This document shows positions 1 through 64,000 of a DNA stretch of 64,000 nucleotides, one piece after another. A program made the position numbers and the translations under genes. The DNA is from Paracoccus albus (GTDB taxonomy: Bacteria; Pseudomonadota; Alphaproteobacteria; Rhodobacterales; Rhodobacteraceae), in NCBI RefSeq assembly GCF_027913035.1, contig NZ_CP115775.1:1488001-1552000 (forward strand). Direction: 5' to 3'. The notes under the pieces were generated by a model. That model had not been told where the DNA came from. It did not search any database and saw only the letters and a list, made by a program, of their open reading frames with translations. Each line of letters opens with the position of its first letter. The first letter of the stretch is position 1.

Positions 1-977
1 CACAGGACGTTGTTGACCTGATTAGGGTAATCGCTGCGCCCCGTCGCGATCAGCGCATTCGGTGCTGCGGCGCGGGCTTCTTCCGGCATGATTTCGGGCG
101 TCGGGTTGGCAAGGGCGAAGATGATCGGGTTATCGGCCATCTGCGCCACCATCTCTCGCGTCAGCAGCCCGGGGCCGGAGACACCAAGGAAAAGGTCCGC
201 GCCCTTCATCGCTTCCATGGTGGTGCGCATTTCGGTGTCGCGGGCGAATTCCTGCTTTTCTGGGTTCAGGTCGTTGCGCTGCGTATGCACCACGCCCTTG
301 CTGTCCAGCATGGTGATGTTGTTCTTCTTCACCCCCATCACCATCAGCATTTTCAGACAGGCGATCCCGGCCGCACCCGCACCAAGCGCCACAACGCTGA
401 TATCTTCGAATTTCTTGCCCGACAGCCGCATCGCATTGCTGGCCGCCGCTGCGGCAACGATGGCCGTTCCGTGCTGGTCGTCGTGGAAAACCGGGATATT
501 CATCCGCTCTTTGCACAGCCGTTCGACAAGGAAACAGTCCGGGGCCTTTATGTCCTCAAGGTTCACCGCGCCAAAGGTCGGTTCCAGCTTGCAGACCAGA
601 TCGGCCAGCTTTTCGGGATCGGTCTCATTCACCTCGATATCAAAGCAATCGACACCGGCGAATTTCTTGAACAGAACCGCTTTTCCTTCCATGACTGGCT
701 TGGAAGCCTGCGCGCCGATATTGCCCAAACCCAGCACCGCCGTTCCGTTCGACACCACCGCAACCAGATTCGATTTCGCGGTATAGCGCATCGCATCAAG
801 CGGATTCTTTTCGATCTCGAGGCAGGCCTCGGCGACGCCGGGGGAATAGGCGTTGGACAGATCCCGGCCAGTATCCATTGGCTTGGTCGCGCGGATTTCC
901 AGCTTACCGGGTTTCGGAAACTCGTGGTAATCAAGTGCCTCCTGACGGCGATCATTCCCAATGTCTTCTGCTGGCAT
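1..977 (-). CDS. maeB: NADP-dependent malic enzyme, N-terminal part
   Basis: Oxidatively decarboxylates malate to pyruvate in the cytoplasm. Only the first ~325 residues lie in the window; the 3' end runs off the left edge. The start is ATG at 977, with GGAGG six bases upstream. Family hallmarks are visible: an AYSPGVAEAC segment, LGLGNIGA, the NLEDIKAP metal-site region, FHDDQHGTA, and a Rossmann-like ALGAGAAG. This N-terminus matches the long MaeB class, which usually carries a C-terminal phosphotransacetylase-like domain (about 750 residues in total). That domain would lie outside the window, so the full architecture is inferred. Confidence 0.93.
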   Translation of the reverse strand, partial: MPAEDIGNDRRQEALDYHEFPKPGKLEIRATKPMDTGRDLSNAYSPGVAEACLEIEKNPLDAMRYTAKSNLVAVVSNGTAVLGLGNIGAQASKPVMEGKAVLFKKFAGVDCFDIEVNETDPEKLADLVCKLEPTFGAVNLEDIKAPDCFLVERLCKERMNIPVFHDDQHGTAIVAAAAASNAMRLSGKKFEDISVVALGAGAAGIACLKMLMVMGVKKNNITMLDSKGVVHTQRNDLNPEKQEFARDTEMRTTMEAMKGADLFLGVSGPGLLTREMVAQMADNPIIFALANPTPEIMPEEARAAAPNALIATGRSDYPNQVNNVL

Positions 978-1555
978 CTTATACCTCCATTACGCCGCTT
1001 GGCTTTCCCTAGGGTCAATTGCGCATGTTCCGGGCAGGATTTGCAATGCCCGTTTTGTACGCGACCCGCCTTTGCCGTGCCGTTTCATTAGGTTGTCACT
1101 ACGGTCCTCAGTTAGGGCGAAGGCCGTCTCCATGTCCGATTTCGATCTTGTCTTGTTCGGCCACGTTGCCCTGACAGCGCAAGAGGTTTCCAACGGTTTC
1201 ATGCTGCCAGCGATGACAGAATCGCACTGATCGGGAAAGTTCGCGCACCGGCCGATAAAAAACGCATCCGTCTTTCCGGGGTTTGATTTGGTGTCCCCAT
1301 TTTTCATCAACTATGCGATAGAGCGCGCGACGCTGATCTGACGGTTCATAAACCCGCGGCACAGGTCTATAAGGTCGGCCAGCCCAGATTCTATCGCTGG
1401 CTTGTGGCCTAATGAAGGTGTTGAATCTCCTTGCTCTGTCGCTGCAAAATAGCGGCTCGGGCAGCAGATTTTCGACGGGCAGACGGTGCTTGCCAAAACT
1501 CGACAGGGCGAATTCCTGCGTCCGCCTGAAACCCTTGAACCAAGGAAAACACCTC
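978..1555. other. Intergenic stretch with little intact coding
   Basis: This 578-base gap separates the malic enzyme start from the carbamoylase start. I see no RNA gene and no intact protein with family features. The only recognisable piece is a 32-codon amidohydrolase-like N-terminus at 1132-1230, listed separately. The rest gives short overlapping frames with no coherent composition and looks like decayed or promoter DNA. Confidence 0.5.
1132..1230 (+). pseudogene. Possible remnant of a hydantoinase/dihydroorotase N-terminus
   Basis: An ATG at 1132 opens a 32-residue frame that begins MSDFDLVLFGHVAL and then stops. Cyclic amidohydrolases (dihydropyrimidinase, hydantoinase, dihydroorotase) typically start with this kind of hDLVhxGxVV strand, followed by a G-x-h-x-h turn. 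No metal-binding HxH segment or downstream homology follows, so any ancestral gene has lost almost all of its length. The complete gene 326 bases downstream encodes an N-carbamoyl-amino-acid hydrolase type enzyme, the usual partner of hydantoinases, which makes the reading attractive. The match is short and could be chance. Confidence 0.3.
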
Positions 1556-2788
1556 ATGCGTAATCTTCGTGTACACACCGACCGGATCAGATCGGATATC
1601 GAGGCTATGGCAGCGATCACCGATCCCGGTCGTCCGTGGACACGCCGTGCCTTCTCTCCGCGCTTTGACGAGGGGCGCTCATGGCTGGAAACACGGTTCT
1701 CCGAAGCAGGTCTCGACGTATCGACGGATGCTGCTGGTAACATGATCGGGCGGCGGACGGGCAGTGTAAAAGGGCTTGGCACGATTTTGATCGGAAGCCA
1801 TTCAGATACAGTGCCAGATGGAGGACGCTTTGACGGCATCGGTGGCGTGATCGTAGCACTGGAGGTTGCGCGGATGCTGAAGGAACAAAAAATCGTTCTG
1901 CGCCATGACCTCGCGGTGGTGGATTTTCTGGCCGAGGAGGTATCGGTCTTCGGTGTATCCTGCATTGGCTCACGCGGCATGACGGCAGCGCTGCCGAAGG
2001 ACTGGCTTGACCTGACGCACGATGGCAGGACACTCGCGCAGGCAATACGCGATGTCGGAGGTGCGCCGGATAAGCCGGTCGATCCGGGCAAGGTCCGGGC
2101 TTTTCTGGAATTGCACATTGAGCAGGGCACCGTCCTTGAAAACGAAGGCACCGATCTGGGCATCGTGACCGCCATCGCCGGGATCGAGCGGATCGAGGTT
2201 GTATTAACGGGCCAGCCTGATCATGCCGGAACCACGCCGATGGGGACCCGCGCGGACGCTCTTGTTGCGGCAGCAGCCCTTGTCTGCGACATAGACGCAG
2301 AGGCGAAACGTCGCGCCGCGGGACCGGATCACTTCACCGCCACGGTAGGTGAGTTCGGGATCGAACCGGGTGCGGCCAATGTCGTTCCGGGCCGCGTCAG
2401 AATGCTGATCGACGCGCGCTCATCGCAACGCGAAGCAATGGAAGACTTTCTGGCATGGATCGAAGAGCGGGCACAGCGGATGCCCGAACGCATCCGCGCT
2501 GAAACCCGCCTGATGTCCGACAACCACCCAACCCCGATGGATGACGGACTTATCACGATGCTGGAGTCGGCGGCAGAAACAATAGGGGCCAGCCATCGCC
2601 GAATGGTTTCAGGAGCGGGCCATGACGCGGCCTATATGGCAAAGATTGCGCCTGCCGCGATGATCTTTGTACCCAGCAAGGACGGACGCTCTCACTGTCC
2701 GGAGGAGTGGACGGAGGCCGGCGACATCGCTCTTGGTGCCGAGCTCATGGCCGAGGCCGTCATCGCATTGGATCAGGAAAGAAACTGA
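1556..2788 (+). CDS. Zn-dependent hydantoinase/carbamoylase family amidase (M20)
   Basis: Predicted cytoplasmic metal-dependent hydrolase of 410 residues, in the N-carbamoyl-L-amino-acid hydrolase / allantoate amidohydrolase / beta-ureidopropionase group. Metal-ligand motifs are present in order: GSHSDTVPDGGRFDG, DFLAEE, LHIEQG, then GAGHDAAYMAKIAP and a C-terminal CPEEW segment. The frame stays open upstream to 1412, but ATG 1556 gives the family start and length and has AAGGA upstream. The substrate cannot be fixed from sequence. No permease, hydantoinase or regulator is intact beside it, only a possible hydantoinase remnant at 1132-1230. Confidence 0.85.
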   Translation: MRNLRVHTDRIRSDIEAMAAITDPGRPWTRRAFSPRFDEGRSWLETRFSEAGLDVSTDAAGNMIGRRTGSVKGLGTILIGSHSDTVPDGGRFDGIGGVIVALEVARMLKEQKIVLRHDLAVVDFLAEEVSVFGVSCIGSRGMTAALPKDWLDLTHDGRTLAQAIRDVGGAPDKPVDPGKVRAFLELHIEQGTVLENEGTDLGIVTAIAGIERIEVVLTGQPDHAGTTPMGTRADALVAAAALVCDIDAEAKRRAAGPDHFTATVGEFGIEPGAANVVPGRVRMLIDARSSQREAMEDFLAWIEERAQRMPERIRAETRLMSDNHPTPMDDGLITMLESAAETIGASHRRMVSGAGHDAAYMAKIAPAAMIFVPSKDGRSHCPEEWTEAGDIALGAELMAEAVIALDQERN

Positions 2789-2851
2789 GATGCGCCGAGT
2801 CCTGACCTAGAAAGACTTCTAACCCGCCCCCATCAGAGCGGGATACGAGTT

Positions 2852-3220
2852 CTACCGGCATGGCGGCCAGTCCCGAACAGATCATCCACACAGTCGTGGG
2901 CGGATATCGCGCGGAAAGATGCTATTCTCATTCAGAGCGCACGGGGCGAGACGGCAAAGTTATCTCTAATCCCGACGATAGCGGCGGAAATCCCGGGCGG
3001 TTTCATCGCCTCGATCCACAATCCGCGGCGGATTTCTTATGTGTCATAACATTCGATCCATGGCGGGATCTCCATGGCGCTGACCATCGCACTTGAAAAG
3101 GCGGCAGCCAAGCAGATCGGCGGCGTTTCCATCAATAAAGATTTTCCGAAAAACCGGCCCGTACCAGCCTCTGCCTGCTTGCACGCAAAGTGCGCCAGTC
3201 AGGAAGCATCACAGACGTAG
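2852..3220 (+). pseudogene. Unidentified decayed reading frame with one in-frame stop
   Basis: One frame stays open for about 120 codons except for a single TAA at 3047-3049. Its composition is protein-like: a stretch reading IAAEIPGGFIASIHNPRR precedes the stop, and MALTIALEKAAAKQIGG follows it. There is no convincing start or ribosome site, and I recognise no family. It may be the remains of a regulator or enzyme gene lost upstream of the RND operon, or chance openness in GC-rich DNA. Confidence 0.22.
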
Positions 3221-3222
3221 AG

Positions 3223-3296
3223 AGTTAAGCAAAGTGACGCTTCAGCGCGTTCATTTCGGTTTCGTTTAGGTTCTACGGGCTAAGTTAAGCTGACGC
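3223..3296. repeat. Direct repeat AGTTAAGC/TGACGC upstream of RND genes
   Basis: AGTTAAGC occurs at 3223-3230 and again at 3283-3290, each followed by TGACGC (at 3235-3240 and 3291-3296; the first copy has a four-base insertion). The copies are 60 bases apart and end about 70 bases before the adaptor start. They could be paired binding sites for a distant regulator. Two short copies alone are weak evidence. Confidence 0.3.
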
Positions 3297-3365
3297 GATT
3301 GCGACTTGTGGAAAACCGTAACCTCCCCGACATTGCAGATTATGATCCAGCTGAAGCGCGAGACA

Positions 3366-4676
3366 ATGAAAACCATAACGCACCTGTCAGCATTGATGAT
3401 GGTTGCACTGCTGGCTTTGGCAACGCTCGCGGCACCATCTCAGGCGCAACATGGACCCGGCGGGCCGGGACCGGCCGGGCCGAAGGAGGTCGGCGTGATA
3501 GAAGTCGCGCGGCAGGATGTGCCCGTCACGGTCGAATTGCCGGGGCGCGCCGTCGCCTATCAGCGCGCGGCGATACGGCCAAAGGTCGGCGGCGAGATCA
3601 CCTCTATTCCCTATGAAGCCGGAACCGAGGTTGAGGCCGGAACGGTCCTGTTTCAGATCGAGGATGAGACACTCGCTGCAGAACTGACCGCCCGAGAGGT
3701 TGCCGTCACCTCCGCCCAGTCGGCGCTCAGCGGGGCGCAGGCAACGGTCGAACGTTATCGCAGGCTCAGCGGTTCGGGTGTGTCCCGCGCGGATCTTGAG
3801 GCGGCAGAGGTTGCGCTGTCAGCGGCAGAAGCCAATCTTGGCGCGGCAGAGGCGCAGCGTGATCTGGCCCGCTTGGCCCTGCGCAGGACGGAAATCACCA
3901 GTCCGATCAGCGGCCTTGTTTCGGTGACGCCGTTCAGCGTCGGCGACATTGTCAGCGCCGCTCAGGCCGATGCGCTGACAGAGGTCGCGCAGACCGATCC
4001 GATCTATGTCGATGTCTCCGAGTCCCGCGCACGCATCCTGCGCCATCAGCAAAGCCTGGCCGATGGCAGCATGCAGCGTCTCGGCGCACCAGACGATGCC
4101 CGCATGACGCTGGAAACGGGCGAGACCTATCCGCTGCCCGGTCGCGTCCTCAGCCCCGGAGCAGAGGTTTCGGCCACAACCGGAACCGTCCCGATCCGCC
4201 TGCAATTCGACAATCCAGACCGGCGTATCCTGCCGGGTCAGTTCGTGCGCGTCACGCTGACGGTCGGTCAGGTCAACGCCGTGCTTGTGCCACAGCGTGC
4301 AACCAGCCGTTCGGCCGGTGGGCAGCTGACCGCGTTCGTCGCGCGTGACGGCAAGGCAACAGAGGTCGCCTTGACTGAAACCGGCACCTATCAGAACGCA
4401 TGGATGGTGACAGAGGGGCTGGACAGTGGCGATGCGCTGATCCTTGACGGGCTGAACAATCTGCGCGACGGGGCCGAGGTGACGACAGTCGCAGTGACCA
4501 TCGACGAAAACGGCGTTGTGCGTGACAAAGGCGAAGCGCCTGAGGCGACTGACGCCGAAGCGCCGGCGAAGCCCCCTGAAAGCACCGAAACCCCGGCCAC
4601 GGCCTCTGCCGATCCAGCATCGCCTGCGCCTGGCGGTGCGAGACCGCAGGGCGAAGCCACCTCGGGCGGCGGCTGA
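3366..4676 (+). CDS. RND efflux periplasmic adaptor (membrane fusion protein)
   Basis: Periplasmic adaptor of an AcrAB/MexAB-type pump, 436 residues from ATG 3366. The start gives a clean signal peptide ending near APSQAQ. There is no lipobox cysteine, so unlike AcrA it is probably not a lipoprotein. After a Gly/Pro-rich linker come the barrel-sandwich strand (VELPGRAVAYQRAAIRPKV), an alpha-helical hairpin rich in Ala/Glu (residues ~105-165), the second lipoyl half with ITSPISGLV, and beta-barrel/membrane-proximal domains. The last ~55 residues are a Pro/Thr/Ala-rich tail. The stop is two bases before the pump gene. In-frame ATGs at 3306 and 3342 would lengthen the N-terminus and spoil the signal peptide. 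Confidence 0.92.
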   Translation: MKTITHLSALMMVALLALATLAAPSQAQHGPGGPGPAGPKEVGVIEVARQDVPVTVELPGRAVAYQRAAIRPKVGGEITSIPYEAGTEVEAGTVLFQIEDETLAAELTAREVAVTSAQSALSGAQATVERYRRLSGSGVSRADLEAAEVALSAAEANLGAAEAQRDLARLALRRTEITSPISGLVSVTPFSVGDIVSAAQADALTEVAQTDPIYVDVSESRARILRHQQSLADGSMQRLGAPDDARMTLETGETYPLPGRVLSPGAEVSATTGTVPIRLQFDNPDRRILPGQFVRVTLTVGQVNAVLVPQRATSRSAGGQLTAFVARDGKATEVALTETGTYQNAWMVTEGLDSGDALILDGLNNLRDGAEVTTVAVTIDENGVVRDKGEAPEATDAEAPAKPPESTETPATASADPASPAPGGARPQGEATSGGG

Positions 4677-4678
4677 GA

Positions 4679-7600
4679 ATGGGTCAGTTCTTCATTCACA
4701 GACCGGTGTTTGCCTGGGTGCTGGCCATTGTCACCATGCTGGCCGGTATCTACAGCCTGCTTGGCCTGCCGGTATCGCAATACCCGGACATTGCCCCCAC
4801 AACGATCCGCATCGGTGCCAGCTATTCCGGCGCCACGGCGGAGGCGGTGCAGAATTCTGTCACCACACCAATCGAGGATTCGCTGACCGGCGTGGAAGGC
4901 ATGATCTATTTCGAATCCTCATCGTCTCAGGGCCGCTCTTCGCTGGAGCTGACATTTGACGACAGCGTCGACCCGACCGACGCGCTGAACGATGTGCAAT
5001 CGAAGGTCCGCAGCGTTGAATCCCGCCTGCCTTCTGCCGTGCAGGATAACGGAGTCAGTGTCACACGTTCCACGTCTTCGATCCTGATGGTCGGCTCTCT
5101 GGTATCTACGGACGGCCAGCACTCGACGGTGGAACTCGGCAATATGCTGGAGGAGATTGTCGAAGGCCCGGTGAAGCGGGTCGAGGGCGTGGGCGATATC
5201 AATGTGTTCGGCTCTGGCTATGCGATGCGCATCTGGCTGGACCCGTTCCGGCTGACCCAGTTCGGCTTGCTTCCCACCGACATCACATCTGCGGTGTCGG
5301 CGCAGAACTCGACCGTATCGGTCGGGTCACTGGGCACGCAGCCCGTCCTGCCGGGGCAGCAGTTCACATCAACCATTACCGCACAAAGCCAACTGACGGG
5401 GGTCGAGGATTTCCGCCGCATCCTGCTGAAAACCGGCGAAGACGGCGCGAATGTCTGGCTGGGCGATGTCGCCGATATTGAGATCGGCCAGCAGCGCTAT
5501 GGCTCTGACAGCCGCTTCAACGGGCTGAACGCGGCGGGTTTCGGCATCAACCTTGAGACAGGCGCGAATGCCGTCGATACGGCAGAGGGCGTGCGCGAGG
5601 TTCTGGCCGAGCTGAACGAGGTTCTGCCCGAGGGGGTGGAACTGCGCGTCGCCTATGACACCTCGCCTTTCGTCGAACTGTCCATCGAAAAGGTCTATCA
5701 CACGCTGATCGAGGCGATTGTACTGGTCGTCGCCGTGATCCTGATCTTCCTGCAAAGCTGGCGGGCGACGATCATCCCGGTCATCGTTGTGCCGGTGGTG
5801 CTGCTGGGAACTTTCGCTGTGCTGGGCGTGCTGGGATATTCCATCAACACGCTGACCATGTTCGCGATGGTGCTGGCCATCGGCCTGCTGGTCGATGACG
5901 CCATTGTCGTGGTCGAAAACGTCGAACGTGTCATGCGCGAAGATGGCGTCGACCCGGTGGAGGCGACGGAAAGGTCGATGCGCCAGATCTCTGGCGCGCT
6001 GATCGGGATCGCTGCGGTGCTGTCGGCGGTGTTCCTGCCGATGGCCTTCATGGCCGGATCGACCGGCGTGGTCTACCGCCAGTTCTCCGTCACGATCATC
6101 ACCGCGATGGGCCTGTCGCTGGCTGCTGCACTGATCCTGACGCCGTCGCAGACCGCGACCCTTCTGCGCCCACATCAGGGCGAACCGCGCTTTGCCCCGA
6201 CCCGCTGGTTCAACCGCAGCTTCGACCGAATGGCGGATGGTTATGCGGCGATCATCGCCCGGCTGCTGCGCCGCCCTGTCCTTGCCATCATCGTGCTTGT
6301 GCTCATCGGGGCCGGGGCATGGCAGTTGTTCACCCGCATGAACTCGACTTTCATACCGACCGAGGATCAGGGGGTGATGATGGCACAGATCAGCCTGTCC
6401 GAGGGCTCGACCTCACAGCAGACCCGCGCCGTTGTCGAGGAGATCGAGGATTATCTGCTGAACGAAGAACCTGCGGTCGAATCCATCTTTGGTGCGCTTG
6501 GCTGGGGCTTTTCCGGCAGCAGTCAGGCCCGCGCGATGATGTTTGTAAAGCTGAAGGATTTCGGCGAACGCAGTGATCCAGAGCTTGCGGCGGCAGCGGT
6601 CGCACAGCGGGCGAATGAACGCTTCGGCAATAATCGCGCCGGCCGGATCAGCTTCCTCCAGCCGCCCGCCATTCAGGGACTCGGCAATCAGGCTGGCTTC
6701 GACATGTTCCTGATCGACCAGACCGGGCAAGGGACCGACGCGCTGCGCGAGGGCTCTGCTGCGTTGGAGGCTGCGGCAGAAAACGATCCGCGCCTGACAA
6801 ATGTGCGCGGTCGAGGGGATGAGGATGACGCCGCCCTGCGCCTGATGATCGACGCGCAGCGGGCCGAGGCACTGGGCCTGAACGTGTCCGAAGTGAACGG
6901 TATGCTGTCGATCATTTTTTCGGGACGCGAAGTGAATGATTTCGCGATGGGCGCCAACCTGCGCCCGGTCATCGTGCAGGGAACGGCGGAATACCGGATG
7001 CAACCCGACGATCTGGAAGCGTGGTATGCCCGCAACTCGGATGGTGAAATGGTTCCCTTCAGCGCCTTCAGTTCATACCGTTGGGAACCGGTCGCGCCCC
7101 GCCTGCAGCGGTTCGAGGGGATCGACGCCATTTCCATCTCTGGCGAGGCCGCGCCGGGGACCAGTTCGGGTGAAGCTCTGGACGCAATGGAAGAGCTGGT
7201 CTCCGAGCTGCCCGGCGGTTTCGGCGTCGCCTGGACAGAGCTGTCCTATCAGGAACGCCAGTCGGGCAATCAGGCGCCTTACCTTTATGCACTGTCGGCA
7301 CTGGTCGTGTTCCTGTCACTGGCGGCAATCTATGAGAGCTGGACCGTGCCGATGGCGGTCATCCTTGCCGTGCCGGTCGGAATCCTTGGCGCGGTCGCGG
7401 CGGCGTTGCTGTTTGGCCAGTCCAATGACGTTTATTTCAAGGTCGGCATTCTGACCACAATCGGGCTTGCCGCGAAAAACGCAATCCTGATCGTCGAATT
7501 CGCCCGCGTGCTGGAACTGCAGGGCCGCAGCACCGTCGCCGCAGCGGTAGAGGCCGCACGGCTGCGCCTGCGCCCGATCCTGATGACGTCCTTTGCCTTC

Positions 7601-7813
7601 ATTCTTGGCGTCGTGCCGCTTGCAACGGCATCGGGCGCGGGCGCTGCGGCCCAGAATTCCATCGGTATCGGGGTCATGGGCGGCATGATCGCCGCGACAT
7701 TCATCGGGATTTTCCTTGTGCCCAGCTTCTACGTCGCGATCCGCAATATTTCTGGCCCGCTTCGCGCCGCGCCGAAACGCGGCCGTGCGTCGCAGCCTAT
7801 GCCGGGCGAATGA
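4679..7813 (+). CDS. RND multidrug efflux pump, HAE1 family inner-membrane subunit
   Basis: Proton-driven exporter of 1044 residues, the usual length for AcrB/MexB/MexF. It begins MGQFFIHRPVFAWVLAIV, the typical first membrane helix. Transmembrane helix 4 carries the proton-relay pair D406/D407 in GLLVDDAIVVVENVER. The second repeat has GLAAKNAILIVEFA and the LRPILMTSFAFILGVVPL loop. Two large periplasmic loops and twelve membrane segments are evident. It is translated right behind the adaptor, but no outer-membrane channel gene follows, so it must borrow a TolC/OprM-type protein from elsewhere. The 3' end overlaps the convergent glycerate kinase by 17 bases. Substrates are unknown. Confidence 0.95.
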   Translation: MGQFFIHRPVFAWVLAIVTMLAGIYSLLGLPVSQYPDIAPTTIRIGASYSGATAEAVQNSVTTPIEDSLTGVEGMIYFESSSSQGRSSLELTFDDSVDPTDALNDVQSKVRSVESRLPSAVQDNGVSVTRSTSSILMVGSLVSTDGQHSTVELGNMLEEIVEGPVKRVEGVGDINVFGSGYAMRIWLDPFRLTQFGLLPTDITSAVSAQNSTVSVGSLGTQPVLPGQQFTSTITAQSQLTGVEDFRRILLKTGEDGANVWLGDVADIEIGQQRYGSDSRFNGLNAAGFGINLETGANAVDTAEGVREVLAELNEVLPEGVELRVAYDTSPFVELSIEKVYHTLIEAIVLVVAVILIFLQSWRATIIPVIVVPVVLLGTFAVLGVLGYSINTLTMFAMVLAIGLLVDDAIVVVENVERVMREDGVDPVEATERSMRQISGALIGIAAVLSAVFLPMAFMAGSTGVVYRQFSVTIITAMGLSLAAALILTPSQTATLLRPHQGEPRFAPTRWFNRSFDRMADGYAAIIARLLRRPVLAIIVLVLIGAGAWQLFTRMNSTFIPTEDQGVMMAQISLSEGSTSQQTRAVVEEIEDYLLNEEPAVESIFGALGWGFSGSSQARAMMFVKLKDFGERSDPELAAAAVAQRANERFGNNRAGRISFLQPPAIQGLGNQAGFDMFLIDQTGQGTDALREGSAALEAAAENDPRLTNVRGRGDEDDAALRLMIDAQRAEALGLNVSEVNGMLSIIFSGREVNDFAMGANLRPVIVQGTAEYRMQPDDLEAWYARNSDGEMVPFSAFSSYRWEPVAPRLQRFEGIDAISISGEAAPGTSSGEALDAMEELVSELPGGFGVAWTELSYQERQSGNQAPYLYALSALVVFLSLAAIYESWTVPMAVILAVPVGILGAVAAALLFGQSNDVYFKVGILTTIGLAAKNAILIVEFARVLELQGRSTVAAAVEAARLRLRPILMTSFAFILGVVPLATASGAGAAAQNSIGIGVMGGMIAATFIGIFLVPSFYVAIRNISGPLRAAPKRGRASQPMPGE

Positions 7814-9053
7814 TGATGGCACGGAAATCGTTCACATTGGTCAGCGTCGGACCTGTCACCACCTGATCGCCGATTGCTTCGAAGAAGCTATGGGCGTCGT
7901 TTCTGCTCAACGCGTCCTCGGGGTCCATATTCGCTGCCCGCGCTTTGCCCAGCGTGTCGGGGCCGATCACTGCGCCCGCGACCTCTGCCGCGCCGTCCAC
8001 GCCGTCGGTGTCGCTGGCGATGGCCGAAATGCCCGTTGCGCCCTTCAGCGCGAGGGCAAGTGCGAGCGCATATTCGGCATTTGGTCCGCCGACCCCATCG
8101 CCACGCCGCGTGACCGTCAATTCTCCACCCGACATGATTATTTGCGGGGCATCGCCGTCTTTCATCTTCGACTGTTCTGACAAGGCAAGCGATGCGTGTT
8201 CGGCAGCAACCTCTCGCGCCTCTCCGCCCAGATCGTCACCAAGGATCATGACACGATAGCCTTCCGCACGCGCCATTTCTGCCGCGGCGTCCAACGACTG
8301 AGCGGGCGCGGCAACAACGCGATTGTCCACCCGCGCAAGCCGTTTATCACCCACGGGAATGACGCCGAAACCGTTGAAGAGCACTGCTTTCGCGCTTTCC
8401 GGCAGATCAATGCCCCACCGTTCCACAATCGCCTTAGCGTCCTGAACCGTCGAATTATCACCCACAGTCGGCCCTGACCCGATCATCGCCGGATCATCCC
8501 CCGGCACGTCCGAGATCATAAGCGTCACGACCTGCGCAGGCGCCGCCGCAGCCGCAAGCTGACCGCCTTTCACACGGCTGAGATGCTTGCGCAACACATT
8601 CATCTTGTCGATCGGCGCACCAGAGGCCAGAAGCGCCGCGTTCACCGCCTGCTTTTCTTTCAGCGTCATCTCACCCGCAGGGGCGCATAGCAGCGCCGAT
8701 GCCCCGCCAGAGATCAGCATCAGAACCAGATCATCCGCGCCCAGCCCCTTCAGCAGTTCCAGCATCCGCCCGGTCGCATCGACGCCGGACTGATCCGGCA
8801 CAGGATGCGCGGCCTCGACAATCTCGATCCCCTGCGTCGGTCGGCCATAGCCATATCGCGTGATGACCAGCCCTTCACAGGCTCCGAGCTCGTGCTCTAC
8901 CGCCTCGGCCATGCGGGCCGATGCCTTGCCTGCCCCGACGACCAGCAGCCTGCCCTTCGGTTTCGCGGGAAGGTTCGGTCCGATGAAACGCATCGGATCG
9001 GCGGTCTCGACGGCGCGATCAAACAGGCCGCGCAGCAACTTCTTGTCGTCCAT
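7797..9053 (-). CDS. Glycerate 2-kinase (MOFRL family)
   Basis: Phosphorylates D-glycerate to 2-phosphoglycerate, feeding lower glycolysis; cytoplasmic, 418 residues. Features are the VVGAGKASARMAEAVE nucleotide-site segment, LISGGASALLCAP, DVPGDDPAMIGSGPT, and the C-terminal MOFRL domain with GGPNAEYALALAL and ASDTDGVDG. It is the last gene of the ABC/GMC operon. Its ATG at 9053 overlaps the LacI stop by one base (TGATG); a TTG one codon earlier is possible. The position suggests that the pathway encoded upstream ends in glycerate. The related name TtuD/hydroxypyruvate reductase is used for the same family, but kinase activity is the better-supported assignment. Confidence 0.9.
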   Translation of the reverse strand: MDDKKLLRGLFDRAVETADPMRFIGPNLPAKPKGRLLVVGAGKASARMAEAVEHELGACEGLVITRYGYGRPTQGIEIVEAAHPVPDQSGVDATGRMLELLKGLGADDLVLMLISGGASALLCAPAGEMTLKEKQAVNAALLASGAPIDKMNVLRKHLSRVKGGQLAAAAAPAQVVTLMISDVPGDDPAMIGSGPTVGDNSTVQDAKAIVERWGIDLPESAKAVLFNGFGVIPVGDKRLARVDNRVVAAPAQSLDAAAEMARAEGYRVMILGDDLGGEAREVAAEHASLALSEQSKMKDGDAPQIIMSGGELTVTRRGDGVGGPNAEYALALALALKGATGISAIASDTDGVDGAAEVAGAVIGPDTLGKARAANMDPEDALSRNDAHSFFEAIGDQVVTGPTLTNVNDFRAIIIRPA

Positions 9054-10054
9054 CAACTCACCCCAAGGCTGGAAGCGCGGGTGATCAGACTGACCGGCGC
9101 GCGAATTTCGGCAGGCGGCATTTCGTCATGTGCAAGCCAACGCAGCAACCGCCCTGCCGTATCATCACCGAAGCGCGCAATATCGCAACTGACCGTGCTG
9201 AGCGCGGGCCAGACTTCGGTGCATTCGGCAATGCCGTCAAAGCCAACCAGTCGGATATCCTGACCCACACGACGTTTCCCGCGTGCCAGCCCGTTCATCA
9301 GACCAAGCGCGACCATGTCATTGAAACACAACACCGCATCGACGTCATCGGGCAAAATGTCGGCAGCCTCTCGCCCTTCCTGCCGGGTGATCGGCCCGTG
9401 CATCAGCCTCGGCTCCAGCCCAGCCTTTTCAATCACCTTCAGATAGCCAGAGGCGCGTTCTATGGTGATTGCCCGTTCGGCCCTGCCACCCAGAAATGCG
9501 ATCCGTTGCGCACCCATATCCAACAAGTGCTGTGTCGCCGCCTGCCCGCCCGCCCCGTAATCGAAGGACGCAAAGGGGATATCAGCACCGCTTCGCTCGA
9601 TCTGACGCAAGACCTGCAAGGCCGGTATCCCGGCGGCCGCCAGTTGGGACAGCACCGGTCCCGGATCACCGAAGGTTGGAGATATCACCAGCCCGGCAAC
9701 GCCATGCTCGATCATCGACTGCACAAGCTGCGCCTGACGCGCCGGATCCTCATCCGAATGGCCGATCACCGTTGCGTAACCCTTTTCGGCCAGGCGCATC
9801 TGCATGGTCGTCGCCAGTTCGGTGAAGAAGGGGTTGCGCAGGTCATTGATGACCAGCCCGATCAGCCCGGTCTGTGCCGAACGCAAATTCGCCGCGGCGC
9901 GGTTATAGACATAGCCAACCTTAACCATCGCTTCGCGGACGGCCTTGTTGGTCTCATCGCGCACCAGTTCGCTGCCCTGAAGGACAAGCGACACGGTCGA
10001 TTTCGAAACCCCCGCGGCTTGCGCAACGTCAAGAATCGTGGGTCGTCGCTTCAT
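9053..10054 (-). CDS. LacI-family transcriptional regulator
   Basis: DNA-binding repressor of 333 residues. The N-terminal helix-turn-helix reads TILDVAQAAGVSKSTVSLVL, followed by the hinge region with RAAANLRSAQTGLIGLV and a periplasmic-binding-protein-like effector domain (residues ~60-330). It sits inside the operon it probably controls, overlapping DUF993 upstream by four bases (ATGA) and glycerate kinase downstream by one. A LacI-type operator match lies before the ABC substrate-binding gene at 19644-19657. The effector is probably a sugar, polyol or derived acid taken up by the ABC system. Confidence 0.92.
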   Translation of the reverse strand: MKRRPTILDVAQAAGVSKSTVSLVLQGSELVRDETNKAVREAMVKVGYVYNRAAANLRSAQTGLIGLVINDLRNPFFTELATTMQMRLAEKGYATVIGHSDEDPARQAQLVQSMIEHGVAGLVISPTFGDPGPVLSQLAAAGIPALQVLRQIERSGADIPFASFDYGAGGQAATQHLLDMGAQRIAFLGGRAERAITIERASGYLKVIEKAGLEPRLMHGPITRQEGREAADILPDDVDAVLCFNDMVALGLMNGLARGKRRVGQDIRLVGFDGIAECTEVWPALSTVSCDIARFGDDTAGRLLRWLAHDEMPPAEIRAPVSLITRASSLGVS

Positions 10055-11217
10055 GCCTCTATGCCATAGACCGCCAGAAGTTTACGCATACGGTTCATGG
10101 CAAGATCCGGTTCGTTGAGCAAGCCCGCTGCGGCTGCAAGGCGAAACAGGTCAGCGTAATGGGTGATCGGCCGCGAGGATTGGAAACCAGCAGGCATCAT
10201 AAAGGCCGGCTGCATCCCATTCAACCACGACAGAAAGGCAATCCCCGCCTTGTAGAACTGCGTGGGCGCACGAAAAAGCTCACGCGACAGGGGTATGGTC
10301 GGCCCCATCAGCGCGTCGTAACTGGCACGATCGCCCGCCGCCAGAGCGTCCAGGGCTTGCGCCGCAGCAGGTGCAATCGCCGTGAAAGCGCCCAGAAGCG
10401 CGTGGGAATGATGTGTGCCATCACCCGCAATCAGCGCAGCGTAGTTGAAATCATCTCCTGTATACAGCTTCACGCCATCTGGCAGGCGGGCACGGAAGGA
10501 TTCTTCATGTGCCTGATCCAGAAGAGAGATCTTGATACCGTCCACCTTACCCGGATGCGCCGCAATCAGGTCGATAACCGCATCTGACGCTGCAGCTATA
10601 TCCGCGCTGCCCCAATAGCCTTTCAGCGCCGGATCAAACATGTCGCCCAGCCAATGCAGGATCACCGGGTCCTTCGCCTGCGTGATCAGCCTGTCATAGA
10701 CCCGCCGATAGTCATCGGGCACCGCGCCAATCGCGGGCAGAGCGCGGGTGGCCATCAGGATCAGCTGCCCACCCTCTGCCTCGATCGCCTCCATCTGATG
10801 TTCATATGCGGCGATGATCGCATCCAGATCGGGCAGGTCCGACAGCATCCGGTGGTCGGTTCCAGCCCCGCAGGCCACACGCGGCTTCAGGGGATGGGAC
10901 TTCGCCTCTGCCATCGTCCGTGCGATCAACTCCCGTGCGGTTTCCCAATCGACACCCATGCCACGCTGCGCGGTGTCCATCGCCTCGGCCAGTCCCAGCC
11001 CCTGATTCCACAGGCTGCGGCGGAAATTCAGCGTCGCTTCCCAATCGACGGCGGGACGGTCCGTCCACGGGCTGCGCTCTGCCAGCGGGTCGCTGACGAC
11101 ATGGGCGGCGGCAAAGGCGGTGCGGGTCCATTCGCGCTGCGGCGCACGCGGCACCAGCGGTTCGCGGGTGATGGCAAAAGGCGCAAGCGTGCCGTCTTGG
11201 TCGGGCAGGTTCAGCAT
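10051..11217 (-). CDS. DUF993 protein, dihydrodipicolinate-synthase-like aldolase fold
   Basis: A 388-residue protein of the DUF993 group, related to the DapA/N-acetylneuraminate lyase TIM-barrel aldolases. The segment VDGIKISLLD places a lysine (K229) where such enzymes form a Schiff base, and GVKLYTGDDFNYAALIAGDG resembles the C-terminal barrel strands of the family. No reaction is established for DUF993. From context, between two dehydrogenases and glycerate kinase, I infer carbon-carbon cleavage of an oxidised sugar-derived intermediate. It starts three bases after the Dabb stop and overlaps the LacI gene by four. Confidence 0.8.
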   Translation of the reverse strand: MLNLPDQDGTLAPFAITREPLVPRAPQREWTRTAFAAAHVVSDPLAERSPWTDRPAVDWEATLNFRRSLWNQGLGLAEAMDTAQRGMGVDWETARELIARTMAEAKSHPLKPRVACGAGTDHRMLSDLPDLDAIIAAYEHQMEAIEAEGGQLILMATRALPAIGAVPDDYRRVYDRLITQAKDPVILHWLGDMFDPALKGYWGSADIAAASDAVIDLIAAHPGKVDGIKISLLDQAHEESFRARLPDGVKLYTGDDFNYAALIAGDGTHHSHALLGAFTAIAPAAAQALDALAAGDRASYDALMGPTIPLSRELFRAPTQFYKAGIAFLSWLNGMQPAFMMPAGFQSSRPITHYADLFRLAAAAGLLNEPDLAMNRMRKLLAVYGIEA

Positions 11218-11220
11218 GGC

Positions 11221-11535
11221 TCAATCCTTAACAGGAAGGTCGAAAACAAGGATACCGTCGAGGCCGCCGACAGCATTTTTAATCAGCGCATCGCCCACGC
11301 TGCGATGATCGGGGTGCGCCTGATAGGCGGCAAGCGCGTCCCAATCGGTGAAATCCGCGACGAAGCCGTGAAGATAGCCACGTTCGATCTGTTCGGGGCT
11401 TTCGCTGCGCCCCGAGGTGATCGATATCACCCCCGGCAGAACCTCACGGATGCGGCGAAGATCGGCGAAGATCGTGTCGATGGCAGCTTCCGGCACATCG
11501 TCGCGAAAGCGGATCAGGACGATATGGCGGATCAT
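11221..11535 (-). CDS. Dabb (stress-responsive alpha/beta-barrel) domain protein
   Basis: Small 104-residue protein with the Dabb ferredoxin-like fold: it opens MIRHIVLIRFRDDVPE, and the end of the domain reads HPDHRSVGDALIKNAV. Dabb proteins dimerise and some act as small-molecule enzymes or stress proteins; the role here is unknown. It overlaps the upstream GMC gene by four bases (ATGA) and precedes DUF993 by three, so it is translationally coupled and probably acts on a pathway intermediate. Confidence 0.85.
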   Translation of the reverse strand: MIRHIVLIRFRDDVPEAAIDTIFADLRRIREVLPGVISITSGRSESPEQIERGYLHGFVADFTDWDALAAYQAHPDHRSVGDALIKNAVGGLDGILVFDLPVKD

Positions 11536-13133
11536 CCGCGTCCCCCGTGATCTTCCTTGATCATATCAGCGGCTTTTTCCGCGATCATGATGGTCGGCGC
11601 GTTGGTGTTGGAGGACACCAGCCTTGGCATGATCGAGGCATCGACGACGCGCAGTCCCTCGATCCCGTTGAAACGCAGGCGCGTATCGACGACCGCCGCC
11701 TCATCCACGCCCATCCGGCAGGTGCCCGCCGGGTGGTGATCGGTCTTGGCATTGGCGACGGCGTAATTGATGTAATCCTGTTCGGTCCGGACATCCGGCC
11801 CCGGCAGGACCTCACGCAGGACGAAGGGTTTCAGGGCGTCCTGACGCATGATCTCCTGCGCCAGTTTCAGGCCCTTGATCGACATGTCGCGGTCATGCGG
11901 GTCGGCCCAGTAATTCGGGTCAATCAGCGGCGCGGCCTTCGGGTCGTTATTGGCCAGCCGAACCGTCCCGCGCGAGCGTGGCCGCAGATAGGCCGAGTTC
12001 AGCGTCACGCCGCCATTTGGCATGGCTGCGACGCCCGCCTCGATTCCTGAACCCAGGCCCAGATGGAACTGGATATCGGGGGAACGCGCGCCCTCGCCCG
12101 CATACCAGAACCCGCCGGTTTCAAACAGTGACGAGGCCACCGGCCCCTTGCGCGTGAAGACATATTGCAGCCCCGCCACCACTGACCAATGCGGCTTGGC
12201 ATAGCGGTCATAGGTATGCGGGCCGGTGCATTCGGCGATGACGAACAGATCCAGATGATCCTGCAGGTCCGACCCGACACCCGGCTGGTCCAGCACGACA
12301 TCGACGCCAACACTGCGCAGATGATCCGCGGGCCCGATCCCCGACAGCATCAGCAAACGCGGCGAGCCGATCGCCCCCGATGACAGGATCACCTCTGCCG
12401 CCGCGTCGATCCGTATCACACCATTGCCGTCATCGACACGAATACCGGCGGCACGTCCATTTTCGACCACAATCCCAAGCACCTGCGCCCCTGACATCAC
12501 CGTCAGATTCGGACGGCTTCGCGCCGGGTCCAGAAACGCCACCGAGGTCGAGGAGCGCCGCGCATGTTTCTGCGTCAGCTGGTAATAGCCCAAGCCTTCC
12601 TGATCCTCGCCGGTCATGTCGTGATTGGTGGGAATGCCAAGTTCGCGCCCGGCCTTGAAATAGGCCTCACAGATCGGCAGGGGGGCGGCGGGTTTCGACA
12701 CGCCCAAAGGACCGCCCTGCCCGTGCCAGCGGTTGTTATGGGTGTCATTATCCTCGGATTTGCGGAAATAGGGCAGCACGTCCTCATAGGACCAGCCCTC
12801 GCAGCCCATCTGCCGCCATTCGTCGTAATCGAGCGCATTGCCGCGCGTATAGATCTGCGCGTTGATGCTAGAGCCGCCGCCCAGAACGCGGGCCTGCGTG
12901 AAGCGCACGACGCGGTCCTGCATATGTGTCTGCGGCACGGTTTCCCAACCCCAACTGCCGATGCCCTTGGTCATCTTGGCGAAACCGGCGGGCATGGCAT
13001 AGAAGGGGTGGCGCGGTCGCACCCCGGCCTCGACAAGCAGCACGCTTGCATCGGGGTTCTCGCTTAATCGGTTGGCCAGCACGCAGCCCGCGCTGCCGCC
13101 GCCGATGATGATGAAATCGTATCCTTCGGCCAT
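11532..13133 (-). CDS. GMC-family FAD alcohol dehydrogenase (choline-dehydrogenase-like)
   Basis: FAD-dependent oxidoreductase of 533 residues. The dinucleotide-binding motif FIIIGGGSAGCVLANRL is at residues ~6-22, and the GMC signature GGGSSINAQIYTRGNALDYDEW follows. The second signature SGAIGSPRLLMLSGIGP is in the middle, and the C-terminal catalytic region has DHHPAGTCRMG and an NTNAPTIMIAEKAAD tail. No signal peptide, so cytoplasmic. It would oxidise a primary or secondary alcohol; the acceptor is unknown. It is one of two unlike GMC enzymes in this operon, eleven bases downstream of an SDR. Confidence 0.92.
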   Translation of the reverse strand: MAEGYDFIIIGGGSAGCVLANRLSENPDASVLLVEAGVRPRHPFYAMPAGFAKMTKGIGSWGWETVPQTHMQDRVVRFTQARVLGGGSSINAQIYTRGNALDYDEWRQMGCEGWSYEDVLPYFRKSEDNDTHNNRWHGQGGPLGVSKPAAPLPICEAYFKAGRELGIPTNHDMTGEDQEGLGYYQLTQKHARRSSTSVAFLDPARSRPNLTVMSGAQVLGIVVENGRAAGIRVDDGNGVIRIDAAAEVILSSGAIGSPRLLMLSGIGPADHLRSVGVDVVLDQPGVGSDLQDHLDLFVIAECTGPHTYDRYAKPHWSVVAGLQYVFTRKGPVASSLFETGGFWYAGEGARSPDIQFHLGLGSGIEAGVAAMPNGGVTLNSAYLRPRSRGTVRLANNDPKAAPLIDPNYWADPHDRDMSIKGLKLAQEIMRQDALKPFVLREVLPGPDVRTEQDYINYAVANAKTDHHPAGTCRMGVDEAAVVDTRLRFNGIEGLRVVDASIMPRLVSSNTNAPTIMIAEKAADMIKEDHGGRG

Positions 13134-13144
13134 TTCGGCCTCCC

Positions 13145-13894
13145 TCAGAGTCTTGGAATGGACAGACCGCCATCCACGGCGATCACGCTGCCCGTTGAAA
13201 ACGCCATATCGCCGCGGACCAGCGGCAGGACGGCGCGACCGATATCGGCGGGTTCGCCCCAGCGGGATGCAGGAACCAGCCCGGCTTCAATCAGCGCGTC
13301 ATATTTGGACGACACGCCCGCGGTCATCGGGGTCGCGATGATACCGGGGCGCAGTTCGAAGACGCCGATCCCTTCCGCCGCAAGTCGCGTCGCAAACAGC
13401 TTGACCATCATCGAGGCGGCGGCCTTCGACATGCAGTATTCGGCGCGTTCCGGCGACACCATCTCGGCACTGACCGAGGTCACGAAGATCATACTGCGAT
13501 AGGGTTCTTCGCCCTGCCCCAGCATCCGCCGCGCCACCTGCTGGGCAAGGAAGAAGTTGCCGCGCAGGTTGATGTTCATCGTCCAGTCGAAATTCTCGGG
13601 CAATATCTCCAGCATGTCGCCCCTGATCCGCGCAGGCACACCCGCATTGCAGATCAGTGAGGTCACGGGGCCAAGATCGCTTTCGACGGCATCCATCAGC
13701 GTAGGCACCTTGTCGATCCCGGTCAGATCATGCTGATAATACCGCGCATCCGGGCCAAGCTTCTGCATCACACCTTCTGCCGCATCCGGCGGCTGTTCCG
13801 CCACAATCGCCAGCTTCCAGCCCGCCACCTGCAAAGCCTGCGCGATGCCAAGCCCGATGCCCTGCTGGCCCCCGGTGATCAGCGCGACGCTCAT
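13145..13894 (-). CDS. Short-chain dehydrogenase/reductase
   Basis: Classical SDR of 249 residues. It has the cofactor motif TGGQQGIGLG near the N-terminus, NAGVPARIRGD (the NAG motif), catalytic Ser in IFVTSVSAE and the YxxxK pair in EYCMSKAAAS. The substrate is probably a sugar- or polyol-derived alcohol/ketone shared with the flanking GMC enzymes. It overlaps the upstream GMC gene by four bases. Confidence 0.92.
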   Translation of the reverse strand: MSVALITGGQQGIGLGIAQALQVAGWKLAIVAEQPPDAAEGVMQKLGPDARYYQHDLTGIDKVPTLMDAVESDLGPVTSLICNAGVPARIRGDMLEILPENFDWTMNINLRGNFFLAQQVARRMLGQGEEPYRSMIFVTSVSAEMVSPERAEYCMSKAAASMMVKLFATRLAAEGIGVFELRPGIIATPMTAGVSSKYDALIEAGLVPASRWGEPADIGRAVLPLVRGDMAFSTGSVIAVDGGLSIPRL

Positions 13895-15384
13895 GCCCAG
13901 TCCTTTTCGCTTATATGCCGTGCCGCCCGCAGGGACAGCGCCGCGATGGTCAGCGCCGGGTTTACAGCGGCAGAGGTCGGCAGGGTGCTGGCATCGGTGA
14001 TGAACAGGTTCGGATGATCGTGACTGCGGTTATGAATATCGGTCACACTGCTGCCCGGATCGCGGCCCATTTTTGCCGTCCCGCATTGATGGCTGGGCGT
14101 GCGCCGGTCGAAGGGTTTCGAAAGCACCAGCGGATAGCCTGCCCGGCGCAATTCTTTTTTCAGCCGCGCGACAAGTGCCTCATGCGCGGTCCAGTTCGAC
14201 CGTTTCCAGTCCAGCACGATCTGATCGCCTTTCAGGCTCACCCGGCTTTCGGGGTCCGGCAGATCCTCGGACATGGCGTAAAGATCAAGCGCACGGGACG
14301 AGATCGCATTCGCCACCGGCAAAGGCAAACCCGACCCGGCTTTAAGGATCGGCCCTGTCACCCGCCCGAGCATCTGGATATTGCCCAGCGGCTCACCATC
14401 CGGGCCGCCGGTTTCATAGAAATCGTTCACCATCAGCGTTTTCTGATAAACACTTCTGTTGCGCCGGAACGGATGGATCGCCAGCACCGCCGAGCAGTTA
14501 TGGTTCATGAAGTTCCGGCCAAGCTGGTCGGACCGATTGGCCAGCCCGTTCGGATGCGTCTCATCCGCCGAGCGCAAAAGAAGCGCCGCCGAATTCACCG
14601 CCCCTGCGGCAAGTGCAAACAAAGGCGATTGAAGCCGCCGCGCACCATCCGACCCGCTCACATGCAGCGCCACGATCCGTCCATCCTCACCGCATTCCAG
14701 TCGGTCGGCCTGCGTCCCGGTCAGCAATGTCACATTCGGATGCCGCAGCGCCTCGGCAATACCGACCGTTTCCGCATCCATCTTGCCGCCGACAGTGTTC
14801 GGATAACCGTCCCATCCGATTTTGGCACGTTCCAACCAACGGGTGAGATCCACCCCGAGCGGAAGGTATGAGGGGTTGAGGCCGATCCCCTTCAAGCGGC
14901 GGCGCAGATCGGCGATCTCGGGCTCATCCGGGACGGGCAGGAAGGGATAGTTGCCGGAATGCGCGGGCTCTGTCGGGTCGTCGCCCAACTGCCCTCGGAC
15001 CTGATACATCTCCTCGGCGGCCTGATACCACGGTTCCATCTCGGCATATGTGATCGGCCAGCCGGGGGTGGTGCCGCCCATATGGCGGATCGGGCTGAAA
15101 TCGGCCTCGCGATAGCGCAGCAGCACGGCCCCATAGAATTTGGAATTGCCGCCGACATAGTAGAAATTGCCGGGGCTGAAAGGCTGCCCCTGCCCGTCGA
15201 ACCAGGTTTCCTTGGGCCGGAAATGGCCCAGACCATGGATGGCATAGCCGTCCACGGCTTCGGGGCTGTCGACCATCCGCTCACCCGTTTCGACGATCAG
15301 GATGCGCTTCCCAGAGGGCGCGAGCGCCGCTGCCAGCGTCGCGCCGCCCATCCCCGATCCGATGATGATCAGATCGGCATCCAT
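13891..15384 (-). CDS. GMC-family oxidoreductase (sugar/fructose dehydrogenase-like)
   Basis: FAD enzyme of 497 residues. The N-terminal motif is LIIIGSGMGGATLAAAL, and the C-terminal catalytic block reads PSHQCGTAKMG with DASTLPTSAAVNPALTIAAL. The shape resembles the pyranose-oxidase/gluconate- or fructose-dehydrogenase branch of GMC enzymes rather than choline dehydrogenase. No signal sequence and no adjacent cytochrome or small-subunit gene is present, so the electron acceptor is not evident. It overlaps the ATPase stop by one base and the next SDR by four. Expected role: oxidising the sugar imported by the ABC system. Confidence 0.88.
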   Translation of the reverse strand: MDADLIIIGSGMGGATLAAALAPSGKRILIVETGERMVDSPEAVDGYAIHGLGHFRPKETWFDGQGQPFSPGNFYYVGGNSKFYGAVLLRYREADFSPIRHMGGTTPGWPITYAEMEPWYQAAEEMYQVRGQLGDDPTEPAHSGNYPFLPVPDEPEIADLRRRLKGIGLNPSYLPLGVDLTRWLERAKIGWDGYPNTVGGKMDAETVGIAEALRHPNVTLLTGTQADRLECGEDGRIVALHVSGSDGARRLQSPLFALAAGAVNSAALLLRSADETHPNGLANRSDQLGRNFMNHNCSAVLAIHPFRRNRSVYQKTLMVNDFYETGGPDGEPLGNIQMLGRVTGPILKAGSGLPLPVANAISSRALDLYAMSEDLPDPESRVSLKGDQIVLDWKRSNWTAHEALVARLKKELRRAGYPLVLSKPFDRRTPSHQCGTAKMGRDPGSSVTDIHNRSHDHPNLFITDASTLPTSAAVNPALTIAALSLRAARHISEKDWA

Positions 15385-16502
15385 CAGTCCACGATCCTGT
15401 CTTCGGTTTCAGGATCGAAGACGACGGCCTTGTCCATATTCACGACGAAATCGAAAGGCTGACCGGGATGAACATCCACATCGGCCCGCATCCGGGCGAT
15501 GCACGGCTTGCCCGACAGCAATGTATCGACATAGGTATCCGATCCAGCCGGTTCGGTCACCGTGACCGTGTTGTGCAAAGGCTGTGTGTTTTTCGCATTG
15601 CGGTCCACGCCTTCGGGATCGGTGATCGCCTCTGGCCTGATACCCAGCACGATGGGGTTGCCCAGATAGCGGCGCAGGTTCGGGCCGTTCTGGGGGAGAT
15701 TCAGCAGAATCTGCTGCCCTTCGGCGCCTTTCAGTTCTGCCGCCAGCCCGCCATCAACCTCGCGCAGGGTCGCGGGAAGCAGGTTCATCGAAGGGCTGCC
15801 CATGAAGCCTGCGACGAACATATTGGCGGGCTGATCATAGACCTCTTTCGGGGTGCCAAGCTGCTGGACATAGCCCTTGTTCATCACCGCGATCCGGGTG
15901 GAGAGCGTCAGCGCCTCGATCTGATCATGGGTCACATAGACGATGGTGCTTTTCAGCCGCTGATGCAGCTTCTTGATCTCTGTCCGCATATCCACGCGCA
16001 GTTTCGCGTCGAGGTTCGACAGCGGTTCGTCGAACAGGAACACATCCGGGTCGCGCGTCAGCGCCCGGCCCATCGCCACGCGCTGCCGCTGACCGCCCGA
16101 AAGCTGCCCCGGCTTGCGGTCCAGCAGATGGTCGATCTGCAGAAGCTTCGCGACCTCGTCCAGTTTCTTCTCACGCTCGGGCTTGGGGATGCCGTGCATC
16201 TCCATCCCGAAGGTGATGTTCTGACCGACGGTCATGTTCGGGTAAAGCGCATAGCTCTGGAACACCATGGCGATGTTGCGCTTCGACGGGTGGACGTCGT
16301 TGACCACCCGATCCTTGATCGAGATCGTGCCGCTGGTGATATTCTCCAGCCCCGCGATCATGTTCAGAAGCGTTGATTTCCCGCAGCCGGATGGCCCGAC
16401 AAGGACAAGAAACTCACCCTCTTCGACGCCGATATCGACCCGGTGCAGGACTTCGACATTACCGTAGGACTTGGTGACATTGTCTATATTGAGGAACGGC
16501 AT
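15384..16502 (-). CDS. Sugar ABC transporter ATP-binding protein (MalK/UgpC type)
   Basis: Cytoplasmic ATPase of 372 residues energising the adjacent permeases. It has Walker A GPSGCGKST, the signature LSGGQRQRVAMGRAL, Walker B DVFLFDEPLSNLDAKL and the H-loop in YVTHDQIEA. The C-terminal ~130 residues form the TOBE/OB regulatory domain typical of MalK/UgpC. It lies four bases after the MalG-type permease and completes a one-ATPase carbohydrate importer (CUT1 class). Confidence 0.95.
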   Translation of the reverse strand: MPFLNIDNVTKSYGNVEVLHRVDIGVEEGEFLVLVGPSGCGKSTLLNMIAGLENITSGTISIKDRVVNDVHPSKRNIAMVFQSYALYPNMTVGQNITFGMEMHGIPKPEREKKLDEVAKLLQIDHLLDRKPGQLSGGQRQRVAMGRALTRDPDVFLFDEPLSNLDAKLRVDMRTEIKKLHQRLKSTIVYVTHDQIEALTLSTRIAVMNKGYVQQLGTPKEVYDQPANMFVAGFMGSPSMNLLPATLREVDGGLAAELKGAEGQQILLNLPQNGPNLRRYLGNPIVLGIRPEAITDPEGVDRNAKNTQPLHNTVTVTEPAGSDTYVDTLLSGKPCIARMRADVDVHPGQPFDFVVNMDKAVVFDPETEDRIVD

Positions 16503-16506
16503 CGCG

Positions 16507-17388
16507 TTATCCCTTCACTGAGCCGGCCATCAGACCGCGCACGAAATAGCGGCCGGCGACGATATAAACGAGCAGCGTTGGAAGTGCTGCCAGGATCGCG
16601 CCGGCGAAATCGACATTATAGGCTTTGACGCCGGTGGAACTGTTGACGAGGTTGTTAAGCGCCACGGTCATCGGCATGGAATCCAGATCGGCGAAGGATG
16701 CGCCGAACAGGAAGTCGTTCCAGATATTGGTGAACTGCCAGATGATGCAGACCACCGCGATGGGGCCCGACACCGGCAGCATGATGCGCCAGAAGATACG
16801 GAAGAACCCGGCTCCGTCCATCATCGCGGCCCGCACCAGTTCGGTCGGGAAGGCCGCATAATAGTTGCGGAAGTAAAGCGTCGAAAAGCCGATCCCATAG
16901 ACCACATGGACAAGGATCAGACCCGATGTCGTGCCCGCCAGCCCGATGCTCCCCAGAACCCGCGCCATCGGGATCAGGACGATCTGAAAGGGGATGAAGC
17001 AGGAAAACAGCATCAGCCCGAACAGGATATTCGATCCCCGGAACTGCCATTTCGTCAGGATATAGCCGTTCAGCGCCCCCAGAATGGTCGAAATCGCCAC
17101 AGCGGGCACCACCATCAGGATCGAGTTCATGAAGTAGGGTTTGAGCCCCGTCGCCTCGACCCCTATCTGGGCGCTGCCCCAGGCAGAGGCCCAAGGCGCG
17201 AAGGTATATTCAGTCGGCAAAGCCATCATATTGCCGCCGGTGATCTCTTCCAGCGGTTTGACCGAGTTGATCATCATGATGAAGAATGGCAGCAGATAGA
17301 ACAACGCGAAGAAGATCAGCACCACATAGATGAACATGCGGGTGATGCGGCCGGTGCGGATGGCCTGGTCCTGTGCGCCCATGGACAT
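16507..17388 (-). CDS. Carbohydrate ABC transporter permease, MalG type
   Basis: Inner-membrane permease of 293 residues with six predicted helices. The EAA loop is in YAAFPTELVRAAMMDGAGFFRIFWRIMLP, and the MalG-type ending GRYFVRGLMAGSVKG is present. I take ATG 17388, which overlaps the preceding permease stop by one base; a GTG one codon earlier gives the four-base form. Partner of the MalF-type gene upstream. Confidence 0.93.
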   Translation of the reverse strand: MSMGAQDQAIRTGRITRMFIYVVLIFFALFYLLPFFIMMINSVKPLEEITGGNMMALPTEYTFAPWASAWGSAQIGVEATGLKPYFMNSILMVVPAVAISTILGALNGYILTKWQFRGSNILFGLMLFSCFIPFQIVLIPMARVLGSIGLAGTTSGLILVHVVYGIGFSTLYFRNYYAAFPTELVRAAMMDGAGFFRIFWRIMLPVSGPIAVVCIIWQFTNIWNDFLFGASFADLDSMPMTVALNNLVNSSTGVKAYNVDFAGAILAALPTLLVYIVAGRYFVRGLMAGSVKG

Positions 17389-18287
17389 CACTTCTGCTCC
17401 TTCAACTCGGCATAGACGTAAGGCACCATGATCGCGGCGATGCCCATCAGCATGATCACTGCGGATGCCGCACCGACGCCCATCTGGTTTCGGGTGAAGG
17501 TATAGGAATACATGAAGGTCGCGGGCAGTTCGGTCGCCCGGCCCGGCCCGCCGCCTGTCAGCGCGATGACAAGATCATAGGATTTGATGGCGAGGTGGGC
17601 CAGGATCACAAAGGCAGACAGGAATGCCGGGCGCAGCAGCGGGATCACGATGCGCCGATACAGGTTCCAGTTCGACGCGCCGTCGATCTGGGCGGCTTTC
17701 AGCATTTCGTTGTCAATGCCGCGCAGGCCCGCAAGGAACATCGCCATCACAAAACCGGATGACTGCCAGACCGCCGCAATCACCAGCGTATAGATCGCGT
17801 AATCGCGGTCCTTGATCCAGCCGAACTCGAAGCTTTCCCAGCCCCACATATGCATCGTGTTTTCCAGCCCGATGCCGGGGTCTAGCAACCATTTCCACGC
17901 CGTCCCCGTGACGATGAAGGAAAGCGCCATCGGATACAGATAGATCGGGCGCAACATCCCCTCGCCCCGGATCTTCTGGTCGAGGAAGATCGCCAGCAGC
18001 AGCCCGATGGCAATGCAGATCACGATATACAGCGTCGCGAAGATCGCGAGGTTGATCAGTGCGGTGGTCCATGCCGACAGGCCGAACAGCCGCGCATAAT
18101 TGTCGAAACCAACCAGATCATAGCTGGGCAGCATCCGGCTGTTGGTGAAGGACAGATAGACCGTATAGACGATGAAGCCATAGACAAAGACCATCATTGC
18201 CGCCAGCGAAGGCGACAGGACCAGCTTCGGCAGCCAGTTCTGCAATATGGTACGCATGTCCTGTGGCGCGCGGGTGGACCCGGCCAT
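17388..18287 (-). CDS. Carbohydrate ABC transporter permease, MalF type
   Basis: Inner-membrane permease of 299 residues with about six helices. The EAA-type cytoplasmic loop is in LRGIDNEMLKAAQIDGASNWNLYRRIVIP. A strong GGGGGG-AG ribosome site precedes ATG 18287. It is separated from the substrate-binding gene by 76 bases containing a stem-loop, as is usual where the binding protein must be made in excess. Confidence 0.93.
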   Translation of the reverse strand: MAGSTRAPQDMRTILQNWLPKLVLSPSLAAMMVFVYGFIVYTVYLSFTNSRMLPSYDLVGFDNYARLFGLSAWTTALINLAIFATLYIVICIAIGLLLAIFLDQKIRGEGMLRPIYLYPMALSFIVTGTAWKWLLDPGIGLENTMHMWGWESFEFGWIKDRDYAIYTLVIAAVWQSSGFVMAMFLAGLRGIDNEMLKAAQIDGASNWNLYRRIVIPLLRPAFLSAFVILAHLAIKSYDLVIALTGGGPGRATELPATFMYSYTFTRNQMGVGAASAVIMLMGIAAIMVPYVYAELKEQK

Positions 18288-18325
18288 GAAAACTCCCCCC
18301 TGAAATTTTCGTCATGCTTTGGGAT

Positions 18326-18356
18326 GCGGCGGCAAGGCGCAAGGCCCCGCCGCCGC
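18326..18356 (-). promoter_or_regulatory. Intercistronic stem-loop between binding protein and permease
   Basis: GCGGCGGC at 18326-18333 pairs perfectly with GCCGCCGC at 18349-18356 around a 15-base loop. It lies just after the substrate-binding protein stop and no T-run follows on the minus strand. I read it as an mRNA-stabilising or attenuating hairpin, not a full terminator. Confidence 0.6.
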
Positions 18357-18363
18357 GAAAGGC

Positions 18364-19620
18364 TTACATCGCGCCTTCGACCGCGTTCAGCATTTCTTCG
18401 GCAGCTTCCTCGCTGCTGTATTCGCCGTTGAAATGCGCGGTGATGACGTCATACATCGCGTTTTTCACCGCCGCCGGGTTGGCGTGGCCATGCCCCATGG
18501 AGCCGAGCAGTGTCCCGGCCTCGGAGGCCGCTGCCAGATCCTTCATGCCCTGCTTGCCGCAATCGTCGAAGCCTTCATCCGAAACGTCGGTCCGCGCCGG
18601 AACAGAGCCTTTCACCTGGTTGAATGCCGCCTGGAATTCCGGCGACTCCGCAGCCTTTGCCATTTCAAGCTGTGCGGTACGCGCACCTTCGTCATCCTGC
18701 TTGAACATGACGAACTGGTCGCTGTTGAAGGTCACCACGTCCTCGGTTCCGGGAACGCGGAAGCACAGGAAATCCTCGCCCGGCACCAACTCGGCCCGCA
18801 AAAATTCGCCCTTGGCCCAGTCACCCATGATCTGGAAAGCGGCCTCATCATTGATGACCATCGCCGAGGCGAGGTTCCAGTCGCGACCCGAGAAGTTCTC
18901 ATCCACTAATTCACGCAGCTGACCCATCTTGTTGAAGGCGTCGACCATCTCTGGCGAATTCAGCGCCTCGGGGTCGAGGTCGATCATCGAAGCCTGATAG
19001 AATTCCGGGCCGCCTGCGGCCAGAACCGCGCTGTCGAAGATCGTCGCTTCCTGCCAGGGCTGACCGCCATGAGCGAGCGCGACCTTGCCGGAATCCTTCA
19101 CTGCCTGCAAAGCTGCAATGAATTCGTCCCAAGTGGTCGGCTGAGCGATGCCAAGTTCGTCCAGAATGCCCTTATTCGCCCAGACCCAGTTGGTCGAATG
19201 GACGTTGACCGGCGCCGCGATCCAGTTGCCATCCGGTTTCGAGAAACGCTGAAGCGCCTCTGGAATAACTTCATCCCAGTTCTCGGCTTCGGCGGCCTCG
19301 TTCAGGTCAGCCAGAACATCGCCCTGTTCAACCCAGTCGAGGATATCAAAGCCCAGCATCTGCACGGCAGTCGGCGGGTTGCCAGAGGTGACACGGGCAC
19401 GAAGCGCGGTCATCGCCGCCTCACCGCCGCCACCGGCGACGGGCATGTCCTGCCAGCCGATGCCTTTCGATTCCAGATCCTCTTTCAGCACGTTCAGCGC
19501 AGCGGCCTCGCCACCTGCGGTCCACCAGTGCAGAACCTCAACCTCTTGCGCAGAAGCCGCCCCGGCCATCAGACCCAGAGACATTGCCGCAGTTGTCGCA
19601 AGTTTCATTTTCAAACGCAT
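18364..19620 (-). CDS. Sugar ABC transporter substrate-binding protein
   Basis: Periplasmic solute-binding protein (family 1/MalE-like), 418 residues. The signal peptide ([18 protein letters not shown]) is cleaved before [14 protein letters not shown], a typical CUT1 binding-protein opening. The start at 19620 is supported by GGAGG seven bases upstream. It is the first gene of the ABC/GMC operon and has a LacI-type operator match 24-37 bases upstream. The ligand is unknown; glucose/mannose- or glycoside-binding relatives share this opening motif. Confidence 0.94.
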
Positions 19621-19643
19621 GGTTTCCTCCCTATAGCGTTATC

Positions 19644-19657
19644 TTTTATCGCTAACA
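19644..19657 (-). promoter_or_regulatory. Candidate LacI-family operator before the ABC operon
   Basis: On the minus strand the site reads TGTTAGCGATAAAA, matching 12 of 14 positions of the generic LacI-family palindrome TGTTAGCGCTAACA. A second, weaker half (TAACGCTA) follows immediately toward the gene. It sits in the 46-base gap between aldehyde dehydrogenase and the substrate-binding gene. The operon's own LacI regulator (9053-10054) is the obvious candidate to bind it. Confidence 0.55.
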
Positions 19658-19666
19658 TTCTGTCTG

Positions 19667-21190
19667 TCAGCTGTCACGCACCCAGTTTGCGCGTCCGCGT
19701 GCAACACGCAACTGGATCGTTTTAACTTCCAGATATTCCTCCAGCCCGTAGCGCCCCAATTCGCGGCCCTGCCCGCTTTCCTTCACCCCGCCAAAGGGCA
19801 TTTCGGCAAAGCCGTCCATCCAGGTATTCGTCCAGACGGTGCCCGCCTGCACCTTGCGGCTGAAGTTCAGGCAGGTGTGGATATCGCGGCTCCAGACGCC
19901 TGCCGACAGACCGTATGCCGCGTTGTTCGCCAGTGCGATGGCCTCATCCTCGTCCGAGAATGTCAGAACCGACAGGACCGGGCCGAAAACCTCTTCCTTG
20001 GCGATGGCCATATCGGGGGTCACATCGGCAACCACGGTCGGGCCATAAAAGCGCCCGTCCAGCCCCTCGACGTTCAGCGCCTCGCCACCCATCAGAACCT
20101 TCGCGCCGGCCCTCTTGGCCTCCTGAACATAGCTGTCGATCTTTTGCTGATGCGCGTCAGAGATGATCGCGCCGACCTGCGTGCGTTCATCCATCGGGTC
20201 GCCGAAGGGGACCTTTTCGGACAGGGACGTGACCTTGGCCAGCAGGCCATCGGCCACATCCTGATGCACGATGATCCGGCTGCCGGAATTGCAGCATTCG
20301 CCCATGTTGAAATAGACGCCGAAGACAATCGCATCCGCCGCCGCATCCAGATCGGCATCGGGAAAAATGACCTGCGGGTTCTTGCCGCCAAGCTCCAGCG
20401 AGACCTTTTTCAGCGTCCCCGCCGCCGATTCGACGATTTTCTTGCCGACGGCTGTCGAGCCGGTGAAGCTGACCATATCCACACGCGGATCGGTCGATAT
20501 CAGCGCGCCGACCGGATCGCCATAACCCAGCACGATATTCACCACGCCTGCGGGAATGCCCGCCTCGATCAGCAATTCGCCAAGGATCACCGTGGTGGAA
20601 GGGGTCATTTCGGACGGCTTGATCACCGCCGTGCAGCCCGCCGCGAGGGCAAAGGGCAGCTTCTGGCTGACGATCAGAAAGGGAAAGTTCCAGGGCGTAA
20701 TGATCCCCGCCACGCCGATCGGTTCTTTCAGCACCACTCCCAGCATATCCGGGCCGAGGTTATTGTGGCTTTCGCCATGCACCATCCGCGCCAGCGATGC
20801 CGCATAGCGCCACAGATCCGCCGCGCCTTCGATCTCGCCGCGTGCCTGCGCAATCGGTTTGCCGGATTCCAGAACCTCAAGCACCGCGATCCGCTCACGC
20901 TCGCGGTCGATCAGATCGGCCACCTTGTTCAGCAGCGCCGCGCGGTCCTTGCCCGGGCTTTCACGCCACGCCCCATCATCGAAGGCCGCACGCGCGGCGG
21001 CAATAGCAGCTTCGGTTTCAGCTTTGCCGCCTTTGGCCGATGTGCTGACGGTCACGCCATGCGAAGGCGACACGCGGTCAAACGTCGCGCCATCGGCGCT
21101 GTCCTGCCAGTCACCATTGATCAGGTGGCGGCCGGTAAAAGCTTCGGGAAGTTCTGCGCCGCTGGCGCCGATTACAGTCATCTTGGTCAT
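19667..21190 (-). CDS. Aldehyde dehydrogenase (NAD(P)-dependent)
   Basis: Oxidises an aldehyde to the acid; 507 residues. It shows the cofactor strand TPWNFPFLIVSQKLPFAL, the glutamate motif LELGGKNPQ, the catalytic cysteine region GECCNSGSR and the C-terminal MPFGGVKESGQGRELG. It belongs near the betaine/gamma-aminobutyraldehyde dehydrogenase branch. ATG 21190 follows the enoyl-CoA hydratase stop by one base; an upstream in-frame start at 21256 would overlap that gene deeply and is less likely. Last gene of the CoA-transferase operon. Confidence 0.93.
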   Translation of the reverse strand: MTKMTVIGASGAELPEAFTGRHLINGDWQDSADGATFDRVSPSHGVTVSTSAKGGKAETEAAIAAARAAFDDGAWRESPGKDRAALLNKVADLIDRERERIAVLEVLESGKPIAQARGEIEGAADLWRYAASLARMVHGESHNNLGPDMLGVVLKEPIGVAGIITPWNFPFLIVSQKLPFALAAGCTAVIKPSEMTPSTTVILGELLIEAGIPAGVVNIVLGYGDPVGALISTDPRVDMVSFTGSTAVGKKIVESAAGTLKKVSLELGGKNPQVIFPDADLDAAADAIVFGVYFNMGECCNSGSRIIVHQDVADGLLAKVTSLSEKVPFGDPMDERTQVGAIISDAHQQKIDSYVQEAKRAGAKVLMGGEALNVEGLDGRFYGPTVVADVTPDMAIAKEEVFGPVLSVLTFSDEDEAIALANNAAYGLSAGVWSRDIHTCLNFSRKVQAGTVWTNTWMDGFAEMPFGGVKESGQGRELGRYGLEEYLEVKTIQLRVARGRANWVRDS

Positions 21191-21191
21191 A

Positions 21192-21962
21192 TCAGGTCCC
21201 CGGAAAGGCGGGTTTGCGTTTCTCGGCAAAGGCGGCGACGCCTTCGGCTTTGTCATCTGTCGCGCCGATCATGCCCGCGCCAAGCGCCTCGATCAGTGCG
21301 GCCCGGTCTTCATTCGCACCGGCATGTATCATGTATTTCGCCACCTCCGTCGCGCGGGGTGAGGTTGTCATTAGCTTCGCCGCGATCACCTGCGCCGTGG
21401 CCAGCGGATCGTCCGAGACCTCGGCCACAAAGCCGCAATTCAGCGCCCGGTCGGCACCGATCATGCGCCCGAAGACGGCCATTTCCTTCAGCATCGGTTC
21501 AGGGATCAGCCGCGCCAGACGCTGCGTTCCCGACCAGCCCGGCACAATTCCGACCTGCGACTCCGGCAAGGCCAGCGTCGCGCCGGGGGCCATCACCCGA
21601 ATGTCGCTGCAGGCCGCCAGTTCCAGCCCGCCACCGAAGGCATGGGCATGGATAACCCCGATCACCGGCTTCGACAGCCGGGCAAGGCGATCAAAGATGC
21701 GATGCCCATCGCGCACCCAATGCCGCGCAAAATCAAAAGGCGACAGCGGCGCCCATGCCTTGATATCGGCACCTGCGCAGAAGGCGCGATCCCCCTCGCC
21801 CCGCAGAATCACGCAGCGGATCGCCGGATCACGCTCCAGCGTCGCGCAATGGGCGTCAAGCTGGGTCAGCATATCCGGCGTGAAGGCATTCAGCCGCGCC
21901 GGATTGTTCAGCACCAGCGTGGCGATGCCACCATCGGTTGCAAGATCAAGCGAGGCAGTCAT
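21192..21962 (-). CDS. Enoyl-CoA hydratase/isomerase (crotonase family)
   Basis: A 256-residue crotonase-fold enzyme acting on a CoA thioester. The oxyanion-hole segments are GDRAFCAGADIKA and HAFGGGLELAACSDI, and the C-terminal helix region has EGVAAFAEKRKPAF. The frame is open 127 codons further upstream, but ATG 21962 matches the family start (MTASLDLATDGGIATL) and overlaps the CoA-transferase stop by four bases. Exact activity (hydratase, hydrolase or isomerase) cannot be told from sequence alone. Confidence 0.92.
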   Translation of the reverse strand: MTASLDLATDGGIATLVLNNPARLNAFTPDMLTQLDAHCATLERDPAIRCVILRGEGDRAFCAGADIKAWAPLSPFDFARHWVRDGHRIFDRLARLSKPVIGVIHAHAFGGGLELAACSDIRVMAPGATLALPESQVGIVPGWSGTQRLARLIPEPMLKEMAVFGRMIGADRALNCGFVAEVSDDPLATAQVIAAKLMTTSPRATEVAKYMIHAGANEDRAALIEALGAGMIGATDDKAEGVAAFAEKRKPAFPGT

Positions 21963-23530
21963 AGCGACAGCTCCAACGCCGCTTTCGACAGCAGCGATTT
22001 CGGCATCTCGGTGGCATTCTCCGCCAGTTTCACCCGGCCCTGAGAGGCTTCGACAATATCGCGCTGCGCCTCGATCCCCGGCATGATCTCGGTCGCGATC
22101 AGACCATCGCGAGTCAGCCGGATCACGCAACGCTCGGTCACATAAAGGACCTTCTGCCCCGTTTCGACGGCGCGACGGCCCGAGAAGGTGACATGCTCGA
22201 CCGCTTCGACCATCTTGGTGAATTTGCCGGGCTTGCGGACGCGAAGTCCGTCCTCGGTCAGATCCAGATCGGCCCCGGCTTCGAAGAAACCGGAAAAGAC
22301 AATTTCGGGGGCATTGGCCGTTATGTCGACAAAGCCGCCGCAACCCGCTGTCAGGTAAGGCTTTTTACCAAGCTTCGAGACATTCACATTCCCCTCCACA
22401 TCGACTTCGAGGAAGGACAGGAAGGACAGGTCGAACCCGCCGCCCTGAAAGAAGGTGAATTGCTGCGGCGATGGCACGAACGCATCGGCGTTGGACGCGC
22501 AGCCGAAGGCGAAGCCGGTCAGGGGCATCCCGCCGACCGCGCCCTGTTCGATGGCCCATGTCACCGCGTCGGGGTGTCCGGCTTCCAGCAGGATGCGCGG
22601 CACCATGGCGCTGATCCCGAATCCCAGATTGGCGGTCTGGCCGCGCTTCAGCTCCATCGCGGCGCGGCGGGCGATGATCTTTTCGACACCATATTCCGCA
22701 AGACTGAAACTGTCCCATGGCCGCATGATCTCACCCGAAATCGCCGGATCGTAAGGCGTTTCGGTGGTCTGCATCTGATCTTCGGCCAGCACGATCAGAT
22801 CGACCAGATGACCCGGCACATGCACATCATGCGGGCGCAGCGATCCCCGCGCCGTGACCCGTTTGACCTGCGCGATAACCAGCCCGCCATGGTTGCGGGT
22901 GGTGATCGCCTGTTCCATGCCGCCCAGATATGCGCCTTCATGTTCATAGGTCAGGTTGCCATGTTCATCCGCCGTTGTGGCCCGGATGATCGCAACCTGC
23001 GGGATAATATTGGGGAAATGCAGCCAGGTCTGACCGTCGAAGTCGCGCCGATGCACGATGGGTTGTTCAGCGGCACGATCATTCATCGCGCAGCCTTCGC
23101 GGATCGGGTCGGCAAATGTATCCAGCCCCACCTGAGTCAGCACGCCGGGACGACGTGCGCCTGCATCGCGGTTCATGTCGAACATGATACCGGAGGGTAC
23201 GTTATAGGCCGCGACCCGGTTTTCGACGACCATCTTCCAGATCTCCGGCATCTCCAGCGAGGACGGCCCCGACGGATAGGACCCGGCCAGAATTCGCGCC
23301 AACAGCCCATCTTTGGCGATATGGTCGATGCCCTTCACGCCATACATGTCCCCCGCCGCGATGGGATGCAGCGTAGTCAGGTTCTGCGGATGGCCTTCGG
23401 CATCGAAGCGTTGACCAATGGCCGCCAGCACCGCGTCCGGACAACCAAGCGCCGAGGATGACGACACCGTCACCACGGCCCCATCCGGTATGCGCGACGC
23501 GGCCTCTGCCGCAGAGACGAGCTTCGACAT
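21959..23530 (-). CDS. Acyl-CoA:acetate/3-ketoacid CoA-transferase (fused alpha-beta)
   Basis: Single-chain family I CoA-transferase of 523 residues, with the alpha half at ~1-260 and the beta half at ~280-520. The catalytic glutamate lies in WAIEQGAVGGMP. It activates a carboxylate by moving CoA from a donor such as acetyl-CoA. The start is ATG 23530, overlapping the Gfo/Idh stop by one base (TGATG) with GGGGAG upstream; a GTG lies one codon earlier. With hydratase and aldehyde dehydrogenase next to it, it suggests a short acid imported by the TRAP or TTT system is processed as a CoA ester. Confidence 0.9.
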   Translation of the reverse strand: MSKLVSAAEAASRIPDGAVVTVSSSSALGCPDAVLAAIGQRFDAEGHPQNLTTLHPIAAGDMYGVKGIDHIAKDGLLARILAGSYPSGPSSLEMPEIWKMVVENRVAAYNVPSGIMFDMNRDAGARRPGVLTQVGLDTFADPIREGCAMNDRAAEQPIVHRRDFDGQTWLHFPNIIPQVAIIRATTADEHGNLTYEHEGAYLGGMEQAITTRNHGGLVIAQVKRVTARGSLRPHDVHVPGHLVDLIVLAEDQMQTTETPYDPAISGEIMRPWDSFSLAEYGVEKIIARRAAMELKRGQTANLGFGISAMVPRILLEAGHPDAVTWAIEQGAVGGMPLTGFAFGCASNADAFVPSPQQFTFFQGGGFDLSFLSFLEVDVEGNVNVSKLGKKPYLTAGCGGFVDITANAPEIVFSGFFEAGADLDLTEDGLRVRKPGKFTKMVEAVEHVTFSGRRAVETGQKVLYVTERCVIRLTRDGLIATEIMPGIEAQRDIVEASQGRVKLAENATEMPKSLLSKAALELSL

Positions 23531-24525
23531 CACTTCTCCCCGTAATCCACTGCCGTCCGCTGACCCGTCCGGGCCGCCTCCGCCACCGCCAGAGCGACGG
23601 CCAGCGATGCGATCCCGTCGCGGCCCGTCGCTGCTGGCTGGCCTTTGCCTTCGACTGCCGCGCCGAACAGGCGGGCGCTGCGGGGATAGACCTCTTCAGG
23701 ATCGAAGGCGACAGGAGTGACCTCCTTACCACGGCGCAGCATGATCTCGCCGCCGGGGCCCTGCATGACCTCACGCGCGATGATCGAGCCTTCTGTCCCG
23801 TGGATCTCGATCCCGGTGCCGGCATGGGCGTGGGTGAAGCTTTCATGCGCCATCACCTGCGCGCCTGACGGCATCGACCAGACCGACATCACGCTGTCCT
23901 CAACACCCTGCCCCAGCCCGCCAGAGGTTGCCTGCGCGACGACATCAACCGGGTCTTCGTCCAGATAGAAGCGCACCGTGTCGGCGTCATGAACAACGAT
24001 ATCCAGAATCACACCGCCCCCCGCGCCGGCATTGTCGATGCGCCAGCCCTGCAACTGCTCCGGCAGATGCACCGCATGGAACACGCGCAAGCTGAGGACC
24101 TGGCCGATCTCACCCTTCTGCACCAGATCGCGGATGGCGCGGTGATTGGCGCCGTTGCGCAGATGGTGGTTCGTCGCAAAGACCAACCCGGCATCTTCGG
24201 CGGCCTTCACCATACGCACCGCATCCGCGATATTCATCGCCAGAGGCTTTTCACACAGCACATGCTTGCCCGCCTTGATCGCGGCCATGGCCTGATCGAA
24301 GTGCTTTTCGTTCGTGGAGGAGATATAGACCGCATCCAGCCCCGGCAGCGCCAGCAGCTCATCAATGCTGGTCGTCGCGTTGGGAATGTCGTTCTTCGCC
24401 GCAAATTCATCCGCGCGTGACTGCCCGCCGCTTTGGACCGCGATCACCTCATGCCCGTTTTCGCGGAATGCCGGAATCATGCGAACCTCGGCAATATTGC
24501 TGGCACCGATCAAACCCAATTTCAT
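23530..24525 (-). CDS. Gfo/Idh/MocA-family oxidoreductase
   Basis: NAD(P)-dependent dehydrogenase of 331 residues. It has an N-terminal Rossmann domain (LGLIGASNIAEVRMIPAF), the EKP motif in GKHVLCEKPLAMN, and a C-terminal substrate domain with VHDADTVRFYL. Members act on sugars, inositols and derived lactones or keto forms. ATG 24525 gives the family start and length; the frame stays open to 24582 but the extra residues are unlike the family. It is the first gene after an operator-like palindrome and heads the CoA-transferase group. Confidence 0.9.
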   Translation of the reverse strand: MKLGLIGASNIAEVRMIPAFRENGHEVIAVQSGGQSRADEFAAKNDIPNATTSIDELLALPGLDAVYISSTNEKHFDQAMAAIKAGKHVLCEKPLAMNIADAVRMVKAAEDAGLVFATNHHLRNGANHRAIRDLVQKGEIGQVLSLRVFHAVHLPEQLQGWRIDNAGAGGGVILDIVVHDADTVRFYLDEDPVDVVAQATSGGLGQGVEDSVMSVWSMPSGAQVMAHESFTHAHAGTGIEIHGTEGSIIAREVMQGPGGEIMLRRGKEVTPVAFDPEEVYPRSARLFGAAVEGKGQPAATGRDGIASLAVALAVAEAARTGQRTAVDYGEK

Positions 24526-24547
24526 CGAAATCCCTCCCCAACCGATC

Positions 24548-24571
24548 AAAATTTGGACCGTTCCAAAATTT
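24548..24571. promoter_or_regulatory. Operator-like palindrome before the Gfo/Idh gene
   Basis: Plus-strand arms AAAATTTGGA (24548-24557) and TCCAAAATTT (24562-24571) flank a four-base centre and are complementary at 9 of 10 positions. The site lies 22-46 bases upstream of ATG 24525, within a 79-base gap after tctA. The spacing fits a dimeric repressor overlapping a promoter; IclR and GntR proteins bind sites of this general form. No such regulator is encoded in this cluster. Confidence 0.5.
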
Positions 24572-24604
24572 TCTAACCTCACCCTTCGATTCGGTCAAGT
24601 CGGC

Positions 24605-26086
24605 CTAGCGCCGGCGCCAGGCCTGCCAGATCGACAGAAGGATCAGCAGACCTGTTGCGATGGTAAAACCACAGGCGATCGGCCGTTCCAAAAACACCAT
24701 CGCATCACCGCGAGAGATAAGAAGCGCACGCCGCAAATTCGTCTCGATCAGCGGGCCAAGCACGAAGCCCAGCAGCAGCAGCGCCGGGCTGAAACGCGCG
24801 ATGGCCAGCAGGTATCCGGCCAATCCGATCAGTGCCACGGCAACGATATCAAAGGCCGAGCCGCGCACCGAATAGACGCCGAGGCAGACGAAAATCAGGA
24901 TCGCGGGATAGAGAAACCGGAAGGGAATGCGCAGCATCGACACCCAGATACCAATCAGCGGCAGGTTCAGGATCAGCAGCAGCAGGTTGCCGATCCCGAA
25001 GCTGACGACGAGACCCCAGAACATTTCCGGCCGCGCCTCCAGCATCAGTGGTCCGGGCTGGACGCCGTGGATCACCAACGCGCCCAGCATCAAGGCCATG
25101 ATCGGATCGCCGGGGATCCCGAGTGTCAGCGTCGGCACAAAGGCCGTGATCGAGGCGGCGTTATTCGCAGCCTCCGGTCCCGCGACACCTTCGACCGCGC
25201 CATTGCCGAAGCGCTCAGGACGGCGGGCGATACGTCGCTCCATCGCGTAGCTGAGAAAGCTGGACAGGGTGGAACCCGTGCCGGGCAATGCACCGAAGAA
25301 GCTGCCCAGCCCGGTGCCGCGCAGGGTCGGCCCGATCATCCGGCGCAGATCATCCCGCGTCGGCATCATCTGGCGCAGGCTGACCCGTTCCGGGGCCGCC
25401 TGACGTTCGGCATCGCGGATATTGGCGATGACCTCTGCCACGCCAAAAAGGCCCATCGCCAAAGCCACAAGGTTGATACCGTCCATCAGCTCTGTCTGGC
25501 CGAAGGTGAAACGCTGCGCGCCGGAATTCACATCCGTTCCGACACAACCAAGGATCAGGCCAAGCACAACCATCGCAAAGCCCTTCAGCGGGCGGTCGGA
25601 ACCGATGGTCGATGCCGCGACAAGACCAAGGATCATCATCGCCGCGTAATCCGCCGCACCGAAGGCGGTCGCGGCATGGCTGAGCCAGCCGGCAAGCACC
25701 ACCAGCACCACGATGCCAAGGATCGAACCCGCGAAAGAGGAAACCATTGAAACGAACAACGCCACCCCTGCCCGTCCCTGCCGCGCCATTGGATAGCCGT
25801 CCAGCGTCGTCACCGCCGATTGTGGCGTCCCCGGCAGGCGCAGCAGGATCGAGGCGACCGCACCGCCATATTGCGCCCCGTAATAGACGCCGGCCAGCAT
25901 GATCAGCGCCGCCTCGGGCGTGATGTAATAAGTGATTGGCAGCAGAAGCGAGATCGCTGCCATCGCCCCGATCCCGGGCAGCACACCGATGAAGGTGCCC
26001 AGCGTCACGCCCAGCAGGCAATAGATCAGCACGCCCGGTTGCAGGGCGACGCTGAAACCATATGCGATTCCTTCCAGTGTGGTCAT
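24605..26086 (-). CDS. tctA: Tripartite tricarboxylate transporter, large permease TctA
   Basis: Inner-membrane permease of 493 residues with about ten to twelve helices. Family segments are visible: LLGVTLGTFIGVLPGIGAMAAIS near the N-terminus, GAQYGGAVASILLRLPGTP, and LGIPGDPIMALMLGALVIHG. With TctB and TctC it forms a binding-protein-dependent secondary importer of a carboxylate. It overlaps tctB by four bases. The substrate is not predictable; members carry citrate, tartrate, terephthalate and others. Confidence 0.94.
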   Translation of the reverse strand: MTTLEGIAYGFSVALQPGVLIYCLLGVTLGTFIGVLPGIGAMAAISLLLPITYYITPEAALIMLAGVYYGAQYGGAVASILLRLPGTPQSAVTTLDGYPMARQGRAGVALFVSMVSSFAGSILGIVVLVVLAGWLSHAATAFGAADYAAMMILGLVAASTIGSDRPLKGFAMVVLGLILGCVGTDVNSGAQRFTFGQTELMDGINLVALAMGLFGVAEVIANIRDAERQAAPERVSLRQMMPTRDDLRRMIGPTLRGTGLGSFFGALPGTGSTLSSFLSYAMERRIARRPERFGNGAVEGVAGPEAANNAASITAFVPTLTLGIPGDPIMALMLGALVIHGVQPGPLMLEARPEMFWGLVVSFGIGNLLLLILNLPLIGIWVSMLRIPFRFLYPAILIFVCLGVYSVRGSAFDIVAVALIGLAGYLLAIARFSPALLLLGFVLGPLIETNLRRALLISRGDAMVFLERPIACGFTIATGLLILLSIWQAWRRR

Positions 26087-26529
26087 GGCAGCCTCAGCAA
26101 TACCGGCAGGCTCATCTTCAGACCCAGCACGAAAACGAGATAGGTCAGCGCTGTGACGACGACCGCCAGCACAATCCGCCAGAGCCAGCCTTTATGCGGT
26201 GCCGGCAGCGAGGCAACAAGCACGGATGCAAAGCAGGCCAGCACGACACCGAGCCGTGACATCCCCAGACCAAAGATCAATATGGCGGCAATCACCGCTG
26301 CCGCGTCCCACCACCGGATCGGCTGGGCCTCAGCACGCCTTCGCCATGCCGGAATGGCGATACCGACACCAAGAAGCGACAACAGGACGCCGAGCGTGAC
26401 CGGAAAGAAGCCGGGGCCCATCGCGCGGACGGTGCCGAAATCCAGCCGCAGCCCGGCATGGATGGCAACACCCACGCCGAGCAGGGCCATGACGGCCCCA
26501 CCACAGATATCCGCCCAGTCACGATGCAT
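26083..26529 (-). CDS. tctB: Tripartite tricarboxylate transporter, small permease TctB
   Basis: Small inner-membrane subunit of 148 residues with four predicted helices, as typical for TctB. It contains AMGPGFFPVTLGVLLSLLGVGIA, the conserved GPGFFP segment of the family. It sits between tctC (six-base gap) and tctA (four-base overlap). Confidence 0.88.
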   Translation of the reverse strand: MHRDWADICGGAVMALLGVGVAIHAGLRLDFGTVRAMGPGFFPVTLGVLLSLLGVGIAIPAWRRRAEAQPIRWWDAAAVIAAILIFGLGMSRLGVVLACFASVLVASLPAPHKGWLWRIVLAVVVTALTYLVFVLGLKMSLPVLLRLP

Positions 26530-26535
26530 CCCGGC

Positions 26536-27516
26536 TTACTGCGCCTCGATACGGTCGAGGACACCGCCCCACATCGCTGTGTCATCGGTGATCCGCTGGC
26601 TCAGATCCTCGGCGGAGCCGCCAGCGGCCTGCCAGCCCATATCCAACAGTTTCTGCTGCACGCTCTCATCGGCGAGGATCGCGTTGATCTCGGTATTCAG
26701 GCGGGCAATGATCGCTGGATCGGTATCGGCGGGGGCAATGAATGCGTTCCAAAGCTCTGCCTTGAAATCATCCGGCATACCGGCATTTCCGGCAATAACC
26801 GGCACGTCGGGGACTTGTGCGAACGGCTCTGCCGAGGTGACGCCCAGCATCTTCATCTTACCGGCCTCGACATGAGGCAAAGCTGCCGACGGGGCCATGA
26901 AACCTGAATCGATCTCACCACCCATGATCGAAGTCGTGACTTCGGCATAAGCGGTGAAGGGAACATGCAGCATCTCGATCCCGGCTTCGCTGTTGAACAG
27001 CTCTGCCGTCAGATGCGCGCCGGAGCCCTGCCCGACGGAACCGAAGGACAATGCACCCGGTTCGGCTTTCGCCAGATCGACGAAGCCCTGCAGATCATCG
27101 GCCTCGCTTTCGGCATTCACCGCCAGCACCAGCGGCGCTGTGGCGATCAGTGATATCGGCGCAATATCCGCCTCGACATCATAGCCGATATCGGGCACCA
27201 GCCGGGGCGAGGTCGTCAGCGGGCCGTTGATCGACGTGCCAATAGCATGACCGCCATCCGCATTGGCCAGCATCTGCTGGATGCCGATCACACCGCCCGC
27301 GCCTGGTTTGTTTTCAACGACAATGGGCTGACCCAGCTTCTCTGCCAGCGGTTCGGTGATGATCCGTGCCAGAAGATCGGGCGAAGACCCCGCCGGGAAG
27401 CCGACATAGACGTGAACGGGCTCACTAGGCCATTCGGCATCCTGCGCAAGCGCGGGCGATACGAAAGCGGCGGCACCTATTGCCAGTGCGGCGCGGCGGG
27501 TCAGTTGAGTGAACAT
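26536..27516 (-). CDS. tctC: Tripartite tricarboxylate transporter substrate-binding protein TctC
   Basis: Periplasmic binding protein of the Bug/TctC family, 326 residues. The N-terminus has a twin-arginine-like signal (TRRAALAIGAAAFVSPALAQ); Sec or Tat export cannot be decided. The mature start WPSEPVHVYVGFPAGSSPDLLAR and the PGAGGVIG segment are family hallmarks. AGGAGG precedes ATG 27516. It is first of tctCBA and 21 bases after the SDR stop. Confidence 0.93.
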   Translation of the reverse strand: MFTQLTRRAALAIGAAAFVSPALAQDAEWPSEPVHVYVGFPAGSSPDLLARIITEPLAEKLGQPIVVENKPGAGGVIGIQQMLANADGGHAIGTSINGPLTTSPRLVPDIGYDVEADIAPISLIATAPLVLAVNAESEADDLQGFVDLAKAEPGALSFGSVGQGSGAHLTAELFNSEAGIEMLHVPFTAYAEVTTSIMGGEIDSGFMAPSAALPHVEAGKMKMLGVTSAEPFAQVPDVPVIAGNAGMPDDFKAELWNAFIAPADTDPAIIARLNTEINAILADESVQQKLLDMGWQAAGGSAEDLSQRITDDTAMWGGVLDRIEAQ

Positions 27517-27537
27517 AAATTTTTCCTCCTGCTTGTT

Positions 27538-28287
27538 TCAGTTTTGGCGCAGGGCAGGCAGCCCCACGCCGGTTGCATCGAAACCGCCATCCGCAGCGAT
27601 GGTCTGGCCGGTCACATAGGCGGCTTTGTCAGAACAAAGAAAGACGATCACCTCTGCAATCTCCTGCTCTGTTCCGTATCGGTTCAGAGGGATCGCGTCG
27701 TGATAGGCAGCCCGGATTTCCTTGCTGTGAACGGCAAGCGCCAGTTTCGTATCGACGGGTCCGGGGGCGACGCAATTGACACGGATGCCACGCTCTCCCA
27801 GTTCCGCCGCCTGCTGACGGGTCAGATGAATGACCGCCGCCTTCGACGTGCCATAGGCAACCCGCAAGGTCGAGGCGCGAAGCCCACTGATCGAGGCGAT
27901 ATTGACGATAGCGCCGCTGCCCTGCGTCATATGCGGGATCACAGCCTGCGAGGTCAGGAATACCCCGTCCAGATTGGTGGCCATGACTCTCCGCCAGATC
28001 TGAAGGTCGGTTTCACCCAATGGCCGGAAATCCGCGACGCCGGCATTATTCACAAGCGCATCGACGCTGCCGAAGGCATCCGTTACCTGTGCCACCATCG
28101 CCGTCACCTGCGCCTCATCCGAGACATCGCAGGTGATCGGCAGAACGTGGTCCAGACCCTCGGCGGCCTTGGCAAGCGCATCGCCATCCCGGTCGATCAT
28201 CGCGACCTGTCGCCCCTCGGCCAAAAACAGTTTGGCGGTGGCAAGCCCGATGCCGCGGGCGGCACCTGTGACGATGGCATTTGGCAT
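27538..28287 (-). CDS. Short-chain dehydrogenase/reductase
   Basis: Classical SDR of 249 residues. Cofactor motif TGAARGIGLA, NNAGVADF, catalytic Ser in NIASISGL and YGTSKAAV as the YxxxK pair; the C-terminus has TGQTIAADGG. ATG 28287 lies one base after the dctM stop, so it is coupled to the TRAP genes; the in-frame start at 28311 would overlap dctM. It bridges the TRAP and TTT systems and may oxidise a hydroxyacid imported by one of them. Confidence 0.92.
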   Translation of the reverse strand: MPNAIVTGAARGIGLATAKLFLAEGRQVAMIDRDGDALAKAAEGLDHVLPITCDVSDEAQVTAMVAQVTDAFGSVDALVNNAGVADFRPLGETDLQIWRRVMATNLDGVFLTSQAVIPHMTQGSGAIVNIASISGLRASTLRVAYGTSKAAVIHLTRQQAAELGERGIRVNCVAPGPVDTKLALAVHSKEIRAAYHDAIPLNRYGTEQEIAEVIVFLCSDKAAYVTGQTIAADGGFDATGVGLPALRQN

Positions 28288-28288
28288 C

Positions 28289-29617
28289 CTACTCTCCCAG
28301 CAGTCGGACAAGAAACAGCGACATTTCGGGGAAGGCCGCGACCCCGATCAGGCCGACAAGGCTGGCCAGCAAGAATGGCAGCGCGCCTTTCGCGACCTTT
28401 TCAATCGACAGTTTGGTCACATTGGCGGCGACATAAAGGTTGATACCGACCGGCGGCGTGATCAGCCCGATGGCAAGGTTCACCATCAGCAGCACGCCGA
28501 ACCAGACCGGCGACCAGCCAAGCTCATGCACCACCGGCATGAAGATCGGCAAAGAGATGAACATCACCGTAACCGCATCCATGAACATCCCCGCGATCAG
28601 AAGGATCAGCATGATGACGATCAGAATGACCCAGCCCTGATCCGACAGGCCCAGCAGCGCCGTGGAATAAGTACCGACCAGATCTTCGACCGTAACGACC
28701 CAGCCGAACAGGCTGGCATAGGCGACGACCATCATCACAACCGCCGAGGAAGATGCAGCATCCGCCAGCGATTCATACAGGCCCCCGACGTTCAACGTGC
28801 GGTAGATGATCCCGCCCACGGCAAGCGCATAGACGGTGGCAACCAGTGCCGCCTCTGTCGGCGTGAACACGCCGGAATAGATACCGCCCAGGATGACGAC
28901 AGGGGTCATCAGCCCCCAGAAACTGTCGACAAAGCTGCGCCAAAGGCGCGTGGCATAGCCCATCCCCGCATAGGGATCGGGGCTGATCCGATCCAGTGCC
29001 GACCGCCCCTTTCCACGTCCGGCAAAGGGCAGAACGGCCAGCATCATCGCGCCCATGAACATGCCCGGAACGATCGCCGCGATGAAAAGATCTGAAATGG
29101 AGGTCTCTGCGATCACACCATAGATCACCAATCCGATAGATGGGGGAATGACGATGGAAAAGGCCGCACCCGTCGCCACCAGACCGGCACCGAAGGCGCG
29201 GCTGTAACCGTCCTCCTCCATCGCGCGGATCAGCATAGGGCCAATGGCCGCAACCGATGCCGGGCCCGATCCCGAAACCGCGCCCCAGAACAGGCAGACC
29301 ACGGTGCCGACAACGCCCATGCCGCCCGGAAGGCTGCCGATCAACACGCGGAAAAAACGGATCATGCGTTCGGCAATGCCGAGTGAGCCCATGAGCGAAC
29401 CGGCAAGAATAAAGAACGGAATCGCCAGCAGCGAATATTTTGCAATGCCCGCCGCGATCAGGTCGCCGGCCAGGTCAAAGCCGAAACCGATCAGCCACAT
29501 CGCATAAAGCGCCGACAACCCCAGCGAAAATGCCACCGGCACGCCAATGGCCATCAGCAGGAAGAAAGCCAGCACCATCTGGGTGCCCGCCGGAACGCTG
29601 CCCAGAAGCTCAGACAT
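28289..29617 (-). CDS. dctM: TRAP transporter large permease DctM
   Basis: Sodium-coupled inner-membrane permease of 442 residues with about twelve helices. Family segments include FILAGSLMGSLGIAERMIRF, GLVATGAAFSIVIPPSIGLVIYG and TPPVGINLYVAANVTKLS. ATG 29617 overlaps the dctQ stop by eight bases; an in-frame codon at 29638 would lengthen the overlap. Confidence 0.95.
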   Translation of the reverse strand: MSELLGSVPAGTQMVLAFFLLMAIGVPVAFSLGLSALYAMWLIGFGFDLAGDLIAAGIAKYSLLAIPFFILAGSLMGSLGIAERMIRFFRVLIGSLPGGMGVVGTVVCLFWGAVSGSGPASVAAIGPMLIRAMEEDGYSRAFGAGLVATGAAFSIVIPPSIGLVIYGVIAETSISDLFIAAIVPGMFMGAMMLAVLPFAGRGKGRSALDRISPDPYAGMGYATRLWRSFVDSFWGLMTPVVILGGIYSGVFTPTEAALVATVYALAVGGIIYRTLNVGGLYESLADAASSSAVVMMVVAYASLFGWVVTVEDLVGTYSTALLGLSDQGWVILIVIMLILLIAGMFMDAVTVMFISLPIFMPVVHELGWSPVWFGVLLMVNLAIGLITPPVGINLYVAANVTKLSIEKVAKGALPFLLASLVGLIGVAAFPEMSLFLVRLLGE

Positions 29618-30104
29618 CGGGCACCTCGTCCGGCGCATTTTCGGGGTCGCGCAGGAATTTCACCGCGTATTGCAGATATCTCAAGATAATCAGCGCAAAG
29701 CCGAAGGGCACGCCGACCTGATAATACCATGCCGGGATCTGCAGCGCGTAAGAGGTCATGCCGTTGCTGATCATGTTCAGAAGCGCCTGCCACGAAAACC
29801 ACGCCGACATCGCCAGCAGGAACACGGTCAGCGTGGCGGCAAGCACGAAAAGCAACTTTCGCGCAGCTTTCGGCAGGCTGTCGCTCAGCAGGGTTACGGC
29901 CAGGTGTTCACCCCTTCGCGCGGCAATGGCGGCACCGAACACCGTCAGCAGCAGGAAGCCATAGGTCAGCAGTTCCTCTGTCGCGGCAAGCGAATAGTTG
30001 GTCAGGTAGCGCGCGCAGACATTGGCAAAGCCAACCGCGGTCATGATCAGAAAAATCACCGCGCAGATGATCTTCTCTGCCTCGTTCAGGATGAAGCGCA
30101 TCAT
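29610..30104 (-). CDS. dctQ: TRAP transporter small permease DctQ
   Basis: Small inner-membrane subunit of 164 residues with four predicted helices. The segment AAIAARRGEHLAVTLL matches the conserved basic/His loop of DctQ proteins. It follows dctP after a 45-base spacer that holds a perfect hairpin, and overlaps dctM by eight bases. Confidence 0.92.
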   Translation of the reverse strand: MMRFILNEAEKIICAVIFLIMTAVGFANVCARYLTNYSLAATEELLTYGFLLLTVFGAAIAARRGEHLAVTLLSDSLPKAARKLLFVLAATLTVFLLAMSAWFSWQALLNMISNGMTSYALQIPAWYYQVGVPFGFALIILRYLQYAVKFLRDPENAPDEVPDV

Positions 30105-30118
30105 GCCCCCGTCAAGCG

Positions 30119-30142
30119 GCGGCGGGCAACGTTGCCCGCCGC
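30119..30142 (-). promoter_or_regulatory. Perfect 24-base palindrome between dctP and dctQ
   Basis: Positions 30119-30130 and 30131-30142 are exact reverse complements (core GGGCAACGTTGCCC). The site starts eight bases after the dctP stop. As RNA it can form a very strong hairpin, with no T-run behind it. It probably stabilises the dctP message or reduces read-through so the binding protein exceeds the permease. Confidence 0.65.
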
Positions 30143-30149
30143 ACTGCCT

Positions 30150-31145
30150 TTATTGCACCGAAGCGACAGCGTCCTGGAAGGACTTCACCAGATCGGGCCC
30201 GACCTTTTCAGCCCATGTATCAAAGGCAGGCTGAGTTGCTTCGCGGAAGGCCGCGAGCTCTTCCGGGGTCGGTTCGTAAACTTCCATTCCCTGCTCTTTA
30301 AGGAAATCCACGCCTTCTGCCGTACCCTCGCGGCTGATTTCGCGCTGATACTGCATCGCTTCGGTCGCGGCTTCCTGGAACTGGGCCTGCGTTTCGGCGT
30401 CCATATCATCCCAACGCTCCTTCGAGATACCAAGGAACAGCGGGTCATAGCTGTAATGCCAGGTCGTAATATATTTCTGCATCTCATAGACCTGCTGCGG
30501 GATGATCACCGCACCGATCGGGTTTTCCTGACCGTCGACGACGCCCTGCTGCAGCGCGGTCAGCGTTTCGGACCACTGCATCTGCTGCGGATTCGCACCA
30601 AGCGCGTTCATGACGTCGATATACATCGGGCCTGCAACGCGGACATTCATACCTGCCATATCCGCGGGCGAGGTCACCGGCTTGGTGTTGTTTGTCAGCT
30701 CACGAAAGCCGTTTTCGCCCCAGGCCAGCACCTTGATGCCTTTTTCCAGCAGAATATCTTCAAGCGGCTTGACCGCGTCGCCCTGGGTGGTGGCGTCCAC
30801 CTGTTCGTAGTTTTCATACATATAGGGCAGCGAGAAAACGGCCATTTCCGGCACCAGAGGCGTTACGTTGATGGCCGAGGTCACAACCAGATCCAACGCA
30901 CCGCGCCCGACCATCTCGGCCTGTTTCATCTGGTCGCCGCCCGAAAGCTGGGCGTTGGGGAACACGCGCACATCGAAATCGCCGCCGGTCTTTTCGGCCA
31001 GAAGCTCTCCAAAACGTTCGGCGCCCTGCTGCCATGTCGTGGTATCCCCGACGTTATGCGACAGACGCAGCGTTTCCGCCTGCGCTGCCACCGCCATGAT
31101 TGCCGAAGCTGCCAGAGCGGCAAAACTGATGCGGGTAAAGCTCAT
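30150..31145 (-). CDS. dctP: TRAP transporter substrate-binding protein DctP
   Basis: Periplasmic solute receptor of 331 residues. The signal peptide ends AAQA before ETLRLSHNVGD, a typical DctP opening. The middle carries FRELTNNTKPVTSPADMAGMNVRV, where the arginine of MNVRV normally salt-bridges a ligand carboxylate. GGGAGG precedes ATG 31145. First gene of the TRAP operon. The ligand is probably a carboxylate. Confidence 0.94.
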   Translation of the reverse strand: MSFTRISFAALAASAIMAVAAQAETLRLSHNVGDTTTWQQGAERFGELLAEKTGGDFDVRVFPNAQLSGGDQMKQAEMVGRGALDLVVTSAINVTPLVPEMAVFSLPYMYENYEQVDATTQGDAVKPLEDILLEKGIKVLAWGENGFRELTNNTKPVTSPADMAGMNVRVAGPMYIDVMNALGANPQQMQWSETLTALQQGVVDGQENPIGAVIIPQQVYEMQKYITTWHYSYDPLFLGISKERWDDMDAETQAQFQEAATEAMQYQREISREGTAEGVDFLKEQGMEVYEPTPEELAAFREATQPAFDTWAEKVGPDLVKSFQDAVASVQ

Positions 31146-31236
31146 TTAATTCCTCCCATTGATCTGAATCTTTCATGGCCGGTCGAGTCGAGCCCAACCG
31201 ACAATCACGATCAACATGGCCCAAGGTCGTCGGGGC

Positions 31237-31254
31237 ATACAAGCCGTATACAAG
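31237..31254. promoter_or_regulatory. Paired ATACAAG repeats upstream of dctP
   Basis: ATACAAG occurs at 31237-31243 and 31248-31254, eleven bases apart, so on one face of the helix. On the minus strand each reads CTTGTAT, half of the TTGTATACAA type palindrome bound by some GntR (FadR-branch) regulators. They lie about 90-110 bases upstream of the dctP start. Function is inferred only. Confidence 0.35.
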
Positions 31255-31292
31255 AATAATTCAAGCCAGCAGGTTATTTTTGGACACCGTGC

Positions 31293-32126
31293 CTAGCGCA
31301 GACGGTCCGCGTGCCAGCGGATATGATCGCCCATGAAGCTTTGAACGAAGAAATAGCTGTGGTCGTAACCCTCTTGCATCCGCATCACCGCAGGTTGACG
31401 CCGCGCTGTCATGGCCTGGGCCAGTGCCTCTGGCCGTAAAAGGTCAAGGAACTGGTCCGACGTGCCCTGATCGACCAGAATATCGCCGTTGTAGCCACGC
31501 TCTGCCATCAACAAGGTCGCGTCATGCGCCGCCCATTTCGCTCGGTCATCGCCCAGATAGGCGCCAAGCTGCTTGCGACCCCATTCGGACTCGCTGGGGT
31601 TCGCGATGGGCGCGAAGGCCGAAACGCTGCGATACGTATCCGGCATGGTCATCGCGATGGTCAGCGCGCCATGCCCGCCCATCGAATGCCCCGTGAGGCC
31701 CTGCGCATCCCGACGCAGGGCGAAGCGATCGAACACGACCGACGGCAGGTCTTTCGTGATATAATCCCACATCCGGAAATGCGGCGCCCACGGCTCTTCA
31801 GTCGCATTGACGTAAAACCCCGCGCCCTTGCCCAGATCATAGTCCTCACTATCAGCCACGTCGTCCCCGCGCGGCGAGGTGTCAGGAAAGATCACGGCGA
31901 TGCCTTCTTTCGCAGCATGTTCCTGCGCGCCGGCCTTGGTCATCGCATTTTCATGGGTGCAGGTCAGGCCCGACAAATACCACAGCACAGGCACCGGCCC
32001 CTTCTCTGCCGCTGGCGGCAGGTAAACGGCGAAGGTCATATCCGTGCCGGTCGCGGGGGATGCGTGACGGTAAACGCCCTGAACGCCGCCAAAGCTGCGG
32101 TTCTCGCTTATGGTTTCAACGGCCAT
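31293..32126 (-). CDS. fghA: S-formylglutathione hydrolase
   Basis: Esterase-D-type alpha/beta hydrolase of 277 residues that splits S-formylglutathione to formate and glutathione in formaldehyde oxidation. The nucleophile S148 lies in GHSMGG, the acid in ILVDQGTSDQFL and the histidine in EGYDHSYFF. YLSGLTCTHEN is the conserved oxyanion/glutathione-site segment. GGGAGG precedes ATG 32126. The gene overlaps the preceding GNAT gene by 11 bases and shares the operon of the glutathione-dependent dehydrogenase. Confidence 0.96.
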   Translation of the reverse strand: MAVETISENRSFGGVQGVYRHASPATGTDMTFAVYLPPAAEKGPVPVLWYLSGLTCTHENAMTKAGAQEHAAKEGIAVIFPDTSPRGDDVADSEDYDLGKGAGFYVNATEEPWAPHFRMWDYITKDLPSVVFDRFALRRDAQGLTGHSMGGHGALTIAMTMPDTYRSVSAFAPIANPSESEWGRKQLGAYLGDDRAKWAAHDATLLMAERGYNGDILVDQGTSDQFLDLLRPEALAQAMTARRQPAVMRMQEGYDHSYFFVQSFMGDHIRWHADRLR

Positions 32127-32646
32127 CGGGGCCTCCCTTAGTCAGATCGTGATACATGACGAGCGCATCGACATAGCCGGCATCCGGATGGCAGAACGCC
32201 GCAGGCAGGCGACCGACAATATCGAAGCCTGCCCTCTGCCAGCTGTGGATTGCATCGGCATTGGTGCTGACGACAAAATTGAATTGCATGGCGCGAAAAC
32301 CCTGCCCCCGCGCCCAGTCCTTTGCGTGGCTCACAAGCGATTTTGCCACACCCTGCCCCCGCGCCGCAGTGGCGGTTGCGAAGCTGGCATTGGCGACATG
32401 ATTGCCACCGCCCGGACGGTTTGCGCCGACGTGGCTGGTGCCAAGGATCATGCCGTCTCGCTCTGCCACAAAAGCGGTGAACGGTGCGCCAAACCAATCC
32501 GCCAAGGCATCTTCGCGTCCGATATCGCGGGCGATGCAATATGTTTCGCCCGCCCGGTAAACGGCTTCAAGGATTGCCCATATCGAATCGTAATCCTGCG
32601 GTCCTGCCTCTCTGACAGAGACGGGCGTGCTTGCCGCTTCGCTCAA
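32116..32646 (-). CDS. GNAT-family N-acetyltransferase in the formaldehyde operon
   Basis: A 176-residue acetyltransferase. The acetyl-CoA-binding motif is in [22 protein letters not shown], followed by the family's strand and helix ([20 protein letters not shown]). Translation appears to start at TTG 32646, overlapping the dehydrogenase stop by four bases (TTGA); no ATG or GTG gives a full domain. The ribosome site is weak, so it probably depends on translational coupling. It is inserted between two genes of one pathway and overlaps both. Substrate unknown. Confidence 0.85.
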
Positions 32647-33770
32647 TACAGCACCACCGAGCGGATGGATTCACCGGCATGCATCAGATCGAAACCCTTG
32701 TTGATCTCTTCCAGCTTGAGCGTGTGGGTGATCATCGGGTCGATCTCTATCTTGCCGTCCATATACCAATCGACGATCTTCGGCACATCGGTCCGCCCGC
32801 GCGCGCCGCCAAAAGCCGTGCCTTTCCAGATCCTTCCGGTCACAAGCTGGAATGGCCGTGTGCTGATCTCTGCCCCGGCGGGAGCAACACCGATAATGAC
32901 CGACACACCCCAGCCGCGATGAGTGCATTCCAGAGCATCGCGCATCACCTTGACATTGCCGGTGCAGTCAAAGCTGTAATCCGCCCCGCCGATCTGATCG
33001 AAAGGGGTTTTGGTCAGGTTGACGATTTCCTGCACGGTGTTTTCGACATCGGACGGGTTGATGAAGTGGGTCATGCCGAATTTCTCGGCCATCGCCTTCT
33101 TGTCGTTGTTCAGGTCGACACCGATGATCATGTCAGCGCCCGCCAGCCGCAGTCCCTGGATGACATTCAGCCCGATGCCACCCAGACCAAAGACCACCGC
33201 CTTGGCCCCGATCTCGACCTTCGCGGTATTGATAACCGCGCCGATACCGGTGGTCACCCCGCAGCCGATGTAACATATCTTATCGAATGGCGCGTCCTCA
33301 CGCACTTTCGCAAGCGCGATTTCCGGCAGCACCGTATGGTTGGCAAAGGTTGAACAGCCCATGTAGTGGTGGATCGGAGTCCCATCCATCATGCTGAAAC
33401 GGCTGGTCCCGTCGGGCATCAGACCCTGCCCCTGCGTCGCCCTGATGGCCGTACACAGATTGGTCTTGCCCGACAGGCAGGATGCGCATTCACGACATTC
33501 CGGCGTATACAGCGGGATCACGTGATCGCCCGGCTTCACGCTGGTGACGCCCTCGCCCACCTCGACCACGACGCCCGCCCCTTCATGCCCGAGGATCGAG
33601 GGGAAAATGCCTTCGGGATCGGCACCCGAAAGGGTGAACTCATCAGTGTGGCAGATGCCGGTGGCCTTGATTTCCACCAGCACCTCGCCGGCTTTCGGAC
33701 CTTCGAGATTGACGTCCATGACCTCCAGCGGTTTGCCGGCTTCAATGGCGACTGCGGCGCGCGTTTTCAT
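32643..33770 (-). CDS. frmA: S-(hydroxymethyl)glutathione dehydrogenase (class III ADH)
   Basis: Zinc- and NAD-dependent glutathione-linked formaldehyde dehydrogenase, 375 residues. The catalytic zinc region is GICHTDEFT with GHEGAGVV, the structural zinc cysteines are in [15 protein letters not shown], and the Rossmann motif is [13 protein letters not shown]. Class III features include [22 protein letters not shown] 33770 has a GGAGATC site upstream. First gene of the frmA-GNAT-fghA operon; it serves methylotrophic or detoxifying formaldehyde oxidation. A 149-base gap separates it from the divergent alpha-2-macroglobulin gene. Confidence 0.96.
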
Positions 33771-33919
33771 CGTAGATCTCCTTTTCCCGTGGCTAATCTC
33801 TGGCACGATCAGGGCCGGGTCAAGGACCGCGCGGAAATTGGCGCCGATATTCCATTTGCTGAAACCGTCCCTGTCTGGCAGGCTGAAATCTGTAATCAGT
33901 GTTTGGGGGAGTGCTTACG

Positions 33920-36900
33920 GTGCGGCTTGTTTCAACACTTTCGGCCTTGACGTTGCTGATAGCGGCATCCGTGGGCAGCGCAGCGGCCCAATCCGTCATC
34001 CCCGAACGACGCATTCCCCTGCAGGAAGGCTTTGACCTGCCCGGCGGAGATCTTGGCCCCATATTTGAGATCAACCAGTCAGCCTGTATCGAGGCCTGCC
34101 TGACGAATGAGGCCTGCACCTCTGTCACCTATAATGCCGGCTCGCGCGCCTGCTTTCCGAAGTCAAACCCCGGCGATCCGATACCCTTTGCAGGTGCCTT
34201 GTCCGGAGATGTGCTGAACGCGGACAGTGCCGATCTGTATGCCGAAGCGTCGCGCCTTGAACGCGCCGAGGGCTGGCTGCGCGAACAGGACCGCACCGCT
34301 GCGCGAGAGCAGGCCGCCCGTCTTGGCGAAACCTATCCGGGATATGGCGTCAGTGCGGATGAGCTTCGCTATATGGTGCCGAGCAGTGGCAATGAAGGCG
34401 CGATTCGCGTTCAGGGTGCATTGACGGCGATCACCGATGACGCGGCAGATTGGCTGAACCTCTCGGAACGGTTCACCGCCACCGCAAGGGATTCCGAAAA
34501 TCAGGCCGAATTGCGCCGCCTGGCGCTGTCGGCGGCGACCAATGCCTGGCTGCGCGATGCGGGCAATGGTGCGGCAACGCTGGCCAACTGGGCACGCGCG
34601 GCAGAGGCTGTCGATCGCGGCCGCGACGGCCTGCTTGCACTACGCAGCGGTCCTCAGGACGCGCCGGAAATCATGGCGCTGATCGACGAATTCGAGGGCC
34701 GATATGGCTTTCGCATAGAAGATCAGCAGGTTCGCGCATCGGGGCCGGAGCCCCGCTTTTGCGTGACGTTTTCCAGCCGCGTTGCCCGCAACGCCGATCT
34801 GCGGATGTTTGTCGGACTTCCCGATCCAACCCTGGGGGTGGAACCCACGGGAAATGAGCTGTGCATCACCGGGATGCCGCGTGGTCAGGACATCACCGTC
34901 AGGATGCGTGCGGGCCTTCCCTCTGCCGAAGGCGACAGGCTGCGCCGTGATGTCGAGCTGACATCCTATATTCCCGACCGCGACCCGACGGTGCGCTTTC
35001 CGGGGCGGGCCTATGTCCTGCCCGCGTCCGGCGATCTTGGGCTGACGCTGTATTCCGTAAATGCGAATGAGGCGAAGCTGTCGCTTTATCGCATGTCGGA
35101 TCGCAACCTCGTCCGCGCGTTGCGCGACGAAATGTTCGGCACGCCTTTACAGGGCTGGCGCGAAAGCCAGTTCAGGTCGGAACTCGGCACCTTGGTCTGG
35201 GAAGGCTTTGCCACCGTTGCCCCGCCCGCCGGTGGCGGCACGCATCCCGTCAATGCAGAGGTCGCGACAAGGCTGGACCTGCGCGGAGAGGCAGGGCCGT
35301 TGCAGCCGGGCGTCTATGCGCTGACCGCCGCCGTGCCTGACGCAGATGAAGAAGTCAGCCCTGCTGCAACGCAATGGTTCATGGTCTCTGATCTTGCACT
35401 GTCCAGCTATTCCGGCACTGACGGGTTGACAGTAGCCGTGCGCGGCCTGTCCGATGCCGATGCCCGTGACGGGGTGGAAGTCTCGCTCGTCTCCCGTGGA
35501 AACGCTGTTCTTGGCACGGCCATGACAGACGAACAGGGCTTTGCGCATTTCGAGGCCGGACTGACACGCGGTCGCGCTGCGGCAGAGCCTGCGCTCATCA
35601 CAGCCTCGCTTCAGGATGGCGATACGGTCAGCGATTTCAGCATCCTGTCTTTGATGGACCCGGAATTCGACCTGTCGGATCGCGGGGTGGAGGGCAATCC
35701 CCCCGCACCGCCGGTTGATCTTTTCGCCGCGCTTGATCGGGGCGCCTACCGCGCCGGAGAGACCGCACATGCGACAATCCTTGCCCGCGACGGCCTGGCC
35801 GAAGCGATAGAGGGGCTGCCGCTTTCCGCGCGGATACTGCGCCCGGACGGGGCGGAATATGCAAGGCTGATGCCAACGCCAGCAGCAGCTGGCGGCTATA
35901 TCCTCGATTTTCCGATTCCGGCCACGGCGCCGCGGGGCGCATGGCAGATTGAACTGCGCGTGGAAGAGGACGGCCCTGCCCTGACCTCTCTGCGGATGCT
36001 GGTAGAGGATTTTCTTCCGGAACGGATCGACTTCGACCTTGATCTTCCCGATACGCCACTGCCCGTTTCGGGTCAGGTCAGTGCCGAAATTGCGGCCCGC
36101 TGGCTCTATGGTGCCCCCGCCGCTGAACTGCCGGTCGAGGGTGAGATGACCCTGTCGCCCGCCCGCAGCCTGCCGGGTTGGGATGGATATGTCTTTGGCC
36201 GACACGATGAAACGCAGCCGCAAGGTGCGGGCATGATCGCCGGGGAAACGGATGCAGAGGGGATCTATGATCTGCAAGCGGAACTGCCCGCGGCAATGGC
36301 GCAGGCCACCCGCCCGTGGAACCTTCAGGTCAGCCTGAATGTACTGGAAGGCCCCGGCCGCCCGGTGGAACGGCGCGACACTGCGCTGATCCTGCCCGCG
36401 CAGGTGGCGCTTGGTATCCGGCCCGACTTCGAAGATCAGACTGTTCCCGAAGGCAGCGAGGCACGTTTTTCCGTCGTGGCGATCGGCCCGGATCTGCAGC
36501 CGGTTGCGGGCGAGTATGACTGGCAACTCAACCGGATCGAAAGCGACTATCAGTGGTATTCGATAGATGGCGACTGGCAGTGGGAAGTGATTACCAATCG
36601 GTCCTCTGTCGCCTCAGGCCAGGTGACGATAGGCGCGGACGCACCTGGTACGATTGCAACGCCCGTTGAATGGGGTGAGTTTGAGCTGGTTCTCCGCTCT
36701 GCCGACGGGGCAGAGACTTCGACCTTGTTCTATGCCGGTTGGGGCGCTGCAACAGGGGCGCAGGAAACGCCCGACCGTTTGCGCGTCACGCTGGACAAAC
36801 CCGCCTACCGTCACGGCGAAACCGCGACTGTCACGTTCGAGGCCCCTGCTGCTGGTGCCGCCCTTATCTCCGTCATGTCGAACCGGCTGGTTGCCATGCA

Positions 36901-39397
36901 GGCGGTCGAAACGTCAGAGGGCGTGAACACGGTTGAGCTCCCGGTGACTGATGAGTGGGGCGCAGGCGTCTATGTCGCTGTCAGCGCAATCCGTCCGGTG
37001 GGCGAAAATGCTGGTCACGCGCCGATGCGGACATTGGGCCTTGCACCGGCAAGCGTCGATCCCGGCGACCGGCTGCTGAATGTCAGCCTGAACGCGCCCG
37101 AGCAGATTGATCCGCGTCAGGAGGCGGAGGTCACGCTGACCGCCGAAGGCGCTGCATCGGGTCAGACGATCTACGCGACGATCTGGGCCGTCGATCAGGG
37201 CATTCTGAACCTGACCGGTTACGAACCGCCATCCGCCAGCGATCACTATTTCGGGCAGCGTCGCCTCGGCGTCGGTCTGCGCGATCTTTACGGGCGGCTG
37301 ATCCTTGCTTCTGGTGCGGCTGACGGCGCGATCCGGACCGGCGGCGATGCCGGTGCTGTCGGCACCGCCGCGCCGCCACCAACGGAAAAACTGATGGCAT
37401 GGTTCTCTGGCCCGTTGACGCTGGATGGTTCAGGGAGCGCGACTGTCTCTGTCCCCCTGCCGGACTTCAACGGAGAGGTGCGGCTGATGGCCATCGCCTG
37501 GACCGATAGCGCCGTGGGTCAGGCGGACCGGACCATGCTGGTTCGTGACCCTGTGGTCATGACCGTAACCGCGCCACCCTTCCTGGCGCCAGGCGACACG
37601 GCGCGTGCCCACATAGCACTGACGCATGTCTCTGGCCCCAGCGGCAATGTCGCACTTTCAGTCGAACCGCAAGGCGACGGTCCCGCCATCGGCACGGCAG
37701 ATCTGCCCACCAATGTCGCCATTGCCGAGGGGGAGCGTATTCCGCTGAACCTGTCGCTCAGCGCGCCGCCGGTTGAAGGGGCCTCTGCCCTGCGCGTGTC
37801 GGCCGTATTGCCAGACGGGCGGACGGTGACGAAGGATCTGAACATTCCGATCCTCGTCAACGATCAGCCGGTCACCCGCGCCACAAGGCTGAGCATCGCG
37901 CCGGGTGAAACCCTTAGCCCTGATCTGTCCTCGCTTGGCTCTTTCCGCCCCGGCACTGGCCGGCTGACGGCCTCTGTCGGGGCCTATGCGCTGCTTGATA
38001 TTCCGGCGGCGCTGACATTGCTGCGCAACTATCCCTATGGCTGCACAGAGCAATTGACCTCTGCCGCGATGCCGCAGCTTTATGTGGGCAACCTGATGCC
38101 CGACAGCGCACCGCCGATGCCCGGCGACCTGCCACGCGGCATCGATGACGCGATTGAACAAATCCTGACGCGCCAGACAGCCTCGGGCGGGTTCGGGATG
38201 TGGAACGCAAGCGGCGGCGAGCCGTGGCTGGACGCCTATGCCACCGACTTCCTTTCGCGCGCGCGAGCAGCCGGACACGACGTGCCGGATGCGAATTTCC
38301 GACGCGCCCTGTCCAACCTGCAAAACCGGCTGAATGCCGCGACCGATCCGGAATATGCCAGCCCGGATGAGGGCGCGGCGATGGCCTATGCGTCTTACGT
38401 TCTGGCACGGGAACGCGCCGCTGTGGTCAGCGACCTGCGCTACTACGCCGATACCGGGCTGGACGGGTTTGCAACCCCAATGGCGGCGGCACAAATGGGT
38501 GCGGCACTTGCGCTTCTGGGCGATCAGCCACGCGCCGACAGGATGTTTGCTCATGCGCAGGGCCTGCTGGCGCGCAACGCCGACCGGCAGGGCCTGCGCC
38601 GCGATTTCGGCACCCTTTTGCGCGACCGTGCAGCCGTGTTGACCTTCGCCGCAGAGGCCGGATCACAGCGCGTCGACCGCAACCGGCTAGCGTCTGACAT
38701 CGCGCGCCAGATTGCAACGCGCGACAACGGCCGGCTTTCAACGCAAGAGGCCATGTGGACGGTGCTGGCCGGGCAAGCACTGACAGCGGGCGGTGATCCC
38801 GGACAGGGGGTCACGATTGGGGGTGCGCCGCTGAGCGCCCCTGTCGTCGATCTTGGCGACGCGGCATCGCCGATGACGCTGCCCCTGTCCAACACCGGCA
38901 CGCGCCCGGTCGATGTCACCATTTCTGCCACCGCCGTATCGCAGGAACCCATCGCCTCTGGCGGGACGGCCTATTCGATTTCGCGCCGCTACTATACGCC
39001 CGAGGGTGCACCGCTGGACCCTTCATTGACGGCACAGGGGCAGCGTATGGTTGTTGTGCTGGAGATACAGCCTTTCGATGAAAATGGCGGACGTCTGATC
39101 ATCACCGATCCCCTTCCCGCCGGGTTCGAAATCGACAATCCGAACCTGATCGAATCTGGCGAAGTCTCGGGTCTTGATTGGCTGGAAGGCGGCGTTCCGA
39201 CGGAGATGACAGAATTCCGTTCCGACCGCTTTGCGGCTTCGGTCGAATGGAGCGGCACGGAAAGCTTCCAGCTGGCCTACCGCCTGCGGGCCGTGACGAC
39301 AGGCCAGTTCCACCATCCTGCGGCAACCGTATCCGATTTCTACCGGCCAGAGCGCCGGGGCTGGACAGACAGTGCGACGGTCACGATCGCGCCATGA
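33920..39397 (+). CDS. Bacterial alpha-2-macroglobulin with N-terminal PAN-like domain
   Basis: Large envelope protein (about 1825 residues) of the YfhM type, thought to trap proteases that breach the outer membrane. I choose GTG 33920: GGGGGAG lies nine bases upstream and the product opens with a clean signal peptide ending SAAAQS. GTG 33899 is an alternative. There is no lipobox cysteine, so it is probably soluble in the periplasm. Residues ~30-110 are Cys-rich and PAN/apple-like (CIEACLTNEACTSVTY). Macroglobulin domains follow, and the thioester motif C1375-x-E-Q lies in YPYGCTEQLTS, with the alpha-helical TED domain behind it. It overlaps pbpC by 26 bases. Confidence 0.93.
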   Translation: MRLVSTLSALTLLIAASVGSAAAQSVIPERRIPLQEGFDLPGGDLGPIFEINQSACIEACLTNEACTSVTYNAGSRACFPKSNPGDPIPFAGALSGDVLNADSADLYAEASRLERAEGWLREQDRTAAREQAARLGETYPGYGVSADELRYMVPSSGNEGAIRVQGALTAITDDAADWLNLSERFTATARDSENQAELRRLALSAATNAWLRDAGNGAATLANWARAAEAVDRGRDGLLALRSGPQDAPEIMALIDEFEGRYGFRIEDQQVRASGPEPRFCVTFSSRVARNADLRMFVGLPDPTLGVEPTGNELCITGMPRGQDITVRMRAGLPSAEGDRLRRDVELTSYIPDRDPTVRFPGRAYVLPASGDLGLTLYSVNANEAKLSLYRMSDRNLVRALRDEMFGTPLQGWRESQFRSELGTLVWEGFATVAPPAGGGTHPVNAEVATRLDLRGEAGPLQPGVYALTAAVPDADEEVSPAATQWFMVSDLALSSYSGTDGLTVAVRGLSDADARDGVEVSLVSRGNAVLGTAMTDEQGFAHFEAGLTRGRAAAEPALITASLQDGDTVSDFSILSLMDPEFDLSDRGVEGNPPAPPVDLFAALDRGAYRAGETAHATILARDGLAEAIEGLPLSARILRPDGAEYARLMPTPAAAGGYILDFPIPATAPRGAWQIELRVEEDGPALTSLRMLVEDFLPERIDFDLDLPDTPLPVSGQVSAEIAARWLYGAPAAELPVEGEMTLSPARSLPGWDGYVFGRHDETQPQGAGMIAGETDAEGIYDLQAELPAAMAQATRPWNLQVSLNVLEGPGRPVERRDTALILPAQVALGIRPDFEDQTVPEGSEARFSVVAIGPDLQPVAGEYDWQLNRIESDYQWYSIDGDWQWEVITNRSSVASGQVTIGADAPGTIATPVEWGEFELVLRSADGAETSTLFYAGWGAATGAQETPDRLRVTLDKPAYRHGETATVTFEAPAAGAALISVMSNRLVAMQAVETSEGVNTVELPVTDEWGAGVYVAVSAIRPVGENAGHAPMRTLGLAPASVDPGDRLLNVSLNAPEQIDPRQEAEVTLTAEGAASGQTIYATIWAVDQGILNLTGYEPPSASDHYFGQRRLGVGLRDLYGRLILASGAADGAIRTGGDAGAVGTAAPPPTEKLMAWFSGPLTLDGSGSATVSVPLPDFNGEVRLMAIAWTDSAVGQADRTMLVRDPVVMTVTAPPFLAPGDTARAHIALTHVSGPSGNVALSVEPQGDGPAIGTADLPTNVAIAEGERIPLNLSLSAPPVEGASALRVSAVLPDGRTVTKDLNIPILVNDQPVTRATRLSIAPGETLSPDLSSLGSFRPGTGRLTASVGAYALLDIPAALTLLRNYPYGCTEQLTSAAMPQLYVGNLMPDSAPPMPGDLPRGIDDAIEQILTRQTASGGFGMWNASGGEPWLDAYATDFLSRARAAGHDVPDANFRRALSNLQNRLNAATDPEYASPDEGAAMAYASYVLARERAAVVSDLRYYADTGLDGFATPMAAAQMGAALALLGDQPRADRMFAHAQGLLARNADRQGLRRDFGTLLRDRAAVLTFAAEAGSQRVDRNRLASDIARQIATRDNGRLSTQEAMWTVLAGQALTAGGDPGQGVTIGGAPLSAPVVDLGDAASPMTLPLSNTGTRPVDVTISATAVSQEPIASGGTAYSISRRYYTPEGAPLDPSLTAQGQRMVVVLEIQPFDENGGRLIITDPLPAGFEIDNPNLIESGEVSGLDWLEGGVPTEMTEFRSDRFAASVEWSGTESFQLAYRLRAVTTGQFHHPAATVSDFYRPERRGWTDSATVTIAP

Positions 39398-41513
39398 TCG
39401 TCGCCCGCGCGATCCGGCGCGCCGGGCGGGTCGCCGGATCATCTCTGCTGCGCTTGGGCTGCTGCTGATCGGTGCCACCGCCGATACTGCCCGTGATGCC
39501 TTCTGGCGATGGATCGACGCGACGCCTCTTCCCATGCTGGCGGTGCAGACCGGGACAGAGGTTCTGGCCCGCGACGGCAGCCTGCTTCGGGCGTTTCAGG
39601 TTGAAGACGGCCTTTGGCGGCTTGCCCCACCGGCTGCGGGGGTGGATCAGCGCTTTCAGAAGATGCTGATCGCGTGGGAGGATCAGCGTTTCGACGAGCA
39701 TGATGGGGTCGATCCCCGTGCTGTGATCCGCGCAGGTCTGCAGGCCCTGCGGCATGGCCGTATCGTTTCTGGCGCCTCGACGCTGTCGATGCAAACGGCA
39801 CGTCTGCTGGAACGCGGACCTACAGCCGATTGGGGCGGCAAGCTGCGGCAGGCGCGGCTGGCAATGGCGCTCGAACGACGCATCGGAAAAGAAGGTGTAT
39901 TGGGCCTATATCTGCGCCTCGCCCCCTATGGCGGCAATACCGAAGGGGTTCGCGCCGCATCGCTGATGTGGTTCGGCAAGGAACCCACACGCCTGACGCC
40001 GGCAGAATCGGCATTGCTCGTTGCACTTCCCCAAGCGCCTGAGGCGCGGCGGCCCGACATTGCAGAACGCCGCGACACAGCGCTGCTTGCCCGCAACCGG
40101 GTCATCGACCGGGCGGAAACAGCCGGCATCCTTGATGCGGAAGCTGCGGATCTGGCACGCGAAGCCGCGCTGCCAACCAAACGCCGGGCGTTTCCCAAGC
40201 ACGCCGCGCTGATGTCTGAACGGTTGCGGCGGGAAAACCCCGGCGCCTTGCGCATAGAAACGACCATCGACCCCCAGCTTCAGCGCACGGCAGAGGCACT
40301 TGCGGCACGCGCCGTCGCCAACATGTCTGATCGTGTCTCTGCGGCCGCCATCGTTGCAGATCATCGCAACGGCGAAATTCTGGCAGAGATCGGGACGGCG
40401 GCCTATGGGGATACACCGCGTGACGGTTTCGTCGACATGACACGGGCGCTGCGATCACCGGGATCGACGCTGAAGCCCTTTGTCTATGCGCTTGGCTTCG
40501 ATGACGGGCTGATCCATCCCGAAACACTGATCGAGGATCGTCCCGCGATTTTCGGCCGCTGGCAGCCCCAGAACTTCGACCGCCATTTCCGGGGAACCGT
40601 GACCATCCGCCGCGCGCTGCAGGAGTCGCTGAATATTCCCGTGGTCCGCGTGGCAGAGGCGCTTGGCCCGGCGCGGATCATGGCGGTACTGCGCCGCGCC
40701 GGGATGCAGGTCGAGGTTCAGGGCGGCACGCCAGGACTGGCCCTTGTACTTGGCGGTGCCGGTATCTCGCTGCGCGATCTGGTTGGCGGATATGCAGCAC
40801 TGGCACGGGGTGGGCAAACGATAGAATTACGTGAGCAGCCATTTGCCGGGGACGAACCGGATTCGACCCGGCTGGTCAGCCCTGCAGCGGCGTGGCAGAT
40901 CGGCTCCATCCTGTCGAAACTGGCCCCGCCTCAGGGTCGTCAGGCCGGGCGTGTCGCTTATAAGACGGGCACGAGCTATGGTCATCGCGATGCGCTTGCG
41001 GTGGGGTTTGACGGGCGTTTCGTGGCCGGTGTCTGGCTTGGCCGCGCCGATGGCACGCCGGTCCCCGGCGCGTTTGGCGGCGATGTCGCGGCTCCCGTGC
41101 TGTTCGATCTGTTCGATATACTGGGCCCGCGACGCAAACCCCTGCCGCCACCGCCGCCTGAAACGCTGGTTGCGGCGAATCCGCAGCTTCCTCTGCCGCT
41201 GCGCCGCTTTACCCCTGCCGGCGGGATGAGCGCGGGCGCTGCGACGGGTCTTGCCATGCTGCCGGCGAGCGATCCTCTGACCATCGTTTTTCCGCCTGAC
41301 GGGGCGGAATTGGAAATGACTTCGGAAAGCATCCCGGTCCGGCTGCGTGGGGGTGTTCCGCCCTATACCTGGCTGCTGAACGGTGCTCCTGCTGCTGTTG
41401 CCTCACCCGACGTGGCAACCCAGATCACTGGCGCACCGGGCATATCCGAGCTGACGGTAACTGATTCTACCGGAACGACACGCCGCGCGCGATTGCGGAT
41501 GATACGGCCCTGA
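39372..41513 (+). CDS. pbpC: Penicillin-binding protein 1C (bifunctional)
   Basis: Inner-membrane peptidoglycan synthase of 713 residues. After an N-terminal membrane helix comes the glycosyltransferase (GT51) domain with the catalytic glutamate in AWEDQRFDEHDGVDP and GASTLSMQ. The transpeptidase domain has S365 in GSTLK, SLN in QESLNIPVV and KTG in YKTGTSYG. A C-terminal BiPBP-type beta domain (FPPDGAELEM onward) is typical of PBP1C. The GTG start at 39372 overlaps the macroglobulin gene by 26 bases. This yfhM-pbpC pairing is widespread and links protease defence to wall repair. Confidence 0.95.
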   Translation: MRRSRSRHDRRPRDPARRAGRRIISAALGLLLIGATADTARDAFWRWIDATPLPMLAVQTGTEVLARDGSLLRAFQVEDGLWRLAPPAAGVDQRFQKMLIAWEDQRFDEHDGVDPRAVIRAGLQALRHGRIVSGASTLSMQTARLLERGPTADWGGKLRQARLAMALERRIGKEGVLGLYLRLAPYGGNTEGVRAASLMWFGKEPTRLTPAESALLVALPQAPEARRPDIAERRDTALLARNRVIDRAETAGILDAEAADLAREAALPTKRRAFPKHAALMSERLRRENPGALRIETTIDPQLQRTAEALAARAVANMSDRVSAAAIVADHRNGEILAEIGTAAYGDTPRDGFVDMTRALRSPGSTLKPFVYALGFDDGLIHPETLIEDRPAIFGRWQPQNFDRHFRGTVTIRRALQESLNIPVVRVAEALGPARIMAVLRRAGMQVEVQGGTPGLALVLGGAGISLRDLVGGYAALARGGQTIELREQPFAGDEPDSTRLVSPAAAWQIGSILSKLAPPQGRQAGRVAYKTGTSYGHRDALAVGFDGRFVAGVWLGRADGTPVPGAFGGDVAAPVLFDLFDILGPRRKPLPPPPPETLVAANPQLPLPLRRFTPAGGMSAGAATGLAMLPASDPLTIVFPPDGAELEMTSESIPVRLRGGVPPYTWLLNGAPAAVASPDVATQITGAPGISELTVTDSTGTTRRARLRMIRP

Positions 41514-41598
41514 TCACCTGACGTTGATCGGTCTTCAACGCCGGATTTCCTTGCCAAGGGCAGGCAAGAACCCCAAATCTGACAAAAATGCTTTGACA

Positions 41599-41616
41599 AT
41601 CAGACGCTCGTCTGAT
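41599..41616. promoter_or_regulatory. Palindromic operator candidate before the imelysin gene
   Basis: ATCAGACG (41599-41606) and CGTCTGAT (41609-41616) are exact inverted repeats around CT. TTGACA at 41593-41598 abuts the left arm, so the palindrome would sit between a -35 and a -10 box and block transcription when bound. As the first gene is iron-related, an iron-responsive regulator is the natural guess; I cannot assign which. Confidence 0.5.
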
Positions 41617-41655
41617 GAAAACACTAGGGAATATCGACCGGGCCAAGGAGTTCCC

Positions 41656-42909
41656 ATGCTGCGCCAGACCATGACCGCCATTTCACTCGCGATGCTGGCC
41701 TCTGCCGCACATGCTGCCACGCCCGAAGAGGTTGTGGCGAATTACGCGGATATCGCCGAGGCGGCCTATGGTGACAGCCTGACGACCGCGCGGGCGCTGC
41801 GTGACGCAATCGGCGATCTGATCGAGAACCCTTCCGAGGAAACGCTGATGGCCGCGAAAACCGCCTGGACCGTCGCCCGCGCCCCGTATCAGCAAACCGA
41901 AGCCTACCGTTTTGGCAATGCCATCGTCGATGACTGGGAAGGCCGTGTGAACGCATGGCCCCTGGACGAAGGGCTGATCGACTATGTGGCCGAGGATACG
42001 CCTTCGGCTGAAGATAATGAACTGGCGCAGCTGAACGTGATCGCCACCCCGTCGCTTGAACTGGGCAGTGAAACGCTGGACGCCGCCGAAATCACGCCCG
42101 ATACCATCCGTGCCCTGCACGAGGCTGGCGGGATCGAGGCCAACGTTGCCTCTGGTTATCACGCCATCGAGTTTCTGCTTTGGGGTCAGGATCTGAACGG
42201 GACGGGCCCCGGCGCGGGTGAGCGTCCCTTTACCGACTACGCGACCGGCGAGGCCTGCACGGGCGAAAATTGCGACCGTCGCGGCGCTTATCTGGTGGCT
42301 GCCGCCGATCTGCTGATCAGCGATCTGGAAGAGATGGTCGCCAATTGGGAAGAAGGCGGAGAGGCTCGCACCGCCGTCACCACTGATGCGCAGGCGGGGC
42401 TGAATGCAATGCTGACCGGCATGGGCAGCCTGTCCTATGGTGAGCAGGCAGGAGAGCGCATGAAGCTTGGCCTTATGCTGAACGACCCCGAGGAAGAACA
42501 TGATTGCTTCTCGGACCAGACGCATCTCAGCCACTATTATGACGGGCTGGGCATCCAGAACGTTTATCTCGGCCGCTACACCCGCACCGATGGCAGCGAA
42601 GTCACCGGACCGTCCCTTTCCGAGCTGGTTGCAGAGGCTGATCCCGCGGTGGATGAGGCGCTGAAAGCCGATCTTGATGCGACCATGACGGCGCTGACCG
42701 AATTGCGCGACAAGGCCGAAGCGGGCACCGCCTATGATCAGATGCTTGCACCCGGCAATACCGAGGGTGAGGCGATCATTACCGCCGCCGTCGACGCCCT
42801 TGTCGCACAAACGCAAGAGATCGAGCGGGCCGTGGCCGCACTGGGCCTGAACAGCATCGCATTCGAAGGTTCAGACAGCCTCGACAACCCCGACGCCGTC
42901 TTTGAATAA
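41656..42909 (+). CDS. irpA: Imelysin-family iron-regulated protein (IrpA-like, M75)
   Basis: Periplasmic or surface iron-associated protein of 417 residues. ATG 41656 has AAGGAG five bases upstream and gives a signal peptide (TAISLAMLASAAHA); the frame is open to 41524 but lacks support there. The family GxHxxE motif is seen as SGYHAIEFLLWGQDLN. The C-terminal half repeats the helical imelysin fold (SDQTHLSHYYDGLGIQNVYLG). The molecular role is unsettled, with iron or metal binding proposed. First gene of the bfd-bfr-DHOR cluster. Confidence 0.93.
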   Translation: MLRQTMTAISLAMLASAAHAATPEEVVANYADIAEAAYGDSLTTARALRDAIGDLIENPSEETLMAAKTAWTVARAPYQQTEAYRFGNAIVDDWEGRVNAWPLDEGLIDYVAEDTPSAEDNELAQLNVIATPSLELGSETLDAAEITPDTIRALHEAGGIEANVASGYHAIEFLLWGQDLNGTGPGAGERPFTDYATGEACTGENCDRRGAYLVAAADLLISDLEEMVANWEEGGEARTAVTTDAQAGLNAMLTGMGSLSYGEQAGERMKLGLMLNDPEEEHDCFSDQTHLSHYYDGLGIQNVYLGRYTRTDGSEVTGPSLSELVAEADPAVDEALKADLDATMTALTELRDKAEAGTAYDQMLAPGNTEGEAIITAAVDALVAQTQEIERAVAALGLNSIAFEGSDSLDNPDAVFE

Positions 42910-42945
42910 CTTTCATTAACCCTAGGAAAACCAAGGTTTTTTGTC

Positions 42946-43200
42946 ATGATTGTTTGTCATTGCAACCAGATAACGGATCGCGATATTCGTGCTGCGGTCG
43001 ACTGGATGCGGGCATCTGATCCTGCTACCATCGTCACGCCGGGCAAGGTCTATCACGCGCTCGGCAAGCGCGCCGATTGCGGCGGCTGCATGAAGTTGTT
43101 CGTCGCAGAAATGCGCGCGGCGGACGGATTTGCTGTTGGCGATGGTCTTCAACCTGTGCCTCCAGCTTTGACAGGCCTGCGCCGGAAGGTGACAGGCTGA
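42946..43200 (+). CDS. bfd: Bacterioferritin-associated ferredoxin
   Basis: Small [2Fe-2S] protein of 84 residues that reduces bacterioferritin to release iron. Cluster ligands are C4 and C6 (CHC) and C45 and C48 (CGGC), the Bfd pattern. It lies 15 bases before bfr and 36 bases after the imelysin gene. The short gap upstream holds AAAACC/GGTTTT, which may be regulatory. Confidence 0.95.
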   Translation: MIVCHCNQITDRDIRAAVDWMRASDPATIVTPGKVYHALGKRADCGGCMKLFVAEMRAADGFAVGDGLQPVPPALTGLRRKVTG

Positions 43201-43215
43201 ACGAAAGGATGGCAC

Positions 43216-43701
43216 ATGAAGGGCGACGAAAAGGTTATTGAGTACCTTAACGCAGCTCTGAGATCGGAACTCACGGCGGTCAGCCAGTACTGGTTGCATT
43301 ATCGCCTGCAGGAAGACTGGGGTTATGGCAAGATTGCCGACAAATCCCGCGCTGAATCGATCGAGGAAATGAATCACGCCGACCGGCTGATCCAGCGGAT
43401 CATCTTTCTGGAAGGGCACCCGAATCTGCAGAAGCTTGACCCGCTCAGGATCGGCCAGAACGTCAAGGAAACGATGGAAGCCGATCTTGCGGGCGAACAT
43501 GACGCGCGCACCCTCTATATCGAGGCACGCGACCATTGCGAGAAGGTTGGGGACTATGTCTCTAAGATTCTGTTCGAAGATCTGATCTCGGACGAAGAGG
43601 GCCATATCGACTTCCTCGAAACGCAGATCGCGCTGCATGACGAGATCGGCGCGCAGAACTTCGGTCTGCTGAACGCCAAACCTGCCAGCGAGGCAGAGTA
43701 A
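43216..43701 (+). CDS. bfr: Bacterioferritin
   Basis: Haem-containing iron-storage ferritin of 161 residues, forming a 24-mer. The ferroxidase ligands E18, E51 and H54 are in place, with later E/H ligands in GEHDARTLY and [13 protein letters not shown]52, the haem ligand that separates Bfr from Ftn, is present in IEEMNHAD. A good AAGGATG ribosome site precedes ATG 43216. Followed by a stem-loop. Confidence 0.97.
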
Positions 43702-43708
43702 ACCTTCC

Positions 43709-43732
43709 GGCGGGCGACGACAGCCGCCCGCC
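43709..43732 (+). terminator. Stem-loop after bfr
   Basis: GGCGGGCG (43709-43716) pairs with CGCCCGCC (43725-43732) around an eight-base loop, directly after the bfr stop. There is no run of T behind it, so it may be a partial terminator or a 3' stabiliser. Confidence 0.55.
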
Positions 43733-43761
43733 CTGTCCGAACCTGGTGTATTTTCAGTTGC

Positions 43762-45378
43762 ATGTCTTACCCCTTCATATCGCCGATCATCTTTAAAGGC
43801 GGTATTGCGGGGTTGCTGAGTGCTGCGCTGATTGTATTTGCGTCCAATCCTTCAGCATCGCAGGAACCGACGGACGCCACCCGCGCCGCGCCGGAAGACC
43901 CGGAGGCGCCCGCAATCGCAGATTGGCAGACAGAGCCGCATCTGCAGATCGTGCCCCGGACCGCGGAAGAGTCCGCCCGCATCGCCGGGATCATGGCCCC
44001 CCCGAAAGATTTCTCAAAACCGGAAAAGTTTGAACAAAATCCCGCCGGGGCAGCGACGACGCGCTATATGGCTATCGCGGATGCCTTCTCGCAGTTTTCA
44101 CCGAATATGCCCTTCACCAGCGAGATGGACTTCAAGCTTGGCAATGGCATTTTCCGCAAGCTCTGGATCGGTGCGCCGTCCTCGACCAAGGGCAGCGACG
44201 GGCTTGGCCCTCTGTATAATGCACGGGCCTGTCAGAACTGTCATATCAAGGACGGTCGCGGCCACATGCCCGAGGGGCCGGATGACAGCCGCGTATCGGC
44301 TTTTTTGCGCCTGTCGATCCCGGGTGGCGATCCGCAGCCCGCTATTCCGGACTACATCCCGACCAGCCCCGATCCAGTCTATGGCGGCCAACTTCAGGAC
44401 CTTTCACTGGAAGGCTATCTGGCCGAGGCGCGGATGGGGATTAGCTGGACCGATATTCCGGTCATGCTTGCCGATGGCGAAACCGTTACGCTCCGCGCGC
44501 CTGAATATTCAGTCGATAACCCCGCCTATGATGCGCCGCATGATGGGTTGATGCTGTCCGCGCGCGTCGCCCCGCAGATGATCGGGCTGGGCCTGCTGGA
44601 GACAGTGCCGGTCACTGATATCCTTGAAAACGCTGATCCCGAAGATGCGGATGGCGATGGTATCTCGGGTCGCCCGCAGATTGTCTGGTCAACCGAATAT
44701 GATCGTCCGATGCTGGGACGCTTTGGTCACAAGGCTGGAAATGCAACGATCCATGAGCAATCGGCATCGGCCTTTGCGGGGGATATGGGCCTGTCGACGC
44801 CAATGTTTCCTGATCCGTCTGGCGAATGCAGCGATGCACAGGCTGATTGCCGCCGCGCTCCGGCTGGTCAGGAACCGGGCATCCGCGACGGGCTGGAGGT
44901 CGATCAGGAAAGTCTGGATCTGGTGACGTTCTATTCACGCAACCTCGCCGTGCCAGAGCGGCGGAACATCGACGACCCGCAGGTGCTGCGCGGCAAGGAA
45001 ATCGCCTATTCCATCGGCTGCACAAGCTGCCACAACCCGAAATTCGTCACCCATCGACTGATCGGGCAGCCAGAGCAGAGCTTTCAACTGATCTGGCCCT
45101 ATACCGATATGCTGCTGCACGACATGGGCGAAGGACTGGCCGACAACCGTCCGGAAAGCCGCGCGACGGGCCAGGAATGGCGTACCGCGCCGCTATGGGG
45201 AATTTCCCTGAACAAGCAGGTGACCGGCGTCGAGAGCTATCTGCATGACGGTCGAGCCCGGACCTTGCTGGAGGCTATTCTTTGGCACGGGGGAGAGGCG
45301 CAGGCATCGCGGGATGCCGTTATCTCGCTGCCTTCGGAAGACCGTAACGCCCTGCTCCGATGGCTTGAATCGCTGTAG
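43762..45378 (+). CDS. Di-haem oxidoreductase, DUF1111/thiol-oxidoreductase-like c-type cytochrome
   Basis: Exported di-haem c-type protein of 538 residues. A signal segment (GGIAGLLSAALIVFASNPSASQ) precedes two CxxCH haem sites: CQNCH at ~157 in LYNARACQNCHIKDGRGH and CTSCH at ~420 in GCTSCHNPKFVTHRL. The family is often encoded with imelysins and is loosely likened to di-haem peroxidases; its reaction is not established. It follows irpA-bfd-bfr, which suggests a role in iron oxidation or uptake at the envelope. The start codon has no obvious ribosome site. Confidence 0.9.
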   Translation: MSYPFISPIIFKGGIAGLLSAALIVFASNPSASQEPTDATRAAPEDPEAPAIADWQTEPHLQIVPRTAEESARIAGIMAPPKDFSKPEKFEQNPAGAATTRYMAIADAFSQFSPNMPFTSEMDFKLGNGIFRKLWIGAPSSTKGSDGLGPLYNARACQNCHIKDGRGHMPEGPDDSRVSAFLRLSIPGGDPQPAIPDYIPTSPDPVYGGQLQDLSLEGYLAEARMGISWTDIPVMLADGETVTLRAPEYSVDNPAYDAPHDGLMLSARVAPQMIGLGLLETVPVTDILENADPEDADGDGISGRPQIVWSTEYDRPMLGRFGHKAGNATIHEQSASAFAGDMGLSTPMFPDPSGECSDAQADCRRAPAGQEPGIRDGLEVDQESLDLVTFYSRNLAVPERRNIDDPQVLRGKEIAYSIGCTSCHNPKFVTHRLIGQPEQSFQLIWPYTDMLLHDMGEGLADNRPESRATGQEWRTAPLWGISLNKQVTGVESYLHDGRARTLLEAILWHGGEAQASRDAVISLPSEDRNALLRWLESL

Positions 45379-45382
45379 CGCA

Positions 45383-45404
45383 GGCGGCACCCGAAGGCAC
45401 CGCC
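45383..45404. terminator. Weak bidirectional hairpin between convergent genes
   Basis: GGCGG at 45383-45387 pairs with CCGCC at 45400-45404 in the 50-base gap between the di-haem oxidoreductase and the convergent pyruvate carboxylase. The stem is only five bases and has no T-run. Confidence 0.3.
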
Positions 45405-45428
45405 CTGAATTGCCCCGCTGTCCTCGGC

Positions 45429-48400
45429 CTATTCCAGTTCGACCAACAGGTCTTTCGCGTCGATCTGCTGGCCGGGGCTGACATACACGGCTTTGATCGT
45501 ACCGTCGCGGTCGGCGTGTATCGCGGTTTCCATCTTCATCGCCTCGATGGTCAGCAGCATGTCGCCCGCCTTGACCACCTGCCCGACCGTCGCCGCGACC
45601 GAGGCCACGACACCCGGCATCGGCGCTCCGATATGCGCCTCATTCGTCGGATCAGCCTTTGGCGCGGCAGCAGAGGCCGCACCCTCTGCCCGGTTCGGCA
45701 CGCGGATATTGCGCGGCTGGCCGTTCAGTTCGAAAAAGACCTTCACCTCGCCCTTCTCATCGGTTTCACCGATGGCCTGCAGACGAATTTCCAGCGTCTT
45801 TCCGGGGTCGATCTCGACACTGATCTGGTCGCCCTGCTCCATTCCGTAGAAGAAGTTGCGCGTCGGCAGCGTGCGGACGGGGCCATAGGTGCGGTGGCGG
45901 CCCATGTAATCCAGAAAGACTTTCGGATACATGAGATAGCCGTTCAGGTCCTCATCATCGACCTTCATGCCTTCAAGCTGCTGTGACAGATCGGCACGCG
46001 TCGCCTCCAGATCGACCGGCTTCATCGCGGCACCGGGGCGTGATGTTGTCGGTTTTTCGCCTTTCAGCACCTTCTTTTGCAGCGCTTCTGGCCATCCGCC
46101 GGGCGGCTGGCCCAGATTACCGCGCATCATGTCGATCACGGAATCGGGGAAAGCGACATCGACCTTCGGATCCTCGACCTGAGCGCGGGTCAGACCCTGA
46201 GACACCATCATCAGCGCCATATCGCCAACCACCTTCGACGAGGGCGTCACCTTCACGATATCGCCGAACATCTGGTTCACATCGGCATAAGCCTGCGCGA
46301 CCTCATGCCAGCGATCTTCCAACCCGAGAGAGCGCGCCTGCGCCTTGAGGTTGGTGAACTGACCGCCTGGCATTTCGTGAAGATAGACCTCTGACGCCGG
46401 GGCTTGCAGGCCGGATTCGAAGGCAGCGTAATCCTCACGCACGCGCTCCCAATAGTTAGAGATCTCGCGAACCGCATCGATATCCAGCCCGGTGTCACGC
46501 TCGGTCCCTTCCATCGCTTCGACGACAGAGCCGAGCGTGGGCTGGCTGGTATTGCCCGAAAGCGCATCCATCGCGCCGTCAACAATATCCACCCCGGCCT
46601 CGGCCGCGGCCAGATAGGACGCGCCCCCCATGCCCGAGGTATCATGCGTATGGAAGTGGATCGGAAGCCCGACCTCTTCCTTCAGCGCAGTCACCAGCTT
46701 GCGGGCGGCGGCCGGTTTCAGAAGCCCCGCCATATCCTTCAGCCCAAGGATATGCGCGCCGGCATCGCGCAGCTCTTTTCCCATGGAAACATAATATTGC
46801 AGGTCATACTTCGCACGATCCGCGTCGAGAATATTGCCGGTATAGCAGATCGCAGCCTCACAGATCTTGCCGCTGTCGATCACGGAATCCATGGCGACGC
46901 GCATATTCTCAACCCAGTTCAGGCTGTCGAAGACGCGGAACACATCGACCCCGGATTCGGCAGCCTGTTTCACGAAAGCCTGCACCACATTATCGGGGTA
47001 ATTCGTATAACCCACCCCGTTCGAGGCACGCAGCAGCATCTGGGTCAGCAGGTTCGGCATCCGCGCGCGGATATCGCGCAGACGCTGCCACGGACATTCC
47101 TGCAAGAATCGGTAAGCCACGTCAAAGGTCGCCCCGCCCCAGCATTCGACGCTGAAAAGCTGCGGCAGGTTGGCGGCATAGGCAGGCGCCACCCGGATCA
47201 TATCGATGGAGCGCATACGCGTGGCCAGCAGCGACTGATGCCCGTCGCGCATGGCGGTATCGGTCATCAGAAGACGCGGCTGCGCGGCGACCCAGTCAGC
47301 AACGGCCTGCGCGCCCTTTTCTTCCAGCAGCTGCCGAGTTCCCGCGGGCGGCGGCGAGATGCGCGGTTTCGGCGCGACGGCTGGCCTGACCTCTGCCGGG
47401 GGCGCGGCGCGGCCTGCGGTTTCGGGGTGACCGTTCACGGTAATGTCGGCCAGGTAGGTCAGGATTTTCGTGGCCCTGTCCTGACGCTGGCGGAACTCGA
47501 ACAATTCGGGTGTCGTGTCGATGAACTTGGTGGTGTATTCATCCGACAGGAAGGTCGGATGTTTCAGCAGGTTGATGACGAAATCAATATTCGTGCTGAC
47601 GCCGCGCACACGGAACTCGCGCAGCGCCCTGTCCATGCGACGGATTGCCTGATCGGGTGTCTGCGCCCATGCTGTTACCTTCACCAGAAGTGAATCGTAG
47701 AAGCGCGTAATCACCCCGCCGGCATAGGCCGTGCCGCCATCCAGACGAATGCCCATGCCCGTGGCCGAGCGATAGGCCGTAATACGCCCGTAATCCGGGA
47801 TGAAGTTGTTCTGCGGATCCTCTGTCGTCACCCGGCATTGCAGCGCATGACCCGACAGAGTGACCTGATCCTGCGACGGAACACCTGTTGCTTCCGCCAG
47901 AGTCGCACCCTCGGCGACCTTGATCTGGGCCTGAACGATGTCGATACCCGTCACCTCTTCGGTGACGGTATGTTCGACCTGAACGCGCGGATTGACCTCG
48001 ATGAAATAGAACTTGTCGCTGTCCATATCCATCAGGAACTCGACCGTACCCGCCGCCTGATAGCCGACCGCCTGCCCGATCTTCAGGGCAAGGGCGCAGA
48101 CCTCTTCGCGCTGCGCATCGGTCAGGTAAGGCGCGGGGGCGCGTTCCACCACTTTCTGATTGCGGCGCTGCACGGTGCAGTCACGTTCGTACAGGTGATA
48201 CAGACCGCCATGGGTATCACCCAGCAACTGCACCTCGACATGGCGGGCGCGGGTGATCATCTTTTCCAGATAGCCCTCGCCATTGCCGAACGCGGCCTCG
48301 GCCTCGCGACGGCCTTCGCGGACCTTCTCGACCAGCTCATCGGGGCCGTTGATCGGGCGCATCCCGCGCCCGCCGCCGCCCCATGACGCCTTCAGCATCA

Positions 48401-48872
48401 GGGGATAGCCGATCTCGGCGGCTTCGGCCTTGATGGCATCGAAATCCTCGCCCAGAACCTCGGTTGCGGGGATGACCGGCACGCCCGCATCAATCGCCAC
48501 GCGACGGGCGCTTGCCTTGTCGCCAAGCGCGCGCATGGTTTCGGCCTTGGGACCGATGAAGACGATGCCGGCATCGGCGCAGGCATCGACCAGCTCGGGG
48601 TTCTCGGACAACAGGCCATAGCCCGGATGGATCGCATCCGCACCGCTTTCCTTCGCGACCCGGATAATCTCATCAATGGACAGATAAGCCGCTACCGGAC
48701 CGAGGCCCTCACCAATCCGATAAGCCTCATCCGCCTTGAAGCGGTGCAGTCCCAGCTTGTCTTCCTCGGCATAGACGGCGACGGTCTTCTTGCCCAGTTC
48801 GTTGGCGGCGCGCATGACCCGGATGGCAATCTCGCCACGATTGGCCACTAGGATCTTGTTTATCTCACGCAT
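45429..48872 (-). CDS. pyc: Pyruvate carboxylase
   Basis: Biotin-dependent carboxylation of pyruvate to oxaloacetate, anaplerotic, cytoplasmic tetramer; 1147 residues, the usual full single-chain length. Biotin carboxylase domain at ~1-450 (ILVANRGEIAIRVMRAA; ATP-grasp loop KASWGGGGRGM). Carboxyltransferase domain at ~535-800 (ECWGGATFDVAYRFL, and the metal motif HFHTHDTSGMG). Linker/PC tetramerisation domain, then the biotinyl domain with the acceptor lysine in EAMKMETAI near the C-terminus. ATG 48872 has GGGGGAA upstream. With malic enzyme at the left edge, the window carries two enzymes of the pyruvate/C4 node. Confidence 0.97.
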   Translation of the reverse strand: MREINKILVANRGEIAIRVMRAANELGKKTVAVYAEEDKLGLHRFKADEAYRIGEGLGPVAAYLSIDEIIRVAKESGADAIHPGYGLLSENPELVDACADAGIVFIGPKAETMRALGDKASARRVAIDAGVPVIPATEVLGEDFDAIKAEAAEIGYPLMLKASWGGGGRGMRPINGPDELVEKVREGRREAEAAFGNGEGYLEKMITRARHVEVQLLGDTHGGLYHLYERDCTVQRRNQKVVERAPAPYLTDAQREEVCALALKIGQAVGYQAAGTVEFLMDMDSDKFYFIEVNPRVQVEHTVTEEVTGIDIVQAQIKVAEGATLAEATGVPSQDQVTLSGHALQCRVTTEDPQNNFIPDYGRITAYRSATGMGIRLDGGTAYAGGVITRFYDSLLVKVTAWAQTPDQAIRRMDRALREFRVRGVSTNIDFVINLLKHPTFLSDEYTTKFIDTTPELFEFRQRQDRATKILTYLADITVNGHPETAGRAAPPAEVRPAVAPKPRISPPPAGTRQLLEEKGAQAVADWVAAQPRLLMTDTAMRDGHQSLLATRMRSIDMIRVAPAYAANLPQLFSVECWGGATFDVAYRFLQECPWQRLRDIRARMPNLLTQMLLRASNGVGYTNYPDNVVQAFVKQAAESGVDVFRVFDSLNWVENMRVAMDSVIDSGKICEAAICYTGNILDADRAKYDLQYYVSMGKELRDAGAHILGLKDMAGLLKPAAARKLVTALKEEVGLPIHFHTHDTSGMGGASYLAAAEAGVDIVDGAMDALSGNTSQPTLGSVVEAMEGTERDTGLDIDAVREISNYWERVREDYAAFESGLQAPASEVYLHEMPGGQFTNLKAQARSLGLEDRWHEVAQAYADVNQMFGDIVKVTPSSKVVGDMALMMVSQGLTRAQVEDPKVDVAFPDSVIDMMRGNLGQPPGGWPEALQKKVLKGEKPTTSRPGAAMKPVDLEATRADLSQQLEGMKVDDEDLNGYLMYPKVFLDYMGRHRTYGPVRTLPTRNFFYGMEQGDQISVEIDPGKTLEIRLQAIGETDEKGEVKVFFELNGQPRNIRVPNRAEGAASAAAPKADPTNEAHIGAPMPGVVASVAATVGQVVKAGDMLLTIEAMKMETAIHADRDGTIKAVYVSPGQQIDAKDLLVELE

Positions 48873-48982
48873 GATATTCCCCCGAGTTTCAGCGCCCGAT
48901 TTTCTGCAACTGCGAAATCATTACCCAACGAAATCGCATTGTAAACGCGCGATGACGGCGTTTATCTCTGCCAGAACTTTTC

Positions 48983-49768
48983 CTATGCCGCCAGATCAAC
49001 CCAGACCGGGACGTGGTCCGAGGGTTTCTCACCGGCGCGAACCTCTTTATCCACACCACAGGACTGAACAATATCAGCAGCTTGCGGCGATAACATCAGG
49101 TGATCTATGCGGATCCCGTTATCGCGCCGCCACGCGCCGCCCTGAAAATCCCAGAAAGTGAACGGCCCGCGCTGCCCGAATGGATCGGCATTGCGCAAAG
49201 CATCGGTCCAGCCCTGCGCTGCGATGCGGCGAAACGCGGCGCGGCTTTCGGGCAGGAACAGCGCATCCTTGACCCATTCCCCCGGCTCTGCCGCGTCGCG
49301 CGGCTGCGGGATAATGTTGAAATCGCCCAGCATCACCACCGGCATTTCCAGTTCCAGAAGTTCCGCCGCACGAAGGCGCAGACGCTCCATCCACGCCAGC
49401 TTATAATCGTATTTCGGACCCGGTGCCGGGTTGCCGTTGGGCAGATAAAGGCCCGCGACCCGAACCGCGTGATCGCCCACCACAGTCGCCTCTATATAGC
49501 GGGCCTGTTCGTCCGCATCGTCGCCGGGCAGGCCGCGAGTTACGTCCTCTAGCGGCAGTTTCGAAAGTATCGCAACGCCGTTGAAGCTCTTCTGGCCATG
49601 GGTTTCCACATTATAACCCATCTCTTCGAAATGTTCTGCAGGGAATCCGTCATCCACGGTTTTGATTTCCTGCAGGACAACCAGATCGGGCTGCGCGGCG
49701 GTAAGCCAATCGCTGAGCGCGGAAATCCGGGCTTTGATCCCGTTGATATTGAAGCTGGCAATTTTCAT
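48983..49768 (-). CDS. xthA: Exodeoxyribonuclease III
   Basis: AP endonuclease/3'-exonuclease of base-excision repair, 261 residues. The EEP-fold motifs are complete: ASFNINGIKAR, VVLQEIKT (metal glutamate), GLYLPNGNP, MLGDFNIIP, WTFWDFQ-type loop (FTFWDFQGGAWRRDNGIRIDH) and the final SDHVPVWVDL. ATG 49768 is the family start; the frame extends to 49804 without support. Divergent from the small secreted protein gene. Confidence 0.95.
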   Translation of the reverse strand: MKIASFNINGIKARISALSDWLTAAQPDLVVLQEIKTVDDGFPAEHFEEMGYNVETHGQKSFNGVAILSKLPLEDVTRGLPGDDADEQARYIEATVVGDHAVRVAGLYLPNGNPAPGPKYDYKLAWMERLRLRAAELLELEMPVVMLGDFNIIPQPRDAAEPGEWVKDALFLPESRAAFRRIAAQGWTDALRNADPFGQRGPFTFWDFQGGAWRRDNGIRIDHLMLSPQAADIVQSCGVDKEVRAGEKPSDHVPVWVDLAA

Positions 49769-49845
49769 GCGCGGCATCATGTGTCGGACAGCCGCAATTG
49801 GCAAGGCGCGGGTGAGTGCTTATCTTGCATTGGCAGAGGTTTGAT

Positions 49846-50220
49846 ATGCGCTTTCTTCCAGTCATCATACTTCTGATCGCGGCCCTGCCTGCCGCCGCGG
49901 ATGAACAGCGTCCAAAGGCGGGGCTTTTGTGGAAGCAAACCGACCTGCCTGCGACCTTGCCCTTGCAGGTGCAGACCGCGCCGGATGCGGATCATGTCGT
50001 TTTCCTGACGGACCCGGATGCGAGGGAATCCGTGATGGCCGGCTTTGTCCGGGGTGGTGAGTTCTTTCGCCTGCTGGTCCCGCCGGGTGAATGGCAGGTC
50101 AGCATCGCATCGGGCAAATACTGGCGAGGAAAGGATGATCTGTTCGGCCCAGATACTCGCTGGACAGAACTGACCGAACCTCTGACTTTTCGGGCCGGTG
50201 CGGCGACTATGAACGGCTAA
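49846..50220 (+). CDS. Small secreted protein of unknown function
   Basis: A 124-residue protein from ATG 49846 with a clear signal peptide (FLPVIILLIAALPAAA). The mature part is about 105 residues and predicted mostly beta (LPLQVQTAPDADHVVFLTDP, RLLVPPGEWQVSIASG). The LVPPGEWQV segment resembles small beta-sandwich carriers of envelope proteins, but I recognise no named family. It has one Cys-free domain and no membrane anchor. Divergent from xthA with about 77 bases between starts, convergent with the Fe-S carrier. Confidence 0.7.
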   Translation: MRFLPVIILLIAALPAAADEQRPKAGLLWKQTDLPATLPLQVQTAPDADHVVFLTDPDARESVMAGFVRGGEFFRLLVPPGEWQVSIASGKYWRGKDDLFGPDTRWTELTEPLTFRAGAATMNG

Positions 50221-50268
50221 AACCGCAGCGCGGAAGTCCACGCCTGCATTCGGTCCTGTGTGACTAGC

Positions 50269-50595
50269 TCAGATCGAGAAGGAGGTCCCGCAGCCACAGG
50301 ATGAGGCGGCATTCGGGTTTTCAATGGTGAAACGCGCCCCGATCAACTCGTCCGCAAAATCGATAACAGCGCCTTCAAGAAACGGCAGCGACACCGGATC
50401 GACCAGCACGCGCTGACCATTGCCTTCCAGGATCAGATCATCGTCGGCCGGCGCGTCCAGCCGGATGTCATATTGAAACCCCGAACAGCCGCCGCCTTCC
50501 ACCGCAACACGCAGGGCCTGCGGTGCATCGGCACCGTTATTGATTTCAGCCAGCCGCGCAAAGGCGCGTTCGGTCACAGAAGGGGGCAGGTTCAT
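50269..50595 (-). CDS. erpA: A-type iron-sulfur cluster carrier (HesB/ErpA-like)
   Basis: Fe-S scaffold/carrier of 108 residues that delivers clusters to target proteins. The three invariant cysteines are C37 (GGCSGFQY), C100 and C102 (SSCGCGTSF). It is divergent from the dGTPase gene with 69 bases between starts, an arrangement common in Rhodobacterales. ErpA and IscA are hard to separate by sequence, so the symbol is tentative. Confidence 0.92.
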   Translation of the reverse strand: MNLPPSVTERAFARLAEINNGADAPQALRVAVEGGGCSGFQYDIRLDAPADDDLILEGNGQRVLVDPVSLPFLEGAVIDFADELIGARFTIENPNAASSCGCGTSFSI

Positions 50596-50664
50596 GGGGC
50601 GTTCCCGTTTCGCTTGTCTTCCTCAGAATATAGGGTTTGCCCTGTATCGCTGCAAGGAACCCGC

Positions 50665-51813
50665 ATGACCGCGCCATATGCTTGTCATCCCGAAGACAGT
50701 CGCGGCCGGCTTTATTCGGAGAGCCTGTCCAGCTTCCGCTCGCCCTGGCAGCGGGACCGCGACCGGATCATTCATTCCAGTGCCTTCCGTCGGTTGAAGC
50801 ACAAGACACAGGTTTTCGTCGAGCAGGAAGGCGATGCCTATCGTGGCGATTATTTCCGCACCCGCCTGACCCACACGATTGAGGTCGCGCAGGTCGCGCG
50901 CACCATCGCAGGCGCGTTGGATCTGAACACCGATCTGGCCGAAGCCGTGGCGCTTGCCCATGATCTGGGTCACCCGCCCTTTGGCCATACCGGCGAAGAT
51001 GCGCTGTCGGCCCTGATGGAACCCTATGGCGGGTTTGACCACAACGCACAGGCCCTGCGCATCGTGACCCGGCTGGAGCGTCACTATGCCGGTTTCGACG
51101 GGCTGAACCTGACATGGGAAACGCTGGAAGGGATCGCCAAACATAACGGCCCCGTCGCGCCGCCCCTGCCCTATGCACTGGCAGAGGTGAATGCCGATTG
51201 GGATCTCGACCTGCATACAAATGCCAGTGCCGAGGCACAGGTTGCCGCAGTCGCTGATGACATCGCCTATAACCATCACGACCTGCATGACGGTCTGCGC
51301 GCCGAACTGTTCAGCGAAACGGACCTTGCGGAACTGCCCGTCGTCGGTCCTGCCTTTGCCGAGGTCGATGAGCGTCACCCGGACCTTGAGCCCAGCCGCC
51401 GCCGGCATGAGGCGTTGCGTCGTGTATTTGGCGTGATGGTCGAGGATGTGATTGCCGTGGCGCAGAACCGTCTGGCGTCGCTTCAGCCGACATCTGTGGA
51501 CGAGATCCGGCAGATGGAGGGGCCGATCATCCGCTTTTCCAAGCCACTTTATCAGAACCTGAAGGCGATCAAATCCTTTCTGTTCACCCGCATGTATCGC
51601 GCGCCCTCGGTCGTAGATGAGCGCAAGCTGGTCACAGCCATGCTGGACGAGTTGTTCCCCCTGTTCATGTCAAACCCGGAAATGCTGCCCGAACATTGGC
51701 GGCCCGAAGCCCTGGCAGCGACCGAAACCGAACGCGCGCGGATCGTTCTGGACTATGTGGCAGGTATGACCGACCGCTATGCTATGGCGGAATGGGAGCG
51801 GCTCTGCGGCTAG
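50665..51813 (+). CDS. dgt: Deoxyguanosinetriphosphate triphosphohydrolase-like protein
   Basis: HD-domain dNTPase of 382 residues hydrolysing dNTPs to deoxynucleoside and triphosphate. The metal site is H70 (RLTHTIEVAQVART) and H99-D100 (AHDLGHPPFGHTGEDAL), with a later D in VADDIAYNHHDLHDG. ATG 50665 has AAGGAA upstream and matches the family N-terminus (YACHPEDSRGR); the open frame to 50473 crosses the divergent erpA start. Type 2 (non-E. coli) Dgt class by length. Confidence 0.94.
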   Translation: MTAPYACHPEDSRGRLYSESLSSFRSPWQRDRDRIIHSSAFRRLKHKTQVFVEQEGDAYRGDYFRTRLTHTIEVAQVARTIAGALDLNTDLAEAVALAHDLGHPPFGHTGEDALSALMEPYGGFDHNAQALRIVTRLERHYAGFDGLNLTWETLEGIAKHNGPVAPPLPYALAEVNADWDLDLHTNASAEAQVAAVADDIAYNHHDLHDGLRAELFSETDLAELPVVGPAFAEVDERHPDLEPSRRRHEALRRVFGVMVEDVIAVAQNRLASLQPTSVDEIRQMEGPIIRFSKPLYQNLKAIKSFLFTRMYRAPSVVDERKLVTAMLDELFPLFMSNPEMLPEHWRPEALAATETERARIVLDYVAGMTDRYAMAEWERLCG

Positions 51814-51830
51814 GCGCTGCCTTCGCGCGC

Positions 51831-52724
51831 TTATCTCAAGAAGATCAACGCCATGCCGATAACGGCGATCAGCGCCCCGGCCCAGCTTGTTGCACTTGGA
51901 CGCGAGCCGGTGATGATCCACAGACCGGGCAGGATAAAGACGGGCGAAAGCGCCGACAGGGTCGACACAATGCCCACCTTCCCGCCCTCCAAAGCGTAAA
52001 GCATCAGCGACATCCCGATCGCCATTGCCACAATCCCAGATCCCGCGAGCAGTAAGAACAAGGGCAGGTTCAGCCTACCTTTGGGCTTCACCTGCTGGAT
52101 GGGCATCGCCGACAGGATCGTCAGGCAGGCCGCTGCCGTCCCCACCCGGATCAGACTGCCGGTGAAAGGATCGAAGCCCTGCTGCATCACGGGCCGGGCA
52201 ATCAGCGAGCCGATGGCCTGCGCCAGTGCCGCAAACAGGCCCAGCAGAATACCGATCCAGATTTTACCGCGCACGGCCTCGAAACTGTGGCTGCCGCTTG
52301 CGCCCGGTCTGCCCAGCACGGCCAGGCCCACGCCGCCCGCACATAGCATGACACCCAACCACCCAATCCCGCTTAGCTGTTCTCCCAGCACGGCCCAGCC
52401 AAGAATAGCAGCAATCGGCGCGTTGAGCGCAAACAGGGCCCCTGCCCGACGCGGCCCCATGCGGCTGACGGCGACGAACAGAACGGTGTCGCCCATGAAG
52501 ATGCCGATCAGGCCCGAAAGGATCAGTGGCCAAACCTGCGCCGACGACGCCCCGTGCCACAAGCCGCCCACCAGGACGATGATCGCAAGGACAAGCGCGG
52601 TGAAGCTTTGCCGGTAAGTGTTGAATGCGAATGGCCCCAATCGGGTCAGGGGCGGTGTCACCATCAACCCTGTCGCTGCCCAACAAATAGCCGCACCGAT
52701 GGCAGCAAGCTCATAAACGGGCAA
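51831..52724 (-). CDS. DMT superfamily transporter (EamA)
   Basis: Inner-membrane transporter of 297 residues with ten predicted helices in two EamA repeats (~5-140 and ~155-295). The first includes GLIGIFMGDTVLFVAVSRMGPRRAGALFALNAPIAAILGW. The start appears to be TTG 52724, which has GGAGG seven bases upstream. Substrate unknown; relatives export amino acids or drugs. Confidence 0.88.
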   Translation of the reverse strand: MPVYELAAIGAAICWAATGLMVTPPLTRLGPFAFNTYRQSFTALVLAIIVLVGGLWHGASSAQVWPLILSGLIGIFMGDTVLFVAVSRMGPRRAGALFALNAPIAAILGWAVLGEQLSGIGWLGVMLCAGGVGLAVLGRPGASGSHSFEAVRGKIWIGILLGLFAALAQAIGSLIARPVMQQGFDPFTGSLIRVGTAAACLTILSAMPIQQVKPKGRLNLPLFLLLAGSGIVAMAIGMSLMLYALEGGKVGIVSTLSALSPVFILPGLWIITGSRPSATSWAGALIAVIGMALIFLR

Positions 52725-52810
52725 AACGGCGCCTCCACAACATAACTTTTGTCGATTCCGTGAACTTACGCTCGATGGGCGCGTTGTTTCGCCAACTACA
52801 GGAGGACGAC

Positions 52811-53233
52811 ATGATTACCAAGACCGGTTCCGCAAAATGGCAGGGTGGCATCAAGGACGGCAAGGGCGAAGTTTCGACCGAGTCGGGCGCCTTGTCCTCG
52901 CAACCCTATGGTTTCAACACCCGCTTCGAAGGTCAGGCCGGCACGAATCCGGAGGAATTGATTGGCGCTGCCCATGCGGCGTGCTTTTCAATGGCACTGT
53001 CCAAGGCACTTGGTGATGCAGGCGTGACCGATGTGACGATTGAAACGACATCGGCCATCTCGCTGGACAAAGAGGGTGAAGGCTTCGCGGTCAAGAAAGC
53101 TGCGCTGACCTCGACCGTAACAGGCAATGGCGACAAATCCGCGATTGAGTCCGCGGCAAACGGCGCCAAGGAAAACTGCCCGATCTCTAAGCTGCTGAAT
53201 ACGGAAATCACGCTGGATCTGACCATATCATGA
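52811..53233 (+). CDS. OsmC-family thiol peroxidase
   Basis: Organic-hydroperoxide-reducing protein of 140 residues, OsmC/Ohr fold. The two redox cysteines are C58 (GAAHAACFSMAL) and C123 (KENCPISKLL), in the OsmC arrangement. AGGAGG lies seven bases before ATG 52811. Its stop overlaps the start of the transglutaminase-like gene by four bases, so the two are co-translated. Confidence 0.93.
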   Translation: MITKTGSAKWQGGIKDGKGEVSTESGALSSQPYGFNTRFEGQAGTNPEELIGAAHAACFSMALSKALGDAGVTDVTIETTSAISLDKEGEGFAVKKAALTSTVTGNGDKSAIESAANGAKENCPISKLLNTEITLDLTIS

Positions 53234-54084
53234 TGTATATCCGCTACGGCTACGACATCACGATCGAAGGTGACGGTCCGCTGTCGATGCTGTTGCAGAT
53301 GTCGGTCCGGCCCGAAAGGCAGCTGGACCTGCGGGGGGTCGAGGAATTCTCGACCGACCCCGGCGTCGCCTATTCGACCTTCGTCGACGATTTCGGCAAT
53401 TTCTGCCGCAGGCTTTCGGCCCCGGCCGGTCAGTTCCGTATGCGGCAGACCGCGTTGATCGCCGACAGCGGTCTGCCAGAGCCGGAGTTCCACGAGGCCC
53501 GGGAAATGCCGATTGAGGCGTTGCCGGACGATGTGCTGCAATTCCTGCTGCCTTCGCGCTATTGTGACTCTGATCTGCTGATGCAGCAGGCTTGGGATCT
53601 GTTCGGTCAAGTGCCGGCGGGGTGGGGTCGCGTGCAGGCAATTATGGATTGGGTGCATGACCACATTACCTTCAACTACCAGGATGCCGATGCGACACGC
53701 ACGGCACATGACGCCTTCGAACAGCGCAAGGGCGTTTGCCGCGACTTCGCGCATCTGGCCATTGCGCTGTGCCGCGCACTGAATATTCCGGCACGCTATG
53801 TGAACGGCTATTTGGGTGATTTCGGCATCCCTGCGCCGCCCGACCCGATGGATTTCGCGGCATCCGTGCAGGTCTATCTGTCCGGTCGCTGGTGGGATTT
53901 CGACCCGCGCAATAATATGCGCCGGATTGGCCGCCTGCCGGTCGGCTATGGACGCGATGCCACCGATGTGGCATTGATTTCCAGCTTCGGCCTGCACCGT
54001 CTGGTGAATTTCACCGTTATTACCGAAGAGATCGACGAGGACGGCAATGTCGTGCCGCCCAAGAAGAAAGAAGCGGCAGAGTAA
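53230..54084 (+). CDS. Transglutaminase-like protein lacking the usual catalytic His
   Basis: A 284-residue cytoplasmic protein with an N-terminal beta region (~1-100) and a transglutaminase-like cysteine-protease core. C170 lies in KGVCRDFAHL, and D224 in WWDFDPRNN. Where most transglutaminase-core proteins have His (H-A-W/V before the last strands), this one reads DFAASVQVYL, with Ala at 210. Some members of this bacterial subfamily also lack His there, so it may be a non-canonical enzyme, a peptide-binding scaffold, or use another residue. It is coupled to osmC by a four-base overlap. Confidence 0.85.
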   Translation: MMYIRYGYDITIEGDGPLSMLLQMSVRPERQLDLRGVEEFSTDPGVAYSTFVDDFGNFCRRLSAPAGQFRMRQTALIADSGLPEPEFHEAREMPIEALPDDVLQFLLPSRYCDSDLLMQQAWDLFGQVPAGWGRVQAIMDWVHDHITFNYQDADATRTAHDAFEQRKGVCRDFAHLAIALCRALNIPARYVNGYLGDFGIPAPPDPMDFAASVQVYLSGRWWDFDPRNNMRRIGRLPVGYGRDATDVALISSFGLHRLVNFTVITEEIDEDGNVVPPKKKEAAE

Positions 54085-54104
54085 ATCACGCTGCGTCTGA
54101 GTGG

Positions 54105-54974
54105 CTAACCCCGCAAGGGCCGCGCACCTGCGATAAGTTCGGAATATTCGTCGTAGATCGCGACAATACGATCTATCACCCGACGGATATGGGGCAGATG
54201 GCGGTCGTCATCATGCATCACCAGATATTGCCATTCGGTCAGATCCTCGATCACCTGTCCCACCCGTGCCAGAGACGGATCGCAATCACCAAGCATACAA
54301 GGCATGATCCCGATTCCCGCGCCCGCCCTGACCAATTCGTGCACCGTCGCGACCGAGCTTGCCAGAACCGCGACAGGCACGTCCTGATCATGCAGCCATT
54401 GTGCCGCCGGATGCCGCGCATTGGCCGGGTCCATCGCCACCCATTCCAGCAATTCGGGACGCGCCACGGCCCAGCTGCGATACGCAGCGAAGCCTAGCTT
54501 GCCCAATTTTCGGGTAGCAAGATTGCCGCCCTCTGCCGCGCGGTTACGAATTCCCAGATCAACCTCACGATGGGCGATATCCAGCATTGCCTCGCTGGTG
54601 ACGAAATGCAGGCGGAACGGGTCGCCGGGCTGCGACAAGGCACAGAATTTGTCAGCCAGAAAACTGGCGGTTCCGGTCCCGGCTGACAGTCTGACAACCG
54701 GTCGCGCTGCATCTGGCGCAAGCAGCGCCTCGACCGGGCGCGCCGCCGCCTGCATCCCGCGCACCTTCTGAAACAGCTCACTGCCTGCGCGCGTCAGCGC
54801 ATATCCACTTTGCGAGCGTTCAAACAAAACCTGCCCGGTCTGCTGTTCAAGCGACAGCATCCGCCGCCCCACCGTCGCCGGACTGAACCCAAGGGCGCGC
54901 GACGCAGCAGACAGACCCCCACTTTCCGCGACGTGAAAGAAAACCTGCAGATCGTCCCAGCTTATATTTTTCAT
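54105..54974 (-). CDS. LysR-family transcriptional regulator
   Basis: Regulator of 289 residues. The N-terminal winged HTH reads DDLQVFFHVAESGGLSAASRALGFSPATVGRRM, and the effector domain runs from ~90. ATG 54974 is the family start; the in-frame upstream codon at 55001 is less likely. A small gene is divergent 89 bases away, the classic LysR target arrangement, but the real target is unknown. Confidence 0.92.
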   Translation of the reverse strand: MKNISWDDLQVFFHVAESGGLSAASRALGFSPATVGRRMLSLEQQTGQVLFERSQSGYALTRAGSELFQKVRGMQAAARPVEALLAPDAARPVVRLSAGTGTASFLADKFCALSQPGDPFRLHFVTSEAMLDIAHREVDLGIRNRAAEGGNLATRKLGKLGFAAYRSWAVARPELLEWVAMDPANARHPAAQWLHDQDVPVAVLASSVATVHELVRAGAGIGIMPCMLGDCDPSLARVGQVIEDLTEWQYLVMHDDDRHLPHIRRVIDRIVAIYDEYSELIAGARPLRG

Positions 54975-55063
54975 AATTGAAAAGAGCCTTGCGAAACGCA
55001 CCCGATGAAGGGGCGGTTATCGCAGGCTATCTTATCGGTATCGAAAAAGAAAGGAGCCCGCCA

Positions 55064-55246
55064 GTGACGCCGATCTTGATACAACCAAAGTTGGACAAGA
55101 TGACCGAAGACGAGTTCTATGCCACGGGCGCTGATGCCGCCGCCATCATGCTTGCACGCTTGGGCGGGCTGCTACCCCGCCCCAAGCCAAAACAGTCTAC
55201 TTCCGGTCGCGCGGCTTTCCACGCCATGTATCCAGCCAGCCGGTAA
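55064..55246 (+). CDS. Possible small protein divergent from LysR
   Basis: GTG 55064 with AAGGAG seven bases upstream opens a 60-residue frame (begins TPILIQPKLDKMTEDEFY, includes ADAAAIMLARLGGLLPRPK). The sequence is coherent up to about residue 48; the rest overlaps the 3' end of the DUF1523 gene on the other strand by 50 bases. It could be the LysR target or a fragment of a longer lost gene. No family recognised. Confidence 0.4.
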   Translation: MTPILIQPKLDKMTEDEFYATGADAAAIMLARLGGLLPRPKPKQSTSGRAAFHAMYPASR

Positions 55247-55892
55247 AGCCTTCCCGCGCCTCGCTGAACTCTTGCCCGACGCGGTCCATCGCTGCATCTG
55301 TGCGGGCATCGACATTGTCCACAGCCGCACCGACCCGCTTCGCCGCCGGATCAATCGTGCGCTGCCGGAACTGGTTCCACATGCGCCACAGCAGGAACAA
55401 CAGCGCCCCCAGAACAATCAGGATCAGCATGGCGGGCCAGTTCAGCGGCGACACGTTAGGCCCATCCACCGGCCGCATCGAAATCGCATTCGGATAGATA
55501 GAGAACATCGGGATGCGCCAGCCATAGCCTGTCACGCTGACCCATTGCGGGTTCGCACCATCGGAACGGAAATTCGTCGCCTCGGCCTGCAGGTTCGAGC
55601 TGTCATATTTGAAATAGGGCGGCCAGATCCAGCCGGTATCCTCGTTGCGGTAGACGAAGACCTTGTTGTTGGGCCGTACCGCCTCAATAAAGCGAATATC
55701 GCGCTGACCCTGCGCGTTCTGAACCGTGCCGACATCGGCGGCGGCGTAGAACATCGAATTCGCGCCGATATCGGTCAGGCGATTATAGGTATTGGTAATG
55801 CGCAGCGTGTTCTTGCTGGGCAGCGCGTAATCCAGAAACAGGAACACGACCAGCCCCAGAAGCACGCCCAGAACGACTTTCACATAATACAT
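55197..55892 (-). CDS. DUF1523 family membrane protein
   Basis: A 231-residue membrane protein. One helix lies at ~5-24 (VKVVLGVLLGLVVFLFLDYA), then an extracytoplasmic domain of about 130 residues with TLRITNTYNRLTDI and WIWPPYFKYDSSNLQ. A second helix lies at ~155-175 (LILIVLGALLFLLW), then a charged cytoplasmic tail with amphipathic helix. This matches DUF1523, which has no known function. Last gene of the seven-gene AAA block; AAGGAG precedes ATG 55892. Confidence 0.85.
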   Translation of the reverse strand: MYYVKVVLGVLLGLVVFLFLDYALPSKNTLRITNTYNRLTDIGANSMFYAAADVGTVQNAQGQRDIRFIEAVRPNNKVFVYRNEDTGWIWPPYFKYDSSNLQAEATNFRSDGANPQWVSVTGYGWRIPMFSIYPNAISMRPVDGPNVSPLNWPAMLILIVLGALLFLLWRMWNQFRQRTIDPAAKRVGAAVDNVDARTDAAMDRVGQEFSEAREGFTGWLDTWRGKPRDRK

Positions 55893-55905
55893 CCCATGCG
55901 TCTCC

Positions 55906-56184
55906 TTACTGCACGTTCACATACCACGCGATCACACCGATCGCGATGGTGGGCAGGATAAATACAAGCCCAACCAGTCGGGCCTTCAGCGTCTTCTGAA
56001 ACCCGACCATCGAACGCCTCACGAACTCTCTTCGTTCCGGGCTATCTCCTGCACGGTCGGGATGCCGCCGGTCCCATTCATCTTCCAGGGACTCGCGCTT
56101 GGTGGATCGCAGATAGATCGAGATCAGCAGATAAAAGATCGCTTCGATCAGAAGCAGCATCACGACAAGGCGCAGCAGGACCAT
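55906..56184 (-). CDS. Small two-helix membrane protein of the AAA block
   Basis: A 92-residue protein with membrane helices at ~4-24 (LRLVVMLLLIEAIFYLLISIY) and ~68-90 (ARLVGLVFILPTIAIGVIAWYV). Between them is a highly charged loop (LEDEWDRRHPDRAGDSPERREFVRR). I recognise no named family. It starts three bases after the preceding gene's stop and ends 13 bases before DUF1523, so the three form a tight unit. Confidence 0.78.
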   Translation of the reverse strand: MVLLRLVVMLLLIEAIFYLLISIYLRSTKRESLEDEWDRRHPDRAGDSPERREFVRRSMVGFQKTLKARLVGLVFILPTIAIGVIAWYVNVQ

Positions 56185-56187
56185 GCG

Positions 56188-57630
56188 TCAATTCCCCCAG
56201 GGGCCGCGGAAGGGACTATGGGCCGGATTGTTTCGCGGATCATAGCGGAGCTGGCCCGCATTGCCCTCCGAAATCTGCGTACCTGCCTGCCTGACAGAGC
56301 CCCAGGGCCCGGAAAGCGGCGCCGATGCGGCTGCCGGTTCGTTCATGCCCGGCTCCGGCCCGAACAGCGCCTCTCGCGTGCCCTGCTTGTCAATCTGATA
56401 TTCGCGGGCAAGCTGATTGGCGATATATTCCTTCTTCGCATCGTCCCATGTCTGGTACAATTTATAGAACAAAGGCTTATGCATGATGAACAGGCTGCGC
56501 ACGTCATGGGGTGCCAGTTCTGTCAGCATCTGGTTGACCAGATCGCGCGACGGCCCCGCAGTTCCCCTGATGGCATAGAAATAGGCCGGATTGGCGCTGT
56601 CGATCACCGGCCACGCCCCGCCTTCTTCGGCATAGCGCAGCAGCGCAGACAGGCCGCGCACCTCATCGGGCAGACCGCTGCCCATCCGCGCCGCCGCGCG
56701 ACGCAGGGCCGAGCGTGTGCCATTGCCCGTGTCGATATCCAGCCGCGTGGCTGCATCCACAAGGATAAAGTCGATCTTCTGGCGCAGGATCGCCGCACCA
56801 TCAGCGCCCTTCGCGGTGATAATCGGCTCTGCCAGTGCATTACGGGCCATCCACATCGCGACAGAGTTCGTATCCTGCAACGCCATCATCTTGGCGCTGC
56901 TCAGATCGGTGTCATATTTCGGATCGGTGAAGATCGCGGGATCGGTGAAGATCATCGCTTTTTCGCGCGGGCTGCGAAACACATACACACCACCGAACAG
57001 CGAGGTCCAGAAATCGGGCACATCATATTCACCCGCATCCAGATGGATCGGGTTGCGGATCACATCGCCGGTTTCCTTGGCCTGCTCGATCATGCGCGCG
57101 ATCAGGACATCGTCATACCAGGCCTCCGGCTCGGACCGGAAGCGCTCGATCAGCGCGGTGAGGTTGTCGGCACCCGCGACATGGTTGCCGGTCGTGTCGG
57201 CGCTGATCCGGATGCGGTTGATCTGCATCAGATCGGCGGGCGCATTCACCTGCCAGACCATATCATCCATCTCGCCCACCACCGCATCACGCGCGGTCAG
57301 GCTGAACAGCTGGCTTTCATTTTCATGGATGAACTGTTTCAACAGCTCGCGCAGCACCGACAGGTCGGCATTCAGCAGCGGCGCGGTTTTCTGTTCCGTC
57401 GTCAGAAGGATGAACTGGCGATGCGCGCCTTCGGGGTTGAGGTAATCCATATCCCCGATCTCATCCCCGATCTCGGGAGAGAACCCCGCAAGGTCGATAT
57501 GAAATTCCGGCAGGGCAGTTTCCTTGCCCGTGACAAGCTTGAGAGCCCGATTGTATCGCACCACCCATGCCGGGCTGTCCACCCGGATCATGTTGCCGAA
57601 CATCAGACCTTTTTCGATGAGGCGTTTCAT
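56188..57630 (-). CDS. Unknown 480-residue protein of the AAA block
   Basis: Soluble protein of 480 residues without signal peptide or membrane helix. It begins MKRLIEKGLMFGNMIRVDSP. Notable stretches are FILLTTEQKTAPLLNADLSVL, a region with MIFTDPAIFTDPKYDTDLSSA, and a Pro/Gly/Asn-rich C-terminal tail (~430-480) ending in RGPWGN, where two GPWG motifs occur. I know similar proteins only as uncharacterised alphaproteobacterial families. AGGTGA lies before ATG 57630. It is separated from the AAA gene upstream by 221 bases holding an inverted-repeat element, so it may have its own promoter. Confidence 0.82.
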   Translation of the reverse strand: MKRLIEKGLMFGNMIRVDSPAWVVRYNRALKLVTGKETALPEFHIDLAGFSPEIGDEIGDMDYLNPEGAHRQFILLTTEQKTAPLLNADLSVLRELLKQFIHENESQLFSLTARDAVVGEMDDMVWQVNAPADLMQINRIRISADTTGNHVAGADNLTALIERFRSEPEAWYDDVLIARMIEQAKETGDVIRNPIHLDAGEYDVPDFWTSLFGGVYVFRSPREKAMIFTDPAIFTDPKYDTDLSSAKMMALQDTNSVAMWMARNALAEPIITAKGADGAAILRQKIDFILVDAATRLDIDTGNGTRSALRRAAARMGSGLPDEVRGLSALLRYAEEGGAWPVIDSANPAYFYAIRGTAGPSRDLVNQMLTELAPHDVRSLFIMHKPLFYKLYQTWDDAKKEYIANQLAREYQIDKQGTREALFGPEPGMNEPAAASAPLSGPWGSVRQAGTQISEGNAGQLRYDPRNNPAHSPFRGPWGN

Positions 57631-57667
57631 GGGGTCACCTTAGCACCAGAGAAACCGGAAGGGCAGA

Positions 57668-57810
57668 GCCGCCGGGCAGCGTCCGGCCGCGGGAGGACGC
57701 TGCCCCGGCTGATCGGCACACTTTATCGCGCATCCCCGCTGACCGACTGTTCGGCGCGACCCGGCGAAAAAGCGTCCGCCCGAGCGTGCGGCCGGACGCT
57801 GCCCGGCGGC
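57668..57810. repeat. 143-base element with perfect 23-bp terminal inverted repeats
   Basis: Positions 57668-57690 are the exact reverse complement of 57788-57810 over 23 bases (core GCCGGGCAGCGTCC). A third, internal copy of the core lies inverted at 57695-57709 with one extra C, and GCGTCCG at 57772-57778 pairs with 57793-57799. There is no coding capacity and no clear target-site duplication. It fills the only sizeable gap inside the AAA block. It looks like a MITE or a palindromic intergenic repeat; the RNA would be strongly folded. Confidence 0.75.
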
Positions 57811-57851
57811 GCTTACGCGCCTTGATTCCGGTCGGGGTCGCAGCGGCAATC

Positions 57852-59780
57852 TCACCCCTCGCCCCGATACCGCTTCTGCGCCTCGGCCATGCGTTCCATC
57901 CCGCGCACCGCCTCCTCAATCGCGGTCTCATCGCTGCTATCCGCATAGCGCCATTCGCTGTCGGCGTAGCGGTTGATCTCCTGCGCGATCATCTCGCGGG
58001 TGATGGGCTGGCGCAGGGCCTCGATCATTTCCAGCTTACGTTCGTAGGGCTGGTGCATGAAGGGTTCAGGGCTTTCGAACCACTCGTCCGGCATGTCGAA
58101 ATCCATTGATCGCGCTTTGATCGCATCTGTGATGTTCTTGATCGCGCGGCCGGTGAAGCGCTCATCCGCGACGGAAATCGCGTGCAGATAGGTGCCGAAT
58201 TCGGCCAGCGTATCCAGCGGCCCGGTTTCGGAGGTCACATCTTTCCAGACCTTGGCCAGCCCCGCCTCTTGCGGCTGGTTGTGGCGCTCCAGACTGTCGG
58301 CCACGGCGGTCTTGATCACCTGCGCCTTCATCAGATCATGTTCGCCGACCGGGATGTCGTGCCGTTTGCCCAGAAGCAGCGCGAGGATGTCGATATAGTC
58401 CCCGCGCGTCTTCGGCCCGTCGATCAGGAAGCGGGCGCCTGCCCGCTGGCGCAGCGCGTCGTCGATGGATTCGGCATAGTTGGAAAACATCCCGAAGGTC
58501 GCATTGCCGCGCACGATGGTGCTGGCGCCGGCAAAAGCCTCCATCAGCACCGCCGTGATCTCTTGCTGGCCGCTCGACGATTGCTTGTCGCCGCGCTTGC
58601 CTGCGATCTGGTCGATATCGTCGATGGTGCCGAAACCGATCACGCCGGGATCAATGACATTGTTGATAAAGGCGCGTGCATTCTGACCCGATTTGCCCTG
58701 ATAGCTGTCGACATTGTCGATGGACAGGTTGGCATAGCGGAACGGATAGCCCGCCACCGTGCAGTAATCGTTGATCAGGCCCGCCATCATCTGGATCAGC
58801 GTGGTCTTGCCGGTGCCGGGCTTACCATCGCCAAGGAAGGTATAGATGAAACCGCCAAGCTCCACGAAAGGGTTCATGCGGCGGTCGAAATCATAGGCGA
58901 CCAGCATCCGCGACAGCCGCATCATCTGATGCTTGGCAATGGCGTTGCCGACGACCTCTTCGGGTTTCTTGAAGGCCAGTTGCACGGGCTTGCCGCGTGC
59001 CTTGGTGGCGGGCGCATAGCCAGCGATCGGGAAATCATCCGCCGCCACACGCCAGCTCGCGCCGGTGAAGGCGCCGGTGCGCGGCACGGATTCCGCGCGG
59101 GCCTGAACGGCGGCGGACAGTGCTTCGGCATAGGCGATCACCGTGGCGATCAGGGTTTTGTCGTCATGGGCGCCGCGGGACAGGTTCTGATCCAGCTCCC
59201 ACAGTGCGCCTTGCAGTGCGGTCAGCGGGTTGTCGGTCAGGATTTCATCCGCCGTGATCCCCTCGACCGTTTCCGGCCCGGCATGTTCTGCAAGCAGAAA
59301 CGCTGTCGCATTGGCAAAAACCGACATCGCGGCGAGCGCCTCGACCGCAAGCAATTCGGCGAACTCACCGCGCTTCTCTGCCGCCAGTCGGCCTTCCAGA
59401 TTGGCGCGCTTCAACTCCCCCGCGCCGGAACGGGCCGAGACCTCATCCACGACCGCAAGCGAAATCGCGATGGCACGGCGCAGCGCGCGGGCGACCGTTG
59501 CCGCAGCGGGCGATGGCAGATCATCGCCGCCCACGCCTTCGATCCGGTCAATCACTTGAATGCCATCAGCCCGCTGCGTCGAACGCCCGGCCAGCCCCGG
59601 CGTCGTCGAGCGGAACCGCGATGTGCGCGGAATACCGGGCGAGCGTTCGGGCTGCTGCACGGGCGCAGTGGCCTTGCCCAGACGCGGCGCGTGGTCGAAC
59701 CCGTTCAGAAGCGACAGCGCCTGTCCGTAATGGGCGCGGATCTCGGCCTCGGGCAATTCCATTTCGTTACGAACGTCCAT
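57852..59780 (-). CDS. AAA family ATPase with large N-terminal region
   Basis: A 642-residue ATPase. Walker A is GKPGTGKTT with K325, Walker B is GTIDDIDQ with D387-D388, followed by IAGKRG as in the classical FtsH/Cdc48 clade, then GQQEITAVLMEAFAG. Sensor 1 is in TFGMFSNY and a likely arginine finger in ALRQRAGARF. The first ~300 residues are helical and unlike FtsH: no membrane helices and no protease site. The C-terminal ~110 residues are charged helices. ATG 59780 has AGAGGA upstream and overlaps the previous gene by 14 bases. It probably remodels one of the other proteins of the block. Confidence 0.88.
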   Translation of the reverse strand: MDVRNEMELPEAEIRAHYGQALSLLNGFDHAPRLGKATAPVQQPERSPGIPRTSRFRSTTPGLAGRSTQRADGIQVIDRIEGVGGDDLPSPAAATVARALRRAIAISLAVVDEVSARSGAGELKRANLEGRLAAEKRGEFAELLAVEALAAMSVFANATAFLLAEHAGPETVEGITADEILTDNPLTALQGALWELDQNLSRGAHDDKTLIATVIAYAEALSAAVQARAESVPRTGAFTGASWRVAADDFPIAGYAPATKARGKPVQLAFKKPEEVVGNAIAKHQMMRLSRMLVAYDFDRRMNPFVELGGFIYTFLGDGKPGTGKTTLIQMMAGLINDYCTVAGYPFRYANLSIDNVDSYQGKSGQNARAFINNVIDPGVIGFGTIDDIDQIAGKRGDKQSSSGQQEITAVLMEAFAGASTIVRGNATFGMFSNYAESIDDALRQRAGARFLIDGPKTRGDYIDILALLLGKRHDIPVGEHDLMKAQVIKTAVADSLERHNQPQEAGLAKVWKDVTSETGPLDTLAEFGTYLHAISVADERFTGRAIKNITDAIKARSMDFDMPDEWFESPEPFMHQPYERKLEMIEALRQPITREMIAQEINRYADSEWRYADSSDETAIEEAVRGMERMAEAQKRYRGEG

Positions 59781-60339
59781 TCGGGTCCTCTTTAATCCAC
59801 AATTCCGGGTAATCGGTGACGAAGCCGTCGGCGTCCACGGCCAGATCGGCAGCAATATCGTGACTGGATGAGGCATAATGCCAGCCAGCATCGGTCTTGC
59901 GATAGCTTTGCGGCAGGCGTTTCAGCGACCAGTCCGACGGGTCGAGCCATACCGCCGCAAGTTCCGCACTGTCCTTGCCGAGCGCGCGCAGGCGCCGCAG
60001 GGGCAAGGTGTTTGTCGCTGGGGTGAAGCCAAGATCTATATCCTGAAGCCCATGCAGATCGGGCATTTCCTCTCCGCCGATGTGCCAGTCGCCCGCTTCG
60101 TTTCGGTTGATCGACAGGCTGAGCGCCTTTTGCCCGACATTTCCCTGCACACGGGCAGAACGGGTGATCCAACGTTCATCACAACTGATGTGATAGCTGA
60201 GATGGGCGGGGCCGGCATTGTCCAGCCACACGGCGACGCCTTCCAGACCGCAGCGGCCATCCTGCTGCCAGATGCGGCAGGCATCATGACCAGAACGGTC
60301 CAGCCTGCGCCACAGGATCAGGGGATCTCCACGCGCCAT
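59767..60339 (-). CDS. Putative glycolipid-binding domain protein
   Basis: A 190-residue soluble protein resembling the putative glycolipid-binding family (PF06475 type). It has WRRLDRSGHDACRIW at the start, GLEGVAVWLDNAGPAHLSYHISCDERWITRSARV in the first half, a repeated beta pattern, and a final YPELW segment. The assignment is by pattern memory and moderate. It is coupled on both sides: one-base overlap with the upstream gene and 14-base overlap with the AAA gene. Possible role: recognising an envelope lipid or sugar for the AAA system. Confidence 0.65.
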   Translation of the reverse strand: MARGDPLILWRRLDRSGHDACRIWQQDGRCGLEGVAVWLDNAGPAHLSYHISCDERWITRSARVQGNVGQKALSLSINRNEAGDWHIGGEEMPDLHGLQDIDLGFTPATNTLPLRRLRALGKDSAELAAVWLDPSDWSLKRLPQSYRKTDAGWHYASSSHDIAADLAVDADGFVTDYPELWIKEDPNGRS

Positions 60340-61475
60340 CAGCGATAGGCCGTCACGCGGCCATCGGGCAGCGGCACATATTTGCGGATATTGCGGAATC
60401 CCTTGGGATCAATCTCTGCCAGCGACTGATAGGGACGCGCGGGCAGCACTAATGCCCGCTGCACGGCACTTGCGCCCTGCCCGTTTCCGCCCAGACCCAG
60501 CTTGTCCAGCTTGAATATCTGGCGCTCGGTCACGCCAAATAACCCGGTCGATTCCATAATGGCACGTTCTGCCTGCAAATCCTCGACCGTAAGTGCCACG
60601 GCCCAATCCTCGCCAGCAGGGGCGCGCGCATTGTCCAGCACCTCGCGGATCGGACCTTCCTGCGTGGTGAACTGCTGGGAATAGATCGGCCCCATCAGCA
60701 ACCGGCGCAGGCGGTAAGGGTGCAGCTTGTCGAAATCCTTGTCGAACCCCTGCGCGATGGTCAGCAATTGCAGCGTCGTCACCGACTGCGCCATCAGATG
60801 GGCCTGCACTTCGGGCCAGCGGCGGCTGTCCTCGGCCAAGGGCTTGCGGCCGCTGTCGTCGCAATCCATCAGATAGATCACCGGCAGGTTAAGCTGGCTG
60901 TCATAAACGGCCCAATGGATCAGCCAGCGACGGCGATTGCCTGCATTTGACAGCCAATAGGCCTGTGGGCTCATCTGCGGCCAGAACAAGCCACCCTTCG
61001 CCAGAGCCTCATGGTAGAGGCGCTGCGACATCGCGTATTGCAGACGTGTCGGGATCACCAGATCACCGACGATCTGGCGGATCATATCGTCCCTGATCTG
61101 CTTGGTATCGGCGGTCCGGGCAAGCTGTTCATTCGCCTGTGCTGCATCCGCGGCCATCTGGGCGATTTCCGACCAGATCGGATAGCCGGATTCATGGACG
61201 TCGATGGTCAGGAACTTCCGCAGCGGGCCATCGACTCGGCCAGAAACAAGATATTTCATCGACAACGCATCGGCAGAGCGCAGCATCGCCGTCAGATAGG
61301 ACCCGATCACCTCGACCTCTGTCTGGGTGAACAGCCCGTCGCGGACGGTTTCCGACAGCACCGCAGGCAGGGTGGATGCAATCAGCCGCAGCTTCTCGAA
61401 ATAGCGCCGCGCAATCAGATCGTCCTCGATCTGGCGGTGATCGGCGTCAAGATTGCCGGTACGATCCTTGCTCAT
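60339..61475 (-). CDS. Unknown 378-residue protein of the AAA block
   Basis: Soluble protein of 378 residues from ATG 61475 (AGGG upstream; the open frame to 61490 starts with TTG). It is largely helical, without signal peptide or membrane helix. Segments of note are WLIHWAVYDSQLNLPVIYLMDCDDSG, a conserved-looking WPEVQAHLMAQSV, and DPKGFRNIRKYVPLPDGRV at the C-terminus. No family recognised. It is one base into the glycolipid-binding-like gene and 108 bases after the coiled-coil gene. Confidence 0.8.
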   Translation of the reverse strand: MSKDRTGNLDADHRQIEDDLIARRYFEKLRLIASTLPAVLSETVRDGLFTQTEVEVIGSYLTAMLRSADALSMKYLVSGRVDGPLRKFLTIDVHESGYPIWSEIAQMAADAAQANEQLARTADTKQIRDDMIRQIVGDLVIPTRLQYAMSQRLYHEALAKGGLFWPQMSPQAYWLSNAGNRRRWLIHWAVYDSQLNLPVIYLMDCDDSGRKPLAEDSRRWPEVQAHLMAQSVTTLQLLTIAQGFDKDFDKLHPYRLRRLLMGPIYSQQFTTQEGPIREVLDNARAPAGEDWAVALTVEDLQAERAIMESTGLFGVTERQIFKLDKLGLGGNGQGASAVQRALVLPARPYQSLAEIDPKGFRNIRKYVPLPDGRVTAYR

Positions 61476-61583
61476 ATCTGGCCCTTGCAACTCTGGACCG
61501 GCGCAGCCGTGAAGGGCCGCGACGGTCTTTGTTCTTACTGCTGACGCGCAGCATCAAAAGCGTTTCACCGGCGTGAAGCCCGC

Positions 61584-62657
61584 TCAGTTTCCGTAAAGGT
61601 TGCTGTCGTGCTTCTTGACGATCTCGCTGAAGCGGCGGGCAAAGCGTTCATCCGCCTTGGCCTTTTCTTCCAGCACCTTGCGGGCAAAGACCATATGATC
61701 GCCGTGGGCTTCAAGCATATCGGCCATGCGGTCATTCGTGGCCGTGCCGATAGCGGCCATCTGGGCCTGCGCCTCCTGGTCCGTCTTCACGCCGATCTCG
61801 TTGATGCGGTGCGCGACATCCTGCTGCTGCGCCGTCTTCAGCGATTTGGTCAGCGCGTCATACAGAACCACGCGCTGCTTGGTATCCGTCTGCAGCTTGT
61901 TGATCAGCACCATCTGCGTCGCGGCCTGATTCTGCAGCGAATCGACCCAGGTCTTGCCAGCCTCGATATAGCGCTCCAGCGTCTGCGACTTAGCGAGTGC
62001 GACCTGTTCTTCCTGAACAAGGGCATTGTGCTCCTTGTTCGCATTTGCCAGCTCCGTTTCCAGACGCGTGCGGTCGCTGGGATCGGTCGTGCTGGCAACC
62101 TTGTTTTCCAACTCGATCAGTTTCGGGTCCATGGCAGCAATCTTGGCACGCAGATCTTCCAGCGTATCCACGGTCGCCTCACGCTCATCCAGCGTGCCGG
62201 TCAGGTTGGATTCGACCTGATCCTTCTGCTTGTTCAGTTCGTCCAACTGGCCCTGAAGCAGCCGCGTAATCACGTCAGATTTCGAAATCAGGTCCTGCAG
62301 CTTGTCGTCGATCGAGGCCCCGCGCAGACGTTCCTGCCGCATAGATTCGGCCTTGCCCTTGGCGAAGATGCCAACAAAGCTTTCCCACCCGGTCTTGGAG
62401 CGCATCTCCTCGAAATCTTTCGAGAACCCTGCCGTCACATCGTCCAGCCCCATGATGAGCTCGGCGATATTGGCATTCATCGCCTCTGTATGGGCATGAA
62501 CATCGGCCAGCGTTGCATTCTCAATGTCGATACCGGGCTCTGCCACCTCGGCGCGCGCGGCGGCGCGATCAAGCTGGCTGGTCACCTCCGCCATCTTCTG
62601 CTGCGTCAGCACGATCTGCTTCTGCGTGTCGGTCATTTGCTGGTCGAGCGATGCCAT
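61584..62657 (-). CDS. Long coiled-coil protein heading the AAA block
   Basis: A 357-residue protein, almost entirely helical and rich in Gln, Glu, Lys and Ala, with heptad patterns at ~1-50, ~130-230 and ~280-350. There is no signal peptide, membrane helix or catalytic motif. A conserved-looking block is GWESFVGIFAKGKAESMRQERL (~90-111). Its length and helicity recall PspA- or TelA-type envelope-stress proteins, but I see no signature of either. First gene in transcription order, with AGG upstream of ATG 62657. It could be the substrate or adaptor of the AAA ATPase. Confidence 0.8.
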   Translation of the reverse strand: MASLDQQMTDTQKQIVLTQQKMAEVTSQLDRAAARAEVAEPGIDIENATLADVHAHTEAMNANIAELIMGLDDVTAGFSKDFEEMRSKTGWESFVGIFAKGKAESMRQERLRGASIDDKLQDLISKSDVITRLLQGQLDELNKQKDQVESNLTGTLDEREATVDTLEDLRAKIAAMDPKLIELENKVASTTDPSDRTRLETELANANKEHNALVQEEQVALAKSQTLERYIEAGKTWVDSLQNQAATQMVLINKLQTDTKQRVVLYDALTKSLKTAQQQDVAHRINEIGVKTDQEAQAQMAAIGTATNDRMADMLEAHGDHMVFARKVLEEKAKADERFARRFSEIVKKHDSNLYGN

Positions 62658-62729
62658 GATCCTGCCTCTGTCTCGTTACGGTCGGCCATAAGATTAGGGG
62701 GATTGCGCCCCGGCGCAAGGGCGCGCGTG

Positions 62730-63248
62730 TCAAAGGGCGGCGGCGGGCGGCGTCAGATCGCCCCATTTCAACCCGCGCAACACCAGATCGTCCAGCCCCT
62801 CCCTGCCGGTGATGATGGCGAAGTCGCCGCTGGTTTCCAGCACCATCAGTTGCACATCGGACAGACCCGCCGCCCCCGCGCCACGCAGCTTGGCGGCCAG
62901 ATCGTCGCGGGTCAGCCGCGCACGGCGCAGATTTTCGGATGACAGCGTGCCGGCATGGACCAGCACCAGCGGTTCATTGTCGATCACCATCGAGAGCTTC
63001 GGCCAGTGCGTGCGCGTCCAGGTCAGCGCGCCCCGCCCCGCGATCAGCGCGATCAGCCCGTAGATGCCGATCCAGAAACTGTCGCCCGTCGCCGTCATGA
63101 TCGTCGCCAGCACCGAACCCGTGGCGACGGTCAGCGCGAAATCGAACCCGCTGATCTTGGAAAATGTGCGCAACCCGTTCGCCCGAAGCAACGCGATGAT
63201 CAGCAAAATGGCAATGAATGTTCTTAAAGCCGTTTCTATGAATGGCAT
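62730..63248 (-). CDS. YetF/DUF421 family membrane protein
   Basis: A 172-residue protein with about three N-terminal helices (FIETALRTFIAILLIIALLRANG, then FDFALTVATGSVLATI and a third). A cytoplasmic DUF421 domain follows, with DNEPLVLVHAGTLSSENLRRARLTRDDLAAKLR, the family's core. ATG 63248 has GAGG upstream; the frame is open to 63428 but the extra residues are not family-like. Function unknown. It lies 72 bases upstream of the AAA block in the same orientation and could share its promoter. Confidence 0.88.
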   Translation of the reverse strand: MPFIETALRTFIAILLIIALLRANGLRTFSKISGFDFALTVATGSVLATIMTATGDSFWIGIYGLIALIAGRGALTWTRTHWPKLSMVIDNEPLVLVHAGTLSSENLRRARLTRDDLAAKLRGAGAAGLSDVQLMVLETSGDFAIITGREGLDDLVLRGLKWGDLTPPAAAL

Positions 63249-63354
63249 CGTGAAACCTCGCTTCTGTAAATCCCCTGAACAGGGAACGGAAGAATGTCGC
63301 GCGTTGTTCCATGCGATCTTGCGCCGTCGATTTTCCCCGGCTAGCGTGACCGGC

Positions 63355-64000
63355 ATGACGCCATTTGAACAGGCAATAACGGCCGCGCGCGACGAGCTGA
63401 TCAGCCTGACACAGGACCTGATCCGCATCCCGACACTGAACCCTCCGGGAACGCATTACCGCGACATCTGCGAGGTTCTGGAGGCACGGCTGGCGTCCAA
63501 GGGTTTCGAATGCGAACTGATCCGCGCCACCGGCACACCCGGCGACAGCCAGAAATACCCGCGTTGGAACGTGATTGCCCGCCACAAAGGCCCCCGCACA
63601 GGCGATACCATTCATTTCAACAGCCATCACGACGTGGTCGAGGTCGGCAATGGCTGGACCCGTGACCCATTCGCCGCGGAATATGACGCCGGGGACGATC
63701 GCATCTATGGCCGGGGCGCCTGCGACATGAAGGGCGGGCTTGCCGCATCCATCATCGCCGCCGAAGCCTTCATCGAAACCTGTCCCGACCACGCCGGAAC
63801 CGTCGAAATATCCGCCACCGCGGATGAAGAAACCGGCGGCTATGGGGGCGTCGCCTTTCTGGCCGAACAGGGCCGTTTCAACCACGTCGATCACGTCATT
63901 ATTCCGGAACCCCTGCACAAAGACCGCATCTGCCTTGGCCATCGAGGGGTCTGGTGGGCCGAAATCGAGACGCACGGCCGCATCGCCCACGGCTCGATGC
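63355..64000 (+). CDS. ArgE/DapE-family deacylase, N-terminal part
   Basis: M20 metallopeptidase-like deacylase (acetylornithine deacetylase / succinyl-diaminopimelate desuccinylase type). 215 residues lie in the window; the 3' end is beyond the right edge. Zinc ligands are in NSHHDVVEVG, GRGACDMKGG and ADEETGG. It starts at ATG 63355, divergent from the DUF421 gene with 106 bases between starts. The precise substrate cannot be set from this part. Confidence 0.88.
   Translation, partial: MTPFEQAITAARDELISLTQDLIRIPTLNPPGTHYRDICEVLEARLASKGFECELIRATGTPGDSQKYPRWNVIARHKGPRTGDTIHFNSHHDVVEVGNGWTRDPFAAEYDAGDDRIYGRGACDMKGGLAASIIAAEAFIETCPDHAGTVEISATADEETGGYGGVAFLAEQGRFNHVDHVIIPEPLHKDRICLGHRGVWWAEIETHGRIAHGSM

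Follow-up and report, generated by a model that had tools for sequence, protein, structure and literature searches.

Seven collinear genes on the minus strand of the window (the whole 64,000-nucleotide stretch of Paracoccus albus DNA analyzed here) form three layers: a core quartet encoding the coiled-coil protein CC, a 378-aa protein, an AAA ATPase and a DUF6638 protein; a membrane pair, TM2-DUF1523; and accessory genes (Table 1). The accessory genes found in relatives suggest, at close to an even chance, that the locus is an unnamed sensor/ATPase chassis with exchangeable, coupled accessory genes that would act in abortive-infection-type defense. An earlier note on this DNA had treated the seven genes as a single compact unit with overlapping starts and stops. 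The genes are real, intact and collinear, with all ORFs open and with the order and sizes given in that note, but three layers take the place of the single unit, and overlaps are few (in window coordinates, 1 nt between the 378-aa and GLB genes and 14 nt between GLB and AAA). The other junctions are spaced, narrowly at DUF6638-TM2 (3 nt) and TM2-DUF1523 (13 nt) and more widely at CC-378aa (108 nt) and AAA-DUF6638 (221 nt). Hydropathy identified two TM segments each in TM2 and the DUF1523 protein, one borderline stretch in the AAA protein, and none in CC, the 378-aa protein, GLB or the DUF6638 protein.

Table 1. Genes and slot 2 of the block, in window positions
Feature	Positions	Strand	Basis
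CC, long helical/coiled-coil protein, 357 aa	61584..62657	-	open ORF
378-aa protein, no family	60339..61475	-	open ORF
GLB, PF06475 glycolipid-binding-like protein, 190 aa	59767..60339	-	Pfam 2.6e-46
AAA ATPase, 642 aa, from ATG 59780	57852..59780	-	PF00004 2.3e-12
Slot 2 (AAA-DUF6638 junction), 221-bp spacer	57631..57851	-	no recognizable gene
DUF6638 protein, 480 aa	56188..57630	-	Pfam DUF6638 2.1e-169
TM2, two-helix membrane protein, 92 aa	55906..56184	-	hydropathy
DUF1523 protein, 231 aa, two TM segments	55197..55892	-	PF07509 1.4e-66

Conservation and distribution of the core quartet

All four quartet genes were detected in 70 of the 121 genomes sampled from the order, an identical set for each gene, and none of the four in the remaining 51 under the E-value cut-offs applied (E <= 1e-10 for AAA, E <= 1e-5 for CC and the 378-aa protein, and E <= 1e-3 for DUF6638). 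Gene order within the quartet is constant in 71/71 loci, and the quartet is retained or lost as a unit. A wider search for relatives yielded 551 related stretches in genome contigs, of which 80 were kept, and extended the quartet beyond the order to Rhizobiaceae, Vibrio, Halomonas, Stappia/Roseibium and Aestuariispira. In a set of 85 loci, L138, L144, L152, L155, L175 and L179 lie at contig ends or beside runs of N, and L131 stops before DUF1523; one locus from a MAG, L130, has full flanks and carries the AAA gene without the rest of the quartet. No AAA relatives were found in phage records or viral contigs, and the plasmid matches to the AAA protein lie on replicons of 0.9-4.6 Mb typed as non-mobilizable. 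The quartet locus is often syntenic, unlike typical defense islands, and its flanks form no defense island, with few defense families there in PADLOC searches.

CC, the product of the first gene, is the best-conserved protein of the quartet, with a median identity to the window copy of 73% across the 71 loci (42% in L062), and its only Pfam matches are below threshold. The 378-aa protein has no Pfam match and a confidently predicted alpha+beta structure. Good predicted models of this protein and of the DUF6638 protein gave no solved-structure match in the searches run; solving them could reveal new structural biology whichever reading of the locus holds. No core protein has a full-length match to a PADLOC defense family, the only matches at E < 0.01 being TRIP13 (9.2e-5) and IetA (about 0.006), both on the AAA domain.

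That domain belongs to the classical clade, as the earlier note had recognized: it matches Pfam AAA (PF00004) at 2.3e-12 and 48.0 bits against a cut-off of 21.2 (residues 324-457 of the reference used), and the motor motifs are present apart from an Asp-Asp Walker B. K330 (Walker A), Y365-Q366-G367 (pore loop), N439 (sensor) and R449/R451/R455 (SRH) are invariant in 155/155 aligned rows (151 distinct), and we take them to play the classical roles of Walker A lysine, aromatic pore loop, sensor-1 asparagine and SRH arginines. The Walker B motif of classical-clade AAA proteins is Asp-Glu; here it is D392-D393 in 155/155 rows, Asp replacing Glu, a variant that does not exclude the protein from the AAA family. 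Slow turnover is predicted from this substitution, and ATP hydrolysis may be slow.

Accessory genes

In relatives, the AAA-DUF6638 junction (slot 2) exceeds 240 bp in 116/154 distinct loci, compared to 14/155 for the 378aa-AAA junction. Slot counts are based on 157 distinct loci (165 were fetched, of which 8 were second copies), while flank controls were counted on the set before these 8 were removed. Family scans covered 108 of 242 slot ORFs (up to three per cluster of six or more, one per smaller cluster, and sense singletons >= 85 aa). TM proteins made up 71/108 slot ORFs but only 17/108 flank controls. Recognizable slot families included Mrr (1.3e-32), AbiJ_NTD4 (3.7e-10) and putAbiC (1.1e-10), together with a DEDDh-type exonuclease and a DUF559-type protein, and an accessory gene matched Fic/SoFic (5.8e-20); many slot ORFs had no family match. 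Thirty PADLOC families, 25 of them listed, were matched in slots versus 4 in flanks, counting families rather than proteins, with ten of the 30 stemming from one protein. When PADLOC was run per protein (two runs) on 20 of the 108 slot ORFs, picked mostly by length, 8/20 were matched, four of them weakly or partially.

Slot-2 genes change quickly between relatives: among locus pairs with AAA identities of 80-98.5%, 137 shared the same slot-2 cluster and 423 had different ones. Sense-strand ORFs fell into 63 clusters in 104 distinct loci. The mixed slot content, and the absence of a slot-2 gene from many loci (for example this window and Vibrio L205), might be expected of a passive hotspot. Defense genes are found embedded in other operons, and the quartet could serve a purpose unrelated to defense (e.g., envelope or protein-quality upkeep), its junctions offering small defense or membrane genes safe landing sites with stable expression. 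The often syntenic, non-island-like setting and the scarcity of defense families in the flanks fit this explanation as well. However, a passive site should take genes in both orientations, whereas 27/27 clusters shared by at least two distinct loci are entirely in sense. Single slot ORFs are in sense in 89/112 cases, and some of them may not be genes, a point against the effector-slot reading. The hotspot explanation also sits poorly with the strong membrane-protein bias and with the recurrence, across 22 unrelated clusters, of an overlap of exactly 4 nt between the first slot-2 ORF and the AAA stop. This overlap was observed in 45/104 loci (30/76 for multi-locus clusters only) compared to 71/564 pairs in the flank control, the 4-nt and GC tests being based on naive ORF starts; from these junctions, the accessory genes are apparently translationally coupled to AAA. 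A passive hotspot is considered unlikely, if still a serious competitor to an exchangeable, coupled effector slot.

In the window, slot 2 holds a single 71-aa ORF with no relative among the loci compared. Its spacer contains a perfect 23-bp inverted repeat (57668-57690 / 57788-57810) and has an RNA fold z of -4.08. The 18-bp core of the arms has two exact copies in the genome, which are these arms, and four other matches with 1-2 mismatches. GLB lies instead in the 378aa-AAA junction, where a Fic-type gene is found in L245. GLB is an accessory gene outside the conserved unit, present in only 3/71 loci. Co-occurrence of all seven genes in one order, the check suggested by the earlier note, is borne out at the locus by six of them, in the strict sense by only four, and not by GLB. 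Because GLB is this rare and sits in a junction that takes up accessory genes, the argument of the earlier note from a lipid-binding fold as part of the machine falls.

The TM2-DUF1523 membrane pair

TM2-DUF1523 is a separable membrane pair, joined to the quartet here and found elsewhere on its own. DUF1523 was identified in 117/121 genomes, 47 of which lack the quartet, and a TM2 relative adjoins it in 21/29 of the stand-alone DUF1523 loci fetched. At the quartet, TM2 is present in 70/71 loci (it was not found at L062). The DUF1523 tree comprises 100 rows, 71 from quartet loci and 29 drawn from the 51 stand-alone copies; of these 29, 25 come from quartet-less genomes and 4 are second copies in quartet genomes. 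Quartet-linked and stand-alone copies are intermixed in it, with at least 7 changes forced by the starred branches and 13 by parsimony, and flank genes on both sides of 17/29 stand-alone loci are common to quartet loci. We infer a topology in which the two TM segments of DUF1523 flank a domain that is probably periplasmic.

The constant position of DUF1523, which ends the block in 71/71 loci, is consistent with an envelope-stress or membrane-remodelling machine, in which the AAA protein would act on a membrane-associated coiled-coil assembly with TM2-DUF1523 and small slot membrane proteins as partners. In Sinorhizobium, where DUF2333 is next after the quartet, that protein would take the place of the pair. 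Such a machine would also suit the predominance of membrane proteins among slot ORFs and an AAA pore loop and SRH that are presumably of classical type. However, the pair is separable, no such pair turned up at the Vibrio and Rhizobiaceae loci in the 85-locus set, CC has no Snf7/PspA match among the families listed, and nuclease, Fic and restriction-type slot genes are a poor fit, making this explanation rather improbable. Of the two roles offered by the earlier note, envelope remodelling or stress/defense, defense is favored by the accessory genes of relatives, while envelope remodelling lacks direct support despite the many membrane proteins encoded in the slots.

Proposed function

The all-or-none distribution of the quartet, its constant gene order, the variable slots with their biased content and the recurrent 4-nt overlaps are observations, and the defense role is inferred. 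If the locus is a defense chassis, four predicted soluble core proteins would operate with one or more exchangeable accessory genes in fixed junctions. The core would sense intrusion or cell damage, and the AAA ring would remodel or release a partner, most obviously the conserved coiled-coil assembly as its candidate substrate. This step would license the slot protein, leading to membrane or nucleic acid damage. Since the AAA-DUF6638 slot holds no recognizable gene in the Paracoccus copy and GLB occupies the 378aa-AAA junction, this copy may act via GLB, may act via the TM2-DUF1523 pair, or may be an effector-less form.

More tentatively, the locus could represent a new class of immune system, in which an AAA unfoldase-type ring, CC and two structurally orphan proteins would act as sensor/activator and a separate cassette gene, exchanged at the coupled junction directly behind the ATPase, would supply the effector. 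Such a class would be widespread in Rhodobacteraceae, present in Rhizobiaceae and scattered in Gammaproteobacteria. Its chassis, chromosomal, inherited for the most part vertically and located outside defense islands, may be why it has been overlooked so far. If the defense reading is correct, over half of the sampled genomes (70/121) of a group important in ocean and soil carry an unnamed immune/stress chassis, and its slots offer a ready catalogue of candidate effectors, mostly membrane proteins. Owing to the slot design, swapping or removing a single gene would put the hypothesis to a direct test.

Comparison with known systems

CC resembles TelA (PF05816) in being a long helical protein of similar size, and by eye its layout is TelA-like (a W-E..G block, then an ID.. 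helix). That CC is the TelA-like component of a distant branch of the TelA/toxic-anion (Ter-type) stress systems is nevertheless very improbable. With shallow profiles (Neff about 2 to 2.6), the HHalign probability was 0.1%, or 1.6% with a broader TelA set, while reversed controls gave 0.3% and 0.9%; the window copy of CC had no TelA match at E <= 10, and the genome carries a separate TelA elsewhere.

BREX and restriction loci likewise combine a conserved multi-gene core with auxiliary genes, and auxiliary effectors alongside such a core are described for BREX (PMC12839542). The core described here differs in being built from a classical AAA protein and members of unnamed families, and no methyltransferase, PglZ or BrxC families were reported in the core proteins by Pfam or PADLOC.

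The classical AAA protein with its aromatic pore loop and an adjoining, highly conserved helical protein recalls ESCRT-III/Vps4 and PspA. To our knowledge, nuclease slots are foreign to that family. Additionally, the N-terminal region of the AAA protein has no Pfam match to an MIT domain at E <= 1, and Snf7/PspA was matched neither by the CC of this window at E <= 10 nor, among the 25 of 55 families listed, by 13 CC members. PspA/Snf7-AAA gene neighborhoods are described in PMC11237479.

Lamassu (LmuA/LmuB/LmuC), which acts against phages and plasmids, pairs a conserved ATPase/coiled-coil sensor with exchangeable effectors that include Mrr and other nucleases (PMC10586767). LmuB is one Rad50/SMC-like protein, whereas a classical AAA protein and a separate coiled coil are found here; CC matches the PADLOC LmuB model at an E of only 0.032, and the operon ATPase is AAA. 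Furthermore, the candidate effectors of this locus are separate operon genes rather than N-terminal domains of one subunit. The likeness to Lamassu would lie in the design, a fixed core with exchangeable genes, whose products here are candidate effectors.

A conserved four-gene core

The earlier note described seven collinear minus-strand genes, and this arrangement was borne out, with all seven ORFs open. Within the block, Pfam families were identified only for the glycolipid-binding-like protein (GLB, PF06475), the AAA ATPase core, DUF6638 and DUF1523, while NCBIfam, PADLOC and PHROGs added only AAA-domain matches, coiled-coil-type matches to the coiled-coil protein (CC) and, for DUF1523, a PHROG match both weak and partial. 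Both CC and the 378-aa protein have their closest named relatives in Paracoccus. CC had no family match, and profile comparison gave no support to a relationship with TelA; a TelA gene (PF05816, 3.4e-107) lies elsewhere in the genome, independent of the block. Since the two neighbours of the block were absent from all 70 other stretches compared, they seem not to be part of the unit.

Features of the window, its genome and related loci
Feature	Position or locus	Context	Basis
Seven-gene block	55197-62657 (-)	CC, 378-aa, GLB, AAA, DUF6638, TM2, DUF1523	
YetF-type DUF421 protein	62730-63248	upstream neighbour of block	Pfam
Putative LysR-type regulator	54105-55001	downstream neighbour of block	sequence impression
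Slot 2	57631-57851	AAA-DUF6638 junction	
Inverted repeat	57668-57690 / 57788-57810	slot 2	
TelA gene	G000:C1:1918777-1919772	elsewhere in genome	Pfam
Commonest slot-2 cluster	L173:12021-12515	relative	
IS4-family transposase (ISRm16)	L206:11283-12446	Sinorhizobium meliloti pSymB, AAA-DUF6638 junction	annotation
Mrr_cat/Mrr_N	L106	slot ORF	Pfam
AbiJ_NTD4	L083	slot ORF	Pfam
RNase_T+BRCT	L059	slot ORF	Pfam
DUF3825	L080	slot ORF	Pfam
putAbiC, residues 224-296	L070	slot ORF, 19-member slot-2 cluster	Pfam
DUF559		3 slot members	Pfam
Fic		1 slot member	Pfam
Phd/YefM		1 slot member	Pfam

The AAA, CC, 378-aa and DUF6638 genes (the quartet) were carried by the same 70 of 121 genomes of the order, each in exactly 70, and none was found in the remaining 51 at the E limits used (AAA 1e-10, CC and 378-aa 1e-5, DUF6638 1e-3). 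All 71 loci compared (the window and 70 fetched, 69 from the 121-genome set and one, G329, from another family) kept the order CC, 378-aa, AAA, DUF6638, followed by the two-helix protein TM2 and DUF1523, except that TM2 was not found at the G329 locus (L062); GLB was found in three. In the class, AAA was found in one of the 285 other genomes drawn, and across the phylum a broader profile of the 378-aa protein matched 26 of 398 genomes, including 12 from other families. Plasmid and genome collections yielded the quartet, order kept, in Sinorhizobium, Shinella, R. leguminosarum, two Vibrio species, Halomonas, Stappia/Roseibium and Aestuariispira. Among 85 loci, a single MAG contig (L130) held AAA without the rest of the quartet, the remaining incomplete loci being truncated by contig ends or Ns.

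Median identity to the window was highest for CC (73%), followed by AAA (62%), DUF6638 (52%), the 378-aa protein (50%), DUF1523 (44%) and TM2 (31%). Pairwise identities were correlated among the four core proteins (Spearman 0.65-0.80) and less so between core and DUF1523 (0.36-0.51). One internal stop each in G048 AAA and in G007 and G080 DUF6638 marks these as candidate decaying copies or assembly errors. All 155 aligned AAA rows (151 distinct) kept the Walker A motif, the YQG pore loop, the sensor Asn and the three arginines of the SRH, but had Asp as the second acid of Walker B, a pattern suggesting a genuine motor that may run slowly. The AlphaFold2 model of the 378-aa protein (pLDDT 93) is helical in its N-terminal part and beta-rich in its C-terminal part; neither this model nor that of DUF6638 (pLDDT 84.7) had a convincing relative in PDB structure searches.

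A separable membrane pair

DUF1523 was present in 117 of 121 genomes, four of which had two copies. Of the 51 copies away from the quartet, 29 were fetched (25 from quartet-less genomes and four second copies in quartet genomes), and a TM2 relative adjoined 21 of these. Flank genes were shared with quartet loci on both sides at 17 stand-alone loci, where the matching quartet locus may differ between sides, on one side at 10 and on neither at two. In the DUF1523 tree, quartet-linked and stand-alone copies were mixed by lineage, with 13 changes by parsimony and at least seven forced; in the window's own genus, three stand-alone copies were nested among four quartet-linked ones (seven-row clade, support 100/99). 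The simplest reading is that the quartet was repeatedly lost (or gained) as one block next to a resident TM2-DUF1523 pair. After the quartet, a DUF2333 protein in Sinorhizobium and mfd in Vibrio take the place of the pair.

Exchangeable genes within the quartet

Across 157 distinct loci, after removal of eight duplicates, junctions of more than 240 bp were seen at AAA-DUF6638 in 116 of 154 (73 of these being longer than 600 bp), at CC-378aa in 59 of 153 and at 378aa-AAA in 14 of 155. The ORFs in these slots formed 138 clusters, 27 of which occurred in at least two distinct loci. Turnover in slot 2 was fast: in pairs with AAA identity of 80-98.5%, a cluster was common to 137, different in 423 and absent in 38. 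Slot-2 genes were also lower in GC than AAA (0.526 versus 0.601), with 72 of 89 falling below it (Wilcoxon p 1.5e-12).

A passive landing site within a non-defence operon is the strongest rival to the defence reading given below, and three patterns stand against it. All 27 multi-locus clusters lay wholly in sense orientation, as did 89 of 112 other slot ORFs. The first slot-2 ORF was apparently coupled to AAA: among 104 loci whose slot 2 held a sense ORF, 45 (22 clusters) showed an overlap of exactly 4 nt with the AAA stop, or 30 of 76 (seven clusters) among multi-locus clusters, versus 71 of 564 co-directional flank pairs. Finally, slots were biased towards membrane proteins, with a predicted TM segment in 71 of 108 scanned ORFs from all junctions versus 17 of 108 size-matched flank ORFs, and at least two segments in 55 versus eight. 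Slot ORFs matched 30 PADLOC families versus four in the flank control, a contrast inflated by one protein that accounts for ten; when 20 slot ORFs were scanned one by one, eight gave a match, which in four cases was weak or partial.

The commonest slot-2 cluster (28 distinct loci) is a small membrane protein with one to four predicted TM segments in six members listed and, among the members listed, a C-terminal end '..K.W.KE.W'. The 19-member cluster (L070, L058, L079, L104, L043 and relatives) has an N-terminal membrane motif like 'PNEIGDT.AG'. The pSymB transposase adjoins an endonuclease-domain gene.

In the window's genome the accessory gene seems to be GLB, since a Fic-type gene occupies the same 378aa-AAA junction in a relative (L245); in L043, of the same genus as the window, GLB and a gene of the AbiC-type cluster are both present. 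The window's slot 2 is a 221-bp spacer without a recognisable gene. It contains a perfect 23-bp inverted repeat, highly stable as RNA (z -4.08), whose 18-bp core has no further exact copy in the genome, and which is possibly an attenuator, a terminator or a scar left by a lost slot gene.

A possible defence chassis

A fixed core, exchangeable coupled genes and a slot content of membrane, nuclease, Fic and Abi-type proteins amount to a sensor-effector immunity architecture, and we therefore favour the reading that the quartet and its slots may form a defence or suicide-response chassis, with putative protection, toxicity and complex formation. We put its chances near even. We go no higher because the quartet's setting is often syntenic and non-island, and AAA relatives were absent from the phages and viral contigs searched, both unusual for defence. 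Leaving out the duplicate loci shifted the counts slightly and left this estimate as it was. The full-text literature searched, with preprints and most subscription papers outside reach, held no mention of DUF6638 and no description of the quartet operon. Among known systems, the defence reading recalls Lamassu, in which LmuB is conserved and LmuA effectors vary (PMC10586767); here the constant element is a multi-protein core, and the exchangeable coupled genes are the candidate effectors.
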